Assembly (NCBI GenBank): GCA_015520735.1
Contig: WAPN01000030.1
Location: forward strand, 1 to 56,114
Direction of reading: 5' to 3'
Origin: Desulfurococcales archaeon
GTDB taxonomy: Archaea; Thermoproteota; Thermoprotei_A; Sulfolobales; Desulfurococcaceae
Length of the DNA: 56,114 bases
In this document: positions 1-56,114 of the stretch, piece after piece
Layout of the letters: the number at the start of each line of letters is the position of its first letter
How positions within the stretch are numbered: position 1 is the first letter of the stretch
Notes under the pieces: generated by a model
Told to the model about the DNA's origin: nothing
The model's input: only the letters and a program-made list of their open reading frames with translations
Database searches by the model: none
Position numbers and translations under genes: made by a program

Positions 1-554
1 GCTTTGCGGAGTGTTTCCTCGTCGGCTAGTTCTCCCACCATATAGTCTATCCCGGGGTCTTTCTTGGGCTGTGATGCCGTGATCCATCCTGTCTCCTTGT
101 CTAACTCGTTTAGACGTAGCTCGTCTATTATCTCGTAGCAGGCCTCGTCATCACCTATAACTAGTATTTTCTTTTTCTTCAAGGGTGCCAGCCCCAGTAG
201 TTTCTTCATGCTTGCTTGTAGGAATGCATCGGCTATAACTGATACTGTGAGGGTGTAGGCCAGGATACCCATTACCGCGGTGAATCCCGCGACGAGCCAT
301 CCCGCCCCTCTCGTCGGGACTATGTCGCCGTAACCTATTGTTGCCATAGTTATAATACTCCAGTAGAGGCTAGCCCAGATATCGATGTCTCTCCTCCCGG
401 CGACGATGTGCTCGGAGTAGTAGAATAGTAGCGCGCATACTATCCACATGGTGAGGAAGAAGCCAGCGACGAACATCAGCCTGGATCTCGTGATCTTCTT
501 TGCCCGTCTACGCCTCAGCCTCCTCAACAACCTATGGATAATGCTTATCGCCAA
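1..554 (-). CDS. Potassium channel protein with RCK domain, 3' end cut by window edge
   Basis: Two-transmembrane K+ channel of the plasma membrane. Reading the minus strand from a TTG at 554 gives 184 residues: an Arg-rich cytoplasmic N-terminus (about 8-25), TM1 (about 26-46), a pore helix followed by the selectivity filter TIGYGD (72-77), TM2 (about 83-110), then the first strand of an RCK/TrkA-N Rossmann domain (KKKKILVIGDDEACYEI, from about 126). This layout matches MthK/Kch-type ligand-gated channels; the rest of the RCK domain lies outside the window. An in-frame TGA four codons upstream limits the start, and TTG is the first usable codon. Family assignment is firm; ligand and gating are unknown. 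Confidence 0.88.
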   Translation of the reverse strand, partial: MAISIIHRLLRRLRRRRAKKITRSRLMFVAGFFLTMWIVCALLFYYSEHIVAGRRDIDIWASLYWSIITMATIGYGDIVPTRGAGWLVAGFTAVMGILAYTLTVSVIADAFLQASMKKLLGLAPLKKKKILVIGDDEACYEIIDELRLNELDKETGWITASQPKKDPGIDYMVGELADEETLRK

Positions 555-654
555 GAACCATCACCGCTCCTGGTTCATTGCCCGGTAGAAGAAGGCAGGC
601 TACTTTTCTATTCATGGTAAGGGTGTGGGGTGACGTATTTCAACTTGTCGGATC

Positions 655-664
655 AAATTTAATA
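655..664 (+). promoter_or_regulatory. TATA box for the small winged-helix gene
   Basis: AAATTTAATA lies about 60 bases upstream of the ATG at 721 in otherwise empty DNA between two divergent genes. It fits an archaeal TATA box, which would place transcription start near 685-690. Confidence 0.4.
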
Positions 665-720
665 ACCCATAACGGATCATCATATTACTAGGATCAGAGT
701 AGTTGGGTCGGTGGATAAGT

Positions 721-918
721 ATGAGCAGTAGGAAGACAGCCAAGGAGATAATCCTCGATGTGCTCAAGAAGGAGAAAAGACCCCTTACACCCAAGGAGAT
801 ACAGAAGCTTACCGGGCTAAACTACAACACTATACGCGGTAGACTACAGGACCTCAAGAACGCAGGCCTAGTGGTGCGAACGGAGCAGGGCTGGATCTAC
901 AAGGAGTACGCCAAGTAA
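721..918 (+). CDS. Small winged-helix DNA-binding protein
   Basis: A 65-residue protein that is essentially one winged helix-turn-helix: helix 1 (KTAKEIILDVLKKE), helix 2 after LTPKEIQKLTG, recognition helix NYNTIRGRLQDLKNAG, and a short wing LVVRTEQGWIY. It resembles stand-alone archaeal MarR/ArsR-type wHTH domains and is probably a local transcription regulator; its target is unknown. An in-frame TTG at 703 is possible, but GGTGGAT sits about 6 bases before the ATG at 721, so I prefer 721. It is transcribed away from the K+ channel. Confidence 0.75.
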   Translation: MSSRKTAKEIILDVLKKEKRPLTPKEIQKLTGLNYNTIRGRLQDLKNAGLVVRTEQGWIYKEYAK

Positions 919-1005
919 ACACTCGCTGTTCGTTTTTCCAAGCAAGGCCCGTAGAGGTATCGGAGCAAAATCATATATCTTTTTCACTCAAAACAATGCT
1001 TCAAG

Positions 1006-1368
1006 CTATCCTAGTATAAGAGAAGATAATGCAATAATGGCTACAGTGTAAGCCATGCTCACAGCTGTATCTATAATCAATGTCTTCTTACTTGGAGGCT
1101 TAACGCTGAAATGCATCATGATCATCCCGAGGACATTTGTGGCGAGATATGCTCCTCCGAAAAGCCATGGAAAACTAGCTGTTGGGAATAAGCGTGAGAC
1201 AAGCCATGCGATCAAGTATGCGAGGGGAATATTGACGAAAGCATCATTCCACCAAGAAGCTGGGCTCAAGATATAGCCTATCACGAAGACAATAGAGCGG
1301 GCCACTCCACGGGGGGTTGTCAGTTCTGACACTATCCTTGATAACCTGGTAGAACTGCGTAGAGCCAA
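1006..1368 (-). CDS. Hypothetical four-TM membrane protein
   Basis: A 120-residue polytopic membrane protein of unrecognised family. Hydrophobic segments are at about 23-36, 43-60, 65-85 and 97-118, with a basic N-terminus (RSSTRLSR) that should face the cytoplasm. It starts with TTG at 1368; a TATA-like TTTTTAAGG on the minus strand (about 1408-1416) fits a short leader. It is a single gene flanked by non-coding DNA. No functional residues are apparent, so no role is proposed. Confidence 0.6.
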   Translation of the reverse strand: MALRSSTRLSRIVSELTTPRGVARSIVFVIGYILSPASWWNDAFVNIPLAYLIAWLVSRLFPTASFPWLFGGAYLATNVLGMIMMHFSVKPPSKKTLIIDTAVSMAYTVAIIALSSLILG

Positions 1369-1505
1369 GAAGCACTACACCGGCTAACCGTATTAACATG
1401 GTATTACCTTAAAAAGTGTAGGGCCCAGCAAATCCTCTAAGAAAGAGCACAGCCAATATATTATCTGGTGGATGAGGGAGGACGGGTTCGCCTCTTTATA
1501 TGTTT

Positions 1506-1665
1506 GGTCATCGGTTCATCCCCTTGGCCCACCCTTCAGTCAGGGTTTCATCCGTCATTGAGCGGGTGCCCCACGACCCCTGGCGTGGGGCTTTTCTCTC
1601 TTCTACTTGTTCTCTGGTCTCGGGGAACCACCCTGCTTTAAGGGTGGTGCACCCCCTCACAGACC
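1506..1665. ncRNA. GC-rich foldable segment, possible IS200/IS605 end / omega-RNA remnant
   Basis: Within a 513-base stretch without a convincing gene. Visible pairings: GCCCCACG (1568-1575) with CGTGGGGC (1584-1591); ACCACCCT (1627-1634) with AGGGTGGT (1641-1648) around loop GCTTTA; GGGG (1622-1625) with CCCC (1652-1655); GGTCT (1616-1620) with AGACC (1661-1665), nested as a three-tier stem. The CTTTA-loop hairpin between GGGG and CCCC blocks resembles the right-end hairpin of IS200/IS605 tnpB elements, which overlaps omega-RNA. GGTTCATCC and GGTTTCATCC recur at 1513 and 1544. No tnpB reading frame remains. Orientation and identity are uncertain. Confidence 0.4.
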
Positions 1666-1752
1666 AAGAAAAATACTACCCCAAACATACGTATAAACCC
1701 AGCCCACTACGAAAAATCTATGAAACATATAAAACCTGCTACGGCAGTCTTA

Positions 1753-1784
1753 CTGAAGAACGTGATGACTTGGCCTCTCCCTGA
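1753..1784 (+). ncRNA. Possible half of a C/D-box guide RNA
   Basis: CTGA (1753-1756), 5-base spacer, GTGATGA (1762-1768), exactly 12 bases, CTGA (1781-1784). This is the spacing of D', C', D guide and D box in archaeal C/D sRNAs. No matching upstream C box is visible about 12 bases before 1753, so the RNA would be incomplete or degenerate. Confidence 0.2.
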
Positions 1785-1850
1785 CACCGCCCTTTTGATC
1801 GATAACGGTTCTGTTTAAATAGTAATACTAATAAGGGAGGAGGGGATCAA

Positions 1851-1860
1851 CTTTTATATA
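1851..1860 (+). promoter_or_regulatory. TATA box for the HD phosphohydrolase gene
   Basis: CTTTTATATA about 25-30 bases upstream of the ATG at 1883, followed by AAAGGTGT as the probable ribosome-binding site. This gives a leader of only a few bases, as is typical in crenarchaea. Confidence 0.5.
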
Positions 1861-1882
1861 GCCGTTTAAAAGGTGTATTGGA

Positions 1883-3451
1883 ATGACAGAAGCAGTAGAG
1901 ACGGCGATGCGGTACAGGAACAAGTTCACATGGAAAGAAATAAGTGACCCTATCTATGGCTACGCCTACTTCAACAAGGAGATAGAGGAAGAGGTAATCA
2001 ACAGCCTCCTTATACAGAGGCTACGTTATATCCTTCAGCTCCAAACAGCTCATCTAGTCTATCCAGGAGCAGTGCATACCAGGTTCCAGCACAGCATAGG
2101 CACGATGCACCTAGCAGGCCTAATGGCTGAGGACATTATACTTAAGCTAAAGAGCTTCTATGACGACAACGTGTTTCAAGGCTACAAGCCGGAGACTCTG
2201 ATACAGGCGGTTAGGCTAGCAGGCCTACTACACGATGCTGGCCACGCCGCGTTCGGCCATGCGTTCGAGGAATCCCTCCTGTGGACTAGGAACGATATAC
2301 CCGATCCTGTCGCTAACCATGAGAAGATAGGCTCTCTGCTTGTCGAGATACTGCTGGAGGATAAGATAAGGAGCCACGAGACACACTATGGTCTGGACGG
2401 CCTATATGATGTGCTAAAAGCAATACTTGGGCCCGAAACCCCTAAGGAGCCGATCCTACAGATCATGAGGTGGCTCGTCAAGGACAGCCTCTACCCTAGC
2501 GACATACTGGACTTCCTCAGACGGGACAGCTACTACACGGGGACAAGCGAGTACGGCTACATCAACCACGAGCGGCTCGTGAGGAACACTTATCCCTACT
2601 TCGAGGACGGAAAAGCATTACTGCTCCTAGACAGGAATAGCTGGGGAGAATTCAGGCGATACCTCTACGCAAAAGCAAGCATGTTCGAACATGTATACTA
2701 CCATAGCGTAAACCGGGCGTTCGATCGGCTCCTGAAAGAAATACTCGAGCTACTCGACGAAGAACTAGGCCTAGTAGAGGCTGTGAAGAAGGTCGCGGAG
2801 CTAGACCCCTACCCATACCTCATGATAACCGATGTGAAACTATATAACGCAATGCTAGAACATGCAGTCGCCAAGAAAGACAGGCTGGGAAGGCTATGCC
2901 ACAAACTCCTAGTTGAGCGTAAACCCGAGTGGAAGCGTGTTGGACGCGAATACATACTGACAAGCTACAAGGGACCACAGGTACTCAAGCCTATGCTTCG
3001 CCTAATCTTCGACCAGGAAGAGAGGAAGAGAATTGTGTCAATTCTCGAGGAAAGCCTGTACGAGAGACTATCACCAAAAGGCGTGTCGAGAAACGATGTA
3101 TGGGTGGATGTCCTAACCATAAGCCCCATACCCAAGAGCACACTCATACCTGGCAAGGAGACAAGGGGGCAGGGACTACTCACGCTCTTCATGGGCAAGA
3201 GGACGCGTCACGGAATAGTGAAGGACAGAGATATAAACCTTATCGAAGAAGGAATACCGTTAATGGCTATCTTCAGAGCCTACATCAGGAGAGGACTACA
3301 CAGACCAGGATACGAAGGCCTAGTCACCGAGATCCTCAAAGAAACAATCGAGGCGGAATTAGACATCAAGGACGAGTTCACAGAGACAGCAAAGAAAATA
3401 TACGAGACAGTAAAGTCCGAGGAACTCGAAAAACAGAGAATAACAATGTAG
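1883..3451 (+). CDS. HD-domain phosphohydrolase (dNTP triphosphohydrolase-like)
   Basis: A 522-residue HD-superfamily metal-dependent phosphohydrolase related to dGTPase/SAMHD1-like COG1078 proteins, which cleave phosphates from nucleotides. Metal-ligand motifs are all present: HTRFQHSIG (H65, H70), LLHDAGHAAFGHAF (H117, D118, H121) and SDILDFLRRDSYYTG (D207, D210). The N-terminal QRLRYILQLQTAHLVYP segment is also characteristic. The C-terminal third (about 340-522) is an alpha/beta extension without a recognised motif. A 555-codon paralogue lies at 22301-23950. Substrate is not determinable from sequence; nucleotide-pool control is the family expectation. Confidence 0.85.
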   Translation: MTEAVETAMRYRNKFTWKEISDPIYGYAYFNKEIEEEVINSLLIQRLRYILQLQTAHLVYPGAVHTRFQHSIGTMHLAGLMAEDIILKLKSFYDDNVFQGYKPETLIQAVRLAGLLHDAGHAAFGHAFEESLLWTRNDIPDPVANHEKIGSLLVEILLEDKIRSHETHYGLDGLYDVLKAILGPETPKEPILQIMRWLVKDSLYPSDILDFLRRDSYYTGTSEYGYINHERLVRNTYPYFEDGKALLLLDRNSWGEFRRYLYAKASMFEHVYYHSVNRAFDRLLKEILELLDEELGLVEAVKKVAELDPYPYLMITDVKLYNAMLEHAVAKKDRLGRLCHKLLVERKPEWKRVGREYILTSYKGPQVLKPMLRLIFDQEERKRIVSILEESLYERLSPKGVSRNDVWVDVLTISPIPKSTLIPGKETRGQGLLTLFMGKRTRHGIVKDRDINLIEEGIPLMAIFRAYIRRGLHRPGYEGLVTEILKETIEAELDIKDEFTETAKKIYETVKSEELEKQRITM

Positions 3452-3625
3452 GCACCGCTCTTCTATCGTATTCGTAGTCCATGTTCTTTACATGTTCGTT
3501 CATAATCAAGACATTGATATGTGGTTCTAGATCAGCATTTATGTTTATCCATATATAGATAACAATATGAGTAGAAAAACTCCCTGCAAACACCGGGCAA
3601 TTTACACCTTAGGGGATGAAAAATC

Positions 3626-4168
3626 TTGGAAAATGCCCCCCCGTGGTGGTATAAGCTCTTACACCCTAGGCCCGCCTACATAATTGCTGCCGCACATGAG
3701 GATAGGCGATCCATTATGACTGCCTCATGGGTTATGCCGGTCTCCGAGGAGCCGCCGAGGCTGGCGCTAGCCATAGACACGGAGTCCTACACATATCATT
3801 TGATTAGGGAGAGCGGGTATTTCAGCATAAACATATTGTTCGCTGACCAGCTCGACAAGATATGGCGAGCAGGAACAATATCAGGACATGATGTCGAGGA
3901 TAAGCCCAGCGCGGTAGGCCTCGATCTCATTATGAGTGATTATGCTCCCATAGTAAGAGGGGCCGCAGCCGCAATAGTATCGAGGGTCTGGAAGACAATA
4001 AGTGTTGGTGACACGGACCTAGTTATAGGAGATGTTCTAAAAGTAGAGCTTTTCAGAGAAGATGCATTCGATAAACGATACGGTTGGAGACCCGGCAAAG
4101 CAACTATACCGATGCATTTAGCGGCAAAAGGATTCGTGCTACCCGGAAAACTAGTTATAGCGAAGTAG
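3626..4168 (+). CDS. Flavin reductase-like FMN-binding protein (flavoredoxin family)
   Basis: A 180-residue FMN-binding split-barrel protein of the flavin-reductase/flavoredoxin type. The diagnostic N-terminal block is clear: P-x-x-A-Y-I-I-A-A, then MTASWVMPVSEEPPRLALAI (residues about 31-50), then SGYFSINIL (about 63-71), corresponding to phosphate- and isoalloxazine-binding loops. Such proteins bind FMN non-covalently and move electrons to acceptors; the partner here is unknown. The TTG start at 3626 is supported by AGGGGATGA 7-15 bases upstream. Its 3' end overlaps the convergent gene below by 14 bases. Confidence 0.8.
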   Translation: MENAPPWWYKLLHPRPAYIIAAAHEDRRSIMTASWVMPVSEEPPRLALAIDTESYTYHLIRESGYFSINILFADQLDKIWRAGTISGHDVEDKPSAVGLDLIMSDYAPIVRGAAAAIVSRVWKTISVGDTDLVIGDVLKVELFREDAFDKRYGWRPGKATIPMHLAAKGFVLPGKLVIAK

Positions 4169-4418
4169 AGCCCCGGGCCGGGACTACGAGTTCACCCTTA
4201 ACAACAATCTTGCCCATCAATGATAAAAGACCTAGAGCGGCGTCAACCTCGGGGCTACGTGGATACTTGCCGAGCCATACCCATGAATGACGGGGCAATA
4301 CACCTTTTTTCTCCAGCTCATAGACCTTTCTATGAAGGCTCCAAATATTTGCCGGTGCATAATCGCTGATAAGCCTCAATATATAAGCAAGCCATTCATC
4401 ATCAAAAACCTCCACCAC
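4155..4418 (-). CDS. Small YwgA/DUF4065-like predicted winged-helix protein
   Basis: An 87-residue soluble protein. The pattern Y-x-P-x-x-I-x-S-L-H-R-K-V-Y, followed by a KYPRSPEVDAAL segment and a hydrophobic strand GKIVVKGELVV, resembles the compact helix-turn-helix of YwgA/DUF4065-like proteins (a Y-G-P-Y-S-P-E motif followed by a LGLI strand). The 105-residue protein at 21237-21554 has the same plan (YKPSRITLHNLIY, then MYCPEIEDIISMLIEKGLI), so the two may be distant paralogues. Start GTG at 4418 with GGGGTGGTGA upstream. Regulatory function is inference only. Confidence 0.5.
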   Translation of the reverse strand: MVEVFDDEWLAYILRLISDYAPANIWSLHRKVYELEKKGVLPRHSWVWLGKYPRSPEVDAALGLLSLMGKIVVKGELVVPARGSTSL

Positions 4419-4500
4419 ATTTCACCACCCCACATATCTATAGAAATAGGGATTTAAGCCGCACCCCCGATCCTGCGGAGGACCATTTATTATTAGTCTC

Positions 4501-4519
4501 GCCCATACATGAAATGGGC
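4501..4519 (+). promoter_or_regulatory. Dyad GCCCAT-N7-ATGGGC before an unknown operon
   Basis: A perfect 6-bp inverted repeat between a TATA-like CATTTATTATT (about 4484-4494) and the ribosome-binding site GAGGGTG (4528-4534). It overlaps the expected transcription start, so it could be an operator or a leader hairpin. Confidence 0.35.
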
Positions 4520-4538
4520 AGTGAAGTAGAGGGTGCAG

Positions 4539-4787
4539 ATGAAATTGAAGATCTTTATAAGCCTGAAGCATAAGCCGGAAGAATACATCGTCAAGCTGAG
4601 AATATACGACGATAAAGGCAAACTAGTGGATTCCAAGGAGTATGAAGGCGTGAAACAACTCGTCATAAGGGCCCGGGAGACCAGGATATCAAGACAACTA
4701 GCCCCCGAACCATACACTCTGGTCATAGATGTTGAAAAGCCGAGGATAGAGCTAAAGGAAAACACTCTCCTATATATAGAGGGATAA
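4539..4787 (+). CDS. Hypothetical protein, first gene of a four-gene operon
   Basis: An 82-residue beta-rich protein that I do not recognise. The repeated alternation KLKIFISL, YIVKLRIYDDKGKLVDSKEY, KQLVIRA and YTLVIDVEK suggests an immunoglobulin-like or other all-beta sandwich. An in-frame GTG at 4533 exists, but it overlaps GAGGGTG, the probable ribosome-binding site, so I use the ATG at 4539. The next gene starts 2 bases after its stop, so expression is almost certainly coupled. Confidence 0.6.
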   Translation: MKLKIFISLKHKPEEYIVKLRIYDDKGKLVDSKEYEGVKQLVIRARETRISRQLAPEPYTLVIDVEKPRIELKENTLLYIEG

Positions 4788-4789
4788 GC

Positions 4790-5227
4790 TTGCCAGAGAT
4801 CATAAGCGGACTCAGGATAGAGTCATCGAAGAGCAGGACGGGCAAGCACGTACTCAAAAGCACAATCCTGATTTACAAGAAGGATAAGGGGTTATTAAGC
4901 ATTAGTAAGCACCGAGAAGCAATCGTGGGCGAGGAACAGGTAAAACCAACATATAGGAGGGGCTGGGCAAAGAAAATAGACGTAAGACTAGACCATGGCG
5001 ACTATTTAATCCATATCTGGTTCGTCAAGAACTTATGGGGAAAGGTCAAGGGATACATATCAATATACAACCACAGAGGAGAACTTGTGTACCGTGCAAA
5101 ATACGTTGATGGCGACTTAAGGAGGAGTACTGGAGACCCTATATATGCATGGCTAGTAAGACTCGTCACCCAACAGCTTAAAATCCCAGTTAAAAGGACG
5201 AGGCTAGGAGATGAGAAGAATGAGTGA
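4790..5227 (+). CDS. Hypothetical protein, second gene of the operon
   Basis: A 145-residue basic, beta-rich protein, no family recognised. Notable stretches are TYRRGWAKKIDVRLDHGDYLIHIW (about 54-77) and GYISIYNHRGELVYRAKYVDGDL (about 88-110). Starts with TTG at 4790 directly behind the previous stop; GAGGGATAA before it is a suitable ribosome-binding site and is shared with the end of the previous gene. The following gene overlaps its 3' end by 17 bases. No catalytic motif and no membrane segment. Confidence 0.6.
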   Translation: MPEIISGLRIESSKSRTGKHVLKSTILIYKKDKGLLSISKHREAIVGEEQVKPTYRRGWAKKIDVRLDHGDYLIHIWFVKNLWGKVKGYISIYNHRGELVYRAKYVDGDLRRSTGDPIYAWLVRLVTQQLKIPVKRTRLGDEKNE

Positions 5228-5645
5228 GGAGGAAAAGATCACTGAATACATAGAGAGAATGATAAATGCCCTTAAACACTTCGATTGTTACGTTTTCGAA
5301 AAAGAAGACCTTGAAATAGTGAGCAAGATAGCGGAGCTCGCCGGGATAAGGAAGATGGTCACTATCAGGAGGGCTGACCCGAGATACGAGTACATATATG
5401 TCCTTGCTCCGCGGAGCATAGACCTAGAGGATGAATGCAGATTAAAGGCGCGGCAATTGCTGGCTGAAGGCAAGATAGATAGGCTCCAGTACAAGAAGTA
5501 CTTCGACTACTTCGTAGTACAGTGCATAAGACATAAAGAGAGGGAACGTGTAAAGGAAATAATATCAAGACTGGAGCATTACATACGTGGTGTAAAGGGT
5601 GGAGCACCGTCCAGAATTAAAAGAATTTCCTTCGGCTTTACGTAA
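5211..5645 (+). CDS. Hypothetical protein, third gene of the operon
   Basis: A 144-residue charged, mostly helical protein of unknown family. Helices are predicted at about 8-24, 31-45, 76-90 (ECRLKARQLLAEGKIDRL) and 108-128. It has three cysteines (about C26, C77, C105), which do not form a known metal motif. Start ATG at 5211 after GCTAGGAG; an in-frame ATG at 5220 is an alternative. The next gene begins inside it at 5599, so the four genes form a tightly overlapping operon. Confidence 0.6.
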   Translation: MRRMSEEEKITEYIERMINALKHFDCYVFEKEDLEIVSKIAELAGIRKMVTIRRADPRYEYIYVLAPRSIDLEDECRLKARQLLAEGKIDRLQYKKYFDYFVVQCIRHKERERVKEIISRLEHYIRGVKGGAPSRIKRISFGFT

Positions 5646-6429
5646 GGTATTCATGCTCGGATACATCATCAGAATAATACCTCTCGTACAGTTTATCGGC
5701 GCCTTCCTGACAGGAATGTCATGGTATCTCCTAGGAAAGAAATGGGGAAAGAACAAGGCGTACATTGTAGCAGCAGTGGGTAGCTTCATAGTTTTCATAG
5801 GTTTCATACTCTCGATAATCCAGGGCTTGATCTCCCCCAAAGTAGCGGCTCCCTGGCAAGAGCTCTTAGCAAACACTACCAGTCCAAGTATGAATGCGAC
5901 GCTCAGTGGATCCGCCCTAGCCTCCTATCTCGAGAAAATAGCCGAGCAGGCCGGCTCTCCCCTCAATTATCTCTCGCCACTACTTATAGCCGTGGGGTTA
6001 TTCATAGAATCAATAGGGTTCAAGAGGCTCAGCATAGACACTGATCAGGCTATGCCAAGATACCTCTACATGCTGTTCATAGTGCTGGGGATTTTCAGCA
6101 TACTCCAGCTACCCGCGATATGGTTCACTGTTGCCAACTTGAAACATTACGCGGCTGTGTTTAGTGCAAAGGCTTCTATTACATTGAAGGAAATATTCAC
6201 TACGTTCATGACCATATCAGCGCCTCTAACGATCGTCGGATTACTAGTATTTGTGATGGGGATAGTTATATACATTATAGCGGTCTATAAGTTCTATAAG
6301 CTCGGCAAGATAATCGAGGAGGAGATAATCCTGGAAGAAGCACGTGAGGTTAAAGGAACAGGTACTGAAGGAGAAGAAAAGGAGCTAGATATAGAGTTCG
6401 AGGAGGAAAACGGGGAAGAAAAAATATAG
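5599..6429 (+). CDS. Polytopic membrane protein with acidic tail, last gene of the unknown operon
   Basis: A 276-residue integral membrane protein with about five TM segments (around 20-42, 54-78, 120-138, 152-176 and 205-230), one extracytoplasmic loop with Asn-x-Thr/Ser sites (about 90-103), and a strongly acidic cytoplasmic tail (about 238-276, Glu-rich). GTG start at 5599 behind AAAGGG, overlapping the previous gene by 47 bases. It is the only membrane component of the operon, so it may anchor the three soluble products; that is inference. The acidic tail is antisense to the end of the convergent gene 6294-6827. Confidence 0.7.
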   Translation: MEHRPELKEFPSALRKVFMLGYIIRIIPLVQFIGAFLTGMSWYLLGKKWGKNKAYIVAAVGSFIVFIGFILSIIQGLISPKVAAPWQELLANTTSPSMNATLSGSALASYLEKIAEQAGSPLNYLSPLLIAVGLFIESIGFKRLSIDTDQAMPRYLYMLFIVLGIFSILQLPAIWFTVANLKHYAAVFSAKASITLKEIFTTFMTISAPLTIVGLLVFVMGIVIYIIAVYKFYKLGKIIEEEIILEEAREVKGTGTEGEEKELDIEFEEENGEEKI

Positions 6430-6827
6430 CCTGTATTAAAGCCGCAAGCATATGAGAACAAAATATGATATCTACGTCCATTGACAGCTACGGATATATA
6501 ACCGATGCCGGGATCACAGGTCTTGTTTAAGGGTACATAAATAACCATAGAGTCTCCGGGAAGGAGGGTCTTATCCACATACACCTCATTTTCCCTGGTC
6601 TTGACAAACTCGATCAAGATTGTTCTATTCATAAGATTAGTTATGTTTAAGACAAGACCATGGCCGTTATGATTTGCCAAGACATACACATCAGGAAATA
6701 CTACAGGAGTAATTCCACCAACTGGCACAGGATGGAAGATCCTCGGGAGATTAACGGCTAGAAAGAAGAATAATGCCATTATGGAGAGGACAACATAAGG
6801 TTTAGCCAATACATCTTTGTCAACCAA
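6294..6827 (-). CDS. Hypothetical membrane-anchored exported protein; C-terminus doubtful
   Basis: A 177-codon frame with one N-terminal TM/signal anchor (about 12-31, VLSIMALFFFLAV) and an extracytoplasmic beta-rich domain holding NITNLMNRT and two cysteines (about C104 and C127) that could form a disulfide. The last 45 residues are an abnormal Ser-rich run that is simply the antisense of Glu codons in the convergent gene, a 136-base overlap. The N-terminal part looks genuine. Start TTG at 6825-6827. No family recognised. Confidence 0.5.
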   Translation of the reverse strand: MVDKDVLAKPYVVLSIMALFFFLAVNLPRIFHPVPVGGITPVVFPDVYVLANHNGHGLVLNITNLMNRTILIEFVKTRENEVYVDKTLLPGDSMVIYVPLNKTCDPGIGYISVAVNGRRYHILFSYACGFNTGYIFSSPFSSSNSISSSFSSPSVPVPLTSRASSRIISSSIILPSL

Positions 6828-6855
6828 TCCATGACCCCATAACTATGTAGGAGGT

Positions 6856-7506
6856 TTAAAACATGTGGAATGCCGCAACATAGAGGATTATACCCGCAGC
6901 CACTATCATTATTACCCAGATAAATGGTTTCCACGTTATTATTTTGCTGCCGTCGAGAGGCGGTATTGGGAGCAAATTGAACACTGCTACCCAGCCATTG
7001 ATCTGGGTATTAATTATTAAGAACCATGCAAGCACGACTATCGAGTAGGATAGACCATATACATGGATAAGCCATGGTAGTAGGAAATGGTAAGCCAAAA
7101 TACTGATAGCACCAAGAACGATATTGACTAGAGGACCCGCATAGCTCACTATACCATTAACCCTCTTATTTATGATCGGGTCGTAGTACGGGCTCGAGAC
7201 AACAACGTAGCCTGGCATGAGAAATCTTATAGGTAGGTATGGTATGGCTGAAACAAGCGTTATTAATAGACCAACGGGTGACAAGATATATCTTGCATAG
7301 CATCCCAGCCGTACAGCGCTATACTTATGTGCCAGCTCATGGGGGATACTGGCCAGGAAAGCGGCAATCCCAACTATAGCGAATACCTCAAGCTCACCTC
7401 GTATGAGATAAGATGATCCAAATGCAAGCATAATCGCCGCCCCGCCTATAAGGAGGCTTACCGGCTCACTGATCTTGAATACATCCAATGCCCACACCTT
7501 TCCCAA
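6856..7506 (-). CDS. Site-2-protease-like membrane metalloprotease (M50)
   Basis: A 216-residue intramembrane zinc protease of family M50. The zinc motif HELAH is at 56-60 inside a TM segment (VGIAAFLASIPHELAHKYSAVRLG), and the third ligand lies in NLLPIPPLDGSKI (D185) in a later TM segment. About six hydrophobic segments. It lacks PDZ and CBS domains, so it is the minimal core type. Such enzymes release membrane-bound regulators by regulated intramembrane proteolysis; the substrate is unknown. It is divergent from nadM; the upstream region holds a palindrome (7550-7564). Confidence 0.88.
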   Translation of the reverse strand: MGKVWALDVFKISEPVSLLIGGAAIMLAFGSSYLIRGELEVFAIVGIAAFLASIPHELAHKYSAVRLGCYARYILSPVGLLITLVSAIPYLPIRFLMPGYVVVSSPYYDPIINKRVNGIVSYAGPLVNIVLGAISILAYHFLLPWLIHVYGLSYSIVVLAWFLIINTQINGWVAVFNLLPIPPLDGSKIITWKPFIWVIMIVAAGIILYVAAFHMF

Positions 7507-7518
7507 ACAACGTTATAT

Positions 7519-7530
7519 TCTCTATAAAAC
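7519..7530 (+). promoter_or_regulatory. TATA box for nadM
   Basis: The sequence around CTATAAAAC (7522-7530) fits an archaeal TATA box. Predicted transcription start is near 7550, at the edge of the palindrome that follows. Confidence 0.45.
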
Positions 7531-7549
7531 ATAGATTCAAGACAAGAAT

Positions 7550-7564
7550 AGGGCTTCAAGCCCT
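7550..7564. promoter_or_regulatory. 15-bp palindrome AGGGCTT-C-AAGCCCT at the nadM transcription start
   Basis: A perfect 7+1+7 inverted repeat in the 72-base region between the divergent M50 protease and nadM genes. Its position over the predicted nadM start site suits a repressor operator; as RNA it would form a small leader hairpin. Confidence 0.45.
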
Positions 7565-7578
7565 AAATTAATTGTTGG

Positions 7579-8142
7579 GTGCAGGGATTGCTAGGCCCTG
7601 ACGACCGATGTATGATGATCGCGAGGTTCCAGCCGCTACACTATGGTCACTTCAACGCGATCAAGTACTGCTACAAGCGCTTCGAAGAAGTAATAATAGT
7701 CATAGGTATGGCGAGCCAGAGCCATACACCGGAAAACCCATTCACAGCTGGCGAGAGATTATTGATGATCAGGGAGACACTAAGATGGGCTGGTCTACCA
7801 CTAGACAAGCTTGTCACAGTAACACTGCCTACCATGGAAGTCAGCAAAGTGGCAGTCCACTACGTCAAACTGTATTCTCCACCATTCACTCATGTCATAA
7901 CACTGAACCCGATAATCCAGAGAATATTCATGGAGGAAGGATATAAGGTAGTAACACCTGAGGTGCTTCAGAGAGATAACTACAGGGGCTCCGTTGTTAG
8001 GAGGCTCATGGCTGAAGGAAACGATGATTGGAGGAAACTGGTTCCTCCACCTGTCGAGAAGATTATTGACGAGATAGACGGTGTACGGAGAGTACAGATG
8101 CTGTATCGCGAGAAGATACCGGGATACTATGTGACGACCTAA
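7579..8142 (+). CDS. nadM: Nicotinamide-nucleotide adenylyltransferase
   Basis: Joins NMN and ATP to NAD+ and pyrophosphate, the last step of NAD synthesis, in the cytoplasm. Archaeal NadM signatures are present: ARFQPLHYGHF with the nucleotide-binding H-x-G-H at 21-24, SQSHTPENPFTAGERLLMI (about 47-65), and a late basic GSVVRRLM motif (about 137-144) corresponding to the second phosphate-binding element. The usual Gly before RFQP is Ala here. The GTG at 7579 is used; TTG at 7588 (behind GGGTGCAGG) is an equally good start, while ATG 7612 would cut into strand 1. Confidence 0.92.
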   Translation: MQGLLGPDDRCMMIARFQPLHYGHFNAIKYCYKRFEEVIIVIGMASQSHTPENPFTAGERLLMIRETLRWAGLPLDKLVTVTLPTMEVSKVAVHYVKLYSPPFTHVITLNPIIQRIFMEEGYKVVTPEVLQRDNYRGSVVRRLMAEGNDDWRKLVPPPVEKIIDEIDGVRRVQMLYREKIPGYYVTT

Positions 8143-8165
8143 ACATTGATCCGGTAGGCGGTAGT

Positions 8166-8828
8166 GTGTTGAAGACATTCAGGTGCACGCTATGTGGTCT
8201 GTGCTGTAGGTCATCTCCTATATCGATCCTCCCACATGAAGACTATATTCTTCGTATCCTTGCCAATCGCCTAGGCGTAAAGTATAGGTCAAGACCTGGA
8301 TACAGGGTCTTCGACAAGAGGACAGGCAGAGATATAGCGTTATCTTATGTGATGGAGCTTGTAGACGGGAGATGCCCCTTCCTCAGGCAAGACGATCTCT
8401 GCATGATCCAAGATGTTTACAAGCCGCTGATCTGCCGGAGCTTCCCCTACGTACCAAAACAAGTAAGATATATCATTAGCAACGAGCTAAAACTGGTGTT
8501 CGCAAAGGTAGATTATGGTATCAGTAGTGCCTGCCCCGTTATCAGGCAGGACAAGGAAATAATAATGGGGCTCATGGCCTCAACACCATTATGGCATAGA
8601 CTATATTTTCCACAAGAATACGCGGCAGCTATGGAGATGGAGGAGAAGAGAACATTAATGCTTCGATTGTTGTCGAAACTATGGATATCAGGAATAGTTA
8701 GTATTGACTCTGACCGTGGAGGAGTACATAACATTATTAATTTATATGAGCTCCTCAGAACATATTTCCCGAACCTACCATATATTATGGGGTTGGGTGA
8801 AACCTTAGATAGGATCAGGGGAAGGTGA
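8166..8828 (+). CDS. YkgJ-family cysteine-cluster protein
   Basis: A 220-residue member of the YkgJ/UPF0153 family, thought to hold an Fe-S or Zn cluster. The diagnostic N-terminal motif is CTLCGLCC (residues 7-14), followed later by CPFL, CMIQDVYKPLICRSFPY (C79, C90) and a CP at about C122-P123. The C-terminal half is helical. Biochemical role is not known for the family. GTG start with GGCGGTAG upstream. It lies 23 bases after nadM and 7 bases before birA, so the three are probably co-transcribed. Confidence 0.82.
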   Translation: MLKTFRCTLCGLCCRSSPISILPHEDYILRILANRLGVKYRSRPGYRVFDKRTGRDIALSYVMELVDGRCPFLRQDDLCMIQDVYKPLICRSFPYVPKQVRYIISNELKLVFAKVDYGISSACPVIRQDKEIIMGLMASTPLWHRLYFPQEYAAAMEMEEKRTLMLRLLSKLWISGIVSIDSDRGGVHNIINLYELLRTYFPNLPYIMGLGETLDRIRGR

Positions 8829-8835
8829 ATATGGT

Positions 8836-9735
8836 GTGATCGATCTAAAGACTGCGGTCAAGATTCTAGCCCTATATAAGCTCATCAAGAACAATGACTG
8901 GTTGATAAGGGATCTTGCATGGGAAATAGGAGTTAGGGAGAAAATACTTGTCGATGCAGTGGAGGAGCTCTCTAAGAACTACCTGATAACAATCGACGAA
9001 TCCCATATAATCTGGAACCCGGCAGATATCCCCTCAATGCTTAATCCTTGGGGATGGGAGCTAGTACACGAGCCCGTCCTAGGCTCCACGCAGGAGGCGG
9101 CCAGAGGCCTGGGTCCTTGGAGCATAGTAGTTGCTGAGTATATGCTGATGGGTAGGGGCAGGCATGGGAAAACCTGGAAGACAGGGCTTGGGGGCCTATG
9201 GGTTACGTTTAAGATAAGCACGAACCCTGAAACCGCGGCACTTATGCCGATTATTATCCCAGTTATCCTGACGAGGATCCTGAGAACGAGCCTGGACATC
9301 AACGCTCGGATAAAGTGGCCCAATGACATAGTGGTAAACGGCAGGAAACTAGCTGGAATACTTATCGAGGCAGAAGCATTCAGAAATAAAATGATCATTT
9401 ACATCGGTATAGGCCTGAACGTCAATAACGAGCCACCGATCGAGAAGGCAGTATCCATCAGACAGATAAGAGGGATGACGCCTAGGAACAAGATCCTATC
9501 CATGATGATAGGCTGGATATCAAGAGCTAAGAAACTTGCAGAAGAGCCCGAGAAGCTCAGAGAACAATACTTAGAGTATCTAGATACTCTCAATAAGGTT
9601 GTGACCGCGAAGACGAGAGAGGGAATAGTTCAGGGCTTGGCAGTAGATGTTAATGACCTAGGGTATCTGGTGTTGGAAACCGAGGATGGGAGAAAAATAC
9701 TTGACCCAACAATCACCTACGAGGTACGATACTGA
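8836..9735 (+). CDS. birA: Biotin-[acetyl-CoA-carboxylase] ligase, BirA type
   Basis: Attaches biotin, via biotinyl-AMP, to a lysine of a biotin carrier protein. The N-terminal 60 residues form a winged helix (LIRDLAWEIGVREKILVDAV), so it may also act as a repressor as bifunctional BirA does. The catalytic domain has GRGRHGKTW (about 106-114), the biotin/AMP-binding loop, and KWPNDIVVNGRKLAGILIE (about 164-182) with the catalytic lysine K173 region. The small C-terminal SH3-like domain ends with ILDPTITYEVRY. GTG start; GGAAGGTGA is the ribosome-binding site. The biotinylated partner is outside the window. Confidence 0.9.
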   Translation: MIDLKTAVKILALYKLIKNNDWLIRDLAWEIGVREKILVDAVEELSKNYLITIDESHIIWNPADIPSMLNPWGWELVHEPVLGSTQEAARGLGPWSIVVAEYMLMGRGRHGKTWKTGLGGLWVTFKISTNPETAALMPIIIPVILTRILRTSLDINARIKWPNDIVVNGRKLAGILIEAEAFRNKMIIYIGIGLNVNNEPPIEKAVSIRQIRGMTPRNKILSMMIGWISRAKKLAEEPEKLREQYLEYLDTLNKVVTAKTREGIVQGLAVDVNDLGYLVLETEDGRKILDPTITYEVRY

Positions 9736-9739
9736 CTCT

Positions 9740-11116
9740 TTATCTTCCCGCAACATCCACATTTCTTACAAGCATGGCTGGAGCGTGTATGTCACCCAGC
9801 GGTACCACCTTATCCCCTACACCTACTAGATCCTTTCCCATCCACTCATAGATATTACCTCCTATGACGACACCTTTTATGGGGCCCTTGACCTCACCGT
9901 CTTCCACGAGTAAACCATGGGTTACAGTTGCCTGTGTACCCCCGTTCACGAAGTTGCTTGTCCAATAGCCTATGACGCCATATACTATAATACCCTTCTT
10001 TATCTCGCCTATCAGTTCCTCCCATTTCATCGTGTTCCTGCCCACCACATACATGTTTGTGAAGCCAGGCGACGGCGGGCTAGACACAGACCTTCTGAAA
10101 CCGTTGCCCGTGGAGTACTTGTTTTCGCGTCTGGCAGTATAATGGTCGTAGAGATATGTTTCCAGCACTCCATGGCTCACCACGTATTTTCTCGAGGTAG
10201 GTATTCCTTCATCATCAAAACTACATGAACCAACACCCCAATCTATGGATGGATCATCGAGGATATCGATGTTCTCGCTCAGCACCTGCTTATCGATCTT
10301 TCCTTTTAATGGGCTCCTACCGCGCTGGATATGAAGCGCTGAGAACGCTGGGGCGAGAACGGTCTCCAAGAACTTGGCTGTCACGTGCGGGTGGAGGAGT
10401 ACTTCGTACTTGCCCGACTCAATGGGTTTTCCTCCCATGAACCGCGTTGACAGCTTTGCGGCCTCGATCGTTTCTCTCAGGATTTCGTCCTCGTTGAGGC
10501 GTCTGGAGCCATATTCGAGATAAAATGTTGATTCACCGCCATCTTTTCTACTCTTTATTTCTATCCATGTTGACAACATCGTATTCTCTTCATAAAGATG
10601 TTCGCCAAAACTGTTAACGACTAGTTTTCCGCCATCAATTACCTCTAATCCTCCCTGCGTCACTATCGTTTCGTCGGCGCCAGCTCCTCTTCCTGCATCC
10701 CCTGCTGTTTCGATCACGTTTTTCAAGAGCCCGGCAATCTCCTCGGGTTCCAGCCCGGCTATTTTTTCATCGTATGTACTGGAAAGTACCCCGCGGGAAT
10801 AGTTTGTGGCGAAGCCCGGAAAGTCCTTGTCTTCGGGGGTGTTCCGCGCAATCTTGACAAGGGTTTCCGCCAGCTTATCGATATCCGGCGATAGATCGCT
10901 CAAACCTATGCTGGCTAATCGTCTACCAACAGCTACTCTGATTCCGTACTTACCAGCATCAGATACGCTTATTCCCTTGATCCTCCCGTCAGATATCTCG
11001 GCAGCCCTTACCTTGGCCCATGAGCCGAAGAACTCTGCTTCGCTGGCTCCCTTTTCGAGTAGTTTATCTATGAAGCGTTTAGCCAGATCTAGAAGAACCT
11101 CTCTCACCATGATCAC
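9740..11116 (-). CDS. tldE: TldE/PmbA-family metalloprotease component
   Basis: A 458-residue TldE (PmbA) partner of the TldD/TldE protease, which in bacteria and archaea degrades unfolded peptides and trims modified peptides. Family features: N-terminal VREVLLDLAKRFIDKLLEKG, ISVSDAGKYGIRVAVG (about 49-64), and the C-terminal ATVTHGLLVEDGEVKGPIK block (about 400-418). It lacks the HExxxH of TldD, as expected for the non-catalytic subunit. Its start overlaps the tldD stop by 4 bases (11113-11116), so the pair is translationally coupled. Confidence 0.9.
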   Translation of the reverse strand: MIMVREVLLDLAKRFIDKLLEKGASEAEFFGSWAKVRAAEISDGRIKGISVSDAGKYGIRVAVGRRLASIGLSDLSPDIDKLAETLVKIARNTPEDKDFPGFATNYSRGVLSSTYDEKIAGLEPEEIAGLLKNVIETAGDAGRGAGADETIVTQGGLEVIDGGKLVVNSFGEHLYEENTMLSTWIEIKSRKDGGESTFYLEYGSRRLNEDEILRETIEAAKLSTRFMGGKPIESGKYEVLLHPHVTAKFLETVLAPAFSALHIQRGRSPLKGKIDKQVLSENIDILDDPSIDWGVGSCSFDDEGIPTSRKYVVSHGVLETYLYDHYTARRENKYSTGNGFRRSVSSPPSPGFTNMYVVGRNTMKWEELIGEIKKGIIVYGVIGYWTSNFVNGGTQATVTHGLLVEDGEVKGPIKGVVIGGNIYEWMGKDLVGVGDKVVPLGDIHAPAMLVRNVDVAGR

Positions 11117-12516
11117 CTCCCGCCCCCAATTGTTATCCTAGATACACGGACATGTGGGCCTCCATCTCCTACCCGTACCATCTGGCCTCCTTTGCCACAG
11201 CCCCCGAAAACGGATGTCTTGACTTTGAGATCGTTTGCTACCATGTCAACATTCCTGAGTGTCTCAAGAATCATTCCTGAGAGCATTACTCCTCTGACCA
11301 TGTTCTTGATTTCGCCATTCTCAATGATATAGCTTGGACCAGCTATGAAGGTGAAAGTACCCATGGCCGGGTTGACTTCTCCGCCAAGGGCTCCCCTGCC
11401 CCTGATGTATACTCCTTGCTTCACATCCTCGAACAACTCTTCAGGCTTAGCGTCGCCGGGAAGCATGAACGTGTTGGTCTGTCTGACGAGGACCGGGTAG
11501 CTGTAGGCCATCGCGCGTGCGTTGCCCGTTGGTTCTCCGCCAATACTCTTGGCCGTCGTGAGGCTGTGGAGGAATCCCTTGAGGACCCCCTTTTCCACGG
11601 TTGCTACGCGTCTCTTCGGTGTTCCTTCATCATCATATGGTATCCAGAAGCCTCCCTCGATCATCCCATCATCAACTATTGTTACGAGGGGGTTTGCTAC
11701 CTGCTGGCCTATCCTCCCCCTCAATATGCTTCCATTAGCTTCTACCTCGTCCGCCTCGCTCGCATGGCCGAATGCCTCGTGCAGCATGAGGCCGACCATC
11801 TCGTTGTCGAGGATAGCAGTGTATACGCCAGGCTTTATCGCCGGGGCTTTGCTGGCCTCTGAAGCTAGCTTCCCTACTTCTTCGGCGAAGACTCCCCAGT
11901 CTCTCGACTCGATGAATTCCCAGCCAGCCACGGCCGAGTCGGCATCGTAGACTCGCTCCATGACCTCTCCATGTTTCCCTATGGCGAGGATGCCTATACC
12001 TATCAGCCTGGTCTCAACTTGGACATCGTCGCCCCAGCTCGAGACATATTGTCTCTTGTCGTGCTCATAGCCATACCTGATCAGAGCAGATACAATTCCT
12101 TCAACACTTCTGCACCTCTTATAGGCTTCTACCACGATGTTTATCTTCGTCGACGGGTCGACTTCCTCGGCTGAGACCTTATATGTGCTGGTTCTTGAGT
12201 CCTTGCTGGTCTTCCTCTTGTATAGCTCCTGCTTTTTTCCGGTGAGACGCATGGCTTTAGCGGCACATAACGCATCCTCCACGGTCTTCTTGACTGATTC
12301 CCAGTCCGGCTTATTTGTTGAGGCGAACCCCATGTATCCGTCAAGATAAATTCTTACACCAACACCGTAGATCTTATCTATACTGTATTCTCTGAGAACA
12401 CCATTATCCAAGTGTATCGTCTCGTAGAGCCTACGTTGAACCCTTACATCAACGAAGTCTGCGCCTAGTTTCTCCGCGTAGGAGAGTATAGCGTAGGGGT
12501 CGAAGGGGTCAGGCAT
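11113..12516 (-). CDS. tldD: TldD-family zinc metalloprotease
   Basis: Catalytic subunit of the TldD/TldE heterodimer. The zinc-binding HEAFGH motif is at 246-251 (GLMLHEAFGHASEADEV), and the third ligand is expected to be C440 in the C-terminal SVFGGCGKGGQ segment. Length (467) is normal. ATG start at 12516. It is the promoter-proximal gene of the pair; an upstream perfect palindrome (12589-12602) lies in the divergent promoter region shared with the zinc microprotein/helicase genes. Confidence 0.93.
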   Translation of the reverse strand: MPDPFDPYAILSYAEKLGADFVDVRVQRRLYETIHLDNGVLREYSIDKIYGVGVRIYLDGYMGFASTNKPDWESVKKTVEDALCAAKAMRLTGKKQELYKRKTSKDSRTSTYKVSAEEVDPSTKINIVVEAYKRCRSVEGIVSALIRYGYEHDKRQYVSSWGDDVQVETRLIGIGILAIGKHGEVMERVYDADSAVAGWEFIESRDWGVFAEEVGKLASEASKAPAIKPGVYTAILDNEMVGLMLHEAFGHASEADEVEANGSILRGRIGQQVANPLVTIVDDGMIEGGFWIPYDDEGTPKRRVATVEKGVLKGFLHSLTTAKSIGGEPTGNARAMAYSYPVLVRQTNTFMLPGDAKPEELFEDVKQGVYIRGRGALGGEVNPAMGTFTFIAGPSYIIENGEIKNMVRGVMLSGMILETLRNVDMVANDLKVKTSVFGGCGKGGQMVRVGDGGPHVRVSRITIGGGR

Positions 12517-12588
12517 GATTTGTACACCACGTAGTATTATTCACTTGTAGCTTATAGTATTGACCTGGAATAACAGTCTTCTCCAACG

Positions 12589-12602
12589 ATACTGGCCAGT
12601 AT
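12589..12602. promoter_or_regulatory. 14-bp perfect palindrome ATACTGG-CCAGTAT
   Basis: Uninterrupted 7+7 palindrome in the 146-base divergent region between tldD (minus) and the zinc microprotein (plus). It could be an operator controlling either or both. No other copy was noticed in the window. Confidence 0.4.
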
Positions 12603-12662
12603 GAACCATAGTGGTGAACATATTATTGATATAGCCACATAGTATATTCTGGGTGTAGAGGA

Positions 12663-12893
12663 TTGGTCGAGAAAACCTGTAGTGTTGATGGCTGTGGGAA
12701 AACGGCCGCTCGAGAACTAAGTTATCCTGACGCTAAGGTGTTAGAGGAGAAGGCTGGACTCAAGCTCAAAGTATATCATGCGAGGCCTCCGCGCAGGCCA
12801 GGAGTAGTCTATCTGTGTGAGGAACACTATAAGCTCTGGAAGAGATTAAGCAGAGAAGAACGTAAGATCAGGGACATGGTTCTCAAGTCCTAG
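12663..12893 (+). CDS. Small zinc-finger-like protein
   Basis: A 76-residue protein with C6-x4-C11 (TCSVDGCGK) and C52-x2-H55 (YLCEEHYK), a likely single zinc site, on an otherwise basic helical chain ending KRLSREERKIRDMVLKS. Start TTG at 12663 behind AGAGGA. It lies 24 bases upstream of the helicase, on the same strand, so it is likely co-expressed and possibly a partner. Family not recognised. Confidence 0.65.
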   Translation: MVEKTCSVDGCGKTAARELSYPDAKVLEEKAGLKLKVYHARPPRRPGVVYLCEEHYKLWKRLSREERKIRDMVLKS

Positions 12894-12917
12894 TCTCCTC
12901 TGGATGCGTGGAGCAAT

Positions 12918-15197
12918 ATGTATGAACCGTTGCTGGAAGAACTATCAGTTCTTCTCAGGAGGACATGGGGCCAAGCAGAAGTTGGGATACGCCATGTATA
13001 CGTGGAAGAGACTGGTGAGCCTGAGCCAGGCCCATGTATAGAGGATATAGGACTACCACAACCAGTCATTAATGCTCTGAAGAGCCGGGGTATAGAGAGA
13101 CTATACAAGTTCCAGTATGAGGCAGTAAAGAAGATCATGAATGGAGACAATGTTGTTATAGTGGCTGGCACGGGTACAGGTAAGACTGAGGCTTTTTTGA
13201 TACCTCTGATCAAATTGGGCCTCGAGGAGAAGACGAGGCCAGTCTCACTCCTACTTTATCCGACGAAAGCACTTGCCAGAGATCAGCTTGCAAGGATCCA
13301 TGGAGTCCTGGGCTTTGGCGGTGTAACCGCCGCAGTATATGATGGTGATACACCAGCCAAGGATAGGAGGAGGATTAGCGCTAGCCCTCCGCATATACTT
13401 GTGACGAACCCGGACATGATACATGTAGGCCTAGTATTAAGTCCTGCAATAAGATCATTTGTTCGTTCGGCCAAGATAATGGTTTTCGACGAGCTCCATG
13501 TCTACGAAGGAGTCCTCGGCGCTCATGTCAGAGCTATAGTTGAGAGGATGAGGAGGCATAGAAGGGGCAAGAGACCCCAGTTCATAGGGGTCTCGGCAAC
13601 TATAGGCAATCCAAAGGAACACGCCGAGACGCTATTCGACGCCCCTGTCGAGGTTGTCGAGGGGCCGAGATGGAGGAAGGGAACGGCCTACCATGTACTG
13701 GTTTCGGCGGGAAAGCTTAGCAGGTGGACTGTGGCGGCAGGCCTGGCATCTATGCTTATAGACTTGGGCTTAAGAGTTCTAGTCTTCACGGATTCTCAGC
13801 AGATGGCAGAGCTCGTATCTAGGATCGCTAAGGGCTATGGCAAACAATTGCTTGTTCATCGTGCAGGCCTGAAGCCTGAAGATAGGAGAATGGTTGAGCA
13901 GAAGCTTAGGATGGGCGAAGCGCAGGGTGTTGTTGCAACCCCGACTCTTGAGCTGGGTATAGATATTGGTTATCTGGATGCCGTGATTATGGTTGCGCCT
14001 CCTCCTAGCTATGCGAAATACCTGCAGAGAGCAGGCAGGGCTGGAAGGAGGGGTCGCACGGGCTATGTATTCACAATCCTTGGCGATGATCCGATCGACG
14101 CTTATTACGAGCGTAACCCAGAGCGGTTCTATGGGCAAGAAATACCTCCTAGCTACTTGGAGCCTGACAATGAGGAAGTACTCAAGATACATGCTCTTGC
14201 ACTCCTCCTGCAAGAAAAGCGGGTCTTAGCCAAATACCTTCGAGAACCTTGGAGAAGAGCTCTGGATAGCCTCGTCTACGAGAGGCTTGCCGTCAAAATA
14301 GTTGATAGGTATGTGGTGAACTGGAGGCCAGCCTTCAAGGTTTTCCGTGAGAACTATATATCGATAAGGGGTGCCGGGCCGCAGGTTAGGATAATAAATA
14401 GGGATACTGGTGAAGTGATCGGATACCGTGAGCTCCCACAGGCGATTCTCGACCTCCACAAGGATGCAATATACTTGTGCTCAGGCAGGATCTATGAGAG
14501 CCTAGGAATAGATCCTAAGAATAGAGTTGCATATGTCCGGAGACTGCCGGACGACACACCATATTACACGAGGCCCCTCTATAGTGTGGACATCGTGGAC
14601 TATGACACGATCATGGAGCGGACAACCAGTAGAGGTATACCACTGGCCTATGCCAGGGCTGTATTGAAAATAGTTGTCGAGGGATATGTGCTGAGAAACT
14701 ACTATGATACCGGGAAGAAAGGCTATAAGAACTGGCTGGACGAACCAGTATCCTACAGATATGTGACAAGAGCTGTTTCTGCCAAGTACCCGGTTAACGG
14801 GGAATGGGACTGGATGAGCAATGCTGAGGCCTTTCATGCAATCGAGCATGCAGTGATCAGCGCTGCACGGCCAGTCTGCGGCGCAGGCTTGGGAGATATG
14901 GGCGGCATAAGCTATCCCAGCGGCGACATCGTATTCTACGACGCGGCTCCAGGAGGCTCTGGTCTTGCCAGACTATTGTATGAGAGATACGAGAAAGCCG
15001 AGGACATAGCATACGAGATCATGGCTCAATGCGACTGCATGGACGGCTGCCCAAGATGCATATACAGCCCCTACTGTGGCAACAACAACCAGGTGCTCTC
15101 GAGAACAAAGGCTCTCCACATGCTGGGTCTGGTCAGGAAGAACAGGTATAAGCTTCCAGCCCCACTTGCAGATAAGTATGGTAAGGGGATAGTGTAG
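12918..15197 (+). CDS. DEAD/H-box helicase with DUF1998 zinc domain (MrfA/Hrq1-like)
   Basis: A 759-residue superfamily 2 DNA helicase. Walker A AGTGTGKT is at 83-90, motif II DELH at 191-194, motif III SAT at 226-228, and motif VI QRAGRAGRRGRTGY in the second RecA domain (about 369-382). The C-terminus carries the DUF1998-type cysteine cluster C705, C707, C711, C714, C720 (CDCMDGCPRC). This architecture is that of MrfA/Hrq1/SftH helicases, 3'-5' translocases linked to DNA repair such as crosslink or mitomycin damage. ATG start with GTGGAG upstream. Role in this organism is inferred from family. Confidence 0.88.
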   Translation: MYEPLLEELSVLLRRTWGQAEVGIRHVYVEETGEPEPGPCIEDIGLPQPVINALKSRGIERLYKFQYEAVKKIMNGDNVVIVAGTGTGKTEAFLIPLIKLGLEEKTRPVSLLLYPTKALARDQLARIHGVLGFGGVTAAVYDGDTPAKDRRRISASPPHILVTNPDMIHVGLVLSPAIRSFVRSAKIMVFDELHVYEGVLGAHVRAIVERMRRHRRGKRPQFIGVSATIGNPKEHAETLFDAPVEVVEGPRWRKGTAYHVLVSAGKLSRWTVAAGLASMLIDLGLRVLVFTDSQQMAELVSRIAKGYGKQLLVHRAGLKPEDRRMVEQKLRMGEAQGVVATPTLELGIDIGYLDAVIMVAPPPSYAKYLQRAGRAGRRGRTGYVFTILGDDPIDAYYERNPERFYGQEIPPSYLEPDNEEVLKIHALALLLQEKRVLAKYLREPWRRALDSLVYERLAVKIVDRYVVNWRPAFKVFRENYISIRGAGPQVRIINRDTGEVIGYRELPQAILDLHKDAIYLCSGRIYESLGIDPKNRVAYVRRLPDDTPYYTRPLYSVDIVDYDTIMERTTSRGIPLAYARAVLKIVVEGYVLRNYYDTGKKGYKNWLDEPVSYRYVTRAVSAKYPVNGEWDWMSNAEAFHAIEHAVISAARPVCGAGLGDMGGISYPSGDIVFYDAAPGGSGLARLLYERYEKAEDIAYEIMAQCDCMDGCPRCIYSPYCGNNNQVLSRTKALHMLGLVRKNRYKLPAPLADKYGKGIV

Positions 15198-15211
15198 ATG
15201 ATCCAGTAGGA

Positions 15212-15316
15212 TTATGTTATATTATCGTGGAGCACAATATTTCTTCCATGCGGGATGACCGGGGCCTCTACTAGCTGAGCAATGATGTATTCACGGACCG
15301 GGGGACCGTAAAACAA
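15212..15316 (-). CDS. Possible 34-residue ORF coupled to dut
   Basis: Starts with TTG one base after the dut stop (15318) and runs to 15212. The translation is protein-like, with YGPPVREYIIAQLVEAPVIP then HGRNIVLHDN, and GGGCGAG at the end of dut would serve as ribosome-binding site. It fills the gap between dut and the convergent helicase. No family is recognised; it could also be a relic of a longer dut C-terminus. Confidence 0.35.
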   Translation of the reverse strand: MFYGPPVREYIIAQLVEAPVIPHGRNIVLHDNIT

Positions 15317-15317
15317 T

Positions 15318-15788
15318 TCATTTCTCGCCCTGATAGTAGCCATTATAGGTCTTCTTAGTCTCGCCCGTCATCCTGAACACGACGAGCTGGGCTATCTGAG
15401 CCCCCTTATCAATGATAATGCCGTGGAGATTATGCACCACTAGGAGCCCAGACCCCCTTCCTCTATATCCTGGATCCCATACCGCGGTATATAGGGTTGC
15501 CCCCATTCTTATGAGGCTGGATCTCTGTATCGCCAAGCCCATATAGCCGTTCGGTATCTCGATCCACTCCTTGTACTTGACGTAGTATGGGCCGGGCCCA
15601 AGCTTGAATGAACCGTTAGCCGGAGTAATTTCACGGTATTTCGGAAGAACACGTTCTTCTATTCCTAAACGGCCATGTGTTTCTAGGACGTATACTCTGT
15701 CTAGATGTAGTTTAAGGCCCGCGCAGTCGGTCTCCTCATAACTAGCTCCAAGAAGTTCAACGAGATCCTCGGGTCTCAAAACCGCCAA
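15318..15788 (-). CDS. dut: dUTPase (crenarchaeal dUTP/dCTP-deaminase superfamily)
   Basis: Hydrolyses dUTP to dUMP and pyrophosphate, keeping uracil out of DNA. The trimeric dUTPase/Dcd fold is shown by AIQRSSLIRMG (about 87-97, phosphate-binding RSS), AVWDPGYRGRGSGLLVVHN (about 101-119, the active-site loop) and AQIAQLVVFRM (about 131-141). Length 156 matches crenarchaeal Dut. Start TTG at 15788, with GGTGA 9-13 bases upstream. A dCTP deaminase activity cannot be fully excluded from sequence alone. Confidence 0.88.
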   Translation of the reverse strand: MAVLRPEDLVELLGASYEETDCAGLKLHLDRVYVLETHGRLGIEERVLPKYREITPANGSFKLGPGPYYVKYKEWIEIPNGYMGLAIQRSSLIRMGATLYTAVWDPGYRGRGSGLLVVHNLHGIIIDKGAQIAQLVVFRMTGETKKTYNGYYQGEK

Positions 15789-15825
15789 TCTTTTCTCACC
15801 ATTCCTATTGATTGGATGGGATTAG

Positions 15826-15833
15826 GTTTAATA
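15826..15833 (+). promoter_or_regulatory. TATA box for the NifX-like gene
   Basis: GGTTTAATA-type element about 60 bases upstream of the ATG at 15889; predicted start near 15855, within the dyad at 15850-15863. Confidence 0.45.
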
Positions 15834-15849
15834 GTATGGAACCAAATAG

Positions 15850-15863
15850 TGTGCAATAGCACA
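15850..15863. promoter_or_regulatory. Operator-like dyad TGTGC-AATA-GCACA
   Basis: Perfect 5-bp inverted repeat with a 4-base spacer at the predicted transcription start of the NifX-like gene. The flanking context AGTGTGCAATAGCACATAA is nearly repeated upstream of the Trp-rich microprotein (AGTGTGCTATAGCTCAAAA), which indicates a shared regulator. Confidence 0.6.
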
Positions 15864-15888
15864 TAAAACAAAGAGAGGTGCATAGCGC

Positions 15889-16377
15889 ATGGCATGGTAC
15901 GGTTACAGCCAGCCAAGAGGACAGAGAAGAGGAGGCTATGGCTACGGTAGAGGAGGAATGGGCAGAGGAGCCGGCTGGAGGGGCCAGGGAGGAGGTCCAC
16001 CCACGATAAACTTTCCACCCATAAAGCCTCCGTCACCAGGGGCAATAAGAATAGCCGCAATGGTCAATACTCCCCACGGCCTAGAAGCGACACTGGCGCC
16101 CCACTATAGGAGAGCACCGTATATAGTACTTGTCGACATAGCGGGCGGAAAAACTGTCTGGGTAACTAGTATCCCAAACCCAGCCACCACAACTCATGGT
16201 AGTGGGGGGATTCTTGCCCAGTGGCTCGCATCCATAGGGGTTAAGTATGTTGTCTCAGGCCATATAGGGCCATCAGCTGCAAGGACACTGGTATCGCTAG
16301 GAGTGACAATAAGAGTACTGCCGCCGGGGACGAGGCTAGTTGACGCTCTTAGACAACTAGGATTAATGGCCCAGTAG
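15889..16377 (+). CDS. NifX/dinitrogenase Fe-Mo cofactor-domain protein with Gly/Arg-rich N-terminus
   Basis: A 162-residue protein. Residues 1-50 are low complexity (RGGYGYGRGGMGRGAGWRGQ); residues about 53-160 are a dinitrogenase iron-molybdenum-cofactor domain (IRIAAMVNTPHGLEATLAPHYRRAPYIVLVD; VVSGHIGPSAARTLVSLGVTIRV). Stand-alone members of this family occur in archaea without nitrogenase and are thought to bind metal clusters. It contains no cysteine. It starts MAWYGY, similar to MAWFPGYGW of the microprotein at 18594, and precedes a DUF134 regulator by 67 bases, the usual partner. Confidence 0.85.
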   Translation: MAWYGYSQPRGQRRGGYGYGRGGMGRGAGWRGQGGGPPTINFPPIKPPSPGAIRIAAMVNTPHGLEATLAPHYRRAPYIVLVDIAGGKTVWVTSIPNPATTTHGSGGILAQWLASIGVKYVVSGHIGPSAARTLVSLGVTIRVLPPGTRLVDALRQLGLMAQ

Positions 16378-16444
16378 ATCATTGAGTGATAGAATCAGTA
16401 ATTAATCATAATTTTTTCAAAATATTCTTGGAGGTCAAATAGAG

Positions 16445-16801
16445 ATGAACATGATAGGGCCTAGGAGGTGGAGATGGGGCCGCCGAGGCCCGGGCAGACC
16501 ACCAAAGCCCAGATGGATATGGGGATTTCCTGGGAGACTGAGCTTTATACCATTCGATGAGACAGGCCAGCCCATCAATGCAGAACCGGTTATTCTTAGG
16601 CCAGACGAGGTAGAAGCCCTGAGGCTAGTCTACTATGAGGGCCTCAACCAGGAAGAGGCGGCAAAGAAAATGGGTGTCTCGAGGGGAACCCTCTGGCGTG
16701 CACTGGCAAGTGGTAGGAGGAAAGTCGTCCAAGCCCTTATTGAGAGAAGACCCCTTGTTATGGGGTACTGGGAGGACAGAATAGAGCAACGACCCCAATA
16801 G
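16445..16801 (+). CDS. DUF134 (UPF0251) helix-turn-helix protein
   Basis: A 118-residue DNA-binding protein of the DUF134 family. The N-terminus is basic and Trp-rich (RRWRWGRRGPGRPPKPRWIW); the HTH is sigma-70-region-4-like: LRPDEVEALRLVYYEGLNQEEAAKKMGVSRGTLWRALASGRRKVVQAL (about 51-98). DUF134 genes usually sit beside NifX-like genes, as here, and are presumed to regulate them. The cysteines found near the N-terminus of many bacterial members are absent. ATG at 16445 with GGAGGTC 8-14 bases upstream. It is my candidate regulator for the TGTGC-N4-GCNCA dyads. Confidence 0.87.
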   Translation: MNMIGPRRWRWGRRGPGRPPKPRWIWGFPGRLSFIPFDETGQPINAEPVILRPDEVEALRLVYYEGLNQEEAAKKMGVSRGTLWRALASGRRKVVQALIERRPLVMGYWEDRIEQRPQ

Positions 16802-16882
16802 CATTATGAGCTAACACACGTGATGTATTATTTTGTCAAAAATGAGATTATAGGTTATTTGGCGTAGGAAAACATAATTACC

Positions 16883-18169
16883 TCATTGCTTCTTTAGTCC
16901 TACGAGGCTGAGTATTTTTGGCAGTAGCAGCCATCCATGCTCTATGATCCCTATCCTGCCCTTAACGCATTTCTTCTCAACCAACTGATCCACGTCGTCG
17001 GGCTCCATTCCAGGGGCATAGACCGCCACCGGCACAGGGTCATCAGTGTGTGCTCCAACGCTCGGCGGTGTGGCGTGGTCTGCCGTCACTAGGATTGCCG
17101 TGTCGCTGGGCATTCTCTCGAGGAATGGTCTGACGAAATACTCGTCTATGTACTCTATTTTCTTCTTTTTAAGCTCCATGTTCCTGTCGTGTCCTGGCTC
17201 GTCGGGGCCCTTGAGGTGGACGTAAACTATGTCATATGTATTCAGTAGCTCAAGTGTTTTCTCGAGCCTTATATTGTAGATTTCCTTGGGATCCCCTGTT
17301 GGTGGTTCCAGGGCGACAGTGTCTGCCCCGAAGATTCTCCCTATACCGATCTCAACAGGCATTTCCGCTAAGAACGCGAATTTGAGACCATATTTCTCAG
17401 GTAAGGGTGTTGTCCGCGGTATTTTTCCGCCGGCGTCCCTGAGTAGTATAACATTTGCTGGTAGGAGCCCTTTCTTTCTTCTAGCCTCGTTTACCGGGTG
17501 TTTGTCGAGTATCTGGATGGCTTTCTCAGTGAATATGTTTGCTAGCTCGGATGTTATCATCGCCTCAACCGTGTCTTCGAGAGGCTCGATCTTCTTTACG
17601 TACGGCTCGAACTCCTTCACCGCTACGCTGAGGAGGCCTTTACGAGTGTATGCAGGATCACTATTGCCTACATATGGGCTAAGCCTGTGTGACCTGCTAC
17701 CTATTATGACCACCGCACGATGACCTATAGTAGCCCTCATTCTTACGTAGCCATCATATTTTCCAAGCTCCATACCATCTAAAGCTTTCGCAAGCTCCTT
17801 AGCTTCCTCAGTCTCTAGACTTCTACCTACACGCCTATCGATCAATCTCTTGGTGCTCGGATCTATTGTTGCGAAATTAGCTCTGAAGGCTACCTCATAA
17901 CCTTCCTTAATGGACATTCCCGCACCAACAGCCTCGATCGGGCCTCTTCCAGTGTAGACTTCATGCGGATTGTATCCTATTATCGATATAACCGCCTCAT
18001 CGCTTTCCGGTGCAACCCCCTTCTCTATAGTATACATGGCTCCACAGACACCGTCCTTAGCGATCTTGTCAAGACCCGGCTTATAGGCTTTCTCCAGAGT
18101 TGTTACTGGGTCAGATAATCTATCAGCCATACCATCAAGAACCAGGTACAGAAGTCTCCTGATGGCCAT
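16883..18169 (-). CDS. apgM: 2,3-bisphosphoglycerate-independent phosphoglycerate mutase, archaeal type
   Basis: Interconverts 3- and 2-phosphoglycerate in glycolysis/gluconeogenesis. It belongs to the alkaline-phosphatase-like metalloenzyme superfamily: the N-terminal LYLVLDGMADR carries the first metal ligand D12, VAPESDEAVISIIGY (about 50-64) surrounds the catalytic serine region, LKGPDEPGHDRNM (about 318-330) and TADHATPPSVGAHTDDPVPV (about 359-378) supply further metal-binding Asp and His residues. Length 428 is normal for ApgM. ATG start. Single gene, transcribed toward the DUF134 gene. Confidence 0.94.
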   Translation of the reverse strand: MAIRRLLYLVLDGMADRLSDPVTTLEKAYKPGLDKIAKDGVCGAMYTIEKGVAPESDEAVISIIGYNPHEVYTGRGPIEAVGAGMSIKEGYEVAFRANFATIDPSTKRLIDRRVGRSLETEEAKELAKALDGMELGKYDGYVRMRATIGHRAVVIIGSRSHRLSPYVGNSDPAYTRKGLLSVAVKEFEPYVKKIEPLEDTVEAMITSELANIFTEKAIQILDKHPVNEARRKKGLLPANVILLRDAGGKIPRTTPLPEKYGLKFAFLAEMPVEIGIGRIFGADTVALEPPTGDPKEIYNIRLEKTLELLNTYDIVYVHLKGPDEPGHDRNMELKKKKIEYIDEYFVRPFLERMPSDTAILVTADHATPPSVGAHTDDPVPVAVYAPGMEPDDVDQLVEKKCVKGRIGIIEHGWLLLPKILSLVGLKKQ

Positions 18170-18533
18170 ACCTGTAACACCACATGATCATGCCTCTGGT
18201 CAAAGCTATATTGAATTAAAAATTAATAACATTAACCTGATCCACTCGAGGTTATAGACAATAAATTTCAACCATGCATGTGGAACCTATATGATATAAT
18301 CCTATAAACGCATGTACGGCTAGAGAATAGGAGAAAATGATTGACAATCTTAATTTTATGTTAATTTTATGTAATTGTAATCTAGGATATAGGATTATTT
18401 AATCAGTACTTGATATGGGAAGAAACATAAATGCCTTAAATATCCTATTATTATAGCTTGCTGGTAATTCGATGACGGGATTTTTGTTGACAACGATTTA
18501 ATTCTTATCCGGTTAGCGTCTTTGAGATAATTT
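18170..18533. other. AT-rich intergenic region with several inverted repeats
   Basis: Within a stretch of about 424 bases without a gene (18170-18593). It holds an exact inverted pair ATAATCCTATA (18296-18306) / TATAGGATTAT (18388-18398), a perfect GATTGACAATC dyad (about 18340-18350), a related GTTGACAAC (about 18486-18494), and a tandem TTAATTTTATG repeat (about 18351-18371). These look like regulatory or structural DNA rather than coding sequence. No ORF worth reporting. Confidence 0.35.
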
Positions 18534-18547
18534 TGTGCGTTTGCGCA
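18534..18547. promoter_or_regulatory. Upstream operator-like dyad TGTGC-GTTT-GCGCA
   Basis: Same half-site and spacer as the dyad at 15850-15863, here immediately 5' of the TATA box (BRE position) of the Trp-rich microprotein gene. Confidence 0.55.
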
Positions 18548-18556
18548 AAATTTAAT
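18548..18556 (+). promoter_or_regulatory. TATA box for the Trp-rich microprotein
   Basis: AAATTTAAT lies between the two dyads at 18534-18547 and 18559-18572; transcription is expected to start near 18578. Confidence 0.5.
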
Positions 18557-18558
18557 AG

Positions 18559-18572
18559 TGTGCTATAGCTCA
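18559..18572. promoter_or_regulatory. Downstream operator-like dyad TGTGC-TATA-GCTCA
   Basis: One mismatch from a perfect 5+4+5 dyad, centred 25 bp from the upstream site. Occupancy of both sites would cover BRE, TATA and start site. Confidence 0.55.
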
Positions 18573-18593
18573 AAATACTTATAGGTGATAGAA

Positions 18594-18845
18594 ATGGCCT
18601 GGTTCCCTGGTTATGGTTGGAGAGGAGGCTGGGGCTGGAGAAGAGGCTGGAGAGGCCCATGGCCTGGTAATGGGCCATTCAGCTATCTACCGCCATGGCA
18701 GAGGCCTGGATGGCTGTTTGGAAGAGGATCGTGCTGGTGGCTATTCGGCAGCCCATGGGGATACTGGGCTAGGACTTGGTACCCCTACCCAGTACCCTAC
18801 CCCTATGTACCTCCAGCTTACTACCCGTATTATCCATGGAGATGA
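18594..18845 (+). CDS. Trp/Tyr/Pro/Gly-rich microprotein
   Basis: An 83-residue protein in which 14 residues are Trp, 11 Tyr and 4 Phe, about 35% aromatic. The first half repeats a G-W-R-R-G-W pattern; the last third is Tyr-Pro repeats ending PAYYPYYPWR. A single Cys (GSCWW). There is no TM segment and no known fold. Composition and neighbourhood recall DUF5320-type proteins that accompany NifX-like/DUF134 genes, but I cannot assign it firmly. ATG at 18594 has AGGTGATAG upstream; an in-frame GTG at 18585 overlaps that site. Next gene follows after 27 bases. Confidence 0.7.
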   Translation: MAWFPGYGWRGGWGWRRGWRGPWPGNGPFSYLPPWQRPGWLFGRGSCWWLFGSPWGYWARTWYPYPVPYPYVPPAYYPYYPWR

Positions 18846-18872
18846 TGACCGGCACCAGGAGGGAGACCAGTT

Positions 18873-19205
18873 TTGTCTTGGTGGTATAGGTTTATGAGGA
18901 GAATGTATTATTGGATGCCGCCACCCTACCCTGTACATCCTGCGCCATCACCGACCCCTTACCAGCCATACACAGGCCAGACTGGCCAGCCGGGCGGACA
19001 GGCACAGATGCAACAACCAGTAGCCCCACCATATATGCCACCCTATTTCTTCCCGCCACCGTATCCGCTACGTCCGGAAGACGAGCTAGCAATGCTCGAG
19101 GACTATAAAAGGATTCTCGAGGAGGATCTCAGGGAAATACAGGAAGAGCTCAAGAGTGTAGAGGAAAGAATCAAAGAGCTTAAGAAAATGCTTGGCCAGG
19201 AATAA
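18873..19205 (+). CDS. DUF5320-like protein: Pro/Tyr-rich N-terminus plus coiled coil
   Basis: A 110-residue protein. Residues 1-65 are Met/Trp/Tyr/Pro/Gln-rich (MYYWMPPPYP; PPYFFPPPYPL); residues about 67-108 form one strongly charged coiled-coil helix (EDELAMLEDYKRILEEDLRE followed by ELKSVEERIKELKKML). That plan is typical of DUF5320 proteins found beside NifX/DUF134 genes. TTG start at 18873 with AGGAGGGA 5-12 bases before it. It is surely co-transcribed with the Trp-rich microprotein, and the coiled coil may oligomerise the pair. Function unknown. Confidence 0.7.
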   Translation: MSWWYRFMRRMYYWMPPPYPVHPAPSPTPYQPYTGQTGQPGGQAQMQQPVAPPYMPPYFFPPPYPLRPEDELAMLEDYKRILEEDLREIQEELKSVEERIKELKKMLGQE

Positions 19206-19312
19206 AGTTATTAAATTGAAATATTTTTCATGCTCATCAATCCTTTTTGATCGAATAAATAGGGAGAACATAATTTCCTCCAATATTTTTCCTATACACC
19301 GGTGCAGGGAGG

Positions 19313-20566
19313 ATGGATGTCATCTATGAAAAATTATACAAGTATATTGAGCCCTTTGAAGCTGTATCGATATTAATAGACGGGTTCAAGAGAAGAGCTA
19401 TAAGATTGAGGCCGGAGAAGAGCGTGGGCTATATTCTTGCAGAGCCTGTTTATGCAGAGATAGATAGGCCTTATGCTGATCTATCTCATGTTGACGGATG
19501 GGCTGTTAGATCAATAGATACATTGAGCGCTTCTTCAAGGAGCCCTGCTAAGCTCAAAGTGAGAGATAATGTTGATTCCCGAAGAGCAGATCAGGTTGAG
19601 CTCCGGTCCGGCGAGACGGTTTTCGTGGAGACAGGATTTCCCATACCTATTAATGCGGATGCAGTCGTACCGGTCGAGTCAGCCCGTAAAATCGGAAACA
19701 ATGTCTACATCTACGCACCGGTAACCCGAGGATACAACGTCTTTCCTAGATCCAGCGATTTCAGGAAAGGAGAAAAACTACTGGATAAAGGTACGAGGAT
19801 CACCTATTATGCAGTAAAATTATTAATGGATGCAGGAGTTTGGAGGATAAAGGTCTACGATAAACCTAAAATAGCAGTTTATAGCACGGGCGTCGAGCTC
19901 AAAGAAGAGCCGGCCATGCCCGGCGAATCCTACATACCTGATTCCTCAAGGCTATTCATAAACCATGTGATCGAAGAACTTGGAGGAAAAATAATAGATA
20001 CAGCCAATATACCTGACTCTTACGAATCAATAGCCGAAGTAATAAAGGAGATCATAGATGAGGCTGACCTCATAATAACGATAGGAGGGGTATCCATGGG
20101 CCCACGTGATATGACGTGGACAGGGATAAGGAATAGGATAAGGTACAGCAGGGTCTTTAGAGGAGTAAAAATGCATCCGGGAAGGTCAACAAGCGGTTTC
20201 AGGACAAACAAGGCATCGATCCTCAACCTTCCAGGACTACCACAGTCAACCATAGCTGCGGCATTACTAGTACTAGCCCCAGTCATAAGATACATGTCCG
20301 GAGCCGAGCCAATTATTGATAAGCCAAAACTGTACGCGAGGCTCGCCAAAGACTATCGGAGCGATAAATATCTAGGTTTCTACAGGATAAGATATGTTGA
20401 GATCATTGATGGAGAAGCAATCATATTGGAAGATAATCCTTCCTATAACGTCTTCACGCCACTGAAAAGCAGTGGCATAACAATAATACCTCCGGGCAAA
20501 AAACCGTTAAAAAGTGAATTGATACCGATCTACAGACCTAGCTCCATTTATCCGGGGGAGACTTAG
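19313..20566 (+). CDS. moeA: Molybdopterin molybdenumtransferase (MoeA)
   Basis: Inserts molybdenum or tungsten into adenylated molybdopterin, the final step of the pyranopterin cofactor; in hyperthermophiles this usually serves tungsten enzymes. MoeA signatures: DLSHVDGWAVRS (about 56-67), ETGFPIPINADAVVPVES (about 105-122), the MPT-binding GGVSMGPRDM (about 258-267), and LPGLPQST (about 304-311). Length 417 is normal, without an added PBP-like domain. ATG at 19313 with GGAGG just upstream. It is followed by a Tfx-family regulator and preceded by the NifX/DUF134 locus, a consistent metal-cofactor neighbourhood. Confidence 0.93.
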   Translation: MDVIYEKLYKYIEPFEAVSILIDGFKRRAIRLRPEKSVGYILAEPVYAEIDRPYADLSHVDGWAVRSIDTLSASSRSPAKLKVRDNVDSRRADQVELRSGETVFVETGFPIPINADAVVPVESARKIGNNVYIYAPVTRGYNVFPRSSDFRKGEKLLDKGTRITYYAVKLLMDAGVWRIKVYDKPKIAVYSTGVELKEEPAMPGESYIPDSSRLFINHVIEELGGKIIDTANIPDSYESIAEVIKEIIDEADLIITIGGVSMGPRDMTWTGIRNRIRYSRVFRGVKMHPGRSTSGFRTNKASILNLPGLPQSTIAAALLVLAPVIRYMSGAEPIIDKPKLYARLAKDYRSDKYLGFYRIRYVEIIDGEAIILEDNPSYNVFTPLKSSGITIIPPGKKPLKSELIPIYRPSSIYPGET

Positions 20567-20630
20567 ACCTCAAAGTTAATTAAGTCCCTAAGCACAATTG
20601 TATATCAAAGTAAATTATCCTTGATAGATT

Positions 20631-21119
20631 ATGGAGGAAAGTAGCTTGAAGCTCGGTTTTTTCACAGAACGGCAGATAAAGATCCTATATCTTAGGAATA
20701 AGGGGCTCTTACTAAGAGATGTTGCGGAGATCATGAAGACGAGCTACCAGAACATATCGTTGATCGAGAAACGTGTCTACAGGAACGTTAAATTGGCCAA
20801 GGACACGCTCCTCATATACAGGATCATAACATCACCTGTAAAGATATTGCTTCCGGCAGGCTCACATTTAGCGGAGATCCCTAGAAAGGTCATACTAGAA
20901 TGCGATAAGAAAGGAGTGAAGCTCAAAGCAGACTTCACACTCATCTACAAACTTATAAGGTTTAGGACGTCCGAGAACATAAGGGGCCAATATATAATCA
21001 AGCCCATATTCCTTCTAGTAGATCTCCAGGGCCAACCATACGTCTATGACTATGAAAGTGTAGAACCCTACATTAAGGAGATAGAGAGGATCATAGGAGA
21101 AAAGATAATAGAGCAGTAA
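20631..21119 (+). CDS. Tfx-family transcriptional regulator
   Basis: A 162-residue DNA-binding protein. The N-terminal HTH follows the Tfx pattern: FFTERQIKILYLRNKGLLLRDVAEIMKTSYQNISLIEKRVYRNVKLAKDTL (about 10-60). Residues 70-162 form the Tfx C-terminal domain (ILLPAGSHLAEIPRKVI). Tfx of Methanothermobacter binds downstream of the molybdenum formylmethanofuran dehydrogenase promoter and is molybdate-responsive by proposal. Being 64 bases after moeA, this protein plausibly regulates Mo/W cofactor genes. ATG start; short leader. Confidence 0.88.
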   Translation: MEESSLKLGFFTERQIKILYLRNKGLLLRDVAEIMKTSYQNISLIEKRVYRNVKLAKDTLLIYRIITSPVKILLPAGSHLAEIPRKVILECDKKGVKLKADFTLIYKLIRFRTSENIRGQYIIKPIFLLVDLQGQPYVYDYESVEPYIKEIERIIGEKIIEQ

Positions 21120-21120
21120 A

Positions 21121-21182
21121 GACTGTCGGCCTCCGGCTTCTCCACACCCCCAGAACGGCTTCGGAGACTCCCTTGTTCCCCA
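21121..21182. other. GC-rich foldable patch
   Basis: A GC-rich island directly after the Tfx gene in otherwise AT-rich intergenic DNA. CTCCG (21131-21135) pairs with CGGAG (21162-21166) and TTCT (21138-21141) with AGAA (21152-21155). In hyperthermophiles such patches often mark stable RNAs or mobile-element ends. It could also act as a 3' hairpin of the tfx mRNA. Confidence 0.25.
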
Positions 21183-21236
21183 TTCACAATGAATAATCTA
21201 TCCTATAGAAAATAATGTTAACAGGAGAAATAAGGG

Positions 21237-21554
21237 CTATCCATTACGCCTGGTACTATGGGTCTTCATGGCCTCGATTACTGCTTTGTAGGGCTGGGGA
21301 GCTGCACCTGTACACTCCCCAGTTGACAGGCTCGAGTCTCTGCAGACCCTTATAAGACCCTTCTCAATCAGCATTGAAATTATATCCTCGATCTCTGGAC
21401 AATACATCCCCATATAGGTGAGCCTCCAATCACAATCCTTGAAACAAGGGGTTAAACCATACTTAAAGGTATACAAGTAGATCAGATTATGGAGAGTTAT
21501 CCTCGATGGTTTATAGATCTCTATAAGCTCCAATATTATCTTCGTCTTCAACAT
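21237..21554 (-). CDS. Small YwgA/DUF4065-like predicted winged-helix protein
   Basis: A 105-residue protein: ILELIEIYKPSRITLHNLIYLYTFKYG, a Cys pair CFKDCDW (C37, C41), then MYCPEIEDIISMLIEKGLIRV with a further Cys, and C-terminal CRDSS...GECTG. The helix - helix - P-E - helix - strand plan resembles YwgA/DUF4065-like HTH proteins and the 87-residue protein at 4155-4418. Four to five cysteines might bind metal or form disulfides. ATG at 21554. Regulatory role is inference. Confidence 0.5.
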   Translation of the reverse strand: MLKTKIILELIEIYKPSRITLHNLIYLYTFKYGLTPCFKDCDWRLTYMGMYCPEIEDIISMLIEKGLIRVCRDSSLSTGECTGAAPQPYKAVIEAMKTHSTRRNG

Positions 21555-21786
21555 CTATTCCCTCTCAACATATAGGAGGGCCTAGTCTTAAAAAGAGGAG
21601 CTGGTAAAAATACCTTTCAAATCCCGGAAGTAAGAAAAGTGAGAATTGAACAACAATGCTAGTAATGACTATACATGACCGTATACGTAGGGTGCATTAT
21701 GATTTCCTGAAAAATTTATTTATATCTCAATTGTAGAGTTATACATATAATATATAGAATAATGCTATATTACTCATCGAGTCTAC

Positions 21787-22287
21787 ATGGTAATAGCATG
21801 TCTCCATAGTTGTGGGTGCAGTTTAATGTGTTACCGACTATTATTTGATCTCTGTCTTGCTGGTTTCTCCCTTAGCGCAATAGCTATCCTATTACACCTT
21901 CTCGTATCCTTTCCAGCGACTCTTGCTCGCCTATTTTTCTATCTAGTCTTAATGTTTGTTCTTGCCCTGATAGCATATGATCTATTTATGGATGCTTTTA
22001 GAATAGGGAGACGAATGTATAGGATGTATAGGAAGAATTACTGGGAATGCTTGCTGGTCGCGATACTAGTCGTATTTGCTTTACTAATTATGCCTAGTGT
22101 TTATATGTACTTGTTGATCCCGGAGGTTCTTTCAGGCTGGAGGCAGTGGGAAGATTTTTATCCAACAGATATTTACGCCTTATACTTGATGAGCCTCACG
22201 GCAGCTATATACATTATATATTATTATCTCGACAGACTAGTATTGTCAAGAAGTAGTGATATCGTGAAGAGAATAGATGAACAGTAA
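21787..22287 (+). CDS. Hypothetical four-TM membrane protein
   Basis: A 166-residue polytopic membrane protein. N-terminus is Cys-rich (CLHSCGCSLMC), then TM segments at about 20-45, 49-72, 90-113 and 131-148. A basic cytoplasmic loop (RIGRRMYRMYRKNYW, about 77-88) separates TM2 and TM3. A TATA-like TTTATTTATAT is about 70 bases upstream. No family recognised. It converges on the HD phosphohydrolase gene. Confidence 0.6.
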   Translation: MVIACLHSCGCSLMCYRLLFDLCLAGFSLSAIAILLHLLVSFPATLARLFFYLVLMFVLALIAYDLFMDAFRIGRRMYRMYRKNYWECLLVAILVVFALLIMPSVYMYLLIPEVLSGWRQWEDFYPTDIYALYLMSLTAAIYIIYYYLDRLVLSRSSDIVKRIDEQ

Positions 22288-22300
22288 ATGTTTTCCGTAA

Positions 22301-23950
22301 TTAGCTTGTCTCGGGTGGTTTCTCCTCAGCGCTCCTACCTATGGCTTCATCAATGATCTCCTTGGCTAGCCCTGTTGCGGCAGCTATTTCGTTGCTGGAG
22401 AGCTCCTTGTATTTCTCCCTATTGATATAGATGAGGAATATTGCTTCAGAGATTATTCCGTGTTCCTTAGCAAACTTGTCGAGCGGTATCTCGTAGCGAT
22501 CCACTATCCTTCCCGCCGCGGTCTTCGCTACTAGGACGTAACTAAATAGATCTTCGGCGGCCGAGGGAAACACGTCTATCGATATGATGGTAACCTTTAT
22601 GTCTTCGAGACGGAACCCTTTCTCACCGAGAAGAGCCGAGAGTTCCGTGCTTATCTGCTTGTTTATTGCTGCTTGTATGACTTCCTTGAAACGCCTGGAG
22701 AATATATGGCGCGCATCATTCTTGTTTATAGTGTATTTCGCAAGAAGCTTCCATGCTGGCTTTCTTATGTAGAGCAGGTTTTTGAGGGCTTGGCGTCCAA
22801 GCTCCCTGTAGCTTTCACCACAGACAGCGCCTATGTCTCCTCTTGCCATGATGTTTTGTAGTAGCCCATATATGCTGTAATCTGTTAGAGCCATGTAGGC
22901 TTCTAGGTCGCCCTCAACAACCCTGTCTATTATTCCCGCGATATAGTGTTTGAGGCATCCCAGGAGTATACCTATGGTCTCGATGAAGGCGAGATTGACA
23001 TGATGTAGATAGACGTTCTTATACATGAATTTCCTTGCATTTAGGAGCCTAACAAGATCATCAACAGCCTTTGCCTCAATCCCGGGTATCAGGAGATTCT
23101 CGTAGGGAATTAGGTAGGTATTGAGTATAAGCCAATCAATATTGATCTCGCCGAGAGGAAGTCCCGTGTAGTAGCTATCCCGCTTAAGATAATCTAGTAT
23201 GTCAGCAGGGTAGAAGAAGTCTCTGACGGCTAGTCTGACAACCATGTGGGGGGCGAGATCGGGGCTTGGCTGGAAATAGTCTTCACGGTTTAGGAGACCC
23301 TTCTTGCCGAGATCAGTATATTTAGCCATGCTGTATGGAGGCTTCATAGCTACATCCAATAACTCTATAACAGTGTCGGCGTCGATACCCTTGTTACTAT
23401 CCTTCACAACGCGATGGATAATGCGGCGGAGATAATCCCTATAGATCAGGTACCCCATGACCTCATGATTCCCGAACCTATAGCCAAGGAACTCGGGATT
23501 GCCGAGAACGTACTTGTCAAAAGCATGACTGAAGGGCCCGTGCCCCACATCATGTAGGAGCCCAGTGATACGTGCTGCAAGCATTAGCTCACGAGCGTGG
23601 CGGAGCATGTACTTGCCGGTATCGCCTAGATGAGCATCCAGTAGCTCGAGGCTCCTGAGGAGTTGATCCATGAACCTATAGGCGATATGCATCACGCCAA
23701 GGCTGTGGTTGAAACGCGTATGGGTTGCCGATGGATAAACGAAATGTGCAGCCTGTAGCTGGAGAATATATCGTAATCTCTGCAAAGGCCAGGTATCAAT
23801 AATCCTATCCTCCAAACCCTTGACATATCTTATATAGTTATAAATCACATCCCTTATTTGCGCGTCGAAAGGCATTAACCAGAGCAGGCTAACCTCTCTG
23901 CCAGCAATCTCTTCTTGCTTTGTAGCTCTAGCATGTCGCTGTGCAGTCAC
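22301..23950 (-). CDS. HD-domain phosphohydrolase (paralogue of the 1883-3451 protein)
   Basis: A second COG1078-like HD phosphohydrolase, 549 residues from the GTG at 23950. Motifs: THTRFNHSLGVMH (H77, H82), LLHDVGHGPFSHAFD (H133, D134, H137) and ADILDYLKRDSYYTG. It carries an insertion between the HD motif and the ILDYLKRD motif relative to the paralogue, and a different C-terminus. A TTG at 23968 extends the frame, but the TATA box CTTTATAATG (23984-23993) puts transcription start near 23962, and GGTGG (23958-23962) precedes the GTG, so I choose 23950. Substrate unknown; nucleotide phosphates likely. Confidence 0.83.
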   Translation of the reverse strand: MTAQRHARATKQEEIAGREVSLLWLMPFDAQIRDVIYNYIRYVKGLEDRIIDTWPLQRLRYILQLQAAHFVYPSATHTRFNHSLGVMHIAYRFMDQLLRSLELLDAHLGDTGKYMLRHARELMLAARITGLLHDVGHGPFSHAFDKYVLGNPEFLGYRFGNHEVMGYLIYRDYLRRIIHRVVKDSNKGIDADTVIELLDVAMKPPYSMAKYTDLGKKGLLNREDYFQPSPDLAPHMVVRLAVRDFFYPADILDYLKRDSYYTGLPLGEINIDWLILNTYLIPYENLLIPGIEAKAVDDLVRLLNARKFMYKNVYLHHVNLAFIETIGILLGCLKHYIAGIIDRVVEGDLEAYMALTDYSIYGLLQNIMARGDIGAVCGESYRELGRQALKNLLYIRKPAWKLLAKYTINKNDARHIFSRRFKEVIQAAINKQISTELSALLGEKGFRLEDIKVTIISIDVFPSAAEDLFSYVLVAKTAAGRIVDRYEIPLDKFAKEHGIISEAIFLIYINREKYKELSSNEIAAATGLAKEIIDEAIGRSAEEKPPETS

Positions 23951-24485
23951 AGTATTACCACCGATCAATTATTGGTTTGAGATCATTATAAAGTTTTCAT
24001 AGATATAACTAGGAGTCTATATATTCACTAATTCTACAAGCTTTATCATATCATTATTTCGCCACCATGCTACGTACGTTCATCGGAGACATGGGTTATG
24101 AGAACATTTTGTATTTTGTGATCTCTATGCAGTACCTTGTGCAAGGCACACTATAATGTTGTTGGAATAGGGCCGATGTATGTATCTTTTTGTTTCTAGC
24201 AACATGCTATGCCAATAGTGATCATCTTCGATGAATGATCTCACTATAATTGTGAATGGTATGAAGATGCATGGGTTTTTCGGAGGAATTTATGCAAGTG
24301 TATAAGACGTGGAGTGCCTCATGGATGATTCTACCTATGGATTGCGGGACTTATTTGACATAATATCCAATATAAGGTGTAGAATAACATTATTAATCCG
24401 TGTCGGTTTTCTGAGATAATTCTTTTAGGACTATATTGGCTATTTATTGCATACATAATACGTGATGTTTGCATGGGTGTGGTTC
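23951..24485. other. Long intergenic region with promoters, dyads and one tiny ORF
   Basis: About 535 bases without a normal gene. It holds the HD gene promoter (23984-23993), a TGTGC-AAG-GCACA dyad (24138-24150) overlapping CCTTG-TG-CAAGG (24135-24146), the 23-codon ORF at 24292, and an inverted pair CCAATATA (24367-24374) / TATATTGG (24432-24439) ahead of lysS. No tRNA-like or clear guide-RNA structure was found. Confidence 0.4.
24292..24363 (+). CDS. Possible 23-residue ORF with strong ribosome-binding site
   Basis: ATG at 24292 preceded by CGGAGGAATTT, an ideal Shine-Dalgarno at normal spacing, then 23 codons (MQVYKTWSASWMILPMDCGT...) and TAA. It lies 122 bases upstream of lysS. It could be a leader peptide or chance; no homology is apparent. 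Confidence 0.2.
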   Translation: MQVYKTWSASWMILPMDCGTYLT

Positions 24486-26120
24486 ATGGCAAATAAGCAC
24501 TGGATTGATGAACTTGCCGACATCCTCGAGGAAAGGTTAAGGAGCAGGGGTAAAGATGCCCTAGTGTTTAATGGGGGTCTTAGTGTTTCGGGTCTACAGC
24601 ATGTTGGCCGTTTGCGCGGCGAGATCATTATCCCTGAGACTTTGAGGAGGATTCTATCGCGTAGGGGTCTCAAGATTAAACAGTACTTGACACTATATAC
24701 GCAGGACGCATGGAAGGGCAAGGAGAGCCAACGTAGGGCCTTCAAGGATCCCGGGGAGGCCAAGAAGTATACGGGATGGCCATTGATAAGAGTACCTGAT
24801 CCTGAGGGGTGCCATGCTAACTGGGTGGAACATTTCTGGGAGGATTTTGGCCCCTATATCAAGGAATTCACGGATGGAAATATAGAGGTCGTGACTACGA
24901 CCGACCTCTATATAGGGAAACTCAGAGAATTCACTAAGAAAACGTTCGAGCTGAGGAACAAGGTCAGAGAGATAATCAACAAGTATAGGGGAAGAAAGAG
25001 GTATCCCGAGACATGGATACCATTCGAGCCGATATGTGAGGGGTGCGGGAGGATCGATAAGACAGAGACGACCAAGATAATTGATGATGGGAGAGTAGAG
25101 TATAGGTGCAAGTACTGTGGCCACCATGGAGAGACCAGTATTGTAAATGGGAAATTAAACTGGAGAATAGAGTGGGTTGGTGTTTGGTGGGCTCTGGGCG
25201 TCGATTTTGAGCCGTACGGAAAAGACCACGCGACCCCTGGAGGGAGCAGGGACAGCTGTGTTGACCTAGCCATTAATGCTTATGGAATAATGCCTCCCGA
25301 GGGAATACCCTATGAATGGGTAGCAATGAGGACAAGAGACAAGAGAGTAGTGGACATGTCGAGCAGTGACTTCACAGGGTTCACGCCAAGGGAGTGGTAT
25401 GAGGTTGCTCATCCACATATATACAGATTCCTAGTCCTAAAGACGCCTCCCATGAAGAAGCTTGTCGTAAGCCTTTATGAGATACCACAGTATTATAGCC
25501 AGTACTATCAGGCGGAACGGATATACTATGGTGCGGAGGATCCCGGCGACGAGGAAAAAAGGATCTTATTGTCGAGGAGCTATGAGCTAAGCTACCCCAA
25601 TGGCGAACCACCCGATAAAATGCCGGAGCAAGTACCTTATACTCATTTAGCCGTGCTCGTCCAGCTAGTTCCCCGTGCGCTATGGAGTACAGAGGGGCTG
25701 AGGAGGCTCAGGAACAGCGGCCACTTACCAGAAAAGCCCACCGAGTATGGCGTCAAAAGAATACTCGAGACCATGGAGAGGGCAAGCAGATGGGTTGAAA
25801 AATACGCCCCTGACCATCTGAAGATAAGGCTTCTCGAAGAGCCTGATCCAGGGATAATCGAGGAGATACCGTGGGAGCACCGTGAGATACTGTATAGAAT
25901 GGGTAAAATGCTCGAAGAGCTTGAGGAGTGGAGTGAAGACTCAATAAAGAACGTTATGATCGTGGCAACCAAGAACCTTAGTCCGAAGGAGAGGCGCGCC
26001 CTATATCATAGCTTCTACAAGTTATTCCTAGGACAGCCGAGCGGGCCACGCGCGGCTCCACTAATAGCGCTGATAGGTAGGGATACAAGCGTGAAGTTCT
26101 TGAAGGCAGTTAAAAAATAG
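24486..26120 (+). CDS. lysS: Lysyl-tRNA synthetase, class I
   Basis: Charges tRNA-Lys with lysine. The class I Rossmann HIGH equivalent is SGLQHVGRLRG (HVGR at 39-42); GVDFEPYGKDHATPGGSRDSC matches the class I LysRS catalytic block; CEGCG...CKYCGHHG is the zinc-binding insertion. The C-terminal helical anticodon domain is present. The KMSKS loop is atypical: D290-MSSSD-F in place of K-M-S-x-S-x-G, lacking both lysines. ATG 24486 is chosen over GTG 24462 because GGTGTGG precedes it and the extension (MFAWVWF) is not LysRS-like. Confidence 0.93.
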   Translation: MANKHWIDELADILEERLRSRGKDALVFNGGLSVSGLQHVGRLRGEIIIPETLRRILSRRGLKIKQYLTLYTQDAWKGKESQRRAFKDPGEAKKYTGWPLIRVPDPEGCHANWVEHFWEDFGPYIKEFTDGNIEVVTTTDLYIGKLREFTKKTFELRNKVREIINKYRGRKRYPETWIPFEPICEGCGRIDKTETTKIIDDGRVEYRCKYCGHHGETSIVNGKLNWRIEWVGVWWALGVDFEPYGKDHATPGGSRDSCVDLAINAYGIMPPEGIPYEWVAMRTRDKRVVDMSSSDFTGFTPREWYEVAHPHIYRFLVLKTPPMKKLVVSLYEIPQYYSQYYQAERIYYGAEDPGDEEKRILLSRSYELSYPNGEPPDKMPEQVPYTHLAVLVQLVPRALWSTEGLRRLRNSGHLPEKPTEYGVKRILETMERASRWVEKYAPDHLKIRLLEEPDPGIIEEIPWEHREILYRMGKMLEELEEWSEDSIKNVMIVATKNLSPKERRALYHSFYKLFLGQPSGPRAAPLIALIGRDTSVKFLKAVKK

Positions 26121-26133
26121 CTTGTTTTTGTCG
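26121..26133 (+). terminator. Possible T-rich terminator after lysS
   Basis: CTTGTTTTTGTCG directly after the lysS stop, in a 37-base gap facing the convergent C25 protease gene. T-tracts terminate archaeal transcription; no hairpin. Confidence 0.3.
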
Positions 26134-26157
26134 GTCTTAACCTTCTATTCTGTCGTG

Positions 26158-29100
26158 CTATTTCTTCTTGATAAGGCCTAAGACTATTACTGCCGCTAGG
26201 ACTATGGCTGACACCACCATTCCCGCCTCACTGTAGATAGTCGTTGTTGATAGCTTATCTTGTAGGCTTGTGATGTTCTGGCTTAGCGAGGTAATACCGT
26301 TCATTATGGCTTGTTTAGCACTTCCTATGTCGCTCATTATCTTGCCTGTATTGGACTTTATTGTCTCCACTGTTGGTAAGAGTTTGTCGAGTGTTGCGTT
26401 CACCTGTCCTAGCCCCAACTTGAGGTCTGCGAGAACAGATTCGATACTGGCAAGCCTTGACCTGGCCTCCTTGATCTCCTCGCCGTTAGTCTTTATCGCG
26501 TCTAAGACGCTGGTCTTTATCATGGTCGATAGGCTCGTGAAGTTCTCGCCGACACTATATGCAAGGCTATGTAGCTCGCCGTAAATGTTTTGGAATCCAT
26601 TGTATAGCGATGTAACTGCTACCACGGAGAAGCTCGTGTAACCCCTCAGGAATAAGAAGCTGTTGTTTCTAATAGCCTCCACATATATCGTGTAGCGCCC
26701 CGGCTTCGTAGCATTAAATGATATAATATAGACCCCACTGCCTATGCTCTTTATTTCCGGTTTTATTGTCCCCCTAGGCCCTGTCACATCGATTTTTAAC
26801 ATGGCCTCAACTGGCTCGCCCCTATAGTAGGTGCGGAGAAATATGCTAACCTTTCTCCCGGTCTCCACGACTGGCGGCGCGTTACTTGTTATCATGAGAC
26901 TGTTTCTACTAATGATGCTTATCCGGGCCTTCATGAAGGGCTCTACCGCTGTTAATACATCGGGCGAAACATAGCTTGTTGGGAGTACGGTAACATTATA
27001 TGCTCCCGGCGCCAAGTAGGGTAGCGCCAGCCTCCATGATGTTGAACCATAGGTTAACTGCAGGTTTTGCACCAGTAGTCTGCCGGCAACATAGATGTTC
27101 ACAGTCCTTGTCCCCACCAGATCCATGCCATACGCCTTAATTATGATGGGTTCTCCGGGGCCCGTGGCAGATGGCCGTACAAGCACCCCGATAGCGCCGA
27201 GAAATATCCTTACTTCGCCCCAGCCGTACAAGCTGAACTTAACGAGTACTAGGCCGTTAACCCTGTCGTTGAACCTCAACGTGTAGTTGTATTCTCCCGT
27301 GGCTGGCAGAGCTATGTTTGTCTTATTAACGACATATAGTCCATATAGGAAGCCGTAGCTATTGACAAGCTTGACATTGGTGACCGTGACAGTGTTCTGG
27401 CCTCCAACCACATATATCCAAGCCTTCTGGGATACACCGTAAAGTGGGAGGTATCCCCGCGCAAAATATGATGTTATCTCGGCAGGTAGTTTGGCAACAT
27501 AGTTTCCGAGCTTAGTAACGCTGATTCCCGTTTTCTCGGTCGGGCTACTCCAGACAGGTAGTATGAGGTTAGAATCTCCGAGCAGCGATAGCTTGAATAC
27601 TTCGCCGAGAACATAGGGGTTAGTGCCCGGAACGCTTGCAAGATAATCAGTTATTCCCTGCGCCACTACGTAGCCGAGGCTTGTCTCGTTCGTTCTGCCC
27701 ATTAGCGAGCTATATGCTGCCAGTATATTATAGTGGAGATAAGTTGCCCCGTAATAGAATGTGTACTCAATACCGTCCATTAGATAGAACATTATGCCTA
27801 GCTCTGCGGCTACTCTTGCACTACCAATATACGCTATTCCCCCAGCAGGCGACATCAGTATTGCTTCTCCAAAGCTTGGTGGACGGAACCATGGTGATGG
27901 TACATTATCGTCCCATGCAGCGTTCATACAGGCTACGCTCGAGACTATCGGTACGCTCGGATTGTTTTTCATAGCCATCAGATCCGATACTGACGCTAGT
28001 ATTTCAAACGCCATAACTGTCTGGCCGTTTTCCTGGAGCAATAGTCGATCAGCCAAAGCATTGCCTGAGCCATGGCATAGTGCGAAATACCATAGTGCGC
28101 CGCTGTCACCACTCAGTATCTTTAGCACCGAGCTTCTATCATAGTTCATACTCGTCCTTGTAAGCATATGTACTCTGAGCATCGATAGTTGCCCCTTCAT
28201 GTTCATCATCGATAGTGCTGACTCGCCGAACATCAATGTCTGGCCGAACGGGTAGCCGCCGGTCATGTAGAGATCTCTACTACTCCTAGCCCCTGAGCTG
28301 TACCATGCTATGATCTTGTTTATTACGTACTCTACAATTGATGGGTTACTAAACGGTATTCTTCCGACATATATGTTGGGGGCTAGGTCAAGGTCTGGGC
28401 TGGCGTAGAAGAAGTCTGTTGGAACCCAATTATTGTAGGAATCATAGATCTTGTAGTGGTAGTAGAAGCTTGGAGGTATGTCGCTGGCATTCCCTATGAT
28501 CAGGAGACTACCGTATTCTCCGAGAGTCTTGTTGAGATAATCTATTATTTTGAGGGCTAGCGTCCAATTATAGGTCTTCGCGATGATCCCGTAGTAGGTG
28601 TCATTGAATAACGGGTTGTAGAATCCTGGGTACTGGGTAATATTGTTTATAGGCTTATAGTTCTTCCATATATAGCTCGTCGTGACAATAGTGACATTAT
28701 AGCCTTTATTCTTGTAGAAGTCGGCAAGCCTCGTGACGTTTCCCACTAACTTATCTGTTGTGAGAATAAGGAGTGATTTATCAGCATATATTATGGGGAT
28801 AGGGCTTGGGTAATCAACATATATCGATGCCTTGTCGATATAGAATAGCGTATTAGTTACGGGATCATATTGTGCTGGATAGTATCTTACGATGATTATT
28901 GTTTTTCCATGCATGCCATGCCATACATTGACGTCTAGGAGTTTTCCGGGATAGTATTTATCTGTCGAATATATTTCTTTGTCCACAACATAACGCAGTG
29001 TCTGATTACCTAGCCCATATAGGAGCGGCTGAGGTGCTGGGACCACGGGGTTAACAAGATATTTTTCACCTACTTGCTCGATGTAGATATATGCGTGAAC

Positions 29101-29424
29101 ATTATCGGCTGGAACGTAGCCGTTAACCTCGATCTTATAGGTGTATACGGGCAACATTGGGTGTCCAGGCGTCACTATGTATGAGCGTGCGCCATCGGCT
29201 ACGATGAATGTGTAGTTTCTCAGCACAGTCGTGAAGCTGTATTTATAGTCAGCGGTGAATCCTAGGGGAGTATTTAACGGGTGATCAATATATGGTCCAA
29301 CGATTCCATGTCGGCTCAGCACATGGTATGGTTGTAGAGGAGCGTATCCTACTGCCTGTAGAGGTGCTACAATCACTGTTATAGCTAGAAGTGATATGAG
29401 TACATATTTGAACAATATATTCAT
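26158..29424 (-). CDS. Gingipain-like C25 peptidase, membrane-anchored surface protein
   Basis: A 1088-residue exported protease. Order: signal peptide (1-24), propeptide-like region with the C25 signature GHPMLPVYTYKIEV (about 87-100), caspase-like C25 domain (about 215-620) with catalytic H451 (ALCHGSGN) and C499 (SSVACMNAAWD), beta-sandwich domains (about 640-960, including IYVEAI), a coiled-coil stalk (about 985-1060) and a C-terminal TM anchor with cytoplasmic KKK. Many N-x-T/S sites suggest glycosylation. Likely a stalked cell-surface Cys protease for peptide feeding or envelope processing. TATA-like ATTTAAATG at about 29474-29483 (minus strand) upstream. Single gene. Confidence 0.85.
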   Translation of the reverse strand: MNILFKYVLISLLAITVIVAPLQAVGYAPLQPYHVLSRHGIVGPYIDHPLNTPLGFTADYKYSFTTVLRNYTFIVADGARSYIVTPGHPMLPVYTYKIEVNGYVPADNVHAYIYIEQVGEKYLVNPVVPAPQPLLYGLGNQTLRYVVDKEIYSTDKYYPGKLLDVNVWHGMHGKTIIIVRYYPAQYDPVTNTLFYIDKASIYVDYPSPIPIIYADKSLLILTTDKLVGNVTRLADFYKNKGYNVTIVTTSYIWKNYKPINNITQYPGFYNPLFNDTYYGIIAKTYNWTLALKIIDYLNKTLGEYGSLLIIGNASDIPPSFYYHYKIYDSYNNWVPTDFFYASPDLDLAPNIYVGRIPFSNPSIVEYVINKIIAWYSSGARSSRDLYMTGGYPFGQTLMFGESALSMMNMKGQLSMLRVHMLTRTSMNYDRSSVLKILSGDSGALWYFALCHGSGNALADRLLLQENGQTVMAFEILASVSDLMAMKNNPSVPIVSSVACMNAAWDDNVPSPWFRPPSFGEAILMSPAGGIAYIGSARVAAELGIMFYLMDGIEYTFYYGATYLHYNILAAYSSLMGRTNETSLGYVVAQGITDYLASVPGTNPYVLGEVFKLSLLGDSNLILPVWSSPTEKTGISVTKLGNYVAKLPAEITSYFARGYLPLYGVSQKAWIYVVGGQNTVTVTNVKLVNSYGFLYGLYVVNKTNIALPATGEYNYTLRFNDRVNGLVLVKFSLYGWGEVRIFLGAIGVLVRPSATGPGEPIIIKAYGMDLVGTRTVNIYVAGRLLVQNLQLTYGSTSWRLALPYLAPGAYNVTVLPTSYVSPDVLTAVEPFMKARISIISRNSLMITSNAPPVVETGRKVSIFLRTYYRGEPVEAMLKIDVTGPRGTIKPEIKSIGSGVYIISFNATKPGRYTIYVEAIRNNSFLFLRGYTSFSVVAVTSLYNGFQNIYGELHSLAYSVGENFTSLSTMIKTSVLDAIKTNGEEIKEARSRLASIESVLADLKLGLGQVNATLDKLLPTVETIKSNTGKIMSDIGSAKQAIMNGITSLSQNITSLQDKLSTTTIYSEAGMVVSAIVLAAVIVLGLIKKK

Positions 29425-29568
29425 ATGTTACACCCTATCTCAATTGTTTGGAGATATTAATGAACCCTAGAACATTTAAATTTTCCCATAAAATCAACGC
29501 ATCAACAATTACATATTACATTGATATAATACTATGTATGTATACAGTTTATAGGAGGGACAGGTAAA

Positions 29569-30732
29569 ATGCTCGAGAAATTCACCGTTTATAACGGTGG
29601 AGTCAAACTATACTTCGGCCCGCAAGTCATAGGGGATCTCAAGAAGCATCTGAAAAACCACAAAAAGCTTCTCATAGTCTCTGGGAAAAGATCAGCCGAT
29701 ATATCAGGGGCTTTCCCCGAGCTCAAAAAGATCCTCGATGAACAGGGAATAGAGTATGTTAGATATACAGATGTGAAGCCTAATCCTACCGATAATATCG
29801 TAGAGACTATTAGGCAGGCCTACCTCGATGAGAACTGTGACGGCATAGTGGCCATTGGCGGTGGAAGCCCAATAGACTCGGCTAAAGCCGCCCGCGTGCT
29901 GATCGCTGGAGGTGGAAGTATAAAGGAGTATCTATACGGCTTAAGAAAACCACCGGCACAGCAGCCTCCACTATACGCTATAAACCTTACACATGGAACG
30001 GGAACGGAGATCGATAGGTACTCCGTCGTCACAATCGTTGAGACACGCGAGAAAATAGGTTTCGGGCCCGGATACCCGACAGCCTCAGTAGATGATCCCA
30101 GGTACCTAGTAACTCTACCCACGAACCAAACAAAATACACAGCTCTGGACGCATTCGCGCACGCGGTTGAGTCCAGTACCTCGTCGCTAAGTAGCCCGTA
30201 CTCCAGATTATTATCGAGGGAGGCGGTAGCCCTGATAGTCAAATACCTCCCAGTAGCGGTAGAGAAGCCCGATGATCTCGAGGCAAGGTACTGGCTACTA
30301 TACGCTTCAATGCTCGCAGGCATAGCAATAGACCATGGCGTAACACAGCTTGGCCATGGACTAGAACACGTGTTATCAGGCCTGAAACCGGAGCTACCGC
30401 ACGGCGCAGGACTGGCAATACTGTACCGGGAGCTTATAAGGCATTTCTACCGCGAGAGACCATTGGAGATGAAATATGTTCTTGAACCACTTGAGCCAAG
30501 CCTGAAACCGGTTCCCGATGATGCCGACAAGGCGCAGGAAGCATTCAATAAGTTCCTAGGGAAAATAGGGTTCACCGAGACACTATCAACCTACGGATTT
30601 ACGAGGGAAGATGTTGATGAAATAATAAGGCTACTCTACGAGACAAACCTGCGGAAACGCTACGAGCCCCTAACTCCGTATGGGCTGCCGGATAAGGACT
30701 ACCTGAAACAGCTCATACTTAAACTCCTCTAG
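29569..30732 (+). CDS. Iron-containing alcohol dehydrogenase
   Basis: A 387-residue group III (Fe-dependent) alcohol dehydrogenase, probably reducing aldehydes from 2-oxoacid fermentation to alcohols with NAD(P)H. The dinucleotide motif GGGSPIDSAKA is at 97-107; metal ligands D194, H198 (TALDAFAHAVES), H263 and H278 (LGHGLEHVLSG...LPHGAG). Length is typical. ATG preceded by GGAGGGA; TATA-like GATATAATA at about 29523-29531. Co-factor preference and physiological substrate cannot be read from sequence. It is a single-gene unit upstream of leuS. Confidence 0.9.
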   Translation: MLEKFTVYNGGVKLYFGPQVIGDLKKHLKNHKKLLIVSGKRSADISGAFPELKKILDEQGIEYVRYTDVKPNPTDNIVETIRQAYLDENCDGIVAIGGGSPIDSAKAARVLIAGGGSIKEYLYGLRKPPAQQPPLYAINLTHGTGTEIDRYSVVTIVETREKIGFGPGYPTASVDDPRYLVTLPTNQTKYTALDAFAHAVESSTSSLSSPYSRLLSREAVALIVKYLPVAVEKPDDLEARYWLLYASMLAGIAIDHGVTQLGHGLEHVLSGLKPELPHGAGLAILYRELIRHFYRERPLEMKYVLEPLEPSLKPVPDDADKAQEAFNKFLGKIGFTETLSTYGFTREDVDEIIRLLYETNLRKRYEPLTPYGLPDKDYLKQLILKLL

Positions 30733-30815
30733 CTCGCGCCCTCGAACGTGTTTGAGCATGGCATAAAAGCAATTATTTATTTTTCACATAATTCAAGACC
30801 AAAACATCGAGGGTA

Positions 30816-33743
30816 TTGGGCGAGGGAGAAGCTGTTTTGTATCGAGCAGATTTCCTAGAACATCTAAGAATGATTGAGGCTAAATGGCAGAAGAGATGGG
30901 TAGAGGACCGTGTATTCGAGCCTCGCCCCGAGGAGGGCAAGGAGAAATACTTCATCACGGTTCCCTACCCATATACTAATGGCCCACTACATATTGGACA
31001 TGGGAGAACCTATACCATAGGAGATATTGTGGCCAGGTATAAGAGGCTCAGAGGATATAATGTCCTGTTCCCCATGGCTTTCCACATCACGGGCACCCCG
31101 ATCATAGCTATATCAGAGAGGATAAGCCGGGGCGACGAAAAAGTAATCCAGATGTACAAGCACTATGTAGGTGTGTATGTCAGCGACAAGGAGAAAATAG
31201 ATGAAATTATCAAGGAGTTCACAGATCCCCTCAAACTCGCCACTTTCTTTGCCGAGAGAATACATAGCGACTTCTCAGCACTAGGATATAGCATTGATTG
31301 GAGACGAAAATTCCACACCGGGGAACCAATATATAACGCCTTCGTCACATGGCAATTTCTCAGATTAAGAGATCTAGGCCTGATTACTCAGGGAGACCAC
31401 ATAGTAACATATTGCTTACTCCACAGACAACCCGAGGGAGAAGACGATATCAAGGACGCCGACACTAATCCCGTCGAGATCCTCGAGTTCACGGCAATAA
31501 AGTTCGAGCTAGCAGATGAGCCAAAGACTTATCTTGTGGCCGCCACCCTCAGGCCTGAAACAATATTCGGTGCCACGAATCTATGGGTGAACCCTGATGC
31601 CATGTATGTGGTTGTGGAGTGGAAGGATGAAAAGATAATATTATCAGATGAGGCTCTCGTCAAACTACGGCACCAGCATCCCGAGGACGAGATCAAGGAG
31701 CTGAGAAAGCTCAAGGGAAGAGAGCTGGTAGGTAAGGCTGTCTACTCACCTCTCGGGACAAAGCTCTATGTACTCCCTGCCAGGTTTATTGACCCAGATA
31801 ACGCGACTGGAGTGGTCTACTCCGAGCCAAGCGATGCCCCATATGACTACGTAGCGCTTATGGAGCTCAAGAAGAACAAGGAGGTCCTGAGAGAATATGG
31901 CCTCGACCCAGCGATAATGGATTCAATAGAGCCCATAAAGATCATTGATGTCCCAGGAATAGAGGGTCATCACGCCGCTAAAGTTGTTGAGGAAATGGGT
32001 ATAAGCAGACAGGATGACGCCAGGCTAGAAGAAGCAACGAAGAAGGTATATAAGGAGCAGTACTATCGTGGCAAGATGATCGTAGAGCATCCCGAGTTCC
32101 GTGGAATGCCGGTTAAAGAGGCAAAGGACAAGGTAAGATCATGGCTGATCAGGAACGGCTATGCCTTCATATTCTATGAGCTAAACAGGAAAGCAGTATG
32201 TAGAGCTGGCGGGAAGATAATTGTTGCCAAGATAAAGGGGCAGTGGTTCATAGACTATAGTGTGCCCTGGTGGAAAGAGAGGGCGAGAAAATATCTCACA
32301 GAGATGATCAAGATACTACCCGAGAAATATAGGAAGGCATTCCTAGACATAGTAGACTGGATAGAGAAGAGGCCATGTGCACGTAGGAGAGGCTTAGGGA
32401 CAAGACTACCATTTGACCCAGAATGGATTATCGAGAGCCTATCGGACTCAACTATCTATATGGCGTTCTACACGATCGCCCATATTATTAGGCGGGAGAA
32501 CATAAAGCCCGAACAACTTAAACCGGCGTTCTTCGACTACGTCTTCCTAGGCAAGGGAGATCCAGAGAACGTAGCTGTCGAGACGGGTATATCAAGGGAG
32601 ACAATAGAGGAGATGAGGAGAGAATTCACCTACTGGTACCCGGTGGATCAGAGGCACACGGGAATAGCGCATATAAGTAATCATCTCACGTTCTTCATAT
32701 TTCATCACCTCGCATTATTCCCTGAGCACCACTGGCCCCGTATGATATCACTGAACGAGATGGTGATACGTGAAGGAGTAAAGATGAGTAAGAGTAAGGG
32801 CAATGTAATACTCCTGAGAGACATAGTGACCAAGTATAGTGCCGACCTCTTCCGTCTCTATATCGCCGGAGCAGCTAATCTCGACTCAATATTGGACTGG
32901 CGTGAAGCGGAGGTATCAATGACGATAGACGCGTTGAGGAGATTCTACAATCTCTGCCTTAAAGCTGTGGAGACCGAGCCTTTAGACAAGAGAGATAGGC
33001 TTATCGATAGATGGTTCTTCTCAAGATTCAACAAGATAATAGATGAGGCGGCAAAACACCTCGACAAGATGGAGATCAGGGACTACATCCAGACGATCTT
33101 CTACAAAGCCATGTCCATCATAGAACACTACAGGGAGAGGACGAGCCAAGAAGAAGCCATTAGAGCGGTTAGAGCAGTGCTCGATAAGTGGCTGATAGCA
33201 CTCAACCCTGTAATTCCTCATCTCACCGAGGAAATAGGCGAGAAGCTCGGCTACAAACAGTACGTGTCCCTGATGAAATGGCCTGAGCCGAGCAGGGAGA
33301 AATTTGACGATGTAGCCGAGCTCATCGAGGACAGTATAGTGTCCTTCATCGACGACGTCAAGAATGTGCTCAACGTGATAAAGGAGAGACCGACAAAGAT
33401 AACTATAGTTATAGCTGATCACTGGAAGCGCGAACTAGCTAGACTCGTGGAGGAAAACAAGTCTCTAAGAGAGACAATATGGATGCTAAGGGATAAGTAT
33501 GGGCTACGGGGTAAGGAGAAAGAGATTGTCATGGCCTACAATATGCTTAAGAAGAACAAGATATCGGGCTCATGGCGTGTCAGCCTAGAAGAGGAATTGA
33601 AAGGCTACAAAGAAGCTGCTGACTATATAGCGAGGAAGACAGGGCTCGAGGTAGAGATACTGAGCGAGCAAGAGGCTAGGGCCAACGGTGTACCTAAGGC
33701 GGATAAAGCTCTTCCATTGAGGCCGGCCTTCTATATAGGGTAA
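30816..33743 (+). CDS. leuS: Leucyl-tRNA synthetase, archaeal type
   Basis: Charges tRNA-Leu. HIGH is at 59-62 (YPYTNGPLHIGHGR), the CP1 editing domain includes ATLRPETIFGATNLWVNPD (threonine-rich, about 242-262), and KMSKS is at 656-660 (VKMSKSKGNVI). The C-terminus has the archaeal anticodon-binding and extension domains. Length 975 is normal for archaea. Start TTG at 30816 with GAGGG 3-7 bases upstream; the first residues GEGEAVLYRADFLEHLRMIE then run into the conserved W-Q-K-R-W. With LysRS it is the second synthetase in the window. Confidence 0.95.
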   Translation: MGEGEAVLYRADFLEHLRMIEAKWQKRWVEDRVFEPRPEEGKEKYFITVPYPYTNGPLHIGHGRTYTIGDIVARYKRLRGYNVLFPMAFHITGTPIIAISERISRGDEKVIQMYKHYVGVYVSDKEKIDEIIKEFTDPLKLATFFAERIHSDFSALGYSIDWRRKFHTGEPIYNAFVTWQFLRLRDLGLITQGDHIVTYCLLHRQPEGEDDIKDADTNPVEILEFTAIKFELADEPKTYLVAATLRPETIFGATNLWVNPDAMYVVVEWKDEKIILSDEALVKLRHQHPEDEIKELRKLKGRELVGKAVYSPLGTKLYVLPARFIDPDNATGVVYSEPSDAPYDYVALMELKKNKEVLREYGLDPAIMDSIEPIKIIDVPGIEGHHAAKVVEEMGISRQDDARLEEATKKVYKEQYYRGKMIVEHPEFRGMPVKEAKDKVRSWLIRNGYAFIFYELNRKAVCRAGGKIIVAKIKGQWFIDYSVPWWKERARKYLTEMIKILPEKYRKAFLDIVDWIEKRPCARRRGLGTRLPFDPEWIIESLSDSTIYMAFYTIAHIIRRENIKPEQLKPAFFDYVFLGKGDPENVAVETGISRETIEEMRREFTYWYPVDQRHTGIAHISNHLTFFIFHHLALFPEHHWPRMISLNEMVIREGVKMSKSKGNVILLRDIVTKYSADLFRLYIAGAANLDSILDWREAEVSMTIDALRRFYNLCLKAVETEPLDKRDRLIDRWFFSRFNKIIDEAAKHLDKMEIRDYIQTIFYKAMSIIEHYRERTSQEEAIRAVRAVLDKWLIALNPVIPHLTEEIGEKLGYKQYVSLMKWPEPSREKFDDVAELIEDSIVSFIDDVKNVLNVIKERPTKITIVIADHWKRELARLVEENKSLRETIWMLRDKYGLRGKEKEIVMAYNMLKKNKISGSWRVSLEEELKGYKEAADYIARKTGLEVEILSEQEARANGVPKADKALPLRPAFYIG

Positions 33744-33870
33744 CATATTTTGTTAAAGTATTTTATACAGATTAACAATTTATTTATCCCATTTCTTTCC
33801 CACATCACAGAATTTAATACCTTCTTAAAAATTATAGATACACGAACAGTAGCTGGGAGGCTGAGCGGAA

Positions 33871-35100
33871 ATGATAAGGATGATCAGGCTCCGCCGGCTA
33901 CTGGTGAGAAGAACAGACATACTGACCTTTGTCGTAGGATTCGCGATTGGGGCAGGCATACTGGGACTACCAGTAAAATTCGGTACAAGCGGAGCAGGCT
34001 TCCTGCCCAGCGTAGCCATGCTTATTCTGGCGCTGATATTCCAGATAATAACAGCCGTATACGTTGTTGAGGGACTAGACGCTCTCGGCCCCTCAGAGTA
34101 TCCCAAGCTCATGGAGAAAGGGCTCGGGAAATGGGCGGCAATAACGGCCTATATAACTATAGCAATAGACCTCATAGGAGCAATGACTGCATACATAATA
34201 TTCGGCGGGGAAGCAATCTATACTCTTAGCCACGCTTGGATATCTGTATGGCTCGGCATGATAATCTACTGGATAATAGGTGTAGTAATCACAATAGGTG
34301 GAGCGAAAATAATAGCCAGAGCAGAAGAAACAATGGTCGCGATAATAATCCTACTACTATTTATAAACGTGTTTCTATGCCTATCAACACCTTACGTGAA
34401 CATAAACAATCTGCTCTGGGGAGACTGGAGCAAGATGTTCAGCGTCTTTGGCATAGTGTTATTCGCCTACGCAATACACTCGGCAATACCAACGGCTTAC
34501 AGGACTTTCGGAATGGACGAACGATACGATAGGCTCCTATCCCTTGGTCTGACGATATCGGCGGTAGTCTATATTATATGGTCGGCGGCATATATGTCAA
34601 TACTAACACCACAGGACTATACGAGGACATTTGTCGGCGCACTCACAGGGAAAGTACACCATGGCCTCTATGGATTACCAGCACCAATAGCTGTTGCTGA
34701 GCTAGGCAAACTCAGGGTAGCGGCACTACTAGGCTATATCTTCGGATTCTTCACAACACTGACAAGCTTTATCGCGGCAGCGCATGCGTTGACGCAGATA
34801 AATCTCGAAATAACAAAAGCCGGGTCGAGACGTAATATGAATTTAATATTGTTACTAACTTGTATCATACCATTAATTCTCGCACTTCTCAGGCTGGGAA
34901 GCTTCATACAGTGGCTGAATTTTGCAGGAGCGATAGGCGCTGGAATATTCACAGGGATACTACCATGTCTACTGGCGCTGAAATTCAGGATAAAGAAGCC
35001 GGAGGGATTCAGGCCGCTTATGCCGGGAGGAATACCAGTCGTGATCATTACTCTGCTGTTCTACGCATACGGTATAGCCTGGTTCCTCTTGTACGGCTAA
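33871..35100 (+). CDS. Amino acid permease (AAAP/APC superfamily)
   Basis: A 409-residue secondary transporter with 11 predicted TM segments. TM1 carries the substrate-binding signature GFAIGAGILGLPVKFG (about 23-38), as in aromatic/branched amino-acid permeases of the AAAP and HAAAP families; TM6 region FAYAIHSAIPTAYRTF is also typical. It would import amino acids, in keeping with peptide fermentation and the neighbouring leuS. ATG 33871, with an internal ATG at 33880 (M4). Its stop overlaps the convergent trx-CcdA gene by 4 bases. Confidence 0.82.
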   Translation: MIRMIRLRRLLVRRTDILTFVVGFAIGAGILGLPVKFGTSGAGFLPSVAMLILALIFQIITAVYVVEGLDALGPSEYPKLMEKGLGKWAAITAYITIAIDLIGAMTAYIIFGGEAIYTLSHAWISVWLGMIIYWIIGVVITIGGAKIIARAEETMVAIIILLLFINVFLCLSTPYVNINNLLWGDWSKMFSVFGIVLFAYAIHSAIPTAYRTFGMDERYDRLLSLGLTISAVVYIIWSAAYMSILTPQDYTRTFVGALTGKVHHGLYGLPAPIAVAELGKLRVAALLGYIFGFFTTLTSFIAAAHALTQINLEITKAGSRRNMNLILLLTCIIPLILALLRLGSFIQWLNFAGAIGAGIFTGILPCLLALKFRIKKPEGFRPLMPGGIPVVIITLLFYAYGIAWFLLYG

Positions 35101-36314
35101 AGAAGGCTCGCACCGATCATAATGATTATGAGGCTAGTGATAATCTGTATTGAGCGGAGAAGTCTTGCCGGGATTTTTTCTATCAATCCTCTCCTGCCCA
35201 GGATACCTAGAATAACATACGTAATGATTAGTGGGATTAAAAATATCGCCACATAAATTGGTAGAAGAAGATATGCTAGCCTAGGCATACTTGTCTTCAG
35301 CACAGCTATAAAGGCCACGAGAGGCCCGCTCGTACATGGGAGGAGAACAGACACACTTATTAGCGAGAGTATGAGAGCCATCACGTATGGATTACCCATA
35401 GCCTTGCCGAGGCCTGCCAATTTGTCGCATACCCTACACTTGTACTCCTCACCGCCCCTTATAACGTCAAGTATATTGTATGCGCCGAGAATAATTGCGA
35501 TCAGGCCAAGTATTTTCTGCGGAATATACATTGAAAGATAGAATAGGCCCAGACCGATGACCAGATAGCCGGCATAGACAATAGCAAGGAATAGGAGGCC
35601 CGGCCCAACCACTCTCTTCTTCATAGATAGCTCCCCGAGAAGGAACAAGCCATAGATAGTTAATGTACATGGATTGACACTGTCAAGTAGTGCGAGGAAG
35701 ACCATCAGACCTAGTAGCTCGGGCAAACCTATAGTAGCGGCTCTGCCAGCCGCTCTGCTGGGAGACCATTCTATCGACACGTTACTAGACGAAATAGTTG
35801 CTGGGCACACGGTCGGTGCTCCTACTGGATGGTACGGAGCATAGTATGACACAAAGCCGCGCTGGCCCAGCCTCGAAGCATTGATATAACCTATAATTAT
35901 TCCACCCGTGTATACTGGTATCTTGTTCGATGGATTCATATGTAGGAGGCTATCGAAGAAGGTCTTATTCTCGTATTCGCCGATAACTATGGCGGAAGCC
36001 GTGCCATTATAGACGACGATGATGAACGGGACACCTAGGACGAGACCCGTATTAGAGAAGTCCTCGAGTTTCCTGAAGCAAGGATTATTCATTGTTTCTG
36101 GTAGGATGTTGCAGAAAACAACGTGTTCCTCGCCATACGTCTTGGACAGGAATTCATGCATAGCTACGCAGTGCGGGCAGGTATTCTCGCCATAAATATA
36201 AAAGTAGTAAAGCGGGGTTCTCGATGCTCCAAAGACTAGTGTTATTGGGGGGATCAGAATTACGAGGAGGAGAAGCGTAATAAACAGTCTTATTCTTCTT
36301 GGCCTTGTCCTCAA
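35097..36314 (-). CDS. Thioredoxin-like domain fused to CcdA/DsbD membrane domain
   Basis: A 405-residue thiol-disulfide transporter. Signal-anchor (about 9-29); extracytoplasmic thioredoxin-like domain with active-site C-P-H-C (ENTCPHCVAMHEFL, about 44-57); then a CcdA-type six-TM domain with the two conserved cysteines in DSVNPCTLTIYG and LLPCTSGPL, plus a cytoplasmic CRVC pair. It would carry reducing power from the cytosol across the membrane. TTG start at 36314 lies 15 bases after the mbhM stop, with GGTGA upstream, so it is probably the last gene of the hydrogenase operon. Confidence 0.82.
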   Translation of the reverse strand: MRTRPRRIRLFITLLLLVILIPPITLVFGASRTPLYYFYIYGENTCPHCVAMHEFLSKTYGEEHVVFCNILPETMNNPCFRKLEDFSNTGLVLGVPFIIVVYNGTASAIVIGEYENKTFFDSLLHMNPSNKIPVYTGGIIIGYINASRLGQRGFVSYYAPYHPVGAPTVCPATISSSNVSIEWSPSRAAGRAATIGLPELLGLMVFLALLDSVNPCTLTIYGLFLLGELSMKKRVVGPGLLFLAIVYAGYLVIGLGLFYLSMYIPQKILGLIAIILGAYNILDVIRGGEEYKCRVCDKLAGLGKAMGNPYVMALILSLISVSVLLPCTSGPLVAFIAVLKTSMPRLAYLLLPIYVAIFLIPLIITYVILGILGRRGLIEKIPARLLRSIQIITSLIIIMIGASLL

Positions 36315-36329
36315 GCATTGTTCACCGGT

Positions 36330-37331
36330 TTACGCATAGAGGTAGATCATGGCCAGTATTAGTGCCACTATTGCAGGTATTAGTGCGTACTTGAATATAG
36401 TGTTAAGTGCCTGATCTATCCTGTACCTACCAAAAGCATTCTTGATAATGGTGGCCGACGTTACTACCGCCATATATTTTATGATCAGCAGGACTATGCC
36501 TGGAATGCTGAGATGAGGGAATGGATATGGGCCTCCAAGGATTAGGTACGTTATAGCTATCGCTGTTACGGCGATGTCCATATCGTGCATAAGGCTTGCG
36601 AGTCCTAGTAGAGGACCGGAGAACTCGGTTTCATAACCTGCAATTATCTCCTGCTCGGCCTCCGGAATGTTGAATGGCTGGAACATCGCCTTGGCCTGCA
36701 GCACGACTATTGCTGCTATTAGGCTTAGAACCATAACCGGTAATAATACTGGGTTGACCCAGCAATATATCGCGTTCTTGCTTGCTTCAAGCACGCTGTA
36801 GGGGATCCCTGTCCTCGCGGAGGCGAGCGCTACCGGGGCTAAGAGAGCTGCGAAGAAGCTCGGCTCTATCAACGTTATAAATGTTAACAGCCTCGACACA
36901 CCAGTGCTCGTGTATGGGCCTGGCATTGACAAGCTCATTATTAGCGTACTCAGTGGGACCCACAGGCTCACAAGATATATAAATACCAGGAAGTCATATG
37001 GGCCAGTCACGTGGTATGGGCTCAGCGGAAACAATAATAGACTGACGACTAGAGCGGATATTCCCAGCAAGCCGAAGAACTGAGCAAGGCCCGGCAAACT
37101 ATACTTGTTCACAGCCATCTCCTTAACATGTATTAGCTTCCATAGATCCATGAGGGGCTGTAGCAGGCCTGCTGGCCCAACATAAGTCGGACCCATACGG
37201 TTCTGTAGCCTCCCGCTGAGCTTACGGTAATACCACTGTGTAAACAGCGATAGGCTTGTCAAGAACAATATACCCGGGAATACGAGTATGCTTACTGCGA
37301 GCATTATCCACCCGATCATGACTATCACCAT
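36330..37331 (-). CDS. mbhM: Membrane-bound hydrogenase subunit MbhM (NuoH-like)
   Basis: Proton/ion-translocating membrane subunit that docks the hydrogenase arm, homologous to NuoH. About eight TM helices; conserved cytoplasmic loop NRMGPTYVGPAGLLQPLMDLWKLI and the acidic loop FNIPEAEQEIIAGYETEFSGP (about 225-245) near the quinone-like cavity of complex I. I start it at ATG 37331, overlapping the mbhI stop by 7 bases (ATGGTGA), rather than the upstream in-frame start at 37388 that overlaps mbhI by 64 bases and adds a non-conserved extension. Confidence 0.92.
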   Translation of the reverse strand: MVIVMIGWIMLAVSILVFPGILFLTSLSLFTQWYYRKLSGRLQNRMGPTYVGPAGLLQPLMDLWKLIHVKEMAVNKYSLPGLAQFFGLLGISALVVSLLLFPLSPYHVTGPYDFLVFIYLVSLWVPLSTLIMSLSMPGPYTSTGVSRLLTFITLIEPSFFAALLAPVALASARTGIPYSVLEASKNAIYCWVNPVLLPVMVLSLIAAIVVLQAKAMFQPFNIPEAEQEIIAGYETEFSGPLLGLASLMHDMDIAVTAIAITYLILGGPYPFPHLSIPGIVLLIIKYMAVVTSATIIKNAFGRYRIDQALNTIFKYALIPAIVALILAMIYLYA

Positions 37332-37681
37332 TTCAACAAGTATATTACCCCGACTATGATCGCTATAATGAGGAGCAAACCATACCAACCCGCCATAAAG
37401 TTAACCCAGTCCTGTAGATTACCAGTGTGGACCTTGTCTCTCAACTGCTTGTATAATCCGTAGGCAAACTTCTTCAGAAACCCCCAATAAAGGTTGGCAG
37501 GGCTTGGGCTTGGCTTGTTGACAATACTCTCCGGCTCGCCAGACAGGTAAACATCCGTCCTTCTGACACGATTGTTTCTAACCACAATATATATGACTGC
37601 GAGCACTCCGAAAACAACCCACATGAGCAGGCTCAAGACCAGAGCAACTGAACCAGGATCACCCGCCATTAGCCCATACAT
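37325..37681 (-). CDS. mbhI: Membrane-bound hydrogenase subunit MbhI
   Basis: A 118-residue two-TM protein: TM1 about 12-35, a cytoplasmic segment RRTDVYLSGEPESIVNKPSP, an amphipathic helix (FLKKFAYGLYKQLRD), TM2 about 97-117. Size, topology and the VYLSGE motif match MbhI, which in the Pyrococcus Mbh structure tethers the antiporter module to the hydrogenase module. Its position between mbhH and mbhM supports this. Start 7 bases after the mbhH stop. Confidence 0.75.
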   Translation of the reverse strand: MYGLMAGDPGSVALVLSLLMWVVFGVLAVIYIVVRNNRVRRTDVYLSGEPESIVNKPSPSPANLYWGFLKKFAYGLYKQLRDKVHTGNLQDWVNFMAGWYGLLLIIAIIVGVIYLLKW

Positions 37682-37687
37682 GGATTA

Positions 37688-39295
37688 TCACCTCCCAAGC
37701 AATGCGTGGAAAGCCCTTACGAAAGCCTCCTGGTACTCCCTCACACCAGAACCTATAAGAGAGGAGTTAGCCACATGTACAAGGCCCTGGCTGATCCACG
37801 GGTAGAGGACGCCGAGCAATATTAGGCCGACAGCCATCAAGGCCAGCATATAGTGGATGCCGTGGAGCTTTATCTCACGGTGCTCCTTAATTGGTGTAGC
37901 GAATACTACACTATACATCGCCTTAGCATATCCCAGGACACTAATGGCAGATACAACGATCACCGCTAGGGCTGGAATGAGCATACCAGCATCCATGAAG
38001 GCCTGATAAAGCATAAGCTTGCTGAAGAACCCTCCAAGAGGCAGCAGACCCATCAGGCTCAGGAAGCCTATGATGAAGGAAGCACTGACCAACGGGTACT
38101 TCCTGCCAACACCGGCTAGCCCATCGAGATCCCTCGTCCCCGCACTATCGATAAATACTCCACTCGACATGAAGAGTAATGCTTTGCCCAGCCCATGGGT
38201 TAGCACGTGATACGTCATTGCAGCAAGACCCAGAGCCACGGCCGCCTGTGGCACTCCGCTCATACCTATGGCTAGAGCCATGTACAAGAGCCCGGTATGG
38301 CTAACAGTGCTATATGCAAGTAGTCTCTTCAAGTCTTTCTGCGCCATCATCATTATAGCTCCTATGAAGGCTCCCGCGAATCCCATAATGAATAATGCTG
38401 TAAGTACTGCGTCGCGATAATATGGTGCAATCGTGCTGGCCGGCCCGAATATCGTGTACATGAACCTGGCAACAGCATAAACACCGATGTTAACAACAAG
38501 ACCTGAAAGAGCCGCGGAGACGGGTGTCGGGGCCTCCGGGTGCGCGTCAGGTAGCCAGAAATGGTTGGGGAACAATGCTGACTTGTATGTAAACACCCAT
38601 AAGGCGAGGCTAACGGCTAAGAGAGTTGCAACTCCTATGCTGGCAATGAGGTCCGGTCTACGATAATATATTTCGGCACTCAATAGTGATAGCTGGCCCA
38701 TGTTCAGTGTGCCATATACGCCGTAGATGATAACTAGGCCGATGAAGTATAGTGTCGTAGCAGTTGCTCCGATGATACCATATTTTATTGCGGCCTCTAT
38801 AGCTTCTCCCCTGTTCTTATGGTACGCTACTAGCGCGTAGGCAGATATGCCTAGAACCTCTATCATAACGAACAAGTTGAAGGCGTCGCCAGTGTATAGA
38901 CATCCCAGCATTCCCGCTTCTAGGCCTATTAATAATATGTAGTACCATTCCGGCTCGTCGAAGTGCCTATTATACCACAGGCTATAGATTGTTATTAGGA
39001 CCATTATCCATGCAGTGAACACAGCTATTACGGCATTGAACGGGTCGACTTCATAGCTTATGCCTATTGGGGGAGGCCAGCCGCCGAAACCGTAGACTAT
39101 ATCCTTGCCTGTACTCCATACCACTGTGAAAATATAGGTAGACATGACCGCAGCGACGACGCTTGCTATGAGCGACCATATACCCGGGAACTTCTTTTCG
39201 CCGAAAATCTTAGCTAGCAATGGAAGCGTGAAAGCGAATACTGCTAGTAGAGGTACGACCGCGCCTGTTACAAGCTCGGGGATGTTCCATGCCAT
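37688..39295 (-). CDS. mbhH: Membrane-bound hydrogenase antiporter subunit MbhH (MrpD/NuoN-like)
   Basis: A 535-residue, about 14-TM ion-translocating subunit homologous to MrpD and NuoL/M/N. The discontinuous-helix residues are visible: glutamate in MIEVLGISAYALVAY, lysine in YKSALFPNHFWLPDAHPEAPTPVSA, the HTG/lysine region MMAQKDLKRLLAYSTVSHTG, and H-V-L-T-H-G-L-G-K in a later helix. It pumps Na+ or H+ using conformational energy from H2 formation. ATG at 39295. Confidence 0.94.
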   Translation of the reverse strand: MAWNIPELVTGAVVPLLAVFAFTLPLLAKIFGEKKFPGIWSLIASVVAAVMSTYIFTVVWSTGKDIVYGFGGWPPPIGISYEVDPFNAVIAVFTAWIMVLITIYSLWYNRHFDEPEWYYILLIGLEAGMLGCLYTGDAFNLFVMIEVLGISAYALVAYHKNRGEAIEAAIKYGIIGATATTLYFIGLVIIYGVYGTLNMGQLSLLSAEIYYRRPDLIASIGVATLLAVSLALWVFTYKSALFPNHFWLPDAHPEAPTPVSAALSGLVVNIGVYAVARFMYTIFGPASTIAPYYRDAVLTALFIMGFAGAFIGAIMMMAQKDLKRLLAYSTVSHTGLLYMALAIGMSGVPQAAVALGLAAMTYHVLTHGLGKALLFMSSGVFIDSAGTRDLDGLAGVGRKYPLVSASFIIGFLSLMGLLPLGGFFSKLMLYQAFMDAGMLIPALAVIVVSAISVLGYAKAMYSVVFATPIKEHREIKLHGIHYMLALMAVGLILLGVLYPWISQGLVHVANSSLIGSGVREYQEAFVRAFHALLGR

Positions 39296-39315
39296 AAGTA
39301 CTCACCCCGCCATGT

Positions 39316-39822
39316 TCAATCAAATACTTTCTTCGCATATTCTTCGAAAGCGAGAGAGATTTTCTTTCTAGCTTCATACGGATCGGTTGTCTCAACATTG
39401 ATCCAGTGAACGTAAAACGTTTTTTTCTCAGGCTTAATGTCGACTACTACGGTTCCCGGAGTATTGGTTATTGAGTTGGCCACGGCAGTGACCGCATAAT
39501 CGGTCTCGACATGATATGGCACCCTAACTATACCGGGCTTAACCGGCATTTTTGGATGTAGTATCCTGTACATGACGTCTAGGTGGCTCTTGACTTCTGC
39601 TATAAAGAAATAATATAGTGCATACGCGATCAGATAAGCCCATCGAGCAGGGTTAAATACCTTGGATGGATTCTCGACCGTTACCGTTGCGAATAATCCT
39701 CCTACAACAAGGCTTACAGCTAGCCCGGTCACTATGTCATATGGTGTTACGCTACCCGTGAACACTATATATGCAATGAACGCGAGCACTGTTACAACAA
39801 ACCAGCTCAGTGGCTTGTTCAT
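39316..39822 (-). CDS. mbhA: MrpE-like subunit MbhA
   Basis: A 168-residue MrpE-family membrane subunit: two N-terminal TM segments (about 7-24 and 28-45), another near 62-78, then a cytoplasmic domain with the family signature NSITNTPGTVVVDIKPEKKTFYVHWI (about 116-141). In Pyrococcus mbhA is the first gene of the operon; here it lies between mbhG and mbhH. Function is structural support of the antiporter module. Confidence 0.9.
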   Translation of the reverse strand: MNKPLSWFVVTVLAFIAYIVFTGSVTPYDIVTGLAVSLVVGGLFATVTVENPSKVFNPARWAYLIAYALYYFFIAEVKSHLDVMYRILHPKMPVKPGIVRVPYHVETDYAVTAVANSITNTPGTVVVDIKPEKKTFYVHWINVETTDPYEARKKISLAFEEYAKKVFD

Positions 39823-39829
39823 GATATGA

Positions 39830-40237
39830 TCACCCCTTCAGTCTCCTAATGTCTCTCATATCGACGGATCTATAGATCTTCCAGGCCTGCAGTGTCAGAA
39901 AAACAAGGAAGAGCGTGACAGCTAATCCTATAACGATAGCTGTGAGCACTAGCGCCTGCGGTAGGGGGTCTACAGCCGTCTTAGTAAATACAAATAATAG
40001 TAATGGATTGTTGCTTCTCCATTCAGTGAAGACTGGCGGCCTCGACGGTACTCCTGCCACCCACATCCGGTAGCCTATGATTAGTGCGAATGTATTTGCT
40101 GTATCTCCTAGTATTGTCAACGCTATTATCTTCTTTATTAGGTTCGGCTTGAAAAACACACCATAGAGTGCGAGGCCCAGGTTTACTATCATACATGTTA
40201 TTAGTATTGTCATGAAGTATTCAGACAATGTGATCAT
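39830..40237 (-). CDS. mbhG: MrpC/NuoK-like subunit MbhG
   Basis: A 135-residue three-TM protein (about 8-28, 36-56 and 88-114) homologous to MrpC/NuoK. The conserved FALIIGYRM and DPLPQALVLTAIVIGLA segments are present; the latter is the hallmark of the family. A hydrophilic insert (GVPSRPPVFTEWRSNN) lies between TM2 and TM3. It overlaps the mbhEF stop by 4 bases. Confidence 0.9.
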   Translation of the reverse strand: MITLSEYFMTILITCMIVNLGLALYGVFFKPNLIKKIIALTILGDTANTFALIIGYRMWVAGVPSRPPVFTEWRSNNPLLLFVFTKTAVDPLPQALVLTAIVIGLAVTLFLVFLTLQAWKIYRSVDMRDIRRLKG

Positions 40238-41061
40238 TTTTCTCCACCCTCCGCTACACGTTTTTCTTCCCTAGCCTCCGCCAGTTTCTCGGGAAGTGTT
40301 ATCAGGAGGAAAACTATTGTGAAACCAGCTGCTACCGCCAGGAACTCGAAGAAGTTGAAGAACCAGAGGCTACCGCTGATTAGCTGGCCTCCCACGAATG
40401 CTGGCAAGGAAATGTCTGGGGCTAAGGGTTTTGGCTGGTTCTGTAGCACGAATGCATAGTGTCCTGTCGCTAACCCTATTAGTACCGCGGCGAAAGCTGT
40501 TATGCCTATACCCGTTAAGCCTATGCTTCTCAGAAGTAGCATCGAGTTCTTATTTACACCCCTCCTAAGGAGATAGAACTGGCTGAAAACAACGAGTATG
40601 AGGACAGGTGCAACAGCAGCTGTTGCGCCGCCTTGGAATCCTCCGCCAGGCGTTAGGTGTCCATGGAGCGCTATGCTTCCGGCAACAGCTATGATTAGAA
40701 CGGGCACTATCTTCGTTACTGTTTTGACGATGAGGCTGAGACCCAGGTCTCCTTTTATCTCCTTAGGTAGTTTTAGCGGGACTCCTCTGGCTAGAGCTAT
40801 TGCCCCGATGATGGCTAGGTAGAACACCATTGTTTCAAATACTGTGTCTAGGCCACGGAAGTCCCATACTATACTGGTACATGCCTCTGGAGACATCGCT
40901 GTGAAGTACTTGTCCCATGGATAATAAGTGTACTTCAAATATATCTCGGCTAGAGTCCTAACATTAGTTGACGGTACAAGTACATTGATATTAGCAGCTA
41001 CCACGAATGATATGGCCAGTATTGTTAGTATGAGTACACATAAGCCTACCCAGTACCTCAT
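40234..41061 (-). CDS. mbhEF: Fused MbhE-MbhF subunit (MrpB-like)
   Basis: A 275-residue membrane protein. Residues 1-90 match MbhE (WDFRGLDTVFETMVFYLAIIGAIAL); residues about 105-275 match MbhF/MrpB (VLIIAVAGSIALHGHLTPGGGFQGGATAAVAPVLI, the MrpB hallmark). In Pyrococcus these are two genes. I start at ATG 41061, which overlaps the mbhD stop (ATGA); the open frame continues upstream to 41331, but that portion is out-of-frame mbhD sequence and not protein-like. Confidence 0.88.
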   Translation of the reverse strand: MRYWVGLCVLILTILAISFVVAANINVLVPSTNVRTLAEIYLKYTYYPWDKYFTAMSPEACTSIVWDFRGLDTVFETMVFYLAIIGAIALARGVPLKLPKEIKGDLGLSLIVKTVTKIVPVLIIAVAGSIALHGHLTPGGGFQGGATAAVAPVLILVVFSQFYLLRRGVNKNSMLLLRSIGLTGIGITAFAAVLIGLATGHYAFVLQNQPKPLAPDISLPAFVGGQLISGSLWFFNFFEFLAVAAGFTIVFLLITLPEKLAEAREEKRVAEGGEK

Positions 41062-41321
41062 GGTTTCTCCTCCCTCGTGGTCTTCTTGATCAAAGCAATA
41101 ATTACGGCGGGGTAGAGCCCGACAGCCACAGGTATATAGACAAGATCTATATCTGGGGCCATGAGCATATAGTATATGAAAGCGTAGATTGTGCTCTGAA
41201 TAGCGCTGAATATTACGGCTTTGAGCAGGTCTCTCTCCATTATAGCCATGTAAGTGGCTATAGTAGAGAATATGGCTGCCAACGCTGTTATTCCTAGGAG
41301 AACCGCCTCGCCATAGCTCAT
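41058..41321 (-). CDS. mbhD: Membrane-bound hydrogenase subunit MbhD
   Basis: An 87-residue three-TM subunit (about 4-24, 30-52, 56-76), homologous to MbhD and the corresponding part of MrpA/B (LLKAVIFSAIQSTIYAFIYYMLMAPDIDLVYIPVAVGLYPAVIIALI). Its APD-x-x-L motif and V-G-x-x-P helix are typical. Coupled by 4-base overlaps with mbhC upstream and mbhEF downstream. Confidence 0.9.
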   Translation of the reverse strand: MSYGEAVLLGITALAAIFSTIATYMAIMERDLLKAVIFSAIQSTIYAFIYYMLMAPDIDLVYIPVAVGLYPAVIIALIKKTTREEKP

Positions 41322-41734
41322 GGGCTATCACCCTCTTCTACTTCTTGTAATTCTTGAGATGTAGGATGGGATTCATCCTCTTCAAGATGGTCGACGACTT
41401 TAGGTTCCACTGGAACTATGCCTGAACGATGAGTGCCTCTTGCGAGAGCATGTGATCCAGCTGGGCCAAGTATGAGTATAACGAACGATGTGACTAGTGC
41501 TCCTCCCGACATGAACCATCTATATTCACCTAAGCACTTACATCCGGCTGCGACGAGGGCTGCACCTATTAACGGGAGGAAGGATCCCCATATAGTGCCT
41601 ATGGTAGCGGCATGTAATCTGAGGTAAAAGTTAGGGAATCTATTCATTCCTATAGCTGCTATCAGATCTGCTAGTGCTCCTACGCCTATCATGATCTCTC
41701 CGATAACGATAAGCACAGTATCGAGTAGAGTCAT
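41318..41734 (-). CDS. mbhC: MrpG-like subunit MbhC
   Basis: A 138-residue MrpG-family subunit with three TM segments (about 5-27, 40-62, 72-94). Conserved AAIGMNRFPNFYLRLHAATIGTIWGSFLPLIGAAL is diagnostic. The C-terminal 40 residues are hydrophilic and acidic and are longer than in many homologues. ATG at 41734, 3 bases after mbhB. Confidence 0.9.
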   Translation of the reverse strand: MTLLDTVLIVIGEIMIGVGALADLIAAIGMNRFPNFYLRLHAATIGTIWGSFLPLIGAALVAAGCKCLGEYRWFMSGGALVTSFVILILGPAGSHALARGTHRSGIVPVEPKVVDHLEEDESHPTSQELQEVEEGDSP

Positions 41735-41736
41735 GG

Positions 41737-42021
41737 CTACTCACCCAGCTCTTTTCCTTCGAGATACTTGGAAACATATATGTCCAGGCTGTAGATCCAG
41801 AGGGCAAGCGCTATCGCCACGGGTATGAGTATGGGTTGCTTAAAGTATATGGCTAGGATAACGAGGAAAGCTGCAAGGTCATAGCTCATAGCATCGATGG
41901 CTAGAACCATGTCGCTGATGCTTGGGCCACGGAGAGCTCTGAGGGTGTATAGTATGAATGCTGCTACGTAGATAGGCAGTATTGCGATAATGAACATCTG
42001 TATCTCGGTCATCCCGGTCAC
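41737..42021 (-). CDS. mbhB: MrpF-like subunit MbhB
   Basis: A 94-residue three-TM MrpF-family protein: RALRGPSISDMVLAIDAMSYDLAAFLVILAIYF is the conserved core with the membrane-embedded aspartate of MrpF. GTG at 42021 overlaps the mbhN stop by 4 bases; ATG 42012 (M4) is an alternative start. Confidence 0.9.
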   Translation of the reverse strand: MTGMTEIQMFIIAILPIYVAAFILYTLRALRGPSISDMVLAIDAMSYDLAAFLVILAIYFKQPILIPVAIALALWIYSLDIYVSKYLEGKELGE

Positions 42022-42431
42022 TTGGACGCCTCACCCCCGGCTTTCTTCCTGAGCGTGGATAAGCTGAGCTCCTCGCTGGTTATGTGTTGAGGATCCGCTA
42101 GCTCGAAATAGTTCGTGGTAATGAAAGCGCGTACGGGACATACAGTCACACACCTGTAGCAGTAAACACACTTCATATAGTCTATGACGGGGAAGAGGCG
42201 TCTAGCATTTTTCTTCGGAACCTCGTACTCGTCCGGTATTTTCTTCATAACTATTGCATCAGCCGGGCACTCAATCCTACATAGGCCGCAGCCGATGCAT
42301 TTCTGCAAGTCACTGTATTGGCGACCACGGAAATCAGACTCTACCCAGGGCTTTTCTCTGGGATACTGTATAGTGGCAGGCTTTCTGATCAGGTTTCTCA
42401 ATATTAGAGAGAGTATCTTGGATTTACCCAT
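42018..42431 (-). CDS. mbhN: Polyferredoxin subunit MbhN (NuoI-like)
   Basis: A 137-residue electron-transfer subunit with two [4Fe-4S] motifs: CIGCGLCRIECP (about 45-56) and CVYCYRCVTVCP (about 88-99). It takes electrons from ferredoxin and passes them to the cluster in MbhJ. In Pyrococcus mbhN is the last gene; here it directly follows mbhL, overlapping it by 28 bases. Confidence 0.92.
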   Translation of the reverse strand: MGKSKILSLILRNLIRKPATIQYPREKPWVESDFRGRQYSDLQKCIGCGLCRIECPADAIVMKKIPDEYEVPKKNARRLFPVIDYMKCVYCYRCVTVCPVRAFITTNYFELADPQHITSEELSLSTLRKKAGGEASK

Positions 42432-43642
42432 TTCTTGCCCCCTCCCGCGAGTTCTTTCATGGGGACTTTTCTACGTTCCCCGGTCTTGAGATCAATTATG
42501 GTTAGTCTTTCCATACAGGATATGCATGGGTCCCAGCTAGTCAGGATCACTGGCAGGTCTGCTATGCTGTACCCGATATAGAATTTCGCGGTGTTCAATA
42601 TGTTGTGGACGCTTGGAGTCCTTATCTTGACTCTGTAAGGCATCGGCTTGCCGTCGCTCATGACATAGTATATTAGCTCGCCTCGTGGAGCCTCAACACG
42701 GGCATAGGCTTCACCCGGTGGGAATCTCCTGGGGAGCCTTCTTTCATCGGGGACGGCTTTCTCGTCCTGCGGTAGGTGGTCGAGAATATACTTTACCATC
42801 TCGGCGCTCTCAAGGGCCTCGTCCCAGCGCACCATCATCCTAGCCCATGCATCACACTCGTTCCTTACAATCACATTGAACGGTATTTCGCCGTAAGCAT
42901 CATACTTATCGCTCGCCCTAACATCTATCTTGATCCCGCTCGCCCTTGCCGCTGGTCCCAATAATCCGTAAAGTGTTGCCTCACTGGGCTTAACTACACC
43001 TACGTCCACGAGACGCTTAAGTATAGTCTCGTCCTCCATGAAGAGCTTCTTATAGTACTTGATCCTCGGTATGACACGGTCTAGGAGCTTCTTCAGCTTG
43101 TCTACTTTCTCGGAGTTAAGGTCTCTCCTCACACCACCAAATATCATGTAGTCGGCTGAGACTCTGTTCCCCGTGACTATCTCCTTGGACTTCATAATGT
43201 ATTCTCTGTCACGCATAATGTTCATGAACAGGCTATCAAATCCTATTATCTCGGCCATCACGGCATTGATAAGCATGTGGCTATGAATACGTTCCAGCTC
43301 CATGGCGAGAACTCTGAGGTACTTTGCCCGAGGACTAGGCTCAATGCCGAGTATCTGCTCTACAGCCCTTACATAGCAGTTGGCGTGGACACCGTTACAG
43401 ATGCCACAGACCCTGCTCACAATAAATATGTCTCGATAGAAGCTGTTCTTCTCGGCTAGCTTCTCGATACCTCTATGATTGTAGCCCGTGTGCACTTCTA
43501 CCTTGATTACCTCTTCGCCGTCGGCATAGGCTTTAAGTAGGAGTGGCTCGTGGAGGGCCGGATGCTGTGGACCTACAGGTATTTCGAGAGCATATGGGAC
43601 CTCTATCACCTTATCGATCGCCACGGCTCTACACCCTTGCAT
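42404..43642 (-). CDS. mbhL: [NiFe] hydrogenase large subunit MbhL
   Basis: A 412-residue catalytic subunit of group 4 [NiFe] hydrogenase, NuoD-like. All four nickel-binding cysteines are present: C79 and C82 in RVCGICNGVH, and C373 and C376 in DPCISCMER. This separates it from the sulfur-reducing Mbx/Mbs relatives, in which these motifs are altered. A 33-residue tail follows R379, the likely cleavage point for the maturation endopeptidase (candidate at 52310). ATG at 43642 overlaps mbhK; GTG at 43624 is an alternative. Confidence 0.95.
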   Translation of the reverse strand: MQGCRAVAIDKVIEVPYALEIPVGPQHPALHEPLLLKAYADGEEVIKVEVHTGYNHRGIEKLAEKNSFYRDIFIVSRVCGICNGVHANCYVRAVEQILGIEPSPRAKYLRVLAMELERIHSHMLINAVMAEIIGFDSLFMNIMRDREYIMKSKEIVTGNRVSADYMIFGGVRRDLNSEKVDKLKKLLDRVIPRIKYYKKLFMEDETILKRLVDVGVVKPSEATLYGLLGPAARASGIKIDVRASDKYDAYGEIPFNVIVRNECDAWARMMVRWDEALESAEMVKYILDHLPQDEKAVPDERRLPRRFPPGEAYARVEAPRGELIYYVMSDGKPMPYRVKIRTPSVHNILNTAKFYIGYSIADLPVILTSWDPCISCMERLTIIDLKTGERRKVPMKELAGGGKKWVNPRYSL

Positions 43643-44078
43643 CTTTCCTCAACGGATAGATACCTTTCTCCACTAGTTCCTCTGGAACGAAGAACGGCCT
43701 ACGCAGCGCTGGGTTACCCTTGAAAACAACGCCTAACAGATCATATATTTCGCATTCCGGTGCCAAGGCTGCAGGTATGAGGTCTAGAATACTATTTATC
43801 TCTGGGTTGTCCCTGTCAACATATGTTCTCAACACAATTGTTATCTCTTCAGGCAACACCACGACGTAATAGTCTAGCCTTATCTTCTTGTCTTTTAGCA
43901 TGTCTGTACCAACAATTGTTGCTAGATAGAATCCTTTCTCTCCAAGACGTTCAAGTAATTGTTTAAAGATCTCTCTAATTCTTTCATGGTTGAACTCGTA
44001 TAATTTTCTATTAGGCTTGATAATTCCTGCTTCTTTCAGCAGCCCCTCATTAACCAGCTCATCTATTTTTTCGATCAA
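43629..44078 (-). CDS. mbhK: Hydrogenase subunit MbhK (NuoC-like)
   Basis: A 149-residue NuoC/HycE-N-like subunit. The family signature is the late E-C-E-I-Y-D-L-L-G-V-V-F-K-G-N-P segment followed by RRPFFVPEELVEKGIYPLRKD. It helps assemble the J-L interface. TTG start at 44078 with GGTGGG 5 bases upstream; 3' end overlaps mbhL by 14 bases. Confidence 0.9.
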   Translation of the reverse strand: MIEKIDELVNEGLLKEAGIIKPNRKLYEFNHERIREIFKQLLERLGEKGFYLATIVGTDMLKDKKIRLDYYVVVLPEEITIVLRTYVDRDNPEINSILDLIPAALAPECEIYDLLGVVFKGNPALRRPFFVPEELVEKGIYPLRKDARV

Positions 44079-44097
44079 GATAGCCCACCTCAGCGGA

Positions 44098-44538
44098 TTA
44101 TGATTGTTCCAGCTTTTTCAGGAGCTTAGCTATACCATCAATAATTGCTTCAGGCCTTGGCGGGCACCCTGGAATGTACATGTCTACGGGGACGACTTTG
44201 TCAGCGCCTGCATATACATTGTAGCTCTTGGCGAAAACTCCTCCGGTACAGGCACAGGTACCTACAGCAATGACGAATTTCGGGCTAGGCATTTGCTCGT
44301 ATAGTCTCTTTAGTCTTTCCCCGGCCTTCTTCGTCACAGCTCCTGTTACGACAAGTATGTCTCCATGTCTTATGCTGGGGGCTAGCTTTATCCCGAAGCG
44401 CTCTACGTCGTAAAACGGGGTTAAAGCGGCTAAAACCTCTATGTCACAGCCATTACATGCACCTGTATTGAAATGGACGAGCCACGGGGTGTATCTTATT
44501 ATCTTGGCCTTCCCGTTGCTCTTATTTTCTTTCTCCAT
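44098..44538 (-). CDS. mbhJ: [NiFe] hydrogenase small subunit MbhJ (NuoB-like)
   Basis: A 146-residue small subunit holding the proximal [4Fe-4S] cluster. Cysteine ligands are C28 and C31 (TGACNGCDIEV), a later C in GTCACTGG (about 94-96) and one in YIPGCPPRPEAI (about C127). It relays electrons from MbhN to the NiFe site. First gene of the operon; ATG at 44538 with GGGGAAG upstream and a TATA box at 44574-44583. Confidence 0.93.
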   Translation of the reverse strand: MEKENKSNGKAKIIRYTPWLVHFNTGACNGCDIEVLAALTPFYDVERFGIKLAPSIRHGDILVVTGAVTKKAGERLKRLYEQMPSPKFVIAVGTCACTGGVFAKSYNVYAGADKVVPVDMYIPGCPPRPEAIIDGIAKLLKKLEQS

Positions 44539-44573
44539 GAGAATCTTCCCCGGGTAAGGCTTATTCCTTCAAT

Positions 44574-44583
44574 GAATATAAAA
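44574..44583 (-). promoter_or_regulatory. TATA box of the mbh operon
   Basis: TTTTATATTC on the minus strand, about 40 bases upstream of the mbhJ ATG; transcription start is expected near 44552, which gives a leader of about 14 bases carrying CGGGGAAG. Confidence 0.55.
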
Positions 44584-44642
44584 TGATGATGTTAGGACAG
44601 CCTAATGAGAACGATATTTTGTTATAAAAGTTTTAATCTGGT

Positions 44643-46979
44643 TCAACGCTTCTTCGAGGAGACGATGAGATCGGCAGCCAGGACCTGTCCGAAAGCTATT
44701 CCCCCGTCTCCTAGCGGTATCTTTCTGGGCAGGAATACCTTGTCGGCCGCACTGCGTATGCCCTCAACGATCAATGAGTTTACACCTGCACCTCCAGACA
44801 CAACTATTCCTTCACACCCGTACTTCTCACAAGCAGTCATGGCTGCTTCACCGAGCGCCTTACCGAGAGCATACTGTATTGTGTATGCTATTCTCCTGCG
44901 GCTATAGCTATGATTGTGTAAGAGATCAACCACAGACTCTATGATAGGGTCTGTGTCAATTATGATCTTACCATTATCAGAGATGATCTCTGCACTTACA
45001 TCTTTAATTGGAGGAGGCTCGGAATTATTCTCAAGCATGATCGCTGGTTCTCCCTCATATGTCCTTTCCCAGCATATTCTCAGCAATGAGCTTACAGCGT
45101 CCAGGAACCTACCAGTACTCGTCGTAAAGATACTGCGCCCCATCTCGATGAGCCTGGAGACTGCCCTATACTCTTTGAGCCTCCCTGGTACAAGGTCTTC
45201 TAGGCCAAGCCTCTTAACTATTGTATTTGCTTCTACGCCGTATATGTCGAGAAGAATACTGTAAAGGTACCTCGCTGGGTATACCACGTCTCTTTCGCCA
45301 GTGATCCTGTGTGGTTTTAGATGTCCTGCTCTTTCATACCATGGGCTACACGTGTCGAACACTATGATCTCTCCTCCCCAGATGCTCCCGTCATCACCGT
45401 AGCCTGTCCCATCAATAGCTATTCCAACAATGATTCCCTCTAACCCGACATCATAAGCTGCACCAAGAACATGTGCGTAATGGTGCTGGACAGGAATAGC
45501 GTCTAGATCTTCCTCCTGCGCATAGCGCTTGGCTAGCCCGTTGCTAAAGTACTCGGGATGCTTATCATACGCTATAACGGGTTTCTTTACCCTGTAGGCT
45601 CTCCGTAGAAAACCTATCTCATATAGGAGGTCTTCCTGTGCCCTTGGATGATCCATGTCTCCGATGTAGGGTGTAAGAACTATTTTGTCCTCGAAACCGA
45701 TTGCTGCAGCGTTGGACAGGTCTGCACCGAAACCAATTATCTCGCGTGAAAGTTTTCTCTTAATCCTTATCCAGAGGGGTGCATAGCCCCTGCTCCTCCT
45801 GATAAATACCGGTTCTCCATCAGTGAATCTCATCACACTATCATCGACACGGTGAACTATCTCTCTGTCGTGGACGAGGAAATAATCGGCTATTCCTGAG
45901 AGTTTTTCCTTCACGCATTCTTCGTCTCTGCACATGGGTTCTCCATGGATGTTACCACTCGTCATTATAGCGAATCGATCCCGGGTTTCCATGAGAAATA
46001 GATAATGGAGACCAGTATAGGCGCGGAATACCCCTTCATATGCCATCCCGGGGCTTACAAGCTTGCTTACGGGAGTATCTTTTCTCTTAGGAAGCAGTAG
46101 TATCGGGGCTTGAGGTGATTCTAGAAGCTCCCGGGCCTCCTCGTCAAGATAAACGAGTTTCTCAGCTATAATAGTATCAAGCACCATCACAGCGAATGGT
46201 TTGTGAGGCCTCTTTTTTCTCTCACGAAGCCTTCTAACTACGTCGTCATCGCTTGCTAGTGCAGCTAGGTGATAGCCTCCAAGTCCCTTGATCGCGACAA
46301 CGTATCCTTCGTCTAGGAGTTTTGCCGCTTCTCTTATTGGATCCTGTGCCCTTACTTCGTTCCATTTATTATCGTAGAGTTTGAGTCTGGGGCCGTCCTG
46401 TGGACAGCTGATTCCCTGGGCATGATATCTTCGAGTGTTTCCTAGATCTCTATACTCTTTCAAACATTTAGGGCAGAGCCTGTATTTCTTCATGCTCGTG
46501 TTTACGCGATCGTATGGTAAATCGTACATCATGGAGTATCTCGGGCCACACCAAGCACAGCTATTGAAAGCGTATCTATACCTCCTATCGCTTGGATCGA
46601 GTATTTCTCTGAGACAATCGCTACATATTGCAAAGTCTGGTGGAATATTGCTTCTTCTGATGAGCTTCCTCCTGCTTGGCAATATGATGAAACTGGTATA
46701 GCCTGCCGGCTCATGTATTTCGACGCGTTTCTCCTCAATAATCGCTGGCGGGGGCTTCTCCTCGTCTAGAAGCTTGATGAACATCGAGACATTCTCATCT
46801 GGGCCTTCGACCCATATCTCGACCTCGCTACCTCCGGTATTTACAACATACCCTCTCAAGCCCAGCCTGGAGGCTAATCTATGGACGAATGGCCTAAACC
46901 CTACGCCCTGCACGAGGCCAACAACGATTATTTTAGCCGCTATTATGCCCACACCGTCCACCTGGCTGTTCCGACCCAA
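44643..46979 (-). CDS. hypF: Carbamoyltransferase HypF, hydrogenase maturation
   Basis: Makes the thiocyanate-like carbamoyl donor for the CN ligands of the NiFe site. Domains in order: acylphosphatase (VQGVGFRPFVHRL, about 20-32), two zinc fingers (CSDCLREILDP; CAWCGPRYS; CPKCLKEYRDL), YrdC-like domain (VVAIKGLGGYHLAAL), and the Kae1-like C-terminal domain (HHYAHVLGA; GIAIDGTGYGDDGSIWGGE; VSGGAGVNSLI). 778 residues is full length. Start TTG at 46979; GTG at 46952 behind GGTGGA is equally plausible. Needed by Mbh, whose operon lies just downstream. Confidence 0.95.
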   Translation of the reverse strand: MGRNSQVDGVGIIAAKIIVVGLVQGVGFRPFVHRLASRLGLRGYVVNTGGSEVEIWVEGPDENVSMFIKLLDEEKPPPAIIEEKRVEIHEPAGYTSFIILPSRRKLIRRSNIPPDFAICSDCLREILDPSDRRYRYAFNSCAWCGPRYSMMYDLPYDRVNTSMKKYRLCPKCLKEYRDLGNTRRYHAQGISCPQDGPRLKLYDNKWNEVRAQDPIREAAKLLDEGYVVAIKGLGGYHLAALASDDDVVRRLRERKKRPHKPFAVMVLDTIIAEKLVYLDEEARELLESPQAPILLLPKRKDTPVSKLVSPGMAYEGVFRAYTGLHYLFLMETRDRFAIMTSGNIHGEPMCRDEECVKEKLSGIADYFLVHDREIVHRVDDSVMRFTDGEPVFIRRSRGYAPLWIRIKRKLSREIIGFGADLSNAAAIGFEDKIVLTPYIGDMDHPRAQEDLLYEIGFLRRAYRVKKPVIAYDKHPEYFSNGLAKRYAQEEDLDAIPVQHHYAHVLGAAYDVGLEGIIVGIAIDGTGYGDDGSIWGGEIIVFDTCSPWYERAGHLKPHRITGERDVVYPARYLYSILLDIYGVEANTIVKRLGLEDLVPGRLKEYRAVSRLIEMGRSIFTTSTGRFLDAVSSLLRICWERTYEGEPAIMLENNSEPPPIKDVSAEIISDNGKIIIDTDPIIESVVDLLHNHSYSRRRIAYTIQYALGKALGEAAMTACEKYGCEGIVVSGGAGVNSLIVEGIRSAADKVFLPRKIPLGDGGIAFGQVLAADLIVSSKKR

Positions 46980-47000
46980 TAGGTTCCATGGACTAACGGG

Positions 47001-47024
47001 GTATTAACGATATGTTGGTAATAC
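47001..47024. promoter_or_regulatory. Dyad GTATTA-N12-TAATAC between hypF and kor
   Basis: Inverted repeat in the divergent hypF/korD region, extendable to GG-N-GTATTA on both arms. A TATA-like CTTTTTATTC (47029-47038 region) for the kor operon follows. Possible shared operator; weak evidence. Confidence 0.25.
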
Positions 47025-47076
47025 GCCGCCTTTTTATTCAATTATCAATAATAACAAGTATCATGGGGACCTAATA

Positions 47077-47286
47077 TTGGCTCACTACAAGGTGTTTATC
47101 AATAAGAAGCTATGTAAGGGATGCGGTATCTGTATAGAGATCTGTCCAAGGAACGCCTTGAGGTTCAACGGTATAAATCCTGAGACAGGCTACAGGAATC
47201 CAGAGCAGGTCGGCGAGTGTATAGGCTGTAGGCAGTGTATGTGGTATTGTCCAGACCAGGCAATAGTTGTGGTGGATGAGCAGTGA
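47077..47286 (+). CDS. korD: 2-oxoacid:ferredoxin oxidoreductase, ferredoxin (delta) subunit
   Basis: A 69-residue protein with two [4Fe-4S] motifs, CKGCGICIEICP (about 13-24) and CIGCRQCMWYCP (about 48-59). It carries electrons from the alpha/beta subunits to ferredoxin. TTG start behind GGGGACC. Its stop overlaps the korA GTG (GTGA). Confidence 0.93.
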   Translation: MAHYKVFINKKLCKGCGICIEICPRNALRFNGINPETGYRNPEQVGECIGCRQCMWYCPDQAIVVVDEQ

Positions 47287-48386
47287 CGGAGAGATTATTC
47301 TTAAGCGGTAACGAGGCGATCGTGTACGGGGCTATAGATGCAGGCTGTAGATTCTATGCCGGTTATCCGATAACACCCAGTAGTGAGATAATGCATCTAA
47401 TGGCAAAGGAGCTGCCGCGTGTGGGAGGAGTATTTATACAGGCAGAGGATGAGCTAGCAGCGATCAATATGATCATAGGAGCTTCGTGGGCGGGGCTAAA
47501 ATCAATGACAGCCACCAGTGGGCCTGGATTCAGCTTAATGCAAGAGGGCATAGGATACGCCGTAATGACCGAGACACCGCTCGTCATCGTGGATGTGATG
47601 AGAGCTGGGCCGGCCACAGGACAGGCAACAAAGTCTGCTCAGGGCGACCTCATGCAGGCCAGGTGGGGTAGGCACGGAGACCAGTACCTGGTCGTGATCG
47701 CTCCTATGACGCCTCAAGAAGCATACGACCTCATCATAGAAGCCTTCAATATAGCCGAGGCCTACAGAGTACCCGTTGTATTCCTAATGGATGAGTTCAT
47801 CGGTCATGGTAGGGAGATAGTTGTGAGGAGGGGTGCTGACAAATTAGTTGTGCGGAGGAAGCCGAGCGATCATGAGCCACCTTTCGGCAGCAAGGATCCA
47901 AGGATACCGCCTCCCATGCCAAGGCTTGGTGAAGGCCACTATGTACTAGTGACAGGCTCGACTCATAATGAATGGGGATATAGGGATGTCCATGGATTCG
48001 AGACGCACTACAAGCTCGTCACGAGACTCAAAGAGAAAATCTGGGACAACATAGACAAGATATTCAAATACAAGGTATACGGTGACCCTGATGCACGGAG
48101 AATAATAGTTTGTTTCGGATCAACTTGTAGGCCAGCGATAGATGCCGCCGAGAGGGTTGGAGGAACAAAGGTTCTCCGACTAATAACGTTGTGGCCGCTA
48201 AATTATGACAAACTAGCGGAGGAGCTCAGCGGTGCTGGGAAGGTAGTGGTGCCAGAGCTAAACCTAGGACAACTAGTATATGATGTAGCCCAAGTATATC
48301 CGCGGAGCAAGATACGTGTGATCAATAAGGTGGGAGGGGGTATACCGATCTATCCATCCGAGATTATTAAAGTCTTGGAGGCGTGA
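47283..48386 (+). CDS. korA: 2-oxoacid:ferredoxin oxidoreductase alpha subunit (KorA)
   Basis: A 367-residue alpha subunit that binds the pyrimidine end of thiamine diphosphate and CoA side. Family blocks: GNEAIVYGAIDAGCRFYAGYPITPSSEIMH (about 8-37), EDELAAINMIIGASWAGLKSMTATSGPGFSLM, and MDEFIGHGRE. Kor enzymes oxidise 2-oxoglutarate or related 2-oxoacids to acyl-CoA, CO2 and reduced ferredoxin. The assignment to Kor rather than Vor/Ior rests on the separate D-A-B-G arrangement; substrate is not certain. Confidence 0.9.
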   Translation: MTERLFLSGNEAIVYGAIDAGCRFYAGYPITPSSEIMHLMAKELPRVGGVFIQAEDELAAINMIIGASWAGLKSMTATSGPGFSLMQEGIGYAVMTETPLVIVDVMRAGPATGQATKSAQGDLMQARWGRHGDQYLVVIAPMTPQEAYDLIIEAFNIAEAYRVPVVFLMDEFIGHGREIVVRRGADKLVVRRKPSDHEPPFGSKDPRIPPPMPRLGEGHYVLVTGSTHNEWGYRDVHGFETHYKLVTRLKEKIWDNIDKIFKYKVYGDPDARRIIVCFGSTCRPAIDAAERVGGTKVLRLITLWPLNYDKLAEELSGAGKVVVPELNLGQLVYDVAQVYPRSKIRVINKVGGGIPIYPSEIIKVLEA

Positions 48387-48390
48387 CATT

Positions 48391-49221
48391 ATGGCTGAGC
48401 ACTTTGGCCTCAAATACCTCAGGAAAGAAGTCCTACCAACAGCTTTCTGTCCAGGATGCTATAACGGGATACTCATGAATGCATTATTCCAAGCATTCAT
48501 GGAGCTAGGCATAGAGGATCTAAAAAGATTCGTGTTTGTCAGCGGGATCGGATGTTCTTCATGGATACCCAGCCCGTTCATAAAAGCCGATAGCCTCCAT
48601 ACACTGCATGGAAGAGCAATACCAGTGGCTACTGGCGTCAAGCTCGCAAATCCTGAGCTCAACGTCATCGTGATAGGTGGCGATGGAGACCTTGCAAGTA
48701 TTGGTGGGAACCACTTGCTCCACGCTGCGAGGAGGAACATGGACCTACTGGTTATAATGATAAATAACCAGGTATATGGGATGACCCGCGGACAAGCAGC
48801 CCCAACAACACCTCATGGAATGATAACGCCGACAACACCTTACGGTAATCCGGAGAGACCGATGGATGTAGCCTCCATTATAGCTGGTACGAATGCCAAC
48901 TATGTGGCAAGATGGTGTATATCACAGTATATTCCTCTGAAAAACAGTATTAAGGATGCACTATCCCGGTATAGCAGAGGGTTCAGGTTCATAGAAGTAT
49001 ATGCTCCATGCGTAACCTATGTTGTCAGAAGGGAGGGTAAGACGCCGGGAGAGAAGCTGAAGGAGCTCATGAAGAAATGCATCAGAATAGAGACTTGGAA
49101 GAATATGAGTCGTGAGGAGCGAGAAAAACATGTCGCGACAGGAGTCTTTAAGGCTGAGGATAAGCCCGGCTTCATCGAAACATATAACAAATACATAGCT
49201 CAAGCCCTGGGTGAGAAGTAA
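48391..49221 (+). CDS. korB: 2-oxoacid:ferredoxin oxidoreductase beta subunit (KorB)
   Basis: A 276-residue thiamine-diphosphate and Fe-S beta subunit. CPGCYNG (about 19-25) and SGIGCSSW (cluster ligand) precede the TPP/Mg motif GGDGDLASIGGNH (about 97-109) and MINNQVYGMTRGQAAPTTP (about 125-143). A later Cys lies in YAPCVTYV. Catalyses oxidative decarboxylation with KorA. Stop overlaps korG by one base (TAATG). Confidence 0.93.
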   Translation: MAEHFGLKYLRKEVLPTAFCPGCYNGILMNALFQAFMELGIEDLKRFVFVSGIGCSSWIPSPFIKADSLHTLHGRAIPVATGVKLANPELNVIVIGGDGDLASIGGNHLLHAARRNMDLLVIMINNQVYGMTRGQAAPTTPHGMITPTTPYGNPERPMDVASIIAGTNANYVARWCISQYIPLKNSIKDALSRYSRGFRFIEVYAPCVTYVVRREGKTPGEKLKELMKKCIRIETWKNMSREEREKHVATGVFKAEDKPGFIETYNKYIAQALGEK

Positions 49222-49736
49222 TGCGTTCAGCAGGATTTCTCGGGATGGGTGGTCAGGGAATAGTATTTGCGGCGACTGTTCTGGGTGAAACACTTTATAG
49301 GCTGGGCTACTATGTTGCTCAGCTGCAGAACTATGGGGCATCTGTAAGAGGAGGAGCTGTCTACGGATATGTGGTCTTCGATGAGGACGAGATAGTTAAT
49401 CCCTTCATAGAGGAGCTAGAAGTCCTCGTGATACTGCATGAGCAGGGGCGCAGAAGATGGGAGAACATAGTCAGAAAATCCGAGAAGATAATCTACGACA
49501 AAGACCTCGTTAATCCAGTGAAGAACGGGATAGCCATGCCAATAGCAGAGGAAGCTGATAAGCATGGTGTCTACAGAGCCATGAACATGGTTGCCCTCGG
49601 CATAGCGTCGAGGATCCTCGGAGTGAAAGGTATTGATGAGGCAGTAGATGAGGTCCTGAGAAGTAGGAAGAACTATGAGCTAAACATTAAGGCCTACGGG
49701 ATCGGCCTAGAACTAGCGGAGAGAGCAAGGATTTAA
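49221..49736 (+). CDS. korG: 2-oxoacid:ferredoxin oxidoreductase gamma subunit (KorG)
   Basis: A 171-residue gamma subunit: FLGMGGQGIVFAATVLGETL (about 5-24) and YGASVRGGAVYGYVVFDEDEI are the family signatures, involved in CoA binding and subunit contacts. Last gene of the operon; its stop overlaps the convergent hypC stop by 4 bases. Confidence 0.92.
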   Translation: MRSAGFLGMGGQGIVFAATVLGETLYRLGYYVAQLQNYGASVRGGAVYGYVVFDEDEIVNPFIEELEVLVILHEQGRRRWENIVRKSEKIIYDKDLVNPVKNGIAMPIAEEADKHGVYRAMNMVALGIASRILGVKGIDEAVDEVLRSRKNYELNIKAYGIGLELAERARI

Positions 49737-49966
49737 AGGAGACCTATCTCTCTGAATAGCTTAAGCGTTTCTTCAAGCTCCTCTTCATCAATCCTGCTGA
49801 TCGCGACTCCGGCATGCACCATCACGTAGTCACCCGGCTTAACAGTATCATCCTCGGCAAGACCCAGTATGACCTCCTTACGTACTCCGCCCATCAGTAC
49901 AGTCGCTATTTTTAGCATTCCTTCACGCCTTATACTGAGGACCTTAGCGGGCACACCTAGACACAT
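49733..49966 (-). CDS. hypC: Hydrogenase assembly chaperone HypC
   Basis: A 77-residue HypC/HupF chaperone; the invariant N-terminal MCLGVPAKV with C2 binds the Fe(CN)2CO unit together with HypD and then the large-subunit precursor. GVRKEVILGL and VKPGDYVMVHAGVAISRID are the conserved OB-fold blocks. Co-transcribed with hypE (16-base gap). HypD, HypA and HypB are not in the window. Confidence 0.95.
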   Translation of the reverse strand: MCLGVPAKVLSIRREGMLKIATVLMGGVRKEVILGLAEDDTVKPGDYVMVHAGVAISRIDEEELEETLKLFREIGLL

Positions 49967-49982
49967 GTTCTCATACCCTCCA

Positions 49983-51014
49983 TTAACATATTCGAGGGAG
50001 ATTTAGTGGGTTAGGCCTAACGATCACCCTACCACCGACTTCGGTCACAGCGACAACCTTACCCCTAAGAATATTGTTCGGCGGCTCTACTACCTCACCT
50101 ATTATAGCTGGTTTCTCGCCCATAGCCTTTAGTTCCTTTACAACATCTTCTACTTTCTCCGGCCTAATGCTGAGAACCCCTACTCCTTCGGACGCAACAT
50201 TCAATGGATCAACGCCGAGCGCGTCGAGGAACTCTCTCACCTCTTCTCTGACCGGGATACTCGCCCGGTCTATAATGATCGTCGTGTCTGTCTGGGTGCT
50301 CCACTCGTTCAGAATTGTTGCGAGCCCACCTCGCGTAGGGTCTCGCGCACCCGTGATGTATTCTCTATACTTCTTGATGACTGGTAGGACTGTTTTTACG
50401 AGGGGTCGGGAGTCGCTGTGGAGATTGGTGTTCTCGTTTAGCATTCCCAGCCTAGCAGCGAGTATGGCCGCACCATGCTCGGCTATGGGGCCTGTCACAA
50501 CTATCTTGTCCCCGGGCCGCGGCCTGTCGATCAAGGGATTGTCTGATAAGCCGATTCCTGTGCAGGATATTATTATTTTATCTATCTTTCCCTTCGGCAT
50601 GACCTTGAAGTCTCCGCCTATCAGCGCGACATTGTTCTCGCGTAGAACATTGATCATACTTTCTACTATTTCTTCCAGTATTTTCTTCTCCAATCCTTCC
50701 TCGACTATGATCATGTCCATGAATGCCACCGGGTCAGCGGCCATCATGACGAGATCGTTTATGACCCCGGATGCAGCGAGATGCCCTATGTCTCCGCCCG
50801 GGAAGAAAAGAGGTTCGATTGTGAAGCTATCGCTTGCAAATACTATTGATTTTCCATCGATCCTAATTGTTGAACCATCGTCGAGGGCATCTAATCCATA
50901 GCCGTTAAGCGCTGTTCTAAGTCTCGGCGGGGTCTTAGCTACAATTATTTTTTCTATGATTTCAGCCATTTCCCTGCCGCCGGCACCGTGTACTATAGTT
51001 ATTTTATCATCCAT
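49983..51014 (-). CDS. hypE: Carbamoyl-dehydratase HypE
   Basis: A 343-residue ATP-dependent dehydratase that converts the HypF-derived S-carbamoyl group on its C-terminal cysteine to thiocyanate. Conserved HGAGGREM (about 9-16), the AIR-synthase-like ATP site LDDGSTI / FASDSFTIEPLFFPGGDIGHLAASGVINDL, TRGGLATILNEW, and the C-terminal ...NLPRIC ending in the reactive cysteine C343. Promoter: TATA-like GTTTTTAAAAG region at 51065-51075 (minus-strand CTTTTAAAAAC). Confidence 0.95.
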   Translation of the reverse strand: MDDKITIVHGAGGREMAEIIEKIIVAKTPPRLRTALNGYGLDALDDGSTIRIDGKSIVFASDSFTIEPLFFPGGDIGHLAASGVINDLVMMAADPVAFMDMIIVEEGLEKKILEEIVESMINVLRENNVALIGGDFKVMPKGKIDKIIISCTGIGLSDNPLIDRPRPGDKIVVTGPIAEHGAAILAARLGMLNENTNLHSDSRPLVKTVLPVIKKYREYITGARDPTRGGLATILNEWSTQTDTTIIIDRASIPVREEVREFLDALGVDPLNVASEGVGVLSIRPEKVEDVVKELKAMGEKPAIIGEVVEPPNNILRGKVVAVTEVGGRVIVRPNPLNLPRIC

Positions 51015-51064
51015 GCCGCCTTCGCCCTCTATTCTTAACGGGTTTTAGTCCCCTAAATAGCTAT

Positions 51065-51075
51065 GTTTTTAAAAG
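51065..51075 (-). promoter_or_regulatory. TATA box of the hypE-hypC operon
   Basis: CTTTTAAAAAC on the minus strand, about 55 bases upstream of the hypE ATG, in the 81-base gap before the exported protein gene. Confidence 0.5.
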
Positions 51076-51095
51076 ACGAATAGTTAGCATTATTA

Positions 51096-52223
51096 TTACT
51101 GTGTCTTCTTCCTGTGGACATGAGTCGTTATAGCCATTATGGCGGCGAGGGCTACTATTATGGCTATTATTCCGTCAAAAACCTCGTCTTCAGTAAAAGG
51201 CATTTTGGTGGCGGAGGGGCATGATGCGGAGTATTTTAGTGTTAGATTCTCGTTATTGTTGATTATTATGTGTATGTTGTAGTACCCTGACAGTATGTTA
51301 TTGAATACTGTGTTGAGGTAAATGTTCTTTGTTTCATTAGAGCTAGGCATGCCGTAGCCGTAGAAATAAAATGATATATATAGGTCCTTGCCTACACGCC
51401 AATGCTTCAGGCCGGATATGTCGTATTTGCTGTAATGTGTTGTTAATTGTAATGTAACCCCGAGCCTCTTAGCTAAACAATCATACTTAATGCTGGGTAC
51501 AAGGGATGATGGGTAGATCTCGTATAGTGTTTCCATGCTAATACGTTTTGTAACAGTTATGATGAGGTCTCCGGCGAGATAAGGCTCTACGGGAATGGAT
51601 AGTGTGAATTCCTTCTCAGGCGCTGTTATGGTGTCTGTGATCGTGTATCCAAGCTCATGCCCTTTTGGATTACTGAGCGATATTGTGATACGGTGGTTTG
51701 TTAGATTGACAAATGCTATCCTCACCATAGCACTGTAATTGGCTAGGAATGATTGACCGTTGATCCTATGAATTGATACTGGAAGTATAACTGTGGCTTT
51801 ACCTGCTGTATAATTGGCCGTGTAGTGGTAGGTGATACGAAGAATATTTTCTCCTTTGCGGAGACCGGGCAACACTATTTTATATACAGGTAATGTGCCT
51901 TGACCCGCTATATACGTTCCAGTAGTTTGTAACGGAATTATCGTCCTGTTATTGAGTTCGACGATTATCATTGATGTTGTAGGTGCTTGTGCAGGGAGTA
52001 GAATTGTCTGGGCTTCCGTTGTCCGAGAATATATGCCGTACATTATATCCGTATATACTTGCAGAATATCGCCTCTCCCCACTAATGTCTCTGACGCCTT
52101 CTCATACAAGATCTTAATAGGTGGTGGAGTTTCCAGAGTATTAATGGAAAAGACCATGGGTGATAATAATATACTAGTGATGAATAACAGGGTAAATATA
52201 TTTGTGTAGCGCCAGGTATACAT
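51096..52223 (-). CDS. Exported protein with signal peptide and C-terminal TM anchor
   Basis: A 375-residue surface protein of unknown family. Signal peptide in MYTWRYTNIFTLLFITSILLS, a beta-rich ectodomain with many N-x-T/S sites, a Cys pair (CLAK about 254 and SASC about 338), and a C-terminal TM helix (GIIAIIVALAAIMAI) with HRKK stop. The frame extends to a GTG at 52277, but the TATA box at 52281-52290 puts transcription start near 52256, so I use ATG 52223. It separates hypE from the hydrogenase protease gene; any link with hydrogenase is speculative. Confidence 0.7.
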   Translation of the reverse strand: MYTWRYTNIFTLLFITSILLSPMVFSINTLETPPPIKILYEKASETLVGRGDILQVYTDIMYGIYSRTTEAQTILLPAQAPTTSMIIVELNNRTIIPLQTTGTYIAGQGTLPVYKIVLPGLRKGENILRITYHYTANYTAGKATVILPVSIHRINGQSFLANYSAMVRIAFVNLTNHRITISLSNPKGHELGYTITDTITAPEKEFTLSIPVEPYLAGDLIITVTKRISMETLYEIYPSSLVPSIKYDCLAKRLGVTLQLTTHYSKYDISGLKHWRVGKDLYISFYFYGYGMPSSNETKNIYLNTVFNNILSGYYNIHIIINNNENLTLKYSASCPSATKMPFTEDEVFDGIIAIIVALAAIMAITTHVHRKKTQ

Positions 52224-52280
52224 TTCGGACTTCCACCAATACGTGTATAGGGGTCTATTGATATTTTGTAGCCACACATA

Positions 52281-52290
52281 TTTTTATATA
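52281..52290 (-). promoter_or_regulatory. TATA box for the exported protein gene
   Basis: TATATAAAAA on the minus strand; the expected start near 52256 is downstream of the GTG at 52277, which argues for ATG 52223 as the true start. Confidence 0.5.
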
Positions 52291-52309
52291 CTATTGTCGC
52301 GGAGTAATC

Positions 52310-52849
52310 CTAGTGGTTAATCCTGTCCGACATGCTCTTTTCTAGGGCAATCCGGATTATCTCGGCAAGGCTCTCGACCGCTTTTCTAACGCGATCTGAT
52401 AGCTTCATCCCTATACCGAGTTTTTCAGCTATAATTGCTATCACGTAGAAGTTTTTGATAGGTGTTTCTCTTTTTAGTAGTTTTAGTAGTAGTCTTATTG
52501 GGACGTTATGTGTTGTCGCGAGGGTGAAGGGTTCCTTTATGCTCCGGGTGTTTGACAGTATTATGGTTCCAGGAGGAATGCCCTCAGCGTATCCTGCATC
52601 GATCATTATTATGCCTCTAGGTTTTGAACTGATTATTTTGTCAAGGCAGGTCTCCAGCCCATAATCGCACTCGATAAGACGTTCGTCTCTAACTCTTTTT
52701 TCGGCTAGTTGTTCGCATACCTCGAGGCCGGCCCGGTCATCTGAGCGTAGAGGCGAGCCAACACAGGCTATTATGTATTTATCGCTTAGTTTTTCCGTTA
52801 AGAACTCGAGTAGTTCTTCATTGCTCGGACTAATTATTAGCTCTGACAT
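52310..52849 (-). CDS. hycI: Hydrogenase maturation endopeptidase (M52, HycI/HyaD family)
   Basis: A 179-residue nickel-dependent protease that removes the C-terminal tail of the [NiFe] large subunit. The family residues are visible: GSPLRSDDRAGLEVCE (about 31-46, metal-binding Asp), MIDAGYAEGIPPG (about 81-93, second Asp) and TTHNVPIRLLL (His at about 113). The likely substrate is MbhL at 42404-43642, which keeps a 33-residue tail. The N-terminal extension (1-22) is unusual but not disruptive. Confidence 0.88.
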   Translation of the reverse strand: MSELIISPSNEELLEFLTEKLSDKYIIACVGSPLRSDDRAGLEVCEQLAEKRVRDERLIECDYGLETCLDKIISSKPRGIIMIDAGYAEGIPPGTIILSNTRSIKEPFTLATTHNVPIRLLLKLLKRETPIKNFYVIAIIAEKLGIGMKLSDRVRKAVESLAEIIRIALEKSMSDRINH

Positions 52850-52934
52850 GTCTATTCAACTAGGCATTTTTCTCTCAATAATTAGTTTCACAGGGGAGTA
52901 AGAAAAGGGTTTAACAGGGTATGGGAAAAAAGGT

Positions 52935-53993
52935 TTACTTTGGTGCATTGGCGGCGCGCTTGAGCAGGTCCTCCCAGACAAGATCCACGTATTCCTGGAA
53001 CTTCTTGAGAAGTTCCCTGTTCTCAGGCTTAAGTAGGTGTTTGAATCTGCCTTGTACCTCTACGAATTTTTCTATTGGTTGTTTTAGGCTTGGATTCCTG
53101 GCAATTGCTAGGCTTCTATCGGTCAGCATGTATCCTGTCTCCGGAGTCCACTCCCATAGCGGGAAGTAGCACGTGTCAACGGCCCTTCTAGCTATCTCTA
53201 TGGCCAGTTCTGTGCCGTGCCTCCATCCACGATCACATGGACTCAGGGCATGGATGAATGCTGGGCCTTCGACCTCTATTCCTTTCCTAACCTTTTTCAT
53301 GAGGTCTAGCCAATGAGCTGGCGTGGCTGTGGCTACGTATGGTATGCGGTGTGCGACCATTATGTCAGCTATTGGTTTCTTGGCCTGCTGCTTGCCGGGT
53401 ATGACCTTGCCTACTGGGCTGGTCGTGGTCCATGCAAATGGCGGTGTTCCGCCGCTCCTCTGTATACCCGTGTTCATGTATGCCTCGTTGTCGTACAGGA
53501 TATATAGGAAGTCGTGGCCACGCTCTGCCGCTCCGCTGAGGGCCTGGAATCCTATGTCGAAGGTGCCTCCGTCTCCTCCGAAGATCACTACGTCTACGTG
53601 TTCGTAGGGCAGTCTTCCGGTCTTCTTGAGTGCTTTGATAGCGGCTTCAACACCGCTACCTGTCGAGGCGGCGTTCTCGAAAGCGTTATGTATCCATGGC
53701 ACCGCCCAGCTGGTGTACGGGAAGATAGTTGTCGCTACTTCTAAGCATCCGGTAGCGTTGACGACTATTGTTGGACCTCTGAATGCGAAGCTGGCCAGCT
53801 TAACTATTATAGGGGCCGCACAGCCTGCACATAACCTGTGACCGGGTAGAAGTGCTGGCCTCTTCTGCTCTGCGAGTTGCCTCGGGTTCAGTATGAGTGG
53901 TAATTCGCCTTTCCAGCCAGGCTCGAATATCCATAGCTTATATGCGGGCTCGCCCTTCTTGATCGGGACCTGGGGTAGGGTCTGCTTGGGCAT
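52935..53993 (-). CDS. porB: Pyruvate:ferredoxin oxidoreductase beta subunit
   Basis: A 352-residue TPP-binding beta subunit. CAGCAAPIIVKLA (about 56-68) and NATGCLEV bring cluster cysteines; the TPP/Mg motif is FGGDGGTFDIGFQALSGAAERGHD (about 137-160) with NEAYMNTGIQRSGGTP following; ALSPCDRGW supplies a further Cys. Por converts pyruvate and CoA to acetyl-CoA, CO2 and reduced ferredoxin. Last gene of the porGDAB operon, 19 bases after porA. Confidence 0.94.
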   Translation of the reverse strand: MPKQTLPQVPIKKGEPAYKLWIFEPGWKGELPLILNPRQLAEQKRPALLPGHRLCAGCAAPIIVKLASFAFRGPTIVVNATGCLEVATTIFPYTSWAVPWIHNAFENAASTGSGVEAAIKALKKTGRLPYEHVDVVIFGGDGGTFDIGFQALSGAAERGHDFLYILYDNEAYMNTGIQRSGGTPPFAWTTTSPVGKVIPGKQQAKKPIADIMVAHRIPYVATATPAHWLDLMKKVRKGIEVEGPAFIHALSPCDRGWRHGTELAIEIARRAVDTCYFPLWEWTPETGYMLTDRSLAIARNPSLKQPIEKFVEVQGRFKHLLKPENRELLKKFQEYVDLVWEDLLKRAANAPK

Positions 53994-54012
53994 GTCTCAA
54001 CACACCTCCTTC

Positions 54013-55275
54013 TTACTCCCTCACACCTAGGAATCTGAGCTTCTCCTTCACCTCTCCAGTCTTGGCTATCTCGAGGAGTTCCATGAACATCTTCTCGATC
54101 ATCTCTGGCTGTGCGTCTCTGCCTCCAAGACCGTAGACATAATTGACGAGCAATGGCCTCTCCTTTAGATCGTATAATGCTGTGCTTATGTCAAGGAAGC
54201 TTGGACCATAGCTTCCGAAGCTTATTCCGCGGTCCATAACACCTACTACTTTGACACCTTTCAGTAGCTCTGCCAGCTCTTTATGCGGGAATGGCCTGAA
54301 CAGCCTTATCCTGATAGTGCCTACCTTGTAGCCCCTGCTCCTAAGCTTCTTAACGATGTGCCTCACGGTCCCGCCCGTGCTTCCCAGCACGGTCACTACT
54401 ACGTCAGCATCTTCTACACCGTAGGGTACTAGTATACCGTCGCCGTACTTTCTCCCGGTTAACTCGTACCATTTCTCATTTACCTCCCTTACCACTTCTG
54501 GGACGCGCTTCATTGCCTCGATCTGGTGCATCTTGTGCTCGTAGTAGTAGTCGTACAGGTCTAGTGGTCCGAAGCTCAGTGGTCTGGCGGGATTGAGTAT
54601 TAATGGTACTTCTTCGTCGAAGTAGTCAACCTTTACCTTGGGGTAGGTCTTCCTGTAACCGCCTAGGAACTTGTGTACTTCCTCGTCGGGCAGCATCCTT
54701 ATGTTCTCGAGGGTGTGGCTTAGGAAGAATCCGTCTAGGTTGACAGCCACTGGTAGGAGGACTCTCTCGTCCTCTGCTATCTTGAATGCCTGTATGGTTG
54801 TGTCGTAGGCTTCCTGTACGTTCTCGACGAAGATCTGTATCCATCCACTGTCCCTCATACCGTATGCATCGCCGTGATCATTGTGTATGTTGATGGGCGC
54901 GGATAGTGCACGGTTAGCCACTGCTAGCACTATTGGGAGCCTTAGGCTTGCCGCGATGTAGAGTATCTCCCACATTAGTGCAAGGCCGTTAGCTGCTGTG
55001 GCTGTGAATGCTCGTGCACCTGCCGCGGCTGCGCCAACACATGCGCTCATAGCGCTGTGCTCGCTTTCGACTGGGACGAATTCTGTGTGTACCTCGCCGT
55101 TGGCTACGAACTCTGAGAACTTCTCGACAATGATCGTCTGGGGCGTGATTGGGTATGCAGCCACTACATCTACAAGGCTCTGCTTTGCCGCGTAAGCGAC
55201 TGCTTCGTCACCGTTAATAGTCATAAGGATCTGCTTCTCAGGGGGAATCTTGGGGGTTTTGACTACTTCAGTCAT
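54013..55275 (-). CDS. porA: Pyruvate:ferredoxin oxidoreductase alpha subunit
   Basis: A 420-residue alpha subunit: NGDEAVAYAAKQSLVDVVAAYPITPQTIIVEKF (about 19-51), EFVPVESEHSAMSACVGAAAAGARAFTATA (about 60-89) and ALSAPINIHNDHGDAYGMRD are diagnostic of PorA. C-terminal transketolase-C-like domain VVTVLGSTGGTVRHIVKKL. ATG at 55275, 23 bases after porD. Confidence 0.95.
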   Translation of the reverse strand: MTEVVKTPKIPPEKQILMTINGDEAVAYAAKQSLVDVVAAYPITPQTIIVEKFSEFVANGEVHTEFVPVESEHSAMSACVGAAAAGARAFTATAANGLALMWEILYIAASLRLPIVLAVANRALSAPINIHNDHGDAYGMRDSGWIQIFVENVQEAYDTTIQAFKIAEDERVLLPVAVNLDGFFLSHTLENIRMLPDEEVHKFLGGYRKTYPKVKVDYFDEEVPLILNPARPLSFGPLDLYDYYYEHKMHQIEAMKRVPEVVREVNEKWYELTGRKYGDGILVPYGVEDADVVVTVLGSTGGTVRHIVKKLRSRGYKVGTIRIRLFRPFPHKELAELLKGVKVVGVMDRGISFGSYGPSFLDISTALYDLKERPLLVNYVYGLGGRDAQPEMIEKMFMELLEIAKTGEVKEKLRFLGVRE

Positions 55276-55298
55276 ACATGTACACCTCCGGGGGGATC

Positions 55299-55577
55299 TT
55301 ACTCGGTGGGTTCGGGCTCCATTGTTATCGCTTTAACTGGGCACTCGTGAGCACAGAGGCCACAGCCCTTACAGTAGTCGTAATTGATGGTTATCTTCTC
55401 CCCGTCCCAGATCACGGCCATGTCCGGGCAGTATATCCAGCACAGCATGCACTTGACACACTTATTGTGATCCACAACGGGTCTCAGCGCTCTCCAGTCG
55501 CCGGTCTTGTAGTCTGTTGATAGCCTGAAGGGAACGGCTCCAATGGGGAGTTCTTTATAGCCGCGTAGCTCGGCCAT
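55299..55577 (-). CDS. porD: Pyruvate:ferredoxin oxidoreductase delta (ferredoxin) subunit
   Basis: A 92-residue ferredoxin-like subunit with CVKCMLCWIYCP (about 40-51) and CKGCGLCAHECP (about 69-80), two [4Fe-4S] clusters, and the PorD N-terminal region with W-R-x-x-R-P-V-V. Starts 4 bases after the porG stop, so tightly coupled. Confidence 0.95.
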   Translation of the reverse strand: MAELRGYKELPIGAVPFRLSTDYKTGDWRALRPVVDHNKCVKCMLCWIYCPDMAVIWDGEKITINYDYCKGCGLCAHECPVKAITMEPEPTE

Positions 55578-55581
55578 CGGG

Positions 55582-56114
55582 TCACACCTCCTGAGCTAAC
55601 TCATGTGCTTTCTTTACGAGCTCAATGTTCTTCTCGGCCAGCGGGCCCAGGAATCTCCTCTTAATCGCCTCCTCAAGGCTCTTCCAGCTGATAAGCTTTG
55701 ATGCTTTGAGGAGAGCACCGATCATGGCAGTGTTGGTGATCGGTCTCTTGAGGATCTCGAGCGCTAACTTGGTCGCCGGGGTTATATATACCTTGTACTC
55801 GCCTTTGCTAATACCTATATTATTATATAACTTCTCGACATCGCCCTCATAGTTAACAACTATTATTCCACCCTTCTTGAGGCCCTGCGTAACATTAACG
55901 CTTTTTAACAGGGTAGGATCCAGTACAACCACTATGTCGGGTTCGTAGACCATACTATGGATTTCAATGGGCTCTTCGCTGATCCTAGTGAACGCTAGGA
56001 CTGGTGCACCGCTTCTCTCAGGACCAAATGCTGGGAAGCTCTGGACATGCTTGCCATCAATAGCTGCGGCCATCGCAAGAATGTTCGACGCAGTCCAGGC
56101 ACCCTGGCCTCCTC
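55582..56114 (-). CDS. porG: Pyruvate:ferredoxin oxidoreductase gamma subunit, 5' end cut by window edge
   Basis: Gamma subunit of Por. The frame is open to the window edge, with GGQGAWTASNILAMAAAIDG at its visible start, so the true N-terminus (about 10-15 residues including the start codon) is outside; the internal ATG at 56073 is not the start. Further signatures: SFPAFGPERSGAPVLAFTRIS and the C-terminal helical region. First gene of porGDAB. Confidence 0.94.
   Translation of the reverse strand, partial: GGQGAWTASNILAMAAAIDGKHVQSFPAFGPERSGAPVLAFTRISEEPIEIHSMVYEPDIVVVLDPTLLKSVNVTQGLKKGGIIVVNYEGDVEKLYNNIGISKGEYKVYITPATKLALEILKRPITNTAMIGALLKASKLISWKSLEEAIKRRFLGPLAEKNIELVKKAHELAQEV

Follow-up and report, generated by a model that had tools for sequence, protein, structure and literature searches.

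The orp operons of Desulfovibrio, divergent genes governed by sigma54 together with DVU2106, their own palindrome-reading and self-limiting regulator, are among the closest described parallels to the archaeal locus considered here (PMC3897727). In Desulfovibrio MrpORP, NifX-like (PF02579) and Mrp/NBP35 domains have been linked to Fe-S cluster binding and transfer (PMC6345978). Some of the archaeal gene sets resemble these operons in part, through PF02579 (Di-Nase) or Mrp/NBP35 proteins and neighbouring MinD-ferredoxin ATPases, and also through divergent genes controlled through palindromes by a self-limiting regulator, a part proposed here for DUF134; they differ in their archaeal TATA-like promoters, in having a small DUF134 protein and no sigma54-type activator, and in their Trp-rich/DUF5320 proteins, for which no counterpart is stated in Desulfovibrio. 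To our knowledge, archaea have no sigma54.

Archaeal DtxR-type iron regulons are comparable in that feoAB can also be a target of the operator described here and a link to metal is likely, but they employ another palindrome, and feoA of the genome studied here carries TTAGGCTAGCCTAA in place of the dyad. Sites of the CRP/FNR type (TGTGA-N6-TCACA) look similar to the variant half-site TGTGA/TCACA described below, whereas the present operator has a spacer of 4 rather than 6 and additional T/A flanks; no CRP-type gene was seen among the recurrent neighbours of Trp-rich loci. DUF134 proteins (UPF0251; PF02001, COG1342) are themselves predicted to bind DNA, and the protein of this locus is a clear member with an HTH resembling sigma region 4. 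An earlier reading of this DNA, made from the letters alone (the sequence-only reading), had remarked that no defined DUF134 operator was known to it, and no published operator, target set, or ligand for the family was found in the open papers searched.

Genes and Operators of the Locus

Within the window (the whole stretch of 56,114 nucleotides analysed, from a Desulfurococcales archaeon), a gene for a NifX-like protein with a Gly/Arg-rich N-terminus (15889-16377, + strand; PF02579, E 7e-13) is followed by that of the DUF134 HTH protein (16445-16801, +; PF02001, E 5.4e-21, 75.4 bits against a cut-off of 27), the candidate regulator. Because only 67 bp separate the two, they probably form one operon in this genome, in which case the operator in front of the NifX-like gene would autoregulate DUF134. 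Farther along lie a Trp-rich protein of the GPFSYLPPWQRPGW family (18594-18845, +) and a DUF5320-like coiled-coil protein (18873-19205, +), the second gene of the pair. The identities proposed from sequence alone are borne out for the NifX-like and DUF134 genes; the DUF5320 match is only sub-threshold (21.8 bits, cut-off 27), and the Trp-rich reading frame has no Pfam family. The Trp-rich and DUF5320-like parts occur as a single fused protein at two other loci (L027 and L030), which suggests that the gene pair seen here is a split form of that fusion. A dCTP deaminase-like gene (15318-15788, -) runs divergently to the NifX-like gene, the two being separated by the intergenic region that contains the first operator, while a MoeA-like gene (19313-20566, +) and a TFX-type HTH gene (20631-21119, +) follow the DUF5320 gene; the promoters of these last two contain no dyad.

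Three dyads of the type TGTGC-N4-GCNCA had been reported in the two promoters, and all lie exactly where claimed: TGTGCAATAGCACA at 15850-15863, TGTGCGTTTGCGCA at 18534-18547, and TGTGCTATAGCTCA at 18559-18572. The first begins 18 bp past a TATA-like TTTAAT (15827-15832, +) and, as had been proposed, should overlie the point at which transcription of the NifX-like gene starts, the position of which is only predicted; the second and third, whose starts are 25 bp apart, do enclose a single TATA-like TTTAAT (18551-18556, +). The flank said to be common to all three holds for sites 1 and 3, which have ATAGTGTGC, but not for site 2, which has ATTTTGTGC...GCGCAAAAT. The dyad is likewise a real element but an incomplete description of it, as the true operator is longer: the dyads are copies of a 22-bp palindrome, ATTTTGTGC-NWWN-GCACAAAAT, found in the core promoters of Trp-rich/DUF5320-type genes in many archaeal lineages. 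On the basis of sequence and matrix, operator 1 (ATAGTGTGCAATAGCACATAAA; 15846-15867, unstranded like the others) lies over the expected start site, operator 2 (ATTTTGTGCGTTTGCGCAAAAT; 18530-18551) immediately upstream of the TATA box, and operator 3 (ATAGTGTGCTATAGCTCAAAAT; 18555-18576) immediately downstream of it. Operator 1 is kept within the genus and in G008; G002, a second species of the genus, and G112, from another family, also have operators in tandem, spaced 24-26 bp apart.

The sequence-only reading would have been refuted by a dyad occurring at chance frequency in the genome and without promoter bias. Exact matches to TGTGC-N4-GCNCA number only four in the 1.53-Mb assembly (40 contigs), three of them in these promoters; the fourth (C33:87168) was rejected as chance-like, having no A/T flanks and a matrix score below 5. 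With the 22-bp matrix, to whose training set all three sites belonged, the dyads reach 24.9-26.3, while elsewhere in the 56-kb window the highest score is 9.6.

Conservation of the Palindrome

Across the order, a tight pattern, TGTGCNWWNGCNCAWAA, was matched in 12 of 147 genomes, with 22 matches listed (two places appear twice, once for each strand) as compared with 5 for a reversed control, and outside the genus most of these lie just 5' of a Trp-rich, DUF5320-like, or NifX-like gene. Matches in G020:C38, G028, and G033:C110 were discarded as coding-like, with near-identical flanks and no regulon gene at the site. Sixteen sites upstream of such genes were used to build the matrix, whose consensus, ATTTTGTGCNWWNGCACAAAAT, includes conserved T/A flanks that lengthen the palindrome.

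The Trp-rich family, marked by an invariant LPPWxRPGW, was then sought in 84,980 species, and 80 loci from many archaeal groups were kept. Almost all of their promoters contain the palindrome, which usually outscores every other place in as much as 12 kb; in Thermococcus it stands 5' of the NifX-like gene that opens the gene run, and not of the Trp-rich gene itself. Loci still without a site are both Methanocellales loci, L139, L175, L177, and L192. Absence of the dyad upstream of orthologues would also have counted against the sequence-only reading, yet with a matrix from close relatives, 51 of the 59 held-out upstream regions (a set that excludes Desulfurococcales and Thermofilales-type loci) score at least 15, a level attained by 5 of 1180 random windows and by only 1 of 1180 shuffled sequences. 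Pattern scans over 398 genomes of the phylum, in which no gene information was used, found the TGTGC form at 23 places (reversed control, 0) and a TGTGA form at 19 (control, 2), the two occurring together in no genome under strict patterns.

These results bear on the proposal that the dyads are merely RNA hairpins or chance repeats and not protein sites. TGTGC-N4-GCACA could indeed fold into a short hairpin, and once one mismatch is allowed, the window stands at chance level, with an unremarkable 10 matches against 8.2 expected; operator 2, however, lies upstream of its TATA box and so would not be transcribed from it, the conserved T/A flanks extend the palindrome, and the held-out enrichment is far above chance. 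A hairpin or chance origin is accordingly given next to no credence, and chance repetition in particular is rejected by rarity in the genome, held-out enrichment, and the gene-blind scans with their controls. The three dyads are thus confirmed as real and far above chance in this Desulfurococcales genome, and comparison among genomes demonstrates a conserved predicted operator that occupies a consistent place in promoters and belongs to a coherent group of genes.

DUF134 as the Candidate Regulator

In an AlphaFold model of the window's DUF134 protein, the HTH occupies residues 69-100, with confident helices at 69-76 and 80-100 (mean pLDDT ~97 in the block); the nearest solved folds are those of sigma region 4 (E about 0.03), and a search by sequence for a solved DUF134 structure found none (best E 0.097). 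Against a base rate of 63 of the order's 147 genomes, DUF134 is present in 11 of the 12 that have a tight match; the one without it, G149, has a match that looks weak. By far the commonest HTH neighbour of the Trp-rich gene, DUF134 is encoded no more than 4 kb away at 51 of 79 loci; its gene lies upstream in divergent orientation at 29 loci and upstream on the same strand at 14.

A different factor might nonetheless bind a genuine operator, leaving DUF134 a co-regulated passenger, and the TFX-type protein or a member of the DtxR family could be named: the TFX gene is 2 kb from operator 3, a DtxR-like gene (called by eye) is the next most frequent HTH neighbour, recurring near 8 of 79 loci, and DUF134 is missing nearby in some loci. 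Thirteen loci with full flanks have no DUF134 within 3 kb, and in one genome that is 70% complete (G011) the site is present and DUF134 was not found. Within the narrow zone tested, a site is lacking for approximately half of the DUF134 genes examined; this includes the window's gene, since the NifX-like gene stands between it and its site. Against another binder stand the frequency of DUF134 beside these loci and the fact that a residue of its HTH tracks the operator, and, for the DtxR family, the different, DtxR-like palindrome at this genome's own feoA; such a binder is judged unlikely. DUF134 therefore remains the best candidate for the regulator that binds the operator, an inference well supported by neighbourhood, co-occurrence, and co-variation, as the sequence-only reading had anticipated, for which no binding data exist.

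The residue in question, the first of HTH helix 2 in the model, is residue 69. Nearly all TGTGC genomes have Gln at this position, and the TGTGA genomes have Phe, Leu, Met, or Tyr. The residue co-varies with the inner base of the operator: a non-Gln residue accompanies TGTGA in 12 of 12 cases, and Gln accompanies TGTGA alone in 1 of 42. An apparent exception at L027 (+ strand) proved to be a spurious reverse-frame ORF and was excluded. On the tree there are two separate changes, both in the same direction, a number too small for a significant sign test. Since other DUF134 columns also differ between the clades, separating the TGTGC and TGTGA classes equally well, Gln69 is a candidate and not an identified specificity residue.

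Mode of Control

Relative to the operator centre, TTTAWA centres cluster at -11 to -25 or at +10 to +15; the median distance to the first ATG is 28 bp. That a TATA box abuts the operator suggests repression and autoregulation; a self-limiting repressor is inferred because the TATA box may lie on either side and the operator often sits between divergent DUF134 and target genes. That DUF134 instead activates, or does either depending on where its site lies, is conceivable for promoters in which the operator is just 5' of the TATA box (the +10 to +15 bin), where an archaeal activator could recruit TBP/TFB, but in many others the operator is downstream of the TATA box, ahead of the start codon, and covers the expected start site, which favours blocking; activation is thus considered improbable, though not excluded.

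In the preferred reading, in which DUF134 represses from these operators, a DUF134 dimer would read both TGTGC half-sites through its sigma-region-4-like HTH, while its GRPPKP arm may contact the T/A flanks. The stretch GRPPKPR resembles an AT-hook, which could account for those flanks. Positioned on or beside the TATA box, the protein would block RNA polymerase or TBP/TFB, repressing the NifX-like/DUF134 operon, itself included, and the Trp-rich/DUF5320 operon, the repression of which would be tightened by two operators around a single TATA box. As for the signal that would lift repression, the target genes point to Fe-S cluster or metal status; the window's DUF134 has neither Cys nor His, so the signal would arrive indirectly or via another ligand. 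That the dyads are DUF134 operators through which both operons are repressed is regarded as probable, in the absence of any binding or expression data.

Target Genes and Wider Reading

Of the 23 places with the TGTGC form, 14 belong to Trp-rich/DUF5320-type genes, 2 to feoAB, 1 each to a NifX-like, an Mrp/NBP35, and a Cys-rich gene (the last without a Pfam family), and 4 to others; the 19 of the TGTGA form comprise 13 Trp-rich/DUF5320/DUF134, 1 NifX-like, and 5 not assigned to a gene type. Classes were assigned by reading adjacent genes, some DUF5320-type calls being made by eye, and a Pfam family was found for 9 of 10 target proteins checked. A NifX-like gene lies within 4 kb in 41 of 79 loci (clean NifX profile), and a MinD-ferredoxin-like cluster adjoins 33 of 79; of these genes, the window showed the NifX-like one alone. 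All 65 ORFs of MinD-ferredoxin/Mrp-type ATPases examined are without a site of their own. The Fe-S links of NifX-like and Mrp/NBP35 proteins, together with feoAB at sites in two genomes, suggest by inference a regulon for Fe-S or metal-cluster handling. The "small regulon" first proposed is thereby upheld as a conserved regulon but not as a local one, as it is archaea-wide and in some lineages reaches feoAB and Mrp.

The window genome's feoA was rejected as a target, no dyad being found (best score in the feoA locus, 2.2), so iron uptake is at most a lineage-specific addition. Just 5' of this gene (C1:74572), at L266:1433-1446, the perfect palindrome TTAGGCTAGCCTAA resembles a DtxR-type box.

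More broadly, DUF134 may be a widespread archaeal repressor of genes for anaerobic Fe-S/metal-cluster handling, with one operator code in which the choice of TGTGC or TGTGA depends on the residue that opens HTH helix 2, and with feoAB included in some lineages, a proposal for and against which the odds appear evenly balanced. A large uncharacterised regulator family would thereby be supplied with a definite operator, with targets, and with a rule from residue to base that can be tested; the Trp-rich and DUF5320 proteins, so far unexplained, would be connected with Fe-S/metal-cluster genes in archaea ranging from Thermococcus to the Asgard lineages; and a possible archaeal counterpart to orange-protein gene control in sulfate reducers would emerge.

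Several individual promoters merit mention. An operator lies 5' of an Mrp/NBP35 gene (L232:1521), and another (L101:1664) 5' of a short ORF that has two MinD-ferredoxin ATPases after it. A small Cys-rich family, CxxxxxGxCxLYxVxVPPxGxACPNF, has an operator in its promoter (L102:1640-1960, -; L263:2094-2414, +) and is possibly a further regulon member; no Pfam family was found for the L263 protein, the member checked. Bathyarchaeal promoters (L140, L150, L152, L159, and L215) often have, close to the first dyad, a second of mixed type, TGTGC...TCACA, which may provide cooperative or graded control.
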